The position numbers and the translations under genes were made by a program. The notes under the pieces are model-generated. The model saw only the letters and a program-made list of their open reading frames with translations. It was not told the DNA's origin and did no database searches. A DNA stretch of 37,254 nt from an uncultured Clostridia bacterium (GTDB lineage: Bacteria; Bacillota; Clostridia; Christensenellales; CAG-138): contig CAMPAN010000009.1 of assembly GCA_946631895.1 (NCBI GenBank), positions 1 to 37,254 of the forward strand, read 5' to 3'. Below are positions 1-37,254 of this stretch, in pieces. Within the stretch, counting starts at the first letter, position 1. Each line of letters opens with the position of its first letter.

Positions 1-343
1 GAAGCGCGCGATCTTCCTCTGTAACGAAGTGGATACGCGCCGACCGCTTTGCGTCCACGCGTCGCCGGAGATTCTTCCGCTGTCTAAACAATCAGAAGAA
101 TCTCCGTATCGGATCGCCGCCGCGTCACCTTTGCGCGAAGCGCTTACCATCAGATTTCTCCGTAATAGATCGCCGCTATTTTCATTCAATTTAATTCTTG
201 CTGTCCCATAAATGAACTTGTATAAAAGAACGAATAATAGTATAAACGATTGTTTTGAAAAATCCTCTTTCGCATATTTAGAGTAAAGCATCTTGCAGCC
301 CTGAACGGGGACGAGTGCAAAATTCCAATCAAAGAGGCATGCG
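1..343. other. Left-edge region without a convincing gene
   Basis: No frame here has a good ribosome binding site. A minus-strand frame is open from an ATG at 291 to the window edge (97 codons, starting MLYSKYAKEDF) but lacks a Shine-Dalgarno sequence. Its distal part runs through a palindrome, so I do not call it a gene. Bases 180-300 are clearly AT-richer than the rest of the window. The region also contains the inverted repeat at 66-106 and a direct repeat described separately. Confidence 0.5.
66..106. repeat. 12-bp perfect inverted repeat
   Basis: CGGAGATTCTTC (66-77) is the exact reverse complement of GAAGAATCTCCG (95-106), with a 17-nt loop. No U-run follows on either strand, so it is not a typical terminator. 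The right arm begins a repeated motif TCTCCGTA-N3-GATCGCCGC, present at 101-120 and again at 157-176. Confidence 0.6.
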
Positions 344-379
344 ACAAAGCCCGAAACGTTTTTACGCTTCGGGCTTTGT
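344..379 (-). terminator. 16-bp stem-loop terminator downstream of purB
   Basis: Arms 344-359 and 364-379 pair over 16 bp around a 4-nt loop. On the minus-strand RNA the single non-Watson-Crick position is a G-U pair (ACAAAGCCCGAAGCGT...), so the hairpin fits the end of the purA-purC-purB transcript better than plus-strand transcription. There is only a short U-run. The same AAGCCCGAA/TTCGGGCTT core recurs at 27470. Confidence 0.65.
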
Positions 380-467
380 GCGTCTAATATGCTTTTTACC
401 GGCGGAGCGTTACCCCGGCGCGTGTTCATCACGGTTCGCCTTGCAAACGCGTGTGCGGCGCGGCTGT

Positions 468-1883
468 TCAGACCGATATGTCTTCGTCGCGTTCCGGCAG
501 CACCTCGTACTGCGTGCGGTACGTCTCCAAAAGCTCTTCGACCTGTTCCGCGCAGCGACCGGTATAGTTCCGGGGCACGAGCAGAGCGGTAAGCTCCTGT
601 TCCGTCATGCCGAACGTCCCGGCGGCGGCGAGCCGTGAAATCAGGTCGCAGGGTTTTCCTGCGCGCATCTCCTTTACGCTTTCCATGGAACATCGGCGGA
701 TAACCTCGTGGAGGACCTGTCGATCCCCGCCCCGTTTGACGGCTTCCATCAGCAGATTCTCCGTTGCGAGGAAGGGCAGATATTCCATTAAAGTCTTTTC
801 CACCATGACTTCGTTGACCTGCAGCCGCGCGGTTACGTTCCGGCTGAGACGCAGAATTGCGTCGGCGCAGAGGAACCCCTCCGGCATGGAGATGCGGCGA
901 TTTGCCGAGTCGTCCAGCGTCCGTTCCAGCCATTGCGTCGATGCGACGGCAGCCGCGTTCGCCGCATCCGCCATAAGATACCTGCCGAGAGAACAGATGC
1001 GTTCCGAACGCATGGGATTACGCTTGTAGGGCATGGCGGACGAACCGATCTGGTCCGTTTCGAAGGGCTCTTCCAGCTGCCGGTCGTGCTGCAGCAGACG
1101 GATATCCGTTGCCATGCGGCAGCAGGTCTGCGCGATGGCGGACAGGACGTTCAGGATACGGCTGTCCAGCTTCCGCGGATAGGTCTGACCGCAGACGTCG
1201 AAACACCGATCAAAGCCGAAAGCCGCCGCCAGACGCCGGTTCAGCTCCTCAACCTTTGCTCCGTCGCCGTCAAACAGATCCAATAGACTCGCCTCCGTTC
1301 CGGTAGCGCCGCGGCAGCCCAAAAAGCGAATGCAGGAAAGCACGAAATCCACCTCCAGGACGTCGGACAGAACGTCCTGAAGCCAGAGAGACGCCCGCTT
1401 TCCGACCGTCACGGGCTGGGCCGGCTGATAATGGGTATAGCCCAGAGTCGGCAGATCGCGATACCGCTCGGCAAAGGCGGCCAGATTGGCGGCAAGCCCC
1501 AAAAGCTCCCGCTTGATATGCCGCAAAGCGTCCCGATACAGGATCAGATCGGCGTTGTCCGTTACATAGCAGCTGGTAGCGCCCAGGTGAATGATGCCTG
1601 CAGCTTCCGGCGCAGCGACGCCATAGGTATAGACGTGCGCCATTACGTCGTGGCGCACTTCCTTTTCCCGCCGTGCCGCCAGCTCGAAGTCGATGTCCTC
1701 CACATGGGCTTCCAGTGCCGCCACCTGCTCCGCTGTGACGGGCAGCCCCAGTTCATGCTCGACGCGTGCCAGCTCGGTCCAAAGCCTGCGCCAGGTTTCG
1801 ATGCGGGTCCTCTGGGAGAACAGGCGCTTGATCTCCTCCGAAGCATATCGGGAGCACAGGGGGGATTCATATGTATCGTACAA
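468..1883 (-). CDS. purB: Adenylosuccinate lyase
   Basis: This enzyme splits SAICAR to AICAR plus fumarate, and adenylosuccinate to AMP plus fumarate, in the cytoplasm. The protein is fumarase/aspartase superfamily, recognised by the signature GSSAMPYKRNPMRSER, the HLGATSCYVTDN stretch and TLGYTHYQPAQPVTVGKR. Length (about 471 aa) is normal. The start is uncertain. ATGs at 1898 and 1889 are in frame, but the only good ribosome binding site (GGAGG, 1896-1892) overlaps the first and is 2 nt from the second. It sits 8 nt from a TTG at 1883, giving a start like the family's short YxSPLxxRY leader. It is the last gene of the purA-purC-purB operon, 112 nt after purC, and is followed by the hairpin at 344-379. 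Confidence 0.95.
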   Translation of the reverse strand: MYDTYESPLCSRYASEEIKRLFSQRTRIETWRRLWTELARVEHELGLPVTAEQVAALEAHVEDIDFELAARREKEVRHDVMAHVYTYGVAAPEAAGIIHLGATSCYVTDNADLILYRDALRHIKRELLGLAANLAAFAERYRDLPTLGYTHYQPAQPVTVGKRASLWLQDVLSDVLEVDFVLSCIRFLGCRGATGTEASLLDLFDGDGAKVEELNRRLAAAFGFDRCFDVCGQTYPRKLDSRILNVLSAIAQTCCRMATDIRLLQHDRQLEEPFETDQIGSSAMPYKRNPMRSERICSLGRYLMADAANAAAVASTQWLERTLDDSANRRISMPEGFLCADAILRLSRNVTARLQVNEVMVEKTLMEYLPFLATENLLMEAVKRGGDRQVLHEVIRRCSMESVKEMRAGKPCDLISRLAAAGTFGMTEQELTALLVPRNYTGRCAEQVEELLETYRTQYEVLPERDEDISV

Positions 1884-1995
1884 AGTCATTACCTCCATAT
1901 CGTTCGTCAGTCGGATCGGCGATCCGCGGCAAATTGTTTGTTCTTCGGCGGATCATACGCCGCGCGCCTCATGGACGCGTCTTTTCGACCGTCCC

Positions 1996-2712
1996 TCAGG
2001 CGTCGTGCTCGCACAGGCGGCGCATGACTTCGGTATAGGCGTCCTCGACATCGCCCAGGTCTCTGCGGAAGCGGTCTTTGTCCAGCTTCTTTCCGGTCTT
2101 GCTGTCCCAAAGGCGGCAGGTATCCGGGCTGATCTCGTCTGCCAGAATGATCGTGCCGTCCGAAAGCCGACCGAATTCCAGCTTGAAGTCCACCAGCGTC
2201 ACGCCGCAGTCCGCCCAGACGGCGCGCAGGACTTCGTTGACGCGCAATGCGTACCGTTTGATCGTCTCGATCTCGTCCTCCCGGGCAAGATGCATCGCCA
2301 TTGCATGCGAAGTGTTGATCAGAGGATCTCCGAGGGCGTCGTTTTTATAGGAAAACTCTACGGTCGGAGCATCGAAAACCACGCCTTCCGGCACGCCGTA
2401 CCGCTTGGAAAAGGAACCGGCGGCGATGTTGCGGACAATCACCTCCAGCGGAACGATCTCGACACGCCGGACAAGCGTTTCCCGCTCCGAAAGCTCTTTC
2501 ACGAGATGGGTCGGGACGCCTTCGCGTTCCAGCCGCTGCATCAATCGGTTGCTCATTTGATTGTTGATGACGCCTTTTCCGCAGATCGTCCCCTTTTTCA
2601 GACCGTTGAACGCCGTTGCATCGTCCTTGTATGCCACGATCAGCAGATCGGGATCGTCCGTTGCATAGACCTTCTTTGCCTTTCCTTCATATAACTGTTC
2701 TTTCTTCTGCAT
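1996..2712 (-). CDS. purC: SAICAR synthetase (canonical copy)
   Basis: This 238-aa enzyme makes SAICAR by ATP-dependent ligation of CAIR to aspartate. It matches the classical PurC throughout: [16 protein letters not shown] at the N-terminus, [10 protein letters not shown] in the nucleotide and CAIR region, VDFKLEFG, and the [12 protein letters not shown] loop near residue 200. The start is supported by AAGGAGG a few bases upstream of ATG. It lies 21 nt after purA and before purB, so it is operonic. A second, divergent purC is present at 34622-35308, which makes this one of two paralogues in the window. Confidence 0.96.
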
Positions 2713-2733
2713 GATAAACCTCCTTGCGGCTTT

Positions 2734-4008
2734 TTAACGACGGATACAGGCGTCCCGCTCCGCACCCACCGAGATATACGCGATCCGACAGCCCACGGCG
2801 TCCTCGATCCGTTCCACATACGCCCGGGCGGGCGCCGGAAGCTCGTCCCATGTGCGCGCCTTGGAGATGTCGCAACACCACCCGTCCATATACTCCAAAA
2901 CGGGCTTTGCGTCCGGAAGCGCAGCGGGGAACGGGAACCGATCGGTCTCTTCTCCGTTCAGTTCATACCGTGCGCAGATCGGAATTTGATCCAGATAGCT
3001 CAGCACGTCCAGCTTCGTCAGCGCCAGCGACGTCGCGCCCTGCATCCGCACGCCGTAGCGGGTGGCGACCAGGTCGATGGGTCCCACGCGGCGGGGACGT
3101 CCGGTCTTTGCGCCGTACTCCGCGCCGGCTTCTCTGAGCGCATCCGCTTCCGCGCCGAACAGCTCGCAGGTGAACGGTCCTTCCCCCACGCAGGTGGAAT
3201 ATGCCTTTACGACGCCGATCACCTCGTCGACCTTGAGCCACGGGGCGCCGGAACCCACGGGAGCGTAAGCGGCGACCGCGTTGGAAGAAGTGGTATAGGG
3301 ATAGATCCCGCTATCCAGATCCCGCAGCGCGCCCAACTGCGCTTCAAACAGGATGCGCTTTCCCTCCGCCTGCGCTTTTTCCAGCTCTGCACCCGTGTCG
3401 CAGAGAAAAGGCTTCATGCGATTTCCGAAGGTTTCGAGCCAATTGAGCAGAGTTTCAAGGGAATACGGTTCCGCGCCGTAGACGCCGGTCAGCGTCAGAT
3501 TCTTCCATTCCAGAAGATCCTTCGCATGTTCAAAAAGATGCTCCGGATAGTTCAGCTCCCCCGTCAGCAGCGTTTTTTTCTGATATTTGTCGGAATAGAA
3601 CGGCGCGATTCCCTGTTTGGTCGAGCCATACTTTTTATCCTTGAGCCGCGCTTCTTCCAGCGCGTCCAGGTCCCGATGCCACGGCAGAAGGAGGGAAGCC
3701 CGCTCGCTGATCTTCAGGTTTTCCGGCGTGATGGAGATGCCTGCCGCACGGAGCGTTTCGATCTCCGTCCACAGACTTTCGAGGTCGAGGGCGACGCCGC
3801 TGCCGAGAACGTTGACGACGCCCGGACGAAAGATGCCCGAAGGCAGCAGATGCAGGGCGAATTTTCCGAATTGGTTGACGACGGTATGACCCGCGTTTCC
3901 TCCGCCCTGATAGCGGACCACATAATCGAATCGTTCGGTCAGAAGATCGACCATACGACCTTTGCCTTCATCACCCCAGTTGATCCCTACGATTGCACAA
4001 TTTGACAT
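2734..4008 (-). CDS. purA: Adenylosuccinate synthetase (divergent subfamily)
   Basis: This enzyme joins IMP and aspartate using GTP to form adenylosuccinate. Recognised by GDEGKG near residue 12, GGGNAGHTV (catalytic His), TSSN, KAYSTCVGEGPF, TGRPRRVG and LTKLDVL. The ORF track begins at 4182, but the family N-terminus (MSNCAIVGINWGDEGKG) starts at the ATG at 4008, behind an AAAGGAG site; length is then 424 aa, normal for PurA. Several motifs differ from the E. coli type: INWGDEGKGR for TQWGDEGKGK, FEAQLGAL for FEGAQGTL, and GSTKQGIAPFYSDK for GTTGRGIGPAYEDK. I take this as a divergent branch of the family, not a loss of function. First gene of the operon, with a promoter at 4201-4229. Confidence 0.94.
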   Translation of the reverse strand: MSNCAIVGINWGDEGKGRMVDLLTERFDYVVRYQGGGNAGHTVVNQFGKFALHLLPSGIFRPGVVNVLGSGVALDLESLWTEIETLRAAGISITPENLKISERASLLLPWHRDLDALEEARLKDKKYGSTKQGIAPFYSDKYQKKTLLTGELNYPEHLFEHAKDLLEWKNLTLTGVYGAEPYSLETLLNWLETFGNRMKPFLCDTGAELEKAQAEGKRILFEAQLGALRDLDSGIYPYTTSSNAVAAYAPVGSGAPWLKVDEVIGVVKAYSTCVGEGPFTCELFGAEADALREAGAEYGAKTGRPRRVGPIDLVATRYGVRMQGATSLALTKLDVLSYLDQIPICARYELNGEETDRFPFPAALPDAKPVLEYMDGWCCDISKARTWDELPAPARAYVERIEDAVGCRIAYISVGAERDACIRR

Positions 4009-4200
4009 AAATACATGCTCCTTTCCCGGATTGGCGAAAGTCGAAAACAGAAGGATGCGCATCGCTTTGCGCGCATCGGCGGATTTGTTGTGCAAAGGGC
4101 GCCGCTCTTTTTTTGAATCCTTCATCAGCGCCTGAAGCGCTTTCTGAGACAAGCGGAGTCTCCGAAACCGACCATCCTGCATTCGATCAAAAACATATAT
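4009..4200 (-). other. Leader of the purA-purC-purB transcript
   Basis: About 185 nt lie between the predicted start of transcription and the purA ATG. Two possible stem-loops are visible: GATGCGC/GCGCATC (4054-4077) and a short AGCGC/GCGCT pair near 4128-4142. Neither is followed by a U-run. I do not see conserved purine-riboswitch, T-box or PRPP-riboswitch core sequences. Whether the leader is regulatory cannot be judged by eye. Confidence 0.4.
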
Positions 4201-4229
4201 ATATTATATCAATGATGCGACTTTTGCAA
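4201..4229 (-). promoter_or_regulatory. Promoter of the purA operon
   Basis: Reading the minus strand, TTGCAA (4229-4224) is followed after 17 bp by TAATAT (4206-4201), inside a TATAATATATAT tract. This is a good sigma-A-type match in an AT-rich patch directly upstream of purA. Confidence 0.65.
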
Positions 4230-4259
4230 CCGGCGTTTTTGATAAACCGAGAGCAAGGT

Positions 4260-4281
4260 AAAAAAACAGGAACAGTTGTTC
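4260..4281 (-). terminator. Weak hairpin and U-run after the MATE gene
   Basis: On the minus strand GAAC-AACT-GTTC (4281-4270) is followed by CTGTTTTTTT. The stem is short, so it would be a weak terminator, but it sits between the MATE stop codon and the purA promoter, where one is expected. Confidence 0.3.
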
Positions 4282-4414
4282 AAGCGGAAATGCTTTCCGG
4301 CCGGTTTTCGGCGTTCAAACGCTCGGCGATGCCTTCGGGAGGCGCCGTTTCGGAAACCGCGGCTTCGTTTTTCGCTTACAAACCGCCGTATTGCAGGGCT
4401 TTTTCCGGAATCCG

Positions 4415-5842
4415 TCAGTCCGGCTGCTGCTCGCCGCCGTCGGTGTCGCTGCGCACGATGTTGACGACCCAGCGATCGCTCTTAACCAGGATAAAGCCGA
4501 TCACGCACTTGATGAGCTCCAGCGAGCAGCACACGATATAGAGCGGCAGGATCGGAAGCGCCGTAAACCGGCTTAAAACGAACGCAACGGGGATGCAGAG
4601 CGCCCAGACGAAGCAGCTGTCGAACAGCATCGTGATCCGCGTCTGCCCGCCGGAGCGCAGCGTGAAATAGCAGGCGTGGGTGAACGCGTTGAACGGCATC
4701 ATGCACGCGGAGACCCAGAGGAAACGCGTCGCAAGCGTCTTTACCTCGTCGCCCGTGTTGTAAAGCCGCGGGATGAACGGCGCGGCGACGGCGAGCGCGG
4801 CGCCGAAGAACAGACAGGTGCACACCGACAGCGCAATGATCTTTTTGTCCGTGTCCTTCGCCTCCTCCAGCTTGTTCGCGCCGAGCAGGTTGCCGACGAT
4901 GATGCCGATCGAGGAGCCGATGGACATGAAGACGATGTTAAAGAGGTTCGATACCGTGCTCGAAATGTTCAGCGCTGCGACGGCGGAGATGCCGCGCATC
5001 GAATAGCACTGCATCATGGTCGTCATGCCGAGCGACCAGAACGCTTCGTTCAAAAGCAGCGGCGTGCCCTTCAGAACGATCTGCTTTGCAAGGGTGCCGG
5101 GCACATACAGCGAGCGATAGACGCCTTTGAAGAACGGGAAGCGCTCCGTATGAGTATGCGCGTAGGTCACGATGATCGCAAGCTCCGCAAAGCGCGAGAT
5201 GACCGTTGCGATCGCCGCGCCGAGTACGCCGAGCGCCGGAAAGCCGAGCTTGCCGAAGATCAGCAGCCAGTTGAACAGCAGATTGATGAGCACGGCGGAT
5301 CCGCTGGCGACCATCGGCACGAAGGTCTCACCCGTTTCGCGGAGCGAAAAGGCGTAGCACATCGAAAGCGCGGCGGGAACGAGCCCGATCAGCATGATCA
5401 GTACGTATTTGCTGCCGTATGCGAGCGTTGCGGCAAGGTCGCCCTCCGCGCCGCTTTCGTGCAGAAACAGCGTGAGCAGCGGCTTATGGAAAAAGCCGAG
5501 GACGACCAGCGCGATGATCGAGATACCGGCGCAGATCCATAGCTTAAACCGGAGCACGTGCCGCACGCCGTCCGTATCCTTTTTCCCGGCGAACTGCGCG
5601 CCGAAGATGCTCGCCCCGGAGAGCCCGCCGAAGACCGTCAGATTGAATACGAAGATCAGCTGGTTTGCGATCGCGACGCCGCTCATCTGCTCGGTTCCGA
5701 TCCTGCCGACCATCAGATTGTCCAGTACGTTGACGAACTGGCTGACGCCGTTCTGGATCACGACGGGAATGACGATCGCAAGGACCGCCTGATAAAACGC
5801 TTTATTCCCGATGTATTTTGAAAGAAAAGACCGCTGTTCCAT
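4415..5842 (-). CDS. MATE-family efflux transporter
   Basis: A 475-aa polytopic membrane protein of the multidrug and toxin extrusion (MatE) family, which exports organic cations or metabolites using a Na+ or H+ gradient. The features are about twelve hydrophobic segments in two halves, an N-terminal IVIPVVIQNGVSQFVNVLDNLMVGRIG segment typical of MATE helix 1-2, and the second-half GMTTMMQCYSMRG/ISSTVSNLFNIVFMSIGSSIGIIVGNLLGA stretch. Substrate unknown. The ATG at 5842 is preferred over the track start at 5887, because 5887 coincides with the predicted transcription start next to the extended -10 at 5888-5896. It is transcribed toward purA but probably as its own unit. Confidence 0.9.
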   Translation of the reverse strand: MEQRSFLSKYIGNKAFYQAVLAIVIPVVIQNGVSQFVNVLDNLMVGRIGTEQMSGVAIANQLIFVFNLTVFGGLSGASIFGAQFAGKKDTDGVRHVLRFKLWICAGISIIALVVLGFFHKPLLTLFLHESGAEGDLAATLAYGSKYVLIMLIGLVPAALSMCYAFSLRETGETFVPMVASGSAVLINLLFNWLLIFGKLGFPALGVLGAAIATVISRFAELAIIVTYAHTHTERFPFFKGVYRSLYVPGTLAKQIVLKGTPLLLNEAFWSLGMTTMMQCYSMRGISAVAALNISSTVSNLFNIVFMSIGSSIGIIVGNLLGANKLEEAKDTDKKIIALSVCTCLFFGAALAVAAPFIPRLYNTGDEVKTLATRFLWVSACMMPFNAFTHACYFTLRSGGQTRITMLFDSCFVWALCIPVAFVLSRFTALPILPLYIVCCSLELIKCVIGFILVKSDRWVVNIVRSDTDGGEQQPD

Positions 5843-5887
5843 TGTCCGCCGTTCTCCGCAGGGCGTTCTTCCGCCCGTCCGTCTCAC

Positions 5888-5896
5888 AGTATACCA
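5888..5896 (-). promoter_or_regulatory. Extended -10 promoter of the MATE gene
   Basis: The minus strand reads TGG-TATACT (5896-5888), an extended -10 element with a poor -35. It lies about 45 nt before the preferred MATE start codon. Confidence 0.45.
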
Positions 5897-5905
5897 TGAA
5901 CGTCT

Positions 5906-5943
5906 GCAAAAGAAAAGCCGGAAAGCACGCGATCCGACCGGCT
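5906..5943 (-). terminator. Terminator upstream of the MATE gene
   Basis: The minus strand reads AGCCGG - 16 nt - CCGGCT (5943-5916), then TTTCTTTT. The loop is large but the U-rich tail is good. It would end transcription from the short gene at 6013-6192. Confidence 0.5.
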
Positions 5944-6012
5944 GTCCCTGCGAAACAAAAAACTTGATCTATATCATCCGGATGAAGGTCGTTTCTGCAG
6001 AAAATTCTGCTG

Positions 6013-6192
6013 TCATTGAAGCGTGCGCTTCGGACTTTGTGTTGTCTTTCTGCGGCTATTCGCGGCAGACGATCTCGCGGAGGACGAGTGTTTCCGCATT
6101 CTGCCATACCTGCCGACGGAGACATCGGGCGTGGAACGGGAAACCGGATTCGGAAGTTGGATGTTGCCGGCTACGGGATAGGTGACGTTCAT
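6013..6192 (-). pseudogene. Short gene with a likely 1-nt frameshift
   Basis: Not recognised. An ideal ribosome binding site (AAGGAGG, 7 nt spacer) precedes the ATG at 6192, giving MNVTYPVAGNIQLPNPVSR and onward. The annotated frame continues for 59 aa, but after about residue 28 it turns Ser/Arg-rich and its tail is encoded by a hairpin (6018-6031), which looks non-coding. In another frame the same DNA reads VWQNAETLVLREIVCRE and stops at 6056, before that hairpin. Restoring one base near the GGCAGG run (about 6108-6112) would join the two into a roughly 45-aa protein. I infer a small gene broken by a frameshift or a base-call error. There is no signal peptide or membrane segment. It is divergent to the kinase operon. 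Confidence 0.5.
6018..6031. terminator. Hairpin related to the other terminators here
   Basis: GAAGC-GTGC-GCTTC with flanking CGGACTTTGTG resembles a degenerate copy of the AAGCCCGAAGCG/CGCTTCGGGCTTTG terminators at 344 and 27470. It overlaps the nominal 3' end of the short ORF at 6013-6192, which suggests that the true coding part ends earlier, at about 6056. Confidence 0.35.
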
Positions 6193-6432
6193 TTTGATAC
6201 CTCCTTCAGTGGATTCTGTGTACTTCGCGCGGGGGCTGCTTTCGCCGGACGGAAAGATGCGTTCCGAGCAGGATCGGAAGGTACAATCCTGCATACTCTG
6301 TCAGGTCCCTCCGCCGCTGCCATAGGATGACAGAATGATCCCGATATGGCAGAAGCAGGGTTGAAACAGATCTTTCTGCTGTGAGAAAGCACGTTTTCGG
6401 TCAAGTATTTTCCATAGAAGCGACGTCTGAAA

Positions 6433-6471
6433 ATACCGGCATATATTGATTATGGGCCGGTTTTCCGGTAT
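6433..6471. promoter_or_regulatory. Inverted repeats around the kinase promoter
   Basis: ATACCGG (6433-6439) and CCGGTAT (6465-6471) are exact inverted copies that bracket the -35 and overlap the -10. A third half-site, GCCGGT at 6456-6461, also pairs with ACCGGC at 6435-6440. Such an arrangement could be an operator for autoregulation; this is inference. Confidence 0.35.
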
Positions 6472-6474
6472 AAT
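6446..6474 (+). promoter_or_regulatory. Promoter of the histidine kinase operon
   Basis: TTGATT (6446-6451), a 17-bp spacer, and a perfect TATAAT (6469-6474). The ORF track takes its first start codon from the TTG of this -35 box, which is another reason to start the kinase at 6539. Confidence 0.75.
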
Positions 6475-6538
6475 ACTCATTAAATCGACCGGATCGGAAC
6501 ACAGAAAACGGATCATAACAGAAGGGAGGCGCAGGCAT

Positions 6539-7813
6539 ATGACCGACAATTACAGCACGCTTGCTGCGATCTCTCCCCTGCTGCTGCTTTTGATCGGACT
6601 GTCGATCACGGTGATGATCGATCCGTATATCCGGCGGGAGCATCGGCGCGTCATGCTGATCATTGCCGCTCTGCTTGTGACGCTGGTTGCGCAGAATGTC
6701 CTGGATTTTTGGGTAGAGCAGGACAGCACGCAGCGCGTGGCAAGGACGATCCTCGGCATTTACGGGTATTCCGTTCGTCCGGCTGTCCTTGTGCTGTTTC
6801 TGTATCTGTTCGGCACAAAGCGCAGGATCTGGCCTTTCTGGGCACTGGTCGGCGTCAATGCGCTGATCTATTCTACGGCGCTGTTTTCCGGCGTCAGCTT
6901 TTTCATTGACGAAACCAACCACTTTCTTCGCGGACCGCTGGGCTACAGCTGTCATGTTGTCAGCGGTATCCTGCTGTTCTGCCTGCTTTGGATCACGATC
7001 CGCGCGTTTCGCAAGATCAAAAGAGCGGAAATGTGGATTCCGCTTTTGAACGCGCTGCTCATCATTGCCTGCGTTCTGATGGACTCCGTATTCGCAACAA
7101 ACCTCCGTTATCCGGTCACGTTTCTGACCGTCGGCATTGTGATCAGCACGGTGTTCTATTATATCTGGCTGCATCTGCAGTTCGTCCGCGCGCATGAGCG
7201 CGATCTGATGGCGGCGCAGCGCATCCAAATCATGATGACGCAGATCCAGCCGCACTTTCTGTTCAATGCGCTCAACACCATCCGCGCGCTGTACGCGAAA
7301 GACCCGCCCATGGGGGATCGCATTCTGGAGGATTTCAGCACATATCTCCGGCAGAATCTGGAAACGCTGAACCGGACCGAGCTGATCCCGATCAAAAAAG
7401 AGCTGGAACACACGCGGCTGTATGCGGAGATCGAAGCGCTGCGGTTTCCGAATATCCGTATGGAGTATCGGATTGAAGACGACGCGTTTTCGATCCCCGC
7501 GCTGACGATCCAACCGCTGGTGGAGAACGCGATCCGACACGGCGTCCGAAGCCGCAAGGACGGATCGGTCATTGTGTCCACCGCGCGCGAAGCGGGCGGA
7601 CACCGGATCACGATCGAGGACAACGGCACGGGCTTCGACCCGACCGAAGAGCGATCCGACGGGGAAACCCATATCGGAATTCAGAACGTAAAAGCACGCA
7701 TCGAGCAGACGTGCGGCGGAACGATGGTCTTAAGAAGCGAGATCGGAAAGGGCACCGGCGTCACGCTGTTCATCCCGGATGCTTCGGAGAAAGGAAAGGA
7801 GCGAAAGCTGTGA
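6539..7813 (+). CDS. LytS-type membrane sensor histidine kinase
   Basis: A 424-aa sensor kinase. Residues about 8-215 hold roughly seven hydrophobic helices (7TM-type sensor, no large extracellular domain). The kinase core follows: a His_kinase (LytS/YehU family) segment with the phospho-acceptor in QPHFLFN (His239), then a HATPase region with LVENAIRHGV (N box) and DNGTGFD plus GIGIQN-like HIGIQNVKARI (G boxes). It should autophosphorylate and pass phosphate to the response regulator encoded next, whose GTG start overlaps this stop codon. The ATG at 6539 follows GGGAGG with a 9-nt spacer. The signal sensed is unknown; a membrane or small hydrophobic ligand would fit the 7TM sensor. Confidence 0.9.
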   Translation: MTDNYSTLAAISPLLLLLIGLSITVMIDPYIRREHRRVMLIIAALLVTLVAQNVLDFWVEQDSTQRVARTILGIYGYSVRPAVLVLFLYLFGTKRRIWPFWALVGVNALIYSTALFSGVSFFIDETNHFLRGPLGYSCHVVSGILLFCLLWITIRAFRKIKRAEMWIPLLNALLIIACVLMDSVFATNLRYPVTFLTVGIVISTVFYYIWLHLQFVRAHERDLMAAQRIQIMMTQIQPHFLFNALNTIRALYAKDPPMGDRILEDFSTYLRQNLETLNRTELIPIKKELEHTRLYAEIEALRFPNIRMEYRIEDDAFSIPALTIQPLVENAIRHGVRSRKDGSVIVSTAREAGGHRITIEDNGTGFDPTEERSDGETHIGIQNVKARIEQTCGGTMVLRSEIGKGTGVTLFIPDASEKGKERKL

Positions 7814-8610
7814 AAGCGATCTGTGTCGACGACGAGCCGCTGGCGGTCGAATATACGGTATGTCAATGCGAAAGCCTGCCGGAGATCGACGAGATCCGGG
7901 GGTTTACCGATGCGCAGTCTGCGCTGGACTGGCTTTCGGAGCACGCGGTTGACCTTGCGCTTCTCGATATCAATATGCCGGAGATCGACGGCATTGCGCT
8001 TGCCGCGCGGATCAAGGCGCTGCATCCGCAAACGGCGATTCTGTTTCTGACCGCATACAAAGAATATGCCTTCGACGCGTATACGGTGCACCCGGCGGGG
8101 TATTTATTAAAGCCGGTTTCTCTGGAAAAGCTCGCGGCGGAGGTACGGTATCTGTACGAAGAGAAAAGGTCCGAACCGTCCGAACGGATCCGGATCAAGA
8201 CCTTCGGATCCTTCGATGTGTTTGTGGAGGACCGATTCATGCATTTCAAGCTGGCGAAAAGCAAGGAAATCCTGGCGTATCTGGTGGACAGGCAGGGCTC
8301 CGGGGTTACAAGGGCGGAGCTTTTTGCCGCAGTTTGGGAGGATCGCCCGTACGACCGCGGCATGCAGAAGCAGCTTGACACGTACATCCGTTCGCTGCGG
8401 GATACCCTGCGCGAATACGGCGCGGAGGAGATCATGGAGATGCGCAAGGGGATCCTTCGCGTCAGACCGGAGACGTTCATCTGCGACGCATACCGGTTCC
8501 ATGCGGGCGACAGCGAGGCGATCAACGCGTACCGCGGGGAATACATGAGCGCCTATTCCTGGGCGAGCATGACGGAAAGCATCCTGTCCGGAAAAGCAAA
8601 TATAACCTGA
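7810..8610 (+). CDS. Response regulator with SARP-like winged-helix output
   Basis: A 266-aa response regulator. The receiver domain (1-120) has acidic residues VDDEP, phospho-acceptor Asp53 in LLDINMPEIDG, Thr in LTAYKEYAFDA and Lys in YLLKPVS. The output domain (about 124-215) reads IKTFGSFDVFVEDRFMHFKLAKSKEILAYLVDRQGSGVTRAELFAAVWED, a winged helix of the OmpR/SARP kind, not the LytTR domain that usually pairs with LytS-type kinases. The short tail CDAYRFHAG...AYRGEYMSAYSWA resembles the start of a bacterial transcriptional activator domain. The start is GTG at 7810, overlapping the kinase stop (GTGA) and preceded by AAAGGAG; the track's ATG at 7711 lies deep in the kinase gene. Followed by a terminator. 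Confidence 0.88.
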   Translation: MKAICVDDEPLAVEYTVCQCESLPEIDEIRGFTDAQSALDWLSEHAVDLALLDINMPEIDGIALAARIKALHPQTAILFLTAYKEYAFDAYTVHPAGYLLKPVSLEKLAAEVRYLYEEKRSEPSERIRIKTFGSFDVFVEDRFMHFKLAKSKEILAYLVDRQGSGVTRAELFAAVWEDRPYDRGMQKQLDTYIRSLRDTLREYGAEEIMEMRKGILRVRPETFICDAYRFHAGDSEAINAYRGEYMSAYSWASMTESILSGKANIT

Positions 8611-8633
8611 TCCCGAATAAATACAGAAACGCA

Positions 8634-8676
8634 AGCCGCTTTTTTCAGTTATTTTGGAAAAGCGGCTATTTTCTTT
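8634..8676 (+). terminator. Rho-independent terminator of the two-component operon
   Basis: AGCCGCTTTT (8634-8643) pairs perfectly with AAAAGCGGCT (8658-8667), and ATTTTCTTT follows. It separates the two-component pair from the next operon. Confidence 0.85.
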
Positions 8677-8693
8677 GGACATCCTTTGGACAT
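8673..8693 (+). promoter_or_regulatory. Two direct repeats of CTTTGGACAT before the membrane-protein operon
   Basis: CTTTGGACAT occurs exactly at 8673-8682 and 8684-8693, an 11-bp period, so both lie on the same face of the helix. They sit immediately upstream of the -10 at 8701, where an activator would bind to make up for the absent -35. The adjacent response regulator is the obvious candidate, by inference. Confidence 0.5.
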
Positions 8694-8697
8694 GCTC

Positions 8698-8706
8698 TGC
8701 TATACT
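8698..8706 (+). promoter_or_regulatory. Extended -10 promoter
   Basis: TGC-TATACT forms an extended -10. At -35 there is no good TTGACA; the position is instead covered by the CTTTGGACAT repeats, which is typical of an activator-dependent promoter. The next gene begins at 8785 behind AGGAGG. Confidence 0.45.
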
Positions 8707-8784
8707 GAAATGTTGAAAAATATATTCTTCGCAGCCCGATTGACGGCTGCAGGGAAACAATTCCGTTGACAGGAGGAAAAAACA

Positions 8785-9822
8785 ATGTTCTCATTCAAAG
8801 GACCCGGATTGAAAATCTTCGCGGCGATCCTTGCCGTGATCGTGCTCGGCGTCGGCGTTTATTTCACGTTCTTCCGGTCGAAGGGCTATGAAAAGACCGA
8901 AGCGACCATCGTTTCCATCGAAAACGACCCGGATTACATCCCCGATCCGGACACCGAAAACGACGCCGGACGGATCGTGACCGTGAAGTACACGGTCGAC
9001 GGCAAGGAATATACGGCGCAGCTCGATTCCGACAGCCCGTCTTACGAGGTGGGGAAGACGGTCCATATTCAGTATGATCCGCAGAACCCCGCAAAGATCA
9101 CGTCCTCGAAGGGCTTCGGCATCTATTTCATGATCGCGGGCGCGGTCATCCTGCTTCTGGTGGTCGGACTGACGGTCAAAAAGAAGCTCGACGTCAAGAA
9201 GCTCAAGGAAACGCAGGGCGAGACCGTCTATGCGCCGTCCGAGCAGGGCGAGGAGCGCGAGCTGTACTTCTTGACCGACCTCGGCACGCCGAAGTACGGT
9301 CATCGCATCGAGGACAAGGAACGCAACGTCCTTTATGAAGCGAAGATGACGAAGTTCACGCTCGCGGGTCCGTTCGGCTTCGACTTCATCGACTATGAGC
9401 ACGGCACGACCAAGGCGCATCTTGTCGGACATCAGGAGGAGACCGACTGGAACTCGTTCCTGCTCGACAATCACTACACCTTCTCGCTGGACGGCGAGGA
9501 CATCTGGAAGCATCTCAAAAAGAACGGCGTCAAGGTGGAATCCCGCTTTGCCGAGGGCAAGGTCCTCTTCCCTTCCTACACGGTTTCGAGAGACGGCGCG
9601 GAGATCGGCTATATCGAGGCTTCGAGCCAGTACGTCCACGAGGAAGACGCCGAGGAACACGCAGTCGCGAACAAGGTCCCGGTCCCGGGGTTCTATCGCA
9701 TCTTCACGAGCGAAAAGAACCTCGACCTGCTGTTTGTCGTCGCGCTCGCGTTCGCTCGCAGCGGCGCAACGGACGACAAGGGCGGATCCCGCAAGATCCT
9801 CTTCAACGCAATGAAGGGCTGA
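8785..9822 (+). CDS. Membrane protein with DUF3592-like N-terminal half
   Basis: A 345-aa protein of unknown function. Helix 1 spans about residues 8-28. An extracytoplasmic domain of about 85 residues follows, with VKYTVDGKEYTAQLDSDSPSYEVGKTVHIQYDPQNPAKI, which resembles DUF3592 proteins. Helix 2 lies at about 112-132. The cytoplasmic part (about 150-345) contains LYFLTDLGTPKYGHRIEDKERNVLYEAKMTKFTLAGPFGFDFIDYEHG, which reminds me of LURP-one/tubby-like beta folds, but I am not certain of that. The start has AGGAGG with an 8-nt spacer. It is the first of three closely spaced genes behind a promoter that may be controlled by the neighbouring two-component system. Confidence 0.8.
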   Translation: MFSFKGPGLKIFAAILAVIVLGVGVYFTFFRSKGYEKTEATIVSIENDPDYIPDPDTENDAGRIVTVKYTVDGKEYTAQLDSDSPSYEVGKTVHIQYDPQNPAKITSSKGFGIYFMIAGAVILLLVVGLTVKKKLDVKKLKETQGETVYAPSEQGEERELYFLTDLGTPKYGHRIEDKERNVLYEAKMTKFTLAGPFGFDFIDYEHGTTKAHLVGHQEETDWNSFLLDNHYTFSLDGEDIWKHLKKNGVKVESRFAEGKVLFPSYTVSRDGAEIGYIEASSQYVHEEDAEEHAVANKVPVPGFYRIFTSEKNLDLLFVVALAFARSGATDDKGGSRKILFNAMKG

Positions 9823-9882
9823 AATCCCGCAATCATATGGGACGTTCATAAACACATAAAGGATAAGGATTAGGAGGCAAAT

Positions 9883-10848
9883 ATGGACAACAAGCAAATC
9901 TACAAAAAGACGCTCGGATTCTCCCTGCGCCGCCTGTTCTGGGACGTCATCTCTCTGGTGCTGTTCCTTGCGCTCTGTACGCTCGGCTTTATGCTGGGTG
10001 AAAAGCTGATCGAAAACGGCGGCGTCATCGGTCTCGTGATCGGTGCGATCATCGGTCTCGTGGCGGTGATTCTGATCTCGAGATTCGTGTCCTACATGCT
10101 GAAAGCGGGACAGATCGCCATGATGACCCGCGGCGTCACCGAGGGCGAGCTGCCCGACAACGTGATCGCCGAGGGCAAGAAGGTCGTGAAAGAGCGCTTC
10201 CTCACCGTTGCCGCGTACTTTGCGGTGACCAACGTCATCAAGGGTATCTTCAACCAGATCGGCAGAGGCATCACGAAGGTCGGCGAAAGCATCGGCGGCG
10301 ATACCGGCGGCGCGATCGGCGGCGCGGTGAGCTCCGTCATGCAGACGATCGTCAATTATCTTTGCGACTGCTGCCTCGGCTGGGTCTTCTACCGCAAGGA
10401 CGTCAAGGCGGCGAAGGCGACCTGCGAAGGCGCGGTGCTGTTCTTCAAGCACGGCAAGACGTTCGCAAAGAACATGGGCCGCGTGTTCGGCATGGGACTT
10501 GTGTCCCTGCTTCTCATCGGCGGTGTGTTCACGGGCGTTTTCTATGCGATCCTGCACGCGATCGGCGATCTGCCGCTCTATACGGACGTTGCGGCATTCT
10601 TTGCGGAGAACGAAAGCCGGCTTGCCCAGATCCTCAGCAATCCCGCGACGCTTCCCATCGCGTTCTCGATCCTCGGCGGCGTCATCGTGTGGAGCATCCT
10701 CCACTCCGTGTTCATTCGTCCGTTCGTGCTCACCGGCGTGCTCCGGAACTATCTGGAATCCGGCATGAACGACATCCCCTCGGAATCGAGCTTTGCGATG
10801 CTGGATTCGAAGTCCGATAAGTTCCGCAAGCTTCATCAGGAGATGTAA
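9883..10848 (+). CDS. Uncharacterised polytopic membrane protein
   Basis: A 321-aa protein that I do not recognise. Two hydrophobic helices lie at about 20-40 and 47-70. A glycine-rich amphipathic stretch follows (IGRGITKVGESIGGDTGGAIGGAVSS, about 128-152), then a Cys-containing segment NYLCDCCLGWVFY, and further helices at about 205-225, 255-275 and 280-290. It ends in a charged cytoplasmic tail (SKSDKFRKLHQEM). The start is supported by GGAGG 5 nt before the ATG. It lies 60 nt after the DUF3592-like gene and 26 nt before the next gene, so it is probably co-transcribed. No enzymatic motif is visible. Confidence 0.8.
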   Translation: MDNKQIYKKTLGFSLRRLFWDVISLVLFLALCTLGFMLGEKLIENGGVIGLVIGAIIGLVAVILISRFVSYMLKAGQIAMMTRGVTEGELPDNVIAEGKKVVKERFLTVAAYFAVTNVIKGIFNQIGRGITKVGESIGGDTGGAIGGAVSSVMQTIVNYLCDCCLGWVFYRKDVKAAKATCEGAVLFFKHGKTFAKNMGRVFGMGLVSLLLIGGVFTGVFYAILHAIGDLPLYTDVAAFFAENESRLAQILSNPATLPIAFSILGGVIVWSILHSVFIRPFVLTGVLRNYLESGMNDIPSESSFAMLDSKSDKFRKLHQEM

Positions 10849-10874
10849 CGGACGCGGGAAAAAGGAGTTTAGCG

Positions 10875-11294
10875 ATGAATAAAAAAACCGTTGCCGCAAT
10901 CGTACTCTCTGTCGTTGCACTGTGCCTGTCGATCGCGGGACTGATCGTTGCGCTGCTGCCGAAGCAGGCGGCGGGCGACGTGCAGTACGTCATGTATCTC
11001 GGCACGAACGATAAGGATACGAACGAGCCGGTGTTTGCGCCGGACGAAGCCAAAACGAAAGCGGAGGAGATCCTGCTCAAGCATGTCGGCGGCTGGACGA
11101 TCCAGGAGGCGAACGGCGGCTGGGCGGACGGAGACATGCTCTATCGAGAATACACGATCGTGATCTATCTGAGCGACACAAGCGCGGACGCCGTCCACGC
11201 CGCTGCGGATGAATTGATCGCGGCGTTTCATCAGAGCTCCGTTCTGATCCAGAAAAACGTGACCGCGACCGAGTTCTATTACGGCAGACCGTAA
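10875..11294 (+). CDS. Small membrane-anchored extracytoplasmic protein
   Basis: A 139-aa protein with one N-terminal hydrophobic helix (residues 5-28: VAAIVLSVVALCLSIAGLIVALL) and no signal-peptidase motif that I trust, so it is probably anchored outside the membrane. The body (VQYVMYLGTNDKDTNEPVFAPDEAKTKAEEILLKHVGGWTIQEANGGWADGDMLYREYTIVIYL) has an alternating strand-helix pattern resembling DUF3574-type proteins; that resemblance is by eye and uncertain. The start has AAAGGAG and ATG. Last of the three-gene set, followed by the hairpin at 11318-11348. Confidence 0.75.
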   Translation: MNKKTVAAIVLSVVALCLSIAGLIVALLPKQAAGDVQYVMYLGTNDKDTNEPVFAPDEAKTKAEEILLKHVGGWTIQEANGGWADGDMLYREYTIVIYLSDTSADAVHAAADELIAAFHQSSVLIQKNVTATEFYYGRP

Positions 11295-11317
11295 GCGGTC
11301 CGACCGGTATACCGGTT

Positions 11318-11348
11318 CCCGCGGGACGGCGCTTCTCCGTCTCGCGGG
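11318..11348 (+). terminator. 12-bp GC-rich hairpin after the three-gene set
   Basis: CCCGCGGGACGG (11318-11329) pairs with CCGTCTCGCGGG (11337-11348) with one G-U pair and a 7-nt loop. There is no U-run, so it is terminator-like only by position and stability. Confidence 0.45.
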
Positions 11349-11408
11349 AGCGCACGGATTGTGTACGGATCCATGGGACCATGGCGTCTGACACAGGGGT
11401 GAATGCGC

Positions 11409-11589
11409 ATGAAGAAAACAAGAAAGGTTGATATCGTCATCGTCTGCGCTGCCTGAACCGGCCGGAGGATCCACCTCCGGGAAAATCTTTGTCGACGGCA
11501 ATCCGCTCTCCGCAACGATCGCCCGAAGGCTTGCGAAACGGACCGATTTTACATTTGACGGCGAAAACAGGGTACTTGCTGTTTTCTGA
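11409..11589 (+). pseudogene. Short gene with a +1 frameshift
   Basis: Not recognised and absent from the ORF track. An ATG at 11409, behind an AGGGGTGA site, begins MKKTRKVDIVIVCAA and stops at 11454. In the +1 frame the reading continues without a stop as LPEPAGGSTSGKIFVDGNPLSATIARRLAKRTDFTFDGENRVLAVF, ending at 11587-11589. That stretch has a convincing amino-acid composition. Skipping one base at GTCTGCGCTGCC gives a single protein of about 59 aa. Options are a pseudogene, a base-call error, a programmed +1 shift, or initiation at an internal TTG (11428), which has poor spacing to any ribosome binding site. It is on the same strand as the STAS gene downstream. Confidence 0.5.
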
Positions 11590-11728
11590 CCGTATTCCGC
11601 ACGGACCGGCGCGATTCCGGGACGGCATTCCGCTGCGGAAAAACGCGTTTCGATCCGGAAGGACAGAATGATGCAGAATAATCGTCCGAAAAGGACGTCG
11701 AAAAGTGATTCTGAAAGGAGATACAAAT

Positions 11729-12025
11729 ATGAATATCGAACAAAAGAAAGACGGAAAAGCACTGGATCTCGCGCTCGAGGGCCGTTTGGACACCGTGACC
11801 GCGCCGGAGCTCGAAGCGGTGCTGAAAGATGCGCTTGCGGGCGTGGAGGAGCTGACGTTTGATTTTGAAAAGCTCGATTACATCTCTTCCGCAGGGCTTC
11901 GCGTGCTGCTTGCGGCACAGAAGACCATGAACCGGCAGGGGACCATGAAGGTGATCCATGCCAACGAGATGATTCGGGAGATTTTTGACGTCACCGGCTT
12001 TTCGGACATCCTGACCGTCGAATGA
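11729..12025 (+). CDS. STAS-domain protein (anti-sigma factor antagonist-like)
   Basis: A 98-aa single-domain STAS protein like SpoIIAA/RsbV. Visible features are the ALEGRLDTVTAPELEAVL strand-helix start, the central FDFEKLDYISSAGLRVLLAAQ motif with candidate phospho-serines 53/54, and the C-terminal MIREIFDVTGFSDILTV. Such proteins are switched by a serine kinase (SpoIIAB/RsbW type) and then bind partner proteins. No such kinase or sigma factor is encoded in the window. The ATG at 11729 follows AAAGGAG with an 8-nt spacer, so the track start at 11705 is rejected. It lies 44 nt before the lipoprotein gene. Confidence 0.9.
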   Translation: MNIEQKKDGKALDLALEGRLDTVTAPELEAVLKDALAGVEELTFDFEKLDYISSAGLRVLLAAQKTMNRQGTMKVIHANEMIREIFDVTGFSDILTVE

Positions 12026-12069
12026 TCTCCTGAAAGAAAAGCTATAAATAAAATGAGGAGAAACGAACA

Positions 12070-12765
12070 ATGAAAAAAGTATTGTCAGTTTTACTGATCG
12101 CTCTGCTGATTCTCAGCGCGGCTGCGTGTACCCCAAATGCCGAACCTGCGGCGCCGGATGCCGAACCCGCGGCGCAGGAATCCCCCGCCGCCGACCCGGC
12201 GCAGTGGAAGATCCTGGGCGACATCTGGGCGTTTGAATCCGACGGCTACGGAAGCGAGGAAAACCGGTATGTCCGGATCTTCAAGGCGGATGGCGTCTAC
12301 TATCGCGCGGAGACCGATATTCCGCAGGATGTGGCGGAAAAGCTGGACGCCATCGACTTTTTTGACGAGACAAGGGAAACGCAGGAAAAAGAGCTGATGA
12401 AGGATCTGCCCATTCAGACGATCTGCAATCTTTCCGAGGTGCTGCTTTCCCAAAGCGAACTCGATGCGCTGATCGGCAAGACCGGTCAGGAGCTTTTGGA
12501 TATGGGCTTCGTGCCGCAGGGCAGCTTCAGCACGCTGGAGAAGGTTTTCTGTGCAAGTCTGGATAAGGGTCCGTTCGAATATGAAATCGAGTTTGAGGAG
12601 ATTGCGGAAGTCGACGACAATCCCAACGTGGCGGCGGTCATCCGGCCGCTGACGGTGAAGAGCGCAGCTTTTTCCGGCCTTTCCCAGTACTGCCTGGAAA
12701 TGGAGTTCGACATCAACGGCGGCAGATCTCTGGCGGATTATGAAGCGGAGTTCGCCGGGGACTGA
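12070..12765 (+). CDS. Secreted lipoprotein of unknown function
   Basis: A 231-aa lipoprotein. The signal peptide MKKVLSVLLIALLILSAAAC has a clear lipobox (SAAAC, lipidated Cys20), followed by a low-complexity Pro/Ala/Glu linker in which the unit PNAEPAAPDAEPAA is partly duplicated. The mature domain (about 45-231) is acidic, with no motif that I recognise. It should be tethered to the outer face of the membrane. It is 44 nt after the STAS gene and 112 nt before the GAF-ABC ATPase, in the same direction. A role as an accessory factor for the downstream transporter is possible but not shown. Confidence 0.85.
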   Translation: MKKVLSVLLIALLILSAAACTPNAEPAAPDAEPAAQESPAADPAQWKILGDIWAFESDGYGSEENRYVRIFKADGVYYRAETDIPQDVAEKLDAIDFFDETRETQEKELMKDLPIQTICNLSEVLLSQSELDALIGKTGQELLDMGFVPQGSFSTLEKVFCASLDKGPFEYEIEFEEIAEVDDNPNVAAVIRPLTVKSAAFSGLSQYCLEMEFDINGGRSLADYEAEFAGD

Positions 12766-12804
12766 TACGGGCCGGGCGCTTGCAGTCTTCGGGATTACCC
12801 TTTT

Positions 12805-12818
12805 CGGATCGTGATCCG
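12805..12818. promoter_or_regulatory. Perfect 14-bp palindrome upstream of the GAF-ABC gene
   Basis: CGGATCGTGATCCG is an interrupted palindrome (CGGATC-GT-GATCCG), and the half-site CGGATCG recurs at 12827-12833. It lies 60 nt before the ABC ATPase start. It could be an operator for the transporter operon; I found no clear -35/-10 pair beside it. Confidence 0.3.
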
Positions 12819-12877
12819 CTTTCCGTCGGATCGCGCAAAACAGACACGACCATCAGTTCATAAAGGAGACCGGAACC

Positions 12878-14098
12878 ATGGCAGAAGAAAAACGGTTTAC
12901 AAAAGCGACATGGCAGATCATGGAACAGCTTCTCGAGGTGGATAACCTCGACGACGCGCTCTCCGGCAGTCTGGAAATCATTGTCAACACGCTGAACAGC
13001 GAAGCCGGCGCGATCTGGCTTCTGGATCAGAAAACGGATCGGCTGACCCCGATGTTCCACATCGGACCGGCTGATATCTCCAACATCACGGTGGAAAACG
13101 GACTCGGCATCGAGGGCGTCGTCACCAAGACCGGCAAGTCCGTGATCGTGGAGGACGCGGCGAACGATTCGCGCTTCGAGGGCTCCGTGTTCGACGACAA
13201 CGGGCTTATTACCAAGACGATGATCTGCGTGCCGCTCAACAACCTGCACGACGTGATCGGCTGCGTGCAGATCGTCAACAAGAAGGACGGCAGTCTCTAC
13301 GACGCCGAGGAGCTGAAGCTGTGCGAGCGCATGGCGTCTCTCGCGGCGATCACGATCGACGAAAAGGGACTGATCGTCGACCTCGGTGAGAAAAAGGAGA
13401 TTCTTGCAACGCTCCGCAACGTCACAAAGGAGTTCCCCTCCGGCGACGGCGTGCTGCAGGTGCTGAAAGGAATCAACCTTGACGTCTACAAAAACGAATT
13501 TGTGGTCGTGCTCGGCGAGTCCGGCTGCGGAAAATCGACGATGATGAACATCGTCGGCGGCATGGACTTTCTGACCGACGGCGAGCTTACGGTCGAAGGC
13601 AGAGATTTCTCGCATCCCTCCGACGCCGAGCTCACGCAGTACCGCCGCGAATACATCGGCTTCATCTTCCAGTCCTATAACCTGATGCCGAATCTGACTG
13701 CGCTCGAGAACGTGCAGTTTATCGCGGAGCTTGTGAAAGAGCCCATGGACGCGGCGGACGCGATTGCAAAGGTCGGGTTAGCGGAGCGCGCAAACAACTA
13801 TCCCGGGCAGATGTCCGGCGGTCAGCAGCAGCGCGTGTCCATTGCGCGCGCGATCGTGAAAAAGCCGAAGCTGATCCTTGCCGACGAGCCGACGGCGGCG
13901 CTCGACTACACGACGAGCATTGAGGTCCTTTCGGTCGTCGAGGATATCGTACGCAAGCAGGGCGCGACGGTCATGATGGTCACGCACAACCCCGAGATCG
14001 CCAAGATGGCGGACCGCGTGGTCAAAGTGCGCAACGGAAAGATCGCAAGCATCAAAAAGAACCTGCACCCCGTCCACGCAGAAGAACTGGTTTGGTGA
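12878..14098 (+). CDS. ABC transporter ATPase with N-terminal GAF sensor domain
   Basis: A 406-aa fusion. Residues about 12-165 form a GAF domain (IMEQLLEVDNLDDALSGSLEIIVNTLNSEAGAIWLLD...GLGIEGVVTKTGKSVIVEDAANDSRF...VPLNNLHDVIGCVQIVNKKDG). Residues about 180-395 form an ABC ATPase of the MacB/LolD/FtsE class: Walker A GESGCGKST (213-221), Q-loop FIFQSYNLMP, signature MSGGQQQR (about 312), Walker B LILADEPTAALD and H-loop VTHN (about 370). All catalytic motifs are intact. It should drive the two FtsX-type permeases encoded directly downstream (6-nt gap). The GAF domain suggests that ATPase activity responds to a small ligand or redox cue, which is unusual for this class. The ATG is preceded by AAAGGAG. 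Confidence 0.92.
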   Translation: MAEEKRFTKATWQIMEQLLEVDNLDDALSGSLEIIVNTLNSEAGAIWLLDQKTDRLTPMFHIGPADISNITVENGLGIEGVVTKTGKSVIVEDAANDSRFEGSVFDDNGLITKTMICVPLNNLHDVIGCVQIVNKKDGSLYDAEELKLCERMASLAAITIDEKGLIVDLGEKKEILATLRNVTKEFPSGDGVLQVLKGINLDVYKNEFVVVLGESGCGKSTMMNIVGGMDFLTDGELTVEGRDFSHPSDAELTQYRREYIGFIFQSYNLMPNLTALENVQFIAELVKEPMDAADAIAKVGLAERANNYPGQMSGGQQQRVSIARAIVKKPKLILADEPTAALDYTTSIEVLSVVEDIVRKQGATVMMVTHNPEIAKMADRVVKVRNGKIASIKKNLHPVHAEELVW

Positions 14099-14104
14099 TT
14101 TGTC

Positions 14105-16759
14105 TTGAAGAAAACACAGCTGAAAGACGCATTACGCAACATATGGAAACAAAAGGTTTCCTTTCTGTCGATCATCGTGATCGCGCTTCTGGGCGTGACC
14201 GCCTTTTTGGGCATCGGATATTCGGCGTCGGCATTGCGGAAAAACGCATCGGCGGCGTACAACCGGCAGAACTATCGTGATATCGAGGTCATTTCCACGC
14301 GTCTTCTGACGGCGGAGGACCTCGACTGCATCCGCGCGCTTGACGGCGTGAAGGACGTCGAACCGGTCTGGCAGACCGCCGCGAACGCCTATATCGGCAG
14401 CGAAAAGCAGGTCATCAACATCATCACCGCGACGGAGCGGATCAATCTTGTATCGACGATCGAGGGGCGCATGCCCAAGGATGCTTCCGAGTGCGCGATC
14501 GAGCAAACCGTCGCCGAGGAAGCCGGATGGAAGATCGGCGACGAGATCGAATGGGCGGAAATGACCGATGTCACGGGGCAGTTCTTCCTCGGCGGGGATC
14601 CGTTCACGATCGTCGGCATCGTCGCGCATCCCGATCACGCAAGCAAAACCGTGCCGGAGACGCCGTATATGATCGTCAGCGCGGATCGGTTCGATCGGGA
14701 GGCGATGGAGAACTGCTGCATGAAGGCGGAGATCGTCATTGAGAAAGCAGCGGACGTCAACCGGTTTTCCGAGGAGTACGACGGGACCGTCGCGGCGGTT
14801 ATGCAAAAGGTCGAGCAGATCTCCGGGGAACGGATCGCGATCCGGGACGCGCAGATCAAAGAGCAGGCGCTTGCGCTGATCGAACAGGCGGAAACGACGC
14901 TTTCGGACAATAGAGAGCAGCTGACAACGGGAACCCAGACAAAGGACACCCTGCTCGGCATCATCGTGCAGGCGGAGCAGATCGTGGGCGGCATAGACGG
15001 GATGGACACCTCAATCGATTCTCTGCGGGAACTGAGACAGAAGATCGAAGAGAAGAGCTCCGATTTGGACGACACCGAAGCGATGCTTGCGCAGACGGAA
15101 ACGATGCTTCGGGAACAGCGCGATCAGCTGGACAACATGGAACCCGGCTACTGGTTCATCTTCGACGGACACGGCAGCGCGAGCTTTGTGCAGCTGATCA
15201 TCGGCAGCGGGAACCTCAAGAGCCTGGAAATGACCTTTTCGCTGCTGTTCGTGCTGGTCGGCGCGCTCGTGATCTATGCCACGATCAGCAAGATGATCGA
15301 CGAGCAGCGCACGCTGGTCGGAACGACCAAGGCGCTCGGCTTCTTCAACCGGGAGATCTTTGCAAAATACCTGCTGTTCGGTCTGTCCGCAACGGTGCTC
15401 GGCACCCTGCTCGGCATCCTGCTTGCGCGGTTTGTCTTTGAACCGTTCATTCTGAAAGGGTACGGCGCGTACTACACCTATGATACGACGGAACCGACGG
15501 TGACGGTCGGACCGACGCTGATCGTGCTGCTTGCGGGGATCGTCCTCGCCGTCGGCGCGATCACGCTTGCCTGCTACCGGCTGATCCGCACCCCTGCGAT
15601 CCGGCTGATGCAGCAGGCGGTCCCCAAGGGCAAAAAGACGAGCGCAAAAGGCGGAAAGCGGCTGTTGTCGCTGTATTCGCGACTGATCCTACTGAATATG
15701 CGCACCGACCTCAAACGCGTGATCGTGACGATCGTCAGCGCGGCGGGCTGCTGCGCGCTGATCGTGATCGGCTTTACGCTGAAGGCAGCGGTAAACGGCG
15801 CGGTCAAAAACCAGTATTCTTCCGTCGTGCATTACGACGCGAAGGTGCAGTATGAATACGGCGAGGAGATCGAAGCGGAGCTCATAAGATCCGGCGCGGA
15901 ATGCGTACCGCTGTACGACGTCTACATCACCTATCGGATCACGGACAATCAGGTGGGCGAACTGCTGTGCGGCGATATCGAAGCCATCGAATCCATGTAC
16001 CGTTTGAACGATTGGAAAACCGGAAGTCCGATTAAACCGACCGACGAGGGCATTCTGATCCAGCGGCGTCTGGCGGAGATCGAAGGTCTCGGCATCGGCA
16101 GCGAATTCCTGATCACCGTAGGCGGCGTGAAAACGGCGAAGGTCCGTGTGGCGGGCATCTTCGAAAACTACATCGGCCGCTCCATGGTGATGAGCACCGG
16201 GTATTACGCGTCGCTGTTCGGCGCGGCGCCCACACCCAATTCCTACCTGATCCGCCTGAACGACGCGGACGAGGAGGCGCTGCATACGCGACTCAAAGCG
16301 ATTTCGGGCTTTACCAAATACACGCCGGCGTCGGCGGACCGGGCAATGTTCGATTCCGCGACCTCGGTCGTCAACAGCATCGTCGTGCTGTTCATCGTCC
16401 TGGCGGCGATCATGGCAGGCGTGGTGCTGACAAATCTCATGAATATCTACATCATGCAGAAGAAGCGCGAGCTCGTCGTCATGCGCATCAACGGCTTCAC
16501 GGTCAGGGAGGTCATCGGCTACTGTACGCGTGAAACGATCCTGACGACGATTGCGGGCATCGTGCTGGGCATTGCGCTCGGCTCCGGGATCGCCTATCGG
16601 ATCGTGCGTTCGATGGAACAGGCGTTTATCCGGTTCGACCGCGGCGTCAGCCCGCTCGCATGGCTGTACGGCGCGCTGATCACGGTGCTGTTCACGGTCA
16701 TCATCAATGCGATCGTTCTTCGGAAGGTGAAGCATCTGAAGCTGACGGACGCTGTATAA
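14105..16759 (+). CDS. FtsX-type ABC permease with coiled-coil stalk (first of two)
   Basis: An 884-aa FtsX/MacB-superfamily permease. Helix 1 is at about 18-38, followed by an extracytoplasmic region (40-370) whose last part (about 252-342) is predicted coiled coil. Helices 2-4 lie between about 376 and 495 (MTFSLLFVLVGALVIYATISKMI; FAKYLLFGLSATVLGTLLGIL; LIVLLAGIVLAVGAITLACY). A second half has a helix at about 540-560, a second extracytoplasmic domain, and three C-terminal helices. The sequence around helices 2-3, IDEQRTLVGTTKALGFFNREIFAKY, is the FtsX cytoplasmic loop that contacts the ATPase. It starts with TTG at 14105, weakly supported by GGTGA, 6 nt after the ATPase stop. It is paralogous to the next gene. 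Confidence 0.9.
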   Translation: MKKTQLKDALRNIWKQKVSFLSIIVIALLGVTAFLGIGYSASALRKNASAAYNRQNYRDIEVISTRLLTAEDLDCIRALDGVKDVEPVWQTAANAYIGSEKQVINIITATERINLVSTIEGRMPKDASECAIEQTVAEEAGWKIGDEIEWAEMTDVTGQFFLGGDPFTIVGIVAHPDHASKTVPETPYMIVSADRFDREAMENCCMKAEIVIEKAADVNRFSEEYDGTVAAVMQKVEQISGERIAIRDAQIKEQALALIEQAETTLSDNREQLTTGTQTKDTLLGIIVQAEQIVGGIDGMDTSIDSLRELRQKIEEKSSDLDDTEAMLAQTETMLREQRDQLDNMEPGYWFIFDGHGSASFVQLIIGSGNLKSLEMTFSLLFVLVGALVIYATISKMIDEQRTLVGTTKALGFFNREIFAKYLLFGLSATVLGTLLGILLARFVFEPFILKGYGAYYTYDTTEPTVTVGPTLIVLLAGIVLAVGAITLACYRLIRTPAIRLMQQAVPKGKKTSAKGGKRLLSLYSRLILLNMRTDLKRVIVTIVSAAGCCALIVIGFTLKAAVNGAVKNQYSSVVHYDAKVQYEYGEEIEAELIRSGAECVPLYDVYITYRITDNQVGELLCGDIEAIESMYRLNDWKTGSPIKPTDEGILIQRRLAEIEGLGIGSEFLITVGGVKTAKVRVAGIFENYIGRSMVMSTGYYASLFGAAPTPNSYLIRLNDADEEALHTRLKAISGFTKYTPASADRAMFDSATSVVNSIVVLFIVLAAIMAGVVLTNLMNIYIMQKKRELVVMRINGFTVREVIGYCTRETILTTIAGIVLGIALGSGIAYRIVRSMEQAFIRFDRGVSPLAWLYGALITVLFTVIINAIVLRKVKHLKLTDAV

Positions 16760-16792
16760 CTCAAAGGAACGGCGTTCGCGGAGGGAAAGCAT

Positions 16793-19700
16793 TTGAAGCG
16801 AACACAGATTAAAGACGCATTGCGGAACATCCGAAAACTGCAGATCTCGTTCTGGTCGATCGTCGTGATCGCCGCGCTCGGCGTGACGATCTTTCTCGGC
16901 GTCGACTATGCCGCGGCCGCGCTCCGAAAAAACGCAACCGCCTATTATCGGGATACAGGCTTCCGCGACGTCGAGATCGTTTCCACCATGCTGCTTTCCG
17001 CAGAGGATATGGACGTTATCAAAAACACGGAGGGCGTGACGGACGTTGAGGGCGTCTATATGACCGCCGCCAAGGCGGTGTCAAACGACACCCGCATGGA
17101 CGCGTATGTGATCTCCGTGACGGAGCGGATCAACATCCCGTCCGTATACGAGGGACGTCTGCCGGAAAACGTCGGCGAATGCGCCGTTGAGCGGCGGCTG
17201 ATGGATCAGATGGGATGGAAGGTCGGCGATACGATCGCGGTCACGAGCGCTGACGGCAAGACGCCGCAGTATCTCAAAGCCGATTCGTTCGTTATCTGCA
17301 GCGCGATCCTGCATCCGGACCATGCCTGCAACAGCATCACGGAAACGCTTTACATCGTCGTGACGCCCGAGGCGTTCGATGCGGAAGCGCTGAACGGCTG
17401 TTTTATGAAGGCAGAGATCATGGCGGACCGTCCGATCGACATCAACCGTTACGGCGCCGAATACCGGACGGCGGCGGCTGCAGTGCGCGAACGGATGGAA
17501 ACGACCGCCGAAACGCGCACGCCGCTTCGCGAGGCGTCGGTAAAGGAGCAGATCGACGAGAACCGACAGAAACTGGACGACGCCGAAGCGGAGCTTGAGA
17601 ACGGACGCGCGGAACTCGACGACGGCTGGAACCGGCTTGCGGAGGGCGAACGGGACTACGAGGAAGGCAAACAGAAGCTCGAGGACGGACGGAAGCAGCT
17701 GGACGATACCAAGGAACAGCTTGCGGAAGCCGAGCAGAAACTGAAGGACGGACGCGCGGAGCTGGATGCCGCAAAGGCGGAGCTCGAAGCAGGCAAGGCG
17801 CAGCTTGATGATGCGGAAAAGAAGCTCAATTCGGCAAAGCGGAAGCTCGTTTCCGGCTGGGACACGATCGAAGACGCCAAGACGCAGATCCGAAACAAGC
17901 TGCATGCCGGGCTTGATAACATCATCAGCGAGGATTCCTCCCAATGGATCCACTGGGCAGCGCCGATGAAGGCGAACCCGAACAGCTCGAAGGTTTCCGC
18001 GAGCGACTTCCGGATCACGGAAAGCTATACGATCAATCTCGGCGCGTCGCTGTCCGATAAGATCAATCAGCTCATGAGCACGGTGCAGATCCCGGATCGC
18101 GTGCTACGGATCGCGTTCGAAAAACTCGGAGGCGAGGGCGAATACGATCCCGATACTGCGCGCAATCTTCTTGCCTCCCGTCTTGCATCGCTTGCGGGCG
18201 GGTATCAGTCGCAGTACGACGCGCTCGCCGACGGATGCACCAAATGGGACAAGGGGCACAAGACCTATCTTTCGGGACTTTGGCAGTATCGCGAAGGTCT
18301 TGCAAAGTACGAAGAAGCGCTCAAGCTGTATCAGGATGGCGAAGCGCACTACGCCGAGGGGCTTGCACAGTATGAGGACGGTCTTTCGCAGTACAACGAC
18401 GGAGAAACGCAATATGCGCAGGGATTGATCGATCTTGAAAACGGCCGCAGGGCGCTTGACGACGCCCGCGCAAAGCTTGAGGATGCCGAACGGCAATACG
18501 CGGACGGACTCAAACAGTACAACGAAGGCAGGGAAGCGCTCCAAACGGCGCAGAAGCGCATTGAAGCGCTCGGTCCGTGCAAGTGGATCGTGACCGACGG
18601 TTTCGGAAACGTCGGCTTTGTGCAGCTCGGGACCGCTGCAAATAATCTGAAGAGCATGGAGATGACCTTTGCGCTCCTGTTCGTTCTGGTCGGCGCGCTC
18701 GTCATCTACGCAACCGTCAGCAAGATGGTCGACGAACAGCGCAGACAGATCGGGACGACAAAAGCGCTCGGCTTTTTCAACCGTGAGATCTTCGCAAAAT
18801 ACCTGTTGTTCGGGATCTCGGCGACACTGCTCGGATGCGTGATCGGTCTGCTGATCGCGCGATTCGGGATCCAGGGCTTTATCACGAACGGCTATAATCT
18901 TTATTTTGATTACAATCTTAAGAAGCCTGCAATGGTTGCGCTTCCGACGGTGATCGTGTTTTTGGCGGGTATCCTTTTGGCGTTCTTCTCCATTTGGTTT
19001 GCATGCGCGAAGCTGCTACGCACACCGGCGATCAGGCTGATGCAGCAGGCGGTTCCGAAGGGCAGGAACAAGGCGGCGTCCGGCAAAAAATCCGCGTTGT
19101 CGCTCTATTCGCGTCTGATCCTTTTGAATATCCGGACGGATTTCCGCCGCGTGCTCGTCACGGTCGTGAGCGTCGCGGGCTGCTGCGCGCTGGTCGTCAT
19201 CGGCATTACGATCCGAAACGCGGTCAGCAATTCGCTGGAGCTGCAGCTCAACAAGATCATCCGTTACGACGGCATGGTGTCGCTTGATCCCGAAACGAAC
19301 GCCGATGCGCCGGACGCCGTCGCGCGGATCCTCAAGGATGCGGGCGCAAAGGGCTGTCCCGTTCTCAAAAAGAACGTCACCGTGCACATCACGGATCTCG
19401 ACATGCTGGAGCTGTACGTCGGAGATCCTGCGGAGGTCGGCGAAATGAACCTGCTTGCCGACGCCAAAACCGACGAGCCGATCCCGCCGACCGATGAAGG
19501 CATTCTGGTCTCGAGACGGTTTTCCGAGAACTATCACATCAAGGTCGGCGATCCGGTTGAGATCTCTCTGAACGGCACGGAGACGGTGCAAACAACCGTC
19601 GCAGGCATCTTCAACACTTATATCGGCAGAGAGACGTATATGAGCGACAACTGCTTCCGGAATCTGTTCGGACGCGATCCGGAAACGAACGCGTTCCTCG

Positions 19701-20209
19701 TCCGCCTTGACGGCACAGAGCTCGATCCTTTGCTTGAAAAGCTCGGTACGGTCGAGGGGTATGAGAGCTACGAACGCTCCGATTCCTTCAAACCGCTGTT
19801 TGAAACGGCAACCGGCGTCATGAACATGGTCGTGTTGCTGTTTATCTTCATGGCGGCGGTCATGGCGGGCGTCGTGCTGATGAACCTCACCAATATCTAT
19901 ATCATGCAGAAACTGCCGGAGCTGACGATCATGCGCATCAACGGCTTTACGGTCCGGGAGACCGTTGGCTACGTTCTGCGTGAAACGGTCGTCACGACCG
20001 CAGCGGGCATTCTGCTCGGCATCGGGCTCGGCACGGGCATCGGCTACAAGATCGTATGTTCGCTGGAACAGAGCTTCGTACAGTTCGATCGCCGTCCGTC
20101 GATCGTCGCATGGATCGTCGGTGCATTGATGACGATCGTATTCACGGTCATCGTCAACGCGATCGCGCTGAAGAAGGTCCGAACGCTGAAGCTGACGGAC
20201 GCCGCATGA
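16793..20209 (+). CDS. FtsX-type ABC permease with long heptad-repeat stalk (second of two)
   Basis: An 1138-aa paralogue of the preceding permease, with the same plan: helix 1 at about 18-38, FtsX loop VDEQRRQIGTTKALGFFNREIFAKY at about 645, and C-terminal FtsX helices. It is longer because the extracytoplasmic part carries two long coiled-coil segments. The first (about 249-372) is built of LxxGRxxLDDA-type heptads. The second (about 481-593) is built of YxxG heptads (EEALKLYQDGEAHYAEGLAQYEDG). A globular insert of about 110 residues lies between them. The two arms could form an antiparallel hairpin stalk reaching into the cell wall. The start is TTG at 16793 behind GGAGGG with a good spacer. 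The two permeases probably form a heterodimer driven by the GAF-ABC ATPase. Confidence 0.9.
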   Translation: MKRTQIKDALRNIRKLQISFWSIVVIAALGVTIFLGVDYAAAALRKNATAYYRDTGFRDVEIVSTMLLSAEDMDVIKNTEGVTDVEGVYMTAAKAVSNDTRMDAYVISVTERINIPSVYEGRLPENVGECAVERRLMDQMGWKVGDTIAVTSADGKTPQYLKADSFVICSAILHPDHACNSITETLYIVVTPEAFDAEALNGCFMKAEIMADRPIDINRYGAEYRTAAAAVRERMETTAETRTPLREASVKEQIDENRQKLDDAEAELENGRAELDDGWNRLAEGERDYEEGKQKLEDGRKQLDDTKEQLAEAEQKLKDGRAELDAAKAELEAGKAQLDDAEKKLNSAKRKLVSGWDTIEDAKTQIRNKLHAGLDNIISEDSSQWIHWAAPMKANPNSSKVSASDFRITESYTINLGASLSDKINQLMSTVQIPDRVLRIAFEKLGGEGEYDPDTARNLLASRLASLAGGYQSQYDALADGCTKWDKGHKTYLSGLWQYREGLAKYEEALKLYQDGEAHYAEGLAQYEDGLSQYNDGETQYAQGLIDLENGRRALDDARAKLEDAERQYADGLKQYNEGREALQTAQKRIEALGPCKWIVTDGFGNVGFVQLGTAANNLKSMEMTFALLFVLVGALVIYATVSKMVDEQRRQIGTTKALGFFNREIFAKYLLFGISATLLGCVIGLLIARFGIQGFITNGYNLYFDYNLKKPAMVALPTVIVFLAGILLAFFSIWFACAKLLRTPAIRLMQQAVPKGRNKAASGKKSALSLYSRLILLNIRTDFRRVLVTVVSVAGCCALVVIGITIRNAVSNSLELQLNKIIRYDGMVSLDPETNADAPDAVARILKDAGAKGCPVLKKNVTVHITDLDMLELYVGDPAEVGEMNLLADAKTDEPIPPTDEGILVSRRFSENYHIKVGDPVEISLNGTETVQTTVAGIFNTYIGRETYMSDNCFRNLFGRDPETNAFLVRLDGTELDPLLEKLGTVEGYESYERSDSFKPLFETATGVMNMVVLLFIFMAAVMAGVVLMNLTNIYIMQKLPELTIMRINGFTVRETVGYVLRETVVTTAAGILLGIGLGTGIGYKIVCSLEQSFVQFDRRPSIVAWIVGALMTIVFTVIVNAIALKKVRTLKLTDAA

Positions 20210-20245
20210 TCGGACGCCAAGGCGCACGCAGAGGAAAAATATGCT

Positions 20246-20274
20246 TTGACACAAAAACCAGGATTGCTTATTAT
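20246..20274 (+). promoter_or_regulatory. Near-consensus promoter of the giant secreted protein gene
   Basis: TTGACA (20246-20251), a 17-bp spacer, then TATTAT (20269-20274). The ORF track's start at 20246 is the TTG of this -35 box. The promoter shows that the 2340-aa protein can be transcribed independently of the permease operon. Confidence 0.8.
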
Positions 20275-20323
20275 CGACACAGATAAACATGCGGTTCGGA
20301 TCCCAGACTCAGGAGGAACGGAA

Positions 20324-23300
20324 ATGAAACGAAAACTGACGGCATGGCTGCTTATTATGTGCATGGCGATCGGACTGCTGCCGGTTACGGCGACGGCGGA
20401 TTCCGACGCATATATCGGCAAGGTTTCGGTGCTCAACGGGGGCACCAAGTATTATACGTCCGTCTCCGAGCTTGCAAATTATGTGAAGGAGCTTTCCGAC
20501 CGTTCCTTCACCGTCGACATGCTTGCGGACTGGGACAACGCGCGGCTGTGCATCCCGAGCAAGGCGTGGGCGACGCTGAACATGCACGGGCATCTTTACA
20601 ACCGCGGATTGACGGAAGCCGAAAGCGACGGCGAGGTCATCTGGGTCGGGTCCGACGCAAAGCTGACGATCAACGGCTACAGCACGAGCGACGAGCGAAA
20701 CGTCGAGCATGCGGTCGGCGTGTATCACGACTGGAGACACGAAGGCAAAGCAGACGTTCAAAAAACCTTCCGGGGCGGCGTGATCGCGGGCGGATACAGC
20801 ACCAACGGAGGCGGCGGGATCGACGTGAAAAGCAACTGCGAGCTGACGCTGAACGACGTCACGATCGCGGGCTGCCGGTCCGAGCAGAGCGGAGGCACCG
20901 ACGGCTACGGCGGCGGTATCTGGGTGCACGGCGGTATCAACGAAGCGGGCACGGTGATCATGAACCGTTCGACGATCACCGGCTGTTACGCATACAATTC
21001 CGGCGGCGGTCTGTATCAATCCAACCACAATAAATTCTATATGGAGATGAATCAGTCGCACATCGAGAGCAATTACTGCTACAGCAACGGCGGCGGCGTC
21101 TACCTGGGCGGCGCGACCATCACGCTGAAGGGCGACAGGGGCTCCTACATTTCGTACAACCGTACGGGCGGCGGCAAGAATCAGGACGGCGGCGGGGTTT
21201 ACGTCAACAACGACGAAGTGACCGTGAGCGGGTTGATCATCGCAGACAATCTCGCGTACAACGGCGGCGGCGTCTTCTGCGACGATAAAAAGATCACGCT
21301 TTCGGACTGCGACATCCGGGATAACTATGCGTTCCATTGCGGCGGGGGCGTCTATATCTGCAACAACAGCGACGCGATCAACAGCTGCAGCATCGGCGGC
21401 AACGAGTCCCGGAACGAAGGCGGCGGCGTTTACGTGGAATCCGACGTCGAAAAGGGCTTTGCGGTGACCGGCAGCACGCAGATCGCGGGGAACCGATCCG
21501 GCAATCTGTATCTGGAGAACGGCGCGCGCGCAAATTTCGTGCTGACCAAGGGCGCTTACGTCTGCCTGCAATACCGGGATATGCCGAGCTCCTATCAGAT
21601 GGTCACGGAGGGCGAGGCCGGCGATACGGTCAAGACGACGGACTGCATCCGCTTCCTTGAAAGCGACGTAAGCGGGTATCACTTTACATTCAATTCAGCG
21701 CCGGACCAGCGCAAGATCTATCTTGTGAAGGACGGGTATTCCGACGGTACGGTCGGCACGTCCTATACGCCGCTGACGCCGATCCGGATCAGCGCGGAGG
21801 AAGCGACCGCCGCGGCAAAGACGCCGGTTCCGGACTATACGGTCGAAGGCGAATCCGGCAGGTCGTACGATCTCTATCGCGGATACTACCGGTATCAGTC
21901 CATCGAAGATCCGACCGCGAACAATACCGCCGTGTTTTATTATTCCGACGGGTATTTCGACGCGTCGCCGGCGAAATACAACGCGCATCTTGCCACGATG
22001 TCGACGGCGATGGCGCAGGCAGGCATGTATCTGCAGAACATGGACTATCCGTACAAGCACGCTGCGATCCGTCAGCTCATGACGGACATCGGCGTACCGG
22101 AGGAGAACGTATACGTCAACGCATACAATCTTCAGAAGCCCGGCACGGACACGATCGGCGTTGCGATCGGATCCAAGAAGCTGAAAGACCGAAACGGCAA
22201 TGAAACCGGCTATATTCTGATTCCGGTCGTCGTTCGCGGCGGCGGGTACGAAGCCGAATGGGCAAGCAATATGACGCTCGGCTCCGGCGCGGAGCGCGAC
22301 GGCGAGGCGCAGGGCTTTTCCGAAGCCGCCGATCAGGCGAAGCAGGAGATCGAAACCTATCTTGACCGGTACGACCTGCGCGGCGCGCTGAACGAGGGCA
22401 GGATCAAATTCTGGGTCATGGGCTTTTCCCGTGCGGGCGCGACCGCGAACATCACGTCGAAGCGGCTTGTGGAGGAATACTGCTGCGGAGGGTATCAGGA
22501 CCTTTATAACAATCAGGTCTTTGCATACTGCATCGAAGCGCCGCAGGGCGGCACGGACAAGGCGGAGGCGCTTTCAAACCCCCGCGATTATTACTGCATC
22601 CATAACGTCATCAACTACGCGGATATCGTTCCGCTGGTGGGACCGACCGAGATGGGCTTCAAACGCTACGGCGTGGATCACTATGTTCCGGGCACGGCGA
22701 CAGGCGAAGTGTATAAGATCACCGGATCGGCTACCCGCGCCGGGAGCTTCAGCGGGATCACGACCGTGACAAGGCGAGAGGACAACGATCCGATCGAGAC
22801 CAAGACGAGCGCTTACGAAGCCCTGCGCGAACAGATGCTCCCGCAGCTCAGGTCGATGGATTCCGATATCGTGTTCGACGATTATTTCCATCTGACGGAG
22901 ATGAACTTTATCTCGGATCCGATGTTCGAGGAGGCGGGCTCTTACGAACCGAACGAGGAATGGTTCATCCGTTCCTTCCTGTCGGTTTTCCAGAGCGCAA
23001 GCCTTACGTCCAGAGACTTGTGGGCGGTTGAAAAAGTCCAGATCAACGGTGTAACCTACAACACCATGCAGCAGGCGCTCCGCGAGACCTGTGCTCTCGT
23101 TTTCGGCATGGACGAATCGCGCATGCAGCAGTTCATCAACAAAGCGTCGCGGATGGCGAGCACGATCTCGTATGTTCCGTTGAAATCGTATGAATACGGC
23201 ATGATCGAGATCTGGGACGACGTGATCGGCGATTGGCATACGCTGTCCGGCGCAACAAAACAGTCCTATATCAACTTCATCTGGGATCGATTGAAAGCGA

Positions 23301-26300
23301 CCGGGGCATTCCAATATCTCGACGAGGACGACGTCCGCAAGCTGCGCAATAACTTCCCGACGCTACTGGAACGGATTCTGAACTATACGGACTGGGATTA
23401 TGCGCATACGCACGTTTCCTGCTCGGATTATTCCAACATGATCTGGACCGGCACGTTTGCGGCGAATGCAGGAAAGATTATCTCAAACCACTATCCGGAG
23501 GTGGATATCGCATGGCAGCGCGCCGCGGACAGCTTCTATAACGGCGAGGTGTTCGACGAGCGCAACAGGGAATACAAGATCTCGCTGCCCGATCATATCG
23601 ACGTTCCTGGCGCATACTATACGGTTACCGACGGGGAGGGCACGCATCGGGAGCGGATCAACACCTCCGCCGTCGTGGATCTTGAGGGCGAGCAGCGCCT
23701 GATCCTCGACGTGCCGGAGCTTGACGGCGAAGCGATCTATTATTCCCTGAACGGCGGCGACTGGGAGCTCTTCCGCGGTTGGATCGATCTTCCGCTCAAC
23801 GAAGGCGAAGCGTTCACAAGCTACTATATCCGCACCTATGCAAGATGGTATGACCGCAACAGCCAGACGACCGTGTATCAGGTCAAGCTGCTGAGCGGAA
23901 AACAGCCGGTCATGGTGATCACGCAGATCGACGGGGAATCGGGCGTCGAGGAAAAGATCGAGACCGCGCAGTATGCAAGCGGCGAGACCGTTGCGCTGCA
24001 TGCCGACGTTCCGTCCGGAACGTTCTTCCTGAAGTGGAATATTCAGACCCAGTCGGGCAGATACGTCACCAACAAGCTGATCCCGGATCCCGAACAGCAA
24101 AAGCAGACGGACGTCACGTTTGTAATGCCGGAGGCGGGAAAGGGCGATTTCCCGATGGACTACGAGCTCACCTGTACGGCAAGCTACGGCGAAAGGATCG
24201 GGGAGATCGATATCCGCCTGAAGGACAAGGACGGATATGCGGAGGACAATCCGACGGCGGGCGAACCGCTTCCGTATTGGTTCAACGCGGTCTGGAACGG
24301 AACCGGTCATCTGTATGCGGGAGAGTGGTATCTCCATACGGAGGACGGCTCGAAGATCCTTTGGGACAGAGATATTCCCGCATGTAACCACACGGTCTAT
24401 TCCGCAGTCATCACCATTCCGGAGGAACGGGCGATGCTGTTCGAGGATGATCTGGCCGTGACGTACAGTTATACGTCCGGCGTCACGTATACGTATTCGC
24501 TGGATCCGACGACGCGCGATGTGACCGTCGAACTCACCTTCCCGGAAACGGATTATGAGAGCGAAGAATTTGAGCCGGATCTCAGCAGCGTGTTCACGCT
24601 CACGATCGAGCAATGGAACAAGAACCGCACGGAACCGACCAAAGCGGCGGAGGACAGAGTCGTTCGCCTGCTGAAGGGACATTCCATCACGATCTATCCG
24701 TCTTCGATCGACAACATGGCGTTTGACGGATGGGATTCCTGGGTCGAAGCATTCGACGGAAAAGATATCGAAGTGCAGAGCCCGGGCGACGGAACGGGGC
24801 GGATCATCCTGCACGTCGGAACGAACGCGCCGGATACAGCGTCGCTCACCTGCCGGTATGTGCCGCTTATCTCGCGCGTCGAGATCACGGTCGGGCCGCA
24901 GAACGGAGCCGACGACTGGACGCCGACCGCTGCGGAACGCACGGATTGTGCGATCAAACAGGTGATGGTCACCTGCGGCAAGACATACGAGGTGTGTCCG
25001 GTTTATGACGGAGTTTCGTTCTTCCGCCTGATCATGTCGCCGAGCGGGACCAGGATCCGCGATGAGAACGGAAACAACATTTTGGTATACAACTACAATA
25101 CCGTGTATACGGCGAAGGTCGATTTTCTCGTGCGCTCCGAACCGATGCGCGTATTGAGATACGATCTGTATGAGCCGGAGGATTTCTTTGTGAACGGAAA
25201 TTACCAGCTCACGGAGGATGCGGTGGTCCTGATCAACGGACGCAGCGCGGATATCGTCAACGACGCGGGAACCACGGCGACGCTGGCATTCCCGAAAACG
25301 GAATCCGGGCCGGTAAAGCTGATCGATTACGAGAGGCCGTCGGGTATGTATGAGGCTCCGCACGGATCGAGCCGCGATGTCGTAAAGTACGAGTATTTAC
25401 CGCAAGTGCTTCCGATCACGGTCGATGACGGGAGCTTCACTGAAGCATCCGTTATATGGAACAGCATCGAGCCGGATCCGGATCCGTACCCCGCAACGCT
25501 GGACGAGATCGTCTGCACGGCGGAGGGGCATCTGAGCCTGCCGTTCGGCGTCGACAGCAACGGGATCGATACGACGTTCTCCGTGCAGATCATTGTGAAG
25601 GAAGCGGATCACTGCGCGGCGCCGGTCGCTTCCGTGCCGTCCGGCACATACCCGGCGGCGATCGACGTCATCCTTTCCACTGAAACGGAAGGCGGCGCCA
25701 TCTGGTATACGACGAACGGATTGACTCCGGGTCTGACGGAGACGCATGAGTATGAAGAACCCATCCATATTACGCCGGACATGGTCAACGAACAGGGTGA
25801 ATTCGTCATTCGCGCATATGCGTGGAAAAACAAACTGAACGACAGTCCGGAATCGGTCTTTGTCTACAAATTCACGGACAGGATCGTGCCGCCGGAGGGC
25901 GATACGCTGACCTATCGCGGCGAACCGCAGATCGGCGTGGGGGCAAGCCCGTTCTACACCCTGATCGCGCCGGACGGCAGCGGAGTTGAGATCGACGGCG
26001 AAGGCAATGCAACTGCGACGAACGCCGGCGTCTATACGGTCACGGCGCATATCGCGGACGGCTACGTCTGGAAGATCGGCGAAACGGAACCGCAGGCGGT
26101 GCCGGGCGAACCGGACGAAAACGGCACGGTTCCGGTCGAGTGGATCACAGAGGATATTACAACGGACGAGGACCGGACGATCACCTTCACGATCGGGAAA
26201 GCGTCGCTCGAAGGCGCGATCGTCACCGCGGAGGATATGGTTTACACGGGCGAACCGCTGACGCCCCAAGTCACGGTCAGCCTCGGCGACGCGCCGATTC

Positions 26301-27346
26301 CGGCCGCCGAGTATTCGGTGACGTTCGAGAACAACACCGAGATCGGTACGGCAACGATCATCGTCACGGGCAACGAAATCAACTACACCGGTACGGCGAC
26401 CGGCACGTTTGAAATCCTCGGCGCGCCTGAACCGAAGTTTGCCACGCACAGTCTCGTCCTGTCCGGGCAGATCGGCGTGAACTTCTATATGGAGCTTCCT
26501 GCGATCGACGGCGTGGACTGGTCGGCAAGCTACATGACGTTCGAGATCCCGCACGGAACGGTCACCGCGCGCGACGATTACGATCCGACCGCGATGAACA
26601 GAAAAGCGACGTATTACTGCTTCACCGCGTATGTCAATTCGGTCCAGATGGCGGAGCCGATCACGGCGACGTTCCACTATTTTGTGAACGACGAAGAAAA
26701 AACGATCAAGGATACTTACGCGATCCGCGACTACTTCACAGGGTTCGACGACGCGCTTGCAGAGGATCCGAACGCCTATGACGAACAGACGATCGACCTC
26801 GTTCACGCGCTTGCGGATTACGGTCACTATATGCAGATCTTCCTGTCGGCAGCACGGAACTGGACGATCGGCGAGGATTACGCGGAGATGGATCTGTCCT
26901 ATACGGGCAGCTATGACATCGGTGCGATCAAGACAGCATTGACCGGCTATGCGATCGAACCGACCGCAGACGGTGCGGACGTCACCGGATTCTCATTTGC
27001 CGCGGTATTCGATTCCGCAACGGCAATCCGCATGCAGTTCAGGGTGCCGAAAGGATATTCCGGCGCATTCACGGCGGAGACGTCGGACGGCACGCCGGTC
27101 GTTGCGGCAAAGTCCGGCAGCCGGTATACGGTTGAGATCAAAGACATTGCCGCGCATCAACTGAGTAAGGTGTTCGAGCTCGTGATCACAACGGACAGCG
27201 GCACAATGACGGTGAAGATTTCCGCGCTGTCCTATGTGAAGACCATACTTGACGCCTGCGCGGATGACGCTTCGCAGAACGCGATGGCGGCGATCTATGC
27301 CTATTCCGAGGCAGCGCGGGCCTATAAAACGGTACATCCGAACTGA
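20324..27346 (+). CDS. 2340-aa secreted multidomain protein with beta-helix and hydrolase-like domain
   Basis: The start is ATG 20324 behind AGGAGG. A signal peptide (MKRKLTAWLLIMCMAIGLLPVTATA) is cleaved after about residue 25. Residues about 150-390 form a parallel beta-helix with eight GGG[ILV] turns (GGGIDV, GGGIWV, GGGLYQ, GGGVYL and so on). Residues about 540-800 look like a serine hydrolase: nucleophile elbow GFSRAG (Ser702), NYADIVPLV (candidate Asp767) and YGVDHYVPG (candidate His786), similar to lipase-like domains. A helical region and bacterial-repeat/InlB-like modules follow (about 1190-1600). After these come a chitobiase-C-like module (about 1764-1820, GGAIWYTTNGLTPG), Ig/MBG-like modules (about 1860-2036) and a C-terminal domain (about 2040-2340, SLVLSGQIGVNFYMELP). 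There is no LPXTG or SLH anchor. It is probably released or held by its own modules. Substrate unknown. Confidence 0.9.
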   Translation: MKRKLTAWLLIMCMAIGLLPVTATADSDAYIGKVSVLNGGTKYYTSVSELANYVKELSDRSFTVDMLADWDNARLCIPSKAWATLNMHGHLYNRGLTEAESDGEVIWVGSDAKLTINGYSTSDERNVEHAVGVYHDWRHEGKADVQKTFRGGVIAGGYSTNGGGGIDVKSNCELTLNDVTIAGCRSEQSGGTDGYGGGIWVHGGINEAGTVIMNRSTITGCYAYNSGGGLYQSNHNKFYMEMNQSHIESNYCYSNGGGVYLGGATITLKGDRGSYISYNRTGGGKNQDGGGVYVNNDEVTVSGLIIADNLAYNGGGVFCDDKKITLSDCDIRDNYAFHCGGGVYICNNSDAINSCSIGGNESRNEGGGVYVESDVEKGFAVTGSTQIAGNRSGNLYLENGARANFVLTKGAYVCLQYRDMPSSYQMVTEGEAGDTVKTTDCIRFLESDVSGYHFTFNSAPDQRKIYLVKDGYSDGTVGTSYTPLTPIRISAEEATAAAKTPVPDYTVEGESGRSYDLYRGYYRYQSIEDPTANNTAVFYYSDGYFDASPAKYNAHLATMSTAMAQAGMYLQNMDYPYKHAAIRQLMTDIGVPEENVYVNAYNLQKPGTDTIGVAIGSKKLKDRNGNETGYILIPVVVRGGGYEAEWASNMTLGSGAERDGEAQGFSEAADQAKQEIETYLDRYDLRGALNEGRIKFWVMGFSRAGATANITSKRLVEEYCCGGYQDLYNNQVFAYCIEAPQGGTDKAEALSNPRDYYCIHNVINYADIVPLVGPTEMGFKRYGVDHYVPGTATGEVYKITGSATRAGSFSGITTVTRREDNDPIETKTSAYEALREQMLPQLRSMDSDIVFDDYFHLTEMNFISDPMFEEAGSYEPNEEWFIRSFLSVFQSASLTSRDLWAVEKVQINGVTYNTMQQALRETCALVFGMDESRMQQFINKASRMASTISYVPLKSYEYGMIEIWDDVIGDWHTLSGATKQSYINFIWDRLKATGAFQYLDEDDVRKLRNNFPTLLERILNYTDWDYAHTHVSCSDYSNMIWTGTFAANAGKIISNHYPEVDIAWQRAADSFYNGEVFDERNREYKISLPDHIDVPGAYYTVTDGEGTHRERINTSAVVDLEGEQRLILDVPELDGEAIYYSLNGGDWELFRGWIDLPLNEGEAFTSYYIRTYARWYDRNSQTTVYQVKLLSGKQPVMVITQIDGESGVEEKIETAQYASGETVALHADVPSGTFFLKWNIQTQSGRYVTNKLIPDPEQQKQTDVTFVMPEAGKGDFPMDYELTCTASYGERIGEIDIRLKDKDGYAEDNPTAGEPLPYWFNAVWNGTGHLYAGEWYLHTEDGSKILWDRDIPACNHTVYSAVITIPEERAMLFEDDLAVTYSYTSGVTYTYSLDPTTRDVTVELTFPETDYESEEFEPDLSSVFTLTIEQWNKNRTEPTKAAEDRVVRLLKGHSITIYPSSIDNMAFDGWDSWVEAFDGKDIEVQSPGDGTGRIILHVGTNAPDTASLTCRYVPLISRVEITVGPQNGADDWTPTAAERTDCAIKQVMVTCGKTYEVCPVYDGVSFFRLIMSPSGTRIRDENGNNILVYNYNTVYTAKVDFLVRSEPMRVLRYDLYEPEDFFVNGNYQLTEDAVVLINGRSADIVNDAGTTATLAFPKTESGPVKLIDYERPSGMYEAPHGSSRDVVKYEYLPQVLPITVDDGSFTEASVIWNSIEPDPDPYPATLDEIVCTAEGHLSLPFGVDSNGIDTTFSVQIIVKEADHCAAPVASVPSGTYPAAIDVILSTETEGGAIWYTTNGLTPGLTETHEYEEPIHITPDMVNEQGEFVIRAYAWKNKLNDSPESVFVYKFTDRIVPPEGDTLTYRGEPQIGVGASPFYTLIAPDGSGVEIDGEGNATATNAGVYTVTAHIADGYVWKIGETEPQAVPGEPDENGTVPVEWITEDITTDEDRTITFTIGKASLEGAIVTAEDMVYTGEPLTPQVTVSLGDAPIPAAEYSVTFENNTEIGTATIIVTGNEINYTGTATGTFEILGAPEPKFATHSLVLSGQIGVNFYMELPAIDGVDWSASYMTFEIPHGTVTARDDYDPTAMNRKATYYCFTAYVNSVQMAEPITATFHYFVNDEEKTIKDTYAIRDYFTGFDDALAEDPNAYDEQTIDLVHALADYGHYMQIFLSAARNWTIGEDYAEMDLSYTGSYDIGAIKTALTGYAIEPTADGADVTGFSFAAVFDSATAIRMQFRVPKGYSGAFTAETSDGTPVVAAKSGSRYTVEIKDIAAHQLSKVFELVITTDSGTMTVKISALSYVKTILDACADDASQNAMAAIYAYSEAARAYKTVHPN

Positions 27347-27469
27347 GAGGCGGAACGGTACGAACACACGGGAACGGAGACCTTCGTTTTTGAAAACGCC
27401 GATGCGATAACAGGCATCTGCGGCATCGGAACGCCGGATAGCCGCAAACCGGATGCGATATAAACAAGT

Positions 27470-27505
27470 AAGCCCGAAGCGTGTGCGCTTCGGGCTTTGC
27501 TGTTT
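27470..27505 (+). terminator. Strong terminator after the giant protein gene
   Basis: AAGCCCGAAGCG (27470-27481), loop TGTG, then CGCTTCGGGCTT (27486-27497) and TGCTGTTTC. The 12-bp stem is perfect. It lies between convergent genes (the giant protein and the minus-strand fchA) and may serve both strands. The core is nearly identical to the terminator at 344-379. Confidence 0.85.
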
Positions 27506-27624
27506 CATAATGCGGTTATTCGCCGTAAACGATCCCGCGGGGGCTGTTCGTGCGGTGCATCCGGCATTCGGAGACGCCGCTCCCCTGCCGTGCGGGCGAT
27601 TTCCGGGAGTTTTCGGCGCGCGGA

Positions 27625-28251
27625 TCAGAGCATGCCGAGCACCTGTTCGTAAACCGCGCCGGTGCAGGCAAGCGTATCTTTGAGCAGCTGTTCGCCTCTG
27701 TGGCGGTAGAGTGCGGCTCTGTCGCCGTCCTTGAGGTAGCCGAGGTTGATCAGCACATTCAGCCAGGCGCTGCGGACGGTCGATTCCAGCATCATGACTG
27801 CGACGCCGAGGTCGCTGACGGCGTTCATATTGGTCTTTCCCGGCATGCGCTCGATCATCTTCGCGGCGTCGAGGGAAAGCTCCATCGTGTGCAGCGGCGA
27901 TTCGATGCAAAGGATCAGCGCGTTCTGGATCGCGGCGGTGCGGGCGGCTTTTTCCTCCGCCGTCCCTTTGGGCAGATTCAGCGCCGCCGTGAACCGGTGG
28001 AATGCGTCGGCGTCGCGCTCCATTGCGTCGAGAAACGCTGCGCGCAGCGCGGAGCATCGTTCCTTGCAGATACGGATTTCCTCCGAGAAAGCCGCGTACT
28101 GCGGGCGGTCGAGGGACAGATTGCCGACCATTTCGGCAAGTGCAGAGCCCAAAGAGCCCGTCATGGCGGCAGCGGAGCCGCCGCCGGGAGCTGCCGCATC
28201 GGAACCGAGAAGCTCAAAGAAGGAACGTAACGTCAGATCGGAAAGCACCAT
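27625..28251 (-). CDS. fchA: Methenyltetrahydrofolate cyclohydrolase / cyclodeaminase-family protein
   Basis: A 208-aa protein of the FTCD C-terminal (cyclodeaminase/cyclohydrolase) family. It shows the family signature APGGGSAAAMTGSLGSALAEMVGNL near the N-terminus, an all-helical body, and the conserved KTNMNAVSDLGVAVMMLESTVRSAWLNVLINL. Stand-alone members in clostridia act as methenyl-THF cyclohydrolase (FchA), giving N10-formyl-THF used in two purine synthesis steps, which fits the neighbouring purine genes. Formiminoglutamate-linked cyclodeaminase activity is the alternative. The ATG at 28251 follows AAGGAG with an 8-nt spacer; the track start at 28428 adds an implausible leader. It is divergent from the pyr-pur operon. 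Confidence 0.85.
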   Translation of the reverse strand: MVLSDLTLRSFFELLGSDAAAPGGGSAAAMTGSLGSALAEMVGNLSLDRPQYAAFSEEIRICKERCSALRAAFLDAMERDADAFHRFTAALNLPKGTAEEKAARTAAIQNALILCIESPLHTMELSLDAAKMIERMPGKTNMNAVSDLGVAVMMLESTVRSAWLNVLINLGYLKDGDRAALYRHRGEQLLKDTLACTGAVYEQVLGML

Positions 28252-28449
28252 GGTTGTTTCTCCTTGTGTCGAAAGAATACAGCGTACAAATTCACTATAC
28301 ACCCGATCATAGCCTATTCGACCGGAAAAAGCAAGATGTTTTCCCGCATTTTGACCGACTGCAAAGGGACGCTGCTTCGATACGGTGTAAAACCGTCGAA
28401 ACTGCGGCAAACAGGGCACGATCCGCAATTATATTGCGCGCCTCGGGGG

Positions 28450-28479
28450 TTGACAGGACCTGTCGGATTGTGGTAGAGT
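28450..28479 (+). promoter_or_regulatory. Promoter of the pyr-pur operon
   Basis: A perfect TTGACA (28450-28455), an 18-bp spacer and TAGAGT (28474-28479). Transcription would begin near 28486, so the track's ATG at 28484 is unlikely and the pyrC start at 28529 is favoured. The leader is only about 40 nt and holds no attenuator hairpin that I can see. Confidence 0.75.
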
Positions 28480-28528
28480 AGAAATGTTAATTGGAAATCG
28501 AACCCCTATGGGCACGGGAGGACAAACC

Positions 28529-29740
28529 ATGGCAGAGAACCGTTATATCGGCACATTTCTCCGGAACGCCAAGGGACGCGCCCCCCTTGCGAAAGCGGGC
28601 ATACTGCCTCCTTCCGATCACTGCACGATCATACCCGGCTTCTGCGATGTACACGTACATCTTCGCGAGCCGGGTTTTTCTTATAAAGAAACGATCGCAA
28701 GCGGCACCGCGGCTGCCGCAAGAGGCGGCTATACCGCCGTATGCGCGATGCCGAATCTGAACCCCGTGCCGGACAACCTCGAGCATCTGGCGATGCAGGA
28801 AGCGATGATCGCCGCACAGGCGCGCGTCCCTGTTTGCCCGTACGGCGCGATCAGCGTGGGCGAGCGGGGCGAACAGCTTGCCGATCTTGAGGGTTTGGCG
28901 CCGCGGGTCGTCGCCTTCTCCGACGACGGAAGAGGCGTGCAGAACGACGATCTGATGCGCGAGGCGATGCGGGAGGCAAAGCGGCTTCACAAGCTGATCG
29001 CCGCGCATTGCGAGGACAACCGCCTTCTGCACGGCGGCTATATCCACGACGGCGCGTACGCCCGCGCCAACGGTCATGCGGGCATCTGCTCCGAGAGCGA
29101 GTGGGGACAGATCCGCCGGGACCTCGATCTGGTCCGTGAGACCGGCTGCGCCTATCACGTCTGCCATATCTCGACAAAGGAGAGCGTGGCGCTGATCCGG
29201 CAGGCGAAGCGGGAAGGACTGGACGTGAGCTGCGAGACCGCGCCGCACTATCTGGTGCTGGACGAAACCGATCTCAAAGAGGACGGACGTTTCAAGATGA
29301 ATCCGCCGCTGCGGAGTCCCGAGGACCGCGAAGCGCTGATCGAGGGACTTCTGGACGGCACGATCGACATGATCGCCACCGATCACGCGCCGCACAGCGC
29401 CGAAGAAAAGGCAAAGGGTCTGCGCGGAAGCGCATTCGGGATCGTCGGGCTGGAAACCGCATTCCCGGTGCTCTATACCAGGCTGGTCGTTCCGGGTGTG
29501 CTTCCCTTGGAAAAGCTCGTCGATCTGCTCGCATACCGCCCGAGAGAGCGCTTCGGGATCTCGCTTGCGGAGAACGATTACGCGGTCTGGGATCTGGACG
29601 CGGCGTATACCGTTGATCCGGATACCTTTTTGAGCAAAGGCCGCGCGACGCCGTTCGCCGGCATGACGGTTCGCGGCAGGTGCCTGATGACCGTCTGCAA
29701 CGGCAAGCCGGTCTACACGGCGGAGGACGGCGCGATATGA
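28529..29740 (+). CDS. pyrC: Dihydroorotase
   Basis: A 403-aa amidohydrolase converting carbamoyl-aspartate to dihydroorotate. The metal-binding signature DVHVHLREPG lies at about residue 38. Further family motifs are AMPNLNPVPD, AHCED, YHVCHISTKES, CETAPHY and the C-terminal TDHAPHS with the catalytic Asp. No lysine follows in the usual carboxylated position as clearly, so the exact metal ligand set is not assigned. The start is ATG behind GGGAGG with a 7-nt spacer. It is the first gene of the pyr-pur operon, and its stop overlaps the pyrK start codon (ATGA). Confidence 0.95.
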   Translation: MAENRYIGTFLRNAKGRAPLAKAGILPPSDHCTIIPGFCDVHVHLREPGFSYKETIASGTAAAARGGYTAVCAMPNLNPVPDNLEHLAMQEAMIAAQARVPVCPYGAISVGERGEQLADLEGLAPRVVAFSDDGRGVQNDDLMREAMREAKRLHKLIAAHCEDNRLLHGGYIHDGAYARANGHAGICSESEWGQIRRDLDLVRETGCAYHVCHISTKESVALIRQAKREGLDVSCETAPHYLVLDETDLKEDGRFKMNPPLRSPEDREALIEGLLDGTIDMIATDHAPHSAEEKAKGLRGSAFGIVGLETAFPVLYTRLVVPGVLPLEKLVDLLAYRPRERFGISLAENDYAVWDLDAAYTVDPDTFLSKGRATPFAGMTVRGRCLMTVCNGKPVYTAEDGAI

Positions 29741-30471
29741 ACGATGTGATCTTCACCGTCGCGGCGCAGAAGCGCCTGACGGACAACGTATATGAGATCC
29801 GGCTCACGGGCGATACGTCGGCGATCACCCGACCGGGACAGTTTGTCAACCTAAAGCTGGACGGGCTGTATCTTCGGAGACCGCTCTCCGTCTGCGATCT
29901 CGAGGGGGACGCGCTGACGCTGATCTATAAGGTCGTCGGTCGCGGCACGGCGCTTCTGCGCGGCATGACGCCGGGGCAGACGATCCCGGTGCTGACGGGT
30001 CTCGGCAACGGCTACGACACGGCGCTTTCCGGGAACAGACCGCTTCTGATCGGCGGAGGCGTCGGCGTGCCGCCGCTGTATCTGCTGGCAAAGCGCCTGC
30101 GCGCCGAAGGAAAGTCCGTCTTTGCGGTCCTCGGCTTCAACACCGCCGCGGAGATCTTCTATGAAGAGCAGTTCCGGGCGCTCGGCTGCACGGTCGCCGT
30201 GACCACGGCGGACGGTTCTTACGGGATCCGGGGCTTCGTCACCGACGCGCTGCCGGGGGATTATACCCACGTTTACACATGCGGACCGGAGCCGATGCTG
30301 CGCGCCGTATACCGCAGGATCAAAACCGGCGGTTCGTTCAGCTTTGAAAAGCGCATGGGCTGCGGCTTCGGCGCGTGCATGGGCTGCTCCTGCAAAACGG
30401 TCGCCGGATACAAGCGCATCTGCAAAGAGGGACCCGTGCTGGAAAAGGAGGAGATCGTATGGGAAGACTGA
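29737..30471 (+). CDS. pyrK: Dihydroorotate dehydrogenase electron-transfer subunit
   Basis: A 244-aa FAD and [2Fe-2S] subunit that passes electrons from PyrD to NAD+. It shows the flavin-binding RRPLSVCD motif at about residue 48, the nucleotide-binding IGGGVGVPPLYLLAKRL at about 107, YTCGPEPML, and a C-terminal cysteine cluster (MGCGFGACMGCSCKT ... RICKEGPV). The ATG at 29737 overlaps the pyrC stop, indicating coupled translation; the track start at 29680 lies inside pyrC. Its presence shows a class 1B, NAD-linked dihydroorotate dehydrogenase, which suits an anaerobe. Overlaps pyrD by 13 nt. Confidence 0.95.
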   Translation: MNDVIFTVAAQKRLTDNVYEIRLTGDTSAITRPGQFVNLKLDGLYLRRPLSVCDLEGDALTLIYKVVGRGTALLRGMTPGQTIPVLTGLGNGYDTALSGNRPLLIGGGVGVPPLYLLAKRLRAEGKSVFAVLGFNTAAEIFYEEQFRALGCTVAVTTADGSYGIRGFVTDALPGDYTHVYTCGPEPMLRAVYRRIKTGGSFSFEKRMGCGFGACMGCSCKTVAGYKRICKEGPVLEKEEIVWED

Positions 30472-31364
30472 GCGTCGATCTCTGCGGCGTCGAGCTGGAC
30501 AACCCCGTCATCCCGGCGTCCGGCACGTTCGGGTACGGCTGGGAGTTTGCCGAGCTGTACGACATCAATATTTTAGGTACGTTCTCCTTTAAGGGGACCA
30601 CAAAGGAACCGCGCTTCGGCAATCCGACGCCGCGGATTGCTGACTGCCCCGCGGGCATGCTGAACGCCGTCGGGCTGCAGAACCCCGGCGTGGACCGGGT
30701 CATCGACACGGAACTTCCGAGACTCGCGAGCGTATTTCATAAGCCGGTCATGGCAAACGTCAGCGGATTTTCCGTTGCGGAATACGCGGAGGTCAGCGCA
30801 AAGCTGGACGCGCAGCCGCAGGTGGGCTGGCTGGAGGTCAATATTTCCTGCCCCAACGTCCACGGCGGCGGCATGAGCTTCGGCACCGATCCCGAACAGG
30901 CGGCGGCTGTAGTGCGTGCGGTCAAGGCGGTGACGACCAAGCCCGTCATCATCAAGCTGACGCCGAACGTAACGGACATTGTGACGATCGCAAAGGCATG
31001 CGAGCAGGCGGGCGCGGACGGGATCAGCCTGATCAATACCCTTCTGGGCATGCGGATCGACCTCTTAACACGCAAGCCCGTTCTTGCCAACATCACCGGC
31101 GGGCTTTCGGGTCCCGCGGTCTTTCCGGTCGCCCTGCGCATGGTGTGGCAGGTCGCACACGCGGTGAAGATCCCGGTCGTCGGTATGGGCGGGATCTCCT
31201 GCGCCGAGGACGTGCTGGAAATGCTGACGGCAGGCGCCGCCGCCGTCGAGGTTGGCGCGGCGAACCTGGTCGACCCGCTGGCGTGCAAAAAGATCATCGA
31301 GGCTTTACCGGAAGCAATGGACCGGTACGGCATTCGCAATCTTCGTGAACTGAGAGGAGCATAA
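30459..31364 (+). CDS. pyrD: Dihydroorotate dehydrogenase, catalytic subunit (class 1B)
   Basis: A 301-aa FMN enzyme oxidising dihydroorotate to orotate in the cytoplasm. The family residues visible are PASGTFGYG, the FSFKGTT lysine, NISCPNVHGGG with the catalytic cysteine (class 1), KLTPNVTDI, and the phosphate-binding GMGGIS and GAAAVEVGAA. The ATG at 30459 follows AAGGAGG, inside the 3' end of pyrK. It pairs with PyrK as a heterotetramer in this family. A single nucleotide separates it from pyrF. Confidence 0.96.
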   Translation: MGRLSVDLCGVELDNPVIPASGTFGYGWEFAELYDINILGTFSFKGTTKEPRFGNPTPRIADCPAGMLNAVGLQNPGVDRVIDTELPRLASVFHKPVMANVSGFSVAEYAEVSAKLDAQPQVGWLEVNISCPNVHGGGMSFGTDPEQAAAVVRAVKAVTTKPVIIKLTPNVTDIVTIAKACEQAGADGISLINTLLGMRIDLLTRKPVLANITGGLSGPAVFPVALRMVWQVAHAVKIPVVGMGGISCAEDVLEMLTAGAAAVEVGAANLVDPLACKKIIEALPEAMDRYGIRNLRELRGA

Positions 31365-31365
31365 C

Positions 31366-32064
31366 ATGGGAAAAGACGTCATCATCGCCTGCGATTTTCC
31401 GACCGCGGCGCAAACCCTGACCTTTCTGGACCGCTTTCCCGAACGGAAACCCTTCGTGAAGATCGGCATGGAGCTCTTCTATGCCGAGGGTCCGTCCGTC
31501 GTGCGCGAGATCAAGGCGCGCGGGCACAAGATCTTTCTGGACCTGAAGCTGCATGACATCCCGAACACCGTCAAAAAAGCGATGGCGGTGCTGTCCGGAC
31601 TGGACGCGGATATCGTGAACCTCCACGCCGCGGGAACGGCGGAGATGATGCGCGCCGCGCTGGAAGGGCTGACGCGCCCAGACGGCACACGGCCGCTTCT
31701 GATCGCCGTCACGCAGCTTACCTCGACCGATCAGACCGCTTTGGAACGCGAGCTTCTGATCGACCGTCCGATGGACGAGGTGGTCCTCGCTTACGCCGAA
31801 AACGCAAAGAACGCAGGACTGGACGGCGTGGTCTGCTCACCGCTGGAAGCCGGAAAGGTCCACCGCCGCTGCGGTTCCGGTTTTCTGACCGTCACCCCGG
31901 GCATCCGGTTTGCCGACGGGGAGAAGGGCGATCAGAAGCGGATCATGACGCCCGCGCAGGCAAAGCTCGAAGGTGCGGACTACATCGTCGTGGGGCGTCC
32001 GATCACCGCCGCAGCCGATCCCGCAGCCGCGTATGCGCGCTGCTGCGCAGAGTTTATAGATTGA
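31366..32064 (+). CDS. pyrF: Orotidine 5'-phosphate decarboxylase
   Basis: A 232-aa TIM-barrel enzyme converting OMP to UMP. The catalytic Asp-Lys-Asp array is visible in IFLDLKLHDIPNTV (about residue 61), with IACDFP at the N-terminus, TQLTSTD, VTPGIRFADGEKGDQKRIMTPAQA and the phosphate-binding YIVVGRPIT near the C-terminus. The length is typical of the short bacterial (PyrF type 1) form. The ATG follows AGAGGAG. Confidence 0.96.
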   Translation: MGKDVIIACDFPTAAQTLTFLDRFPERKPFVKIGMELFYAEGPSVVREIKARGHKIFLDLKLHDIPNTVKKAMAVLSGLDADIVNLHAAGTAEMMRAALEGLTRPDGTRPLLIAVTQLTSTDQTALERELLIDRPMDEVVLAYAENAKNAGLDGVVCSPLEAGKVHRRCGSGFLTVTPGIRFADGEKGDQKRIMTPAQAKLEGADYIVVGRPITAAADPAAAYARCCAEFID

Positions 32065-32081
32065 GAAAGGAAACGAAAGGC

Positions 32082-32726
32082 ATGGAACTGTCAACGCTGA
32101 TTGCAAAGGACCTGCTGTCCATCCGCGCGGTCTTCTTCCGTCCGGAGGAGCCCTTCCTTTGGGCGAGCGGGATCAAGAGCCCCATCTACTGCGACAACCG
32201 TCTGACGCTCACGGCGCCCGCGGTCCGCAGCGACGTGGAAAACGGGCTTGCTGAGCTTGTCCGGACGTACTATCCGGAGGTCGAGGTTTTGATGGGCACG
32301 TCCACCGCCGGCATCGCGCACGCCGCCATTGTCGGGCATCTTCTGGGTCTGCCGATGGGCTACGTCCGCGGCGGAAACAAGGATCACGGCCGTCAGAACC
32401 GCATCGAGGGACGGCTGGAGCCCGGACAGAAGGTCGTCGTGGTGGAGGATCTGATCTCCACCGGCGGATCCGTCATCGAGGTCGTCGAAGCGCTGCGGGA
32501 CGCGGGCGCAGAGGTCCTCGGCGTCGTATCCATCTTCACCTACGGCATGAAAAAAGGTCTGGAGCGGCTTTCAGAAGCGCAGGTCGAGAACCATTCGCTG
32601 ACGGATTTCGACCGTATCGTCGCGGTCGCCGCCGAAGAACACTATATCAAAGCAGAAGACGTGGAACGGCTGATCGCCTTCCGCGATAACCCATCGGATG
32701 AAAGCTGGATCGGAGGTAACAAATGA
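32082..32726 (+). CDS. pyrE: Orotate phosphoribosyltransferase
   Basis: A 214-aa enzyme forming OMP from orotate and PRPP. The PRPP-binding motif [21 protein letters not shown] is complete. [11 protein letters not shown], near the N-terminus, is the orotate-side loop, and [14 protein letters not shown] is the flexible loop. The ATG at 32082 is chosen over the track start at 32061, since the family begins close to this point and an AAAGG lies upstream. The stop overlaps the pyrB start (ATGA). Confidence 0.95.
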
Positions 32727-33649
32727 AACGAAGCATCATCGACATTCTGGATCTGAGCACTCAGGAACTGGAGGAGCTCATCGCAACGGCGGAGGACATC
32801 ATCGCCGACCCCGACAAGTATGCGCACGCGTGTGACCGCAAGAAGCTGGCGACCCTGTTCTTTGAGCCGTCGACCCGCACCCGCATGAGCTTTGAAGCGG
32901 CGATGTACGAGCTGGGCGGACACGTGATCTCCGTGTCCAGCGCCATGTCGTCCTCGGCAGCCAAGGGCGAGAGCGTGGCGGACACGGCAAAAACCGTTTC
33001 CTGCTATGCGGACATTATCGCCATGCGCCACCCCAAGGAGGGCGCGGCGTATGTGGCGGCGACCAACGCCACGATCCCCGTGATTAACGCGGGCGACGGC
33101 GGTCACTGCCATCCCACGCAGACGCTGGCGGACCTTCTCACCATCTGGCGCGAAAAGCGCCGCTTTGAAGGGCTGACCATCGGTCTTTGCGGCGACCTGA
33201 AGTTTGGGCGCACGGTGCATTCCCTGATCAACGCCATGTCCCGCTATAACGGCAACCGGTTTGTGCTGATCTCGCCCGAGGAGCTCAAGGTACCCTCCTA
33301 CGTGAAGAAGGGCAGCCTGAAAAAGTTCAACATTCCCTACACCCAGACGACCGATCTCGAGGCGGTCATACCCGAGCTCGACATCCTTTATATGACCAGG
33401 GTCCAGCGCGAGCGCTTCTTCAATGAGGAAGATTATCTCCGCCTGAAGGACAGCTACATCCTGACCCCGGACAAGCTGAAGAACGCGAAGCCCGATCTTG
33501 CCATTCTGCATCCACTGCCCCGCGTCAACGAGATCAGCGTCGCCATCGACGACGATCCGAGAGCCTGCTATTTCAAGCAGGTATTGAACGGCAAATACAT
33601 GAGAATGGCTTTGATTCTGAAACTTCTGAAGGAGGCAGGCACCATATGA
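32723..33649 (+). CDS. pyrB: Aspartate carbamoyltransferase, catalytic subunit
   Basis: A 308-aa subunit catalysing carbamoyl phosphate plus aspartate to carbamoyl-aspartate. Carbamoyl-phosphate site [21 protein letters not shown] (about 50), SSAAKGES loop, [24 protein letters not shown] and [10 protein letters not shown] are all present, so it should be active. It is preceded by GGAGG, and the first codon overlaps the pyrE stop. The following pyrI gene shows that the enzyme is the regulated class B type. Confidence 0.96.
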
Positions 33650-34065
33650 ACATTGATTCCATCCAGAACGGCGTGGTCATCGACCACATCACCGCAGGGC
33701 AGGGCATGAAGCTCTATCACCTGCTCAAGCTCGACGAAACCGACCTGTCCGTGGCGATCATCCGCAACGTTGTGAGCCGCAAGATGGGCAAGAAAGACAT
33801 CATCAAGATCGACGCCGACATCCCCGTGAACCTGGACGTCATCGCGTACGTGGACCCCGGCGCCACCGTCAACATCATCCGCAACGGCGCGCTGGTGGAG
33901 AAGCGGCAGATGGAGCTTCCCGAAACGCTGACCGACGTTCTGACCTGCAAGAACCCGCGCTGCATCACGTCCACCGAGCAGGAGCTCAAGCATATCTTCC
34001 GGCTGACGGACCGCGAAAACAAGGTCTATCGGTGCATCTACTGCGAGACCAAGGCGGGCATCTGA
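33646..34065 (+). CDS. pyrI: Aspartate carbamoyltransferase, regulatory subunit
   Basis: A 139-aa regulatory chain that binds nucleotide effectors in its N-terminal domain and zinc in its C-terminal domain. The four zinc cysteines appear as CKNPRC (C-x4-C) and CIYC (C-x2-C), the spacing known for PyrI. N-terminal [17 protein letters not shown] matches the allosteric domain. It is slightly shorter than the E. coli chain. The ATG overlaps the pyrB stop, which allows coupled stoichiometry. It gives feedback control of the pathway at the protein level, fitting the absence of a visible attenuator. Confidence 0.94.
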
Positions 34066-34080
34066 CGGAAAGGGGCCGCA

Positions 34081-34578
34081 ATGAAGAAGATCGGAATCGT
34101 CATGGGAAGCAAAAGCGATCTTCCCGTGGTGCAGAAGGCGATCGACGTGCTCAACGAGCTGGAGATCCCCTTTGAAGCGCACATTTATTCCGCACACCGC
34201 ACACCCGAAGAAGCGGCGGCGTTTGCCCGCGCCGCGCGGCAGAACGGCTTTGCCTGCGTGATCGCGTTTGCCGGCATGGCGGCGCATCTGGCGGGCGCGA
34301 TCGCCGCGAACACCACGCTGCCGGTCATCGGCGTGCCCTGCAAGGGACCCGTCTTCGACGGAATGGACGCGCTGCTGTCCACCGTGCAGATGCCTTCCGG
34401 CATTCCGGTGGCGACCGTGGCGGTCAACGGCGGCGCGAACGCCGCGCTGCTGGCGGCGGAGATCCTGTCCGTCGGGGATCCGGAGCTTGCCTGCCGGCTT
34501 CGGAAAAAACGCGAAGCCGCAGCCGCCGCGATCCTGGAGCAGGACGCGCAGCTTATGACAGAACTCTCTCATTCTTAA
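34081..34578 (+). CDS. purE: N5-carboxyaminoimidazole ribonucleotide mutase (PurE class I)
   Basis: A 165-aa enzyme converting N5-CAIR to CAIR. Family motifs are [10 protein letters not shown] at the N-terminus, [42 protein letters not shown] with the catalytic region, and [22 protein letters not shown]. The ATG is behind AAAGGGG, 15 nt after pyrI, and marks the change from pyrimidine to purine genes in the same transcript. Confidence 0.96.
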
Positions 34579-34621
34579 CCCGCATTTTTCATCGAAATCC
34601 ATTGAAAAGGGGCATATCATT

Positions 34622-35308
34622 ATGGAGAACAAGCTCGTTTATACCGGCAAGACCAAGAACGTCTATGCGCTGCCCAACGGCAACTACCTGCTGAAATTCA
34701 AGGACGACTGCACCGGCAAGGACGGCGTCTTTGATCCCGGCGAAAACAGCGTCGGTCTGACGATCGACGGCGTGGGCGACGTCAATCTGCGCATGTCCAT
34801 CTATTTCTTCGAGAAGGTCAACGCGGCGGGGATCCGTACGCACTACGTCTCCGCGGATCTGAAGAACACCACCATGGAGGTCCTGCCCGCCAAGGTCTTC
34901 GGCAAGGGTCTTGAGGTCATCTGCCGCCATAAGGCGGTCGGCAGCTTCCTGCGCCGCTACGGCGAATACATCGAGGAAGGCGCAGACCTGCCCGCATACG
35001 TGGAGACCACGTTCAAAAACGACGCGAAGGGAGATCCGCTCGTCACCAAGGACGGTCTTGTGGTGCTCGGCGTGATGACCGCGGAGCAGTACGACGAGAT
35101 CAAGTCCATGACGCAGAAGATCACGCAGATCGTTGCGGACGAGATGGCAAAGCGCGGCATGGTGCTCTATGACATCAAGTTCGAGTTCGGTTACGACGCG
35201 GAAGGCAAGGTCATGCTGATCGACGAGATCGCTTCCGGCAACATGCGCGTGTACAAGGACGGCAAGTACGTCGATCCGATGACGCTTTCCAAACTCTTCT
35301 TTGCGTAA
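34622..35308 (+). CDS. Divergent SAICAR synthetase paralogue
   Basis: A 228-aa member of the PurC family, clearly related but far from the purC at 1996-2712. Shared features are the N-terminal [39 protein letters not shown] (for [15 protein letters not shown]), [14 protein letters not shown] and LYDIKFEFG. It differs at the C-terminal loop: [20 protein letters not shown] replaces [25 protein letters not shown], so the conserved SPD acidic residue is absent, and the central segment [19 protein letters not shown] has no counterpart in classical PurC. It may be an active alternative SAICAR synthetase or have another substrate. It sits between purE and the PurF-like gene, where purC is usually found. 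The ribosome binding site is AAGGGG. Confidence 0.85.
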
Positions 35309-35366
35309 GCGGCGGCAGGGGCTTTCTGCCCCGCGCACCGATTCCATTATTTCAGGAGGTTCCCAC

Positions 35367-36791
<1,425 letters not shown>

Positions 36792-36794
36792 AGC

Positions 36795-37254
36795 ATGAAC
36801 GAATTTTCCAAATCCGAAGCGTACGCGGCAGCCGGGGTGGACATCACCGCCGGATACCGCGCCGTGGAACTGATGAAACGGCATATCGCCAAAACGGTCA
36901 CGCCGGGCGTCTGCTCCGACGTGGGCGGCTTCGGCGGGCTGTTTGAACTGGATCTTACGGGGATCCGCCGCCCGGTCCTGGTCTCCGGCACCGACGGCGT
37001 CGGCACCAAGCTGAAGCTGGCTTTTCTGATGGATAAGCACGACACCGTCGGCGTTGACTGCGTTGCGATGTGCGTCAACGACATCATCTGCTGCGGCGCG
37101 AAACCGCTGTTCTTCCTGGACTATATCGCCTGCGGAAAGAACGTTCCGGAGCGCATCGAGCAGATCGTCAAGGGCGTCTGCGACGGCTGCGTGCAGGCTG
37201 GCTGCGCGCTGATCGGCGGCGAGACCGCCGAGATGCCCGGCTTCTATCCCGAAA
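36795..37254 (+). CDS. purM: Phosphoribosylformylglycinamidine cyclo-ligase (N-terminal part)
   Basis: Runs off the right edge, and is therefore missing from the ORF track. The visible 153 residues begin [28 protein letters not shown] and include [42 protein letters not shown] and [15 protein letters not shown], all PurM motifs for ATP-dependent closure of FGAM to AIR. The ATG at 36795 is 3 nt after the PurF-like stop, with AAAGGA upstream. Further purine genes probably follow outside the window. Confidence 0.95.

Follow-up and report, generated by a model that had tools for sequence, protein, structure and literature searches.

A giant secreted protein with a predicted beta-helix, a class-3-lipase-type hydrolase domain and a shared C-terminal domain in an uncultured Clostridia bacterium

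The 37,254-nucleotide stretch of DNA analysed here (the window) encodes a protein of 2340 residues, probably a class-3-lipase-type serine ester hydrolase that is secreted and stays at the cell surface, with a shared C-terminal domain (CTD) as its retention or sorting module. This reading draws on sequence comparison and structure models. A signal peptide would send the protein out of the cell, where an N-terminal beta-helix, conserved along with the enzyme, would form an elongated binding or spacer part. Its partner, the alpha/beta hydrolase (Ser702, Asp767 and His1056, with the oxyanion loop around Arg638-Gly639), would then cleave an ester; the probable substrates are acyl lipids or esterified polymers from plants in the herbivore gut. 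A stalk with a chitobiase-like module would extend the enzyme, and the final 300 residues, the CTD, would keep the protein on or near the cell surface non-covalently, or sort it.

A class-3 lipase branch of this type is relevant where plant galactolipids and esterified fibre have to be broken down, as in the ruminant gut. The tail may matter more than the enzyme: it is a non-Pfam domain that marks the secreted enzymes of this lineage, with a conserved small peptide gene behind it. This pair would make it directly testable how uncultured gut Clostridia hold or export digestive enzymes.

The gene and its expression signals

The following features define the gene.
20324..27346, + strand: giant secreted protein, 2340 residues, complete open reading frame
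20246..20274, + strand: sigma-70-like promoter, TTGACA-17-TATTAT (11 of 12 consensus matches)
20311..20316, + strand: Shine-Dalgarno sequence AGGAGG, just 5' of the ATG at 20324
20324..20398, + strand: signal peptide, residues 1-25 (MKRKLTAWLLIMCMAIGLLPVTATA), read from the sequence; relatives show the same pattern
27470..27497, + strand: terminator-like hairpin, 12-bp stem and, after it, a weak run of T

The gene runs from the ATG at 20324 to the stop codon at 27344-27346, exactly the coordinates and length given in an earlier reading of this DNA (the sequence-only reading). The mechanically called open reading frame begins upstream, at a TTG at 20246; judged from the sequence, the ATG is the sensible start, and we prefer it because the Shine-Dalgarno site precedes it. 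The near-consensus promoter that had been proposed for this gene is indeed present. In the closest relative, L032, the –35 hexamer and the spacing are the same and the –10 hexamer differs. Rfam and tRNA searches of the window returned nothing.

The source organism is probably a gut bacterium from a ruminant. Its genome is an incomplete draft (1.73 Mb in 158 contigs, 63% complete) in which absences mean little, and near relatives of up to 97% completeness were used instead.

Domain architecture

The mature protein is divided as follows.
20399..21763, + strand: right-handed beta-helix with GGG[IVF] turns, residues 26-480 (AlphaFold2 strands; Foldseek matches to tailspikes and Rhombotarget; kept in 21 relatives)
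21824..23578, + strand: class-3-lipase-like alpha/beta hydrolase, residues 501-1085 (profile, alignment, AlphaFold2, Foldseek)
23651..25633, + strand: middle region, residues 1110-1770, with no Pfam family above threshold
25637..25846, + strand: chitobiase-like CHB_HEX_C_1 module, residues 1772-1841 (Pfam PF13290, E 4e-11)
26240..26419, + strand: weak MBG_3-like module, residues 1973-2032 (Pfam, below cut-off)
26444..27343, + strand: shared CTD, residues 2041-2340, two repeats of a beta-sandwich plus helical hairpin

AlphaFold2 modelled residues 26-1115 with a mean pLDDT of 83. The N-terminal part of this model consists of repeated short strands that form a solenoid, which both AlphaFold2 and Foldseek place with right-handed beta-helices. 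Pfam, AlphaFold2 and Foldseek thus bear out the order of beta-helix, hydrolase, chitobiase-like module and C-terminal domain that the sequence-only reading had proposed, and the signal peptide agrees with its suggestion that the protein is secreted. Two of its module assignments did not survive. Bacterial-repeat modules find no Pfam match in the giant protein (in relative L035, the corresponding position does give one), and the sole hint of Ig-like tail modules is the sub-threshold MBG_3 match, the CTD being a separate kind of domain. NCBIfam matches on the giant protein were all sub-threshold and were dismissed as spurious, a PHROGs search gave nothing, and a sequence search of solved structures with the giant protein and the CTD profile found no match.

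A class-3-lipase-type hydrolase with conserved putative catalytic residues

An alignment of 39 hydrolase domains contains Ser, Asp and His in the order typical of class-3 lipases.
22427..22429, + strand: putative nucleophile Ser702 (GFSRAG), in 39 of 39 relatives
22622..22624, + strand: putative catalytic Asp767 (NYADIVP), in 39 of 39 relatives
23489..23491, + strand: putative catalytic His1056 (NHYPE), in 34 of 36 relatives
22235..22240, + strand: Arg638-Gly639 of VRGGGYE, at the RG position of the class-3-lipase oxyanion hole (R in 36, G in 37 of 39)

E645, W646, N649, W697, G700 and R703 are invariant as well. By analogy to known class-3 lipases, Arg638-Gly639 would serve in the oxyanion hole. 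The Pfam family Lipase_3 (PF01764) scores 18.7 bits on the giant protein, below the curated cut-off of 22; it reaches 40.8 bits in relative L041, covering profile positions 2-136 of 140, and also passes the cut-off in L056, L055, L035 and L045. A Foldseek search with the model of residues 26-1115 returned feruloyl esterase A and the Gibberella and Rhizomucor lipases first (prob 1.00, target TM 0.45-0.52), with phage tailspike beta-helices ranking below them. The earlier suggestion of a hydrolase-like part therefore passed its fold test, these top matches being class-3 lipases and the fold an alpha/beta hydrolase of the fungal lipase type. Together, alignment and model show a predicted class-3-lipase-type fold with conserved putative triad positions.

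Asp767 and His1056 are separated by 289 residues, compared with about 54 in the Rhizomucor lipase. The intervening stretch is predicted to be mostly helical and may act as a cap.

Relatives of the giant protein

A scan of GTDB contigs yielded 33 loci with relatives. These are labelled mostly as ruminant or herbivore gut metagenome-assembled genomes (MAGs) of Clostridia, Lachnospiraceae, Ruminococcus, Eubacterium and Coriobacteriaceae, plus one of Methanomethylophilaceae. Many of the relatives are themselves giant (1,200-4,500 residues). Beta-helix and hydrolase, the N-terminal ~1,050 residues, align in 21 of them, throughout or to the contig end; these come from ruminant-type gut Clostridia, Lachnospiraceae, Ruminococcus and Coriobacteriaceae, and their tails vary. 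Other loci (L056-L064) carry the hydrolase without the beta-helix, and Chlam_PMP Pfam matches are present in relatives. Apparently, the beta-helix/hydrolase proteins form a large, uncharacterised class-3-lipase branch spread through ruminant-gut bacteria.

The Methanomethylophilaceae-labelled contig encodes a stand-alone member of the hydrolase family that is 40% identical (L056:1887-3533), which points either to acquisition of the gene by an archaeon or to misbinning.

The same relatives bear on whether the hydrolase-like part might be a non-catalytic or weakly catalytic scaffold in a protein that is mainly an adhesin for host or plant material. Beta-helix, chitobiase-like and Ig-like modules are frequent in adhesins, relatives exceed 4,000 residues, and in L055 more than a dozen BspA-type leucine-rich repeat (LRR) stretches surround the enzyme. 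Against this, all members from several bacterial families and the archaeal-labelled MAG have the Ser and the Asp, nearly all have the His, and the RG loop is kept too. We favour catalysis because this conservation of triad and RG loop is hard to explain otherwise, and consider an adhesin built on an inactive scaffold unlikely.

The shared C-terminal domain

The CTD occurs in 24 of 103 genomes of the family, with 1-14 matches per genome. Of 292 genomes sampled throughout the class, 13 contain it, among them that of the window. It ends 0-13 residues short of the stop codon in 55 of the 56 genes. Its carriers in the window's genome and in G077 and G074 include endonuclease I, alpha-amylase, subtilase, TSP3-lipase/Lipase_3, cleaved-adhesin and LRR proteins; those with intact starts have signal-peptide-like N-termini. 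A Pfam scan of 38 CTD members gave scattered weak matches only, with no family and no known sorting or anchor domain. Foldseek matches were to generic Ig/FnIII folds only (query TM ≤ 0.22), none of them a convincing solved counterpart, and an Ig-like identity was rejected in favour of a separate two-repeat domain.

The giant protein lacks the sortase-type combination of an LPXTG-like motif, a hydrophobic segment and a basic tail and instead ends in the CTD (...AARAYKTVHPN), in agreement with the statement of the sequence-only reading that no covalent anchor is visible. Sortases do exist in the genus, so covalent anchoring occurs there. In relatives, the homologous enzyme terminates in ChW repeats (L041) or in a hydrophobic segment with a basic tail (L035, L042, L043, L045, L048). 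Because such elements replace the CTD at the same position, we read it, by analogy, as this lineage's general module for non-covalent retention.

The CTD could instead be a cap for stability or folding on a freely released exoenzyme. Its modelled fold of two beta-sandwich plus helical-hairpin repeats is compact and very confident (pLDDT 95, pTM 0.90), and several of its carriers are ordinary exoenzymes. A mere cap would sit less well with a domain that is strictly C-terminal on unrelated enzymes and whose place other lineages give to ChW repeats or a hydrophobic-basic tail, so that we regard this as a serious but rather improbable alternative to surface retention. Sorting by a type IX-like system was rejected: Omp85, a marker of the diderm outer-membrane machinery, was not found in 23 genomes of the genus, and control genomes were positive.

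The window protein and its orthologue in L032 are ~92% identical up to residue 2040 and ~50% identical beyond. In the DNA, identity breaks off some 16 codons inside the CTD, just past the conserved SLVLSGQIGVNF stretch, and the two halves of the CTD can differ in their nearest relatives. Because of this identity break and the different affinities of the halves, these alignments show a CTD evidently exchanged between orthologues as a cassette. Set against the orthologue in G077, 92% identical, the swap falls at window positions 26440-26500, with the break in the highly conserved DNA that encodes SLVLSGQIGVNF.

A small peptide gene behind the CTD

A degenerate small gene follows the giant gene.
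27347..27463, + strand: relic of a leader-like peptide gene of about 32 residues (YEHTGTETFVFENADAITGIC...), without a start codon, in frame after the stop and intact at the same place in L032

Downstream of the giant gene, L032 contains two small open reading frames, the shorter being MEPYERAEMEIIILENVDVITGSCDAETPDIP. A scan of every locus for the motif located an open reading frame of the same type, ~32 residues long, directly behind CTD genes in several clostridial families (for example L032:15624-15935, L131:2393-2488, L133:2417-2515 and L144:2405-2503), with the pattern MKxYExxEIEIVxFxxEDVITxS and an acidic end. A Shine-Dalgarno-like motif is present at 13 of 13 of these reading frames, compared with 17% of random ATGs. 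In a profile search, 27 of the 52 better matches in CTD-bearing genomes have a CTD within 420 nt upstream of them on the same strand, where 0.03 would be expected; nine of the 27 are seeds of the profile, and 18 of 43 remain when seeds are excluded. About two thirds of the CTD genes counted have no companion peptide behind them. An NCBIfam search of the peptides gave nothing useful.

Within the same genus, peptides related to the companion occur as tandem copies next to a radical SAM/SPASM enzyme and an S24/S26-type peptidase, and the companion motif therefore resembles a RiPP leader. Loci of this type are L196:5911-8750 (contig 3 of the window's own genome), L204:6311-8532 and L199:6726-8227. 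Each encodes between one and three precursor-like peptides in tandem, L196 and L204 also include the peptidase, and the loci represent a probable RiPP cluster of the genus. All eight CTD-bearing genomes of the genus that were tested contain the radical SAM/SPASM enzyme. It was not found in the other CTD-bearing families tested, which speaks against a general, direct dependence of the companion peptide on it. A maturase gene lies beside the peptide copies at the radical SAM locus, and none was seen beside CTD-linked copies.

In related genera (L198:2447-6988, L207:6288-7640, L208:4504-5775), the same peptide type is found behind secreted proteins with a different shared tail (...YGAILYNSINGRLSNTASGTYVA), which suggests that another family of tails is accompanied by this peptide.

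Searches of the open-access literature found no description, and CTD and peptide look undescribed in the libraries searched. We tentatively propose that monoderm gut Clostridia could have a surface-retention or sorting system, previously unnamed, in which the CTD is attached to unrelated secreted enzymes, passes between genes as a cassette and acts jointly with the ~32-residue RiPP-leader-like peptide whose gene lies right after many of the carrier genes.

The neighbouring GAF-ABC/FtsX operon

12878..20209, + strand: GAF-ABC ATPase and two FtsX permeases (neighbours only)

This operon adjoins the giant gene in the window and in L032, and in L033 the ATPase and FtsX genes lie upstream of it, an arrangement that would fit a substrate/exporter pair in which the transporter exports the giant protein or acts on its products. 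The association suggested by the sequence-only reading did not hold in a neighbourhood survey. Of the 23 genomes of the genus, 16 contain the ATPase gene (6 of the 7 good ones) and only 3 the giant protein; in G076, G070 and G069, what comes after the operon is different sequence without the giant gene. Where flanks were available, the operon was not beside the gene in relatives outside the closest three species, and distant homologues lack it. The giant protein moreover has its own signal peptide and promoter, and to our knowledge MacB/FtsX-type transporters do not usually export proteins of this kind. Since co-occurrence fails in both directions, we rejected a functional link and consider an exporter role very improbable.

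The first FtsX gene (window 14105-16759) is 89-97% identical in some genomes of the genus and only 44-46% identical in L150, L155, L158 and L161. The ATPase gene preceding it stays >90% identical across the same genomes; by these identities, the first FtsX gene is one that has been replaced within the operon.

Comparison with known systems

Right-handed beta-helix proteins such as phage tailspikes, Chlamydia PMP-type proteins with GGG[ILV] repeats and Rhombotarget A resemble the N-terminal part in predicted fold and in the GGG[IVF] turns. Here the helix is coupled to a hydrolase and lacks an autotransporter barrel, and it does not belong to an outer-membrane system because the genus lacks Omp85.

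Like the CTDs of Bacteroidota type IX secretion, the CTD is a C-terminal domain common to unrelated secreted enzymes, including a cleaved-adhesin protein. It differs in its 300 residues and two repeats, in having no Pfam sorting-domain match and in occurring in a genus without Omp85, so that the likeness is one of working principle only. With the Gram-positive anchors (LPXTG, SLH, ChW, LysM) it shares the position at the protein end, but it has no sequence match to any Pfam family.

The companion peptide shares with precursors of radical-SAM/SPASM RiPPs a leader-like YxxPxxEIIxFxxEDVITxS, and at another place in the source genome tandem copies of this peptide type adjoin a radical SAM/SPASM enzyme. 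CTD-linked copies differ in being mostly free of cysteine and in lying apart from the radical SAM gene.

With class 3 lipases (PF01764; Rhizomucor miehei lipase, Aspergillus feruloyl esterase A), the hydrolase has in common the alpha/beta hydrolase core with its nucleophile elbow, the RG oxyanion loop and the Ser-Asp-His order. The elbow reads GHSLGG in those enzymes and G[FY]SR[AG][GA] in the family of the giant protein, which also has ~235 extra, mostly helical residues between Asp and His. The catalytic idea, a class-3 lipase fold, is thus ordinary, whereas the architecture, with its N-terminal beta-helix fusion, long stalk and giant size, is unusual.
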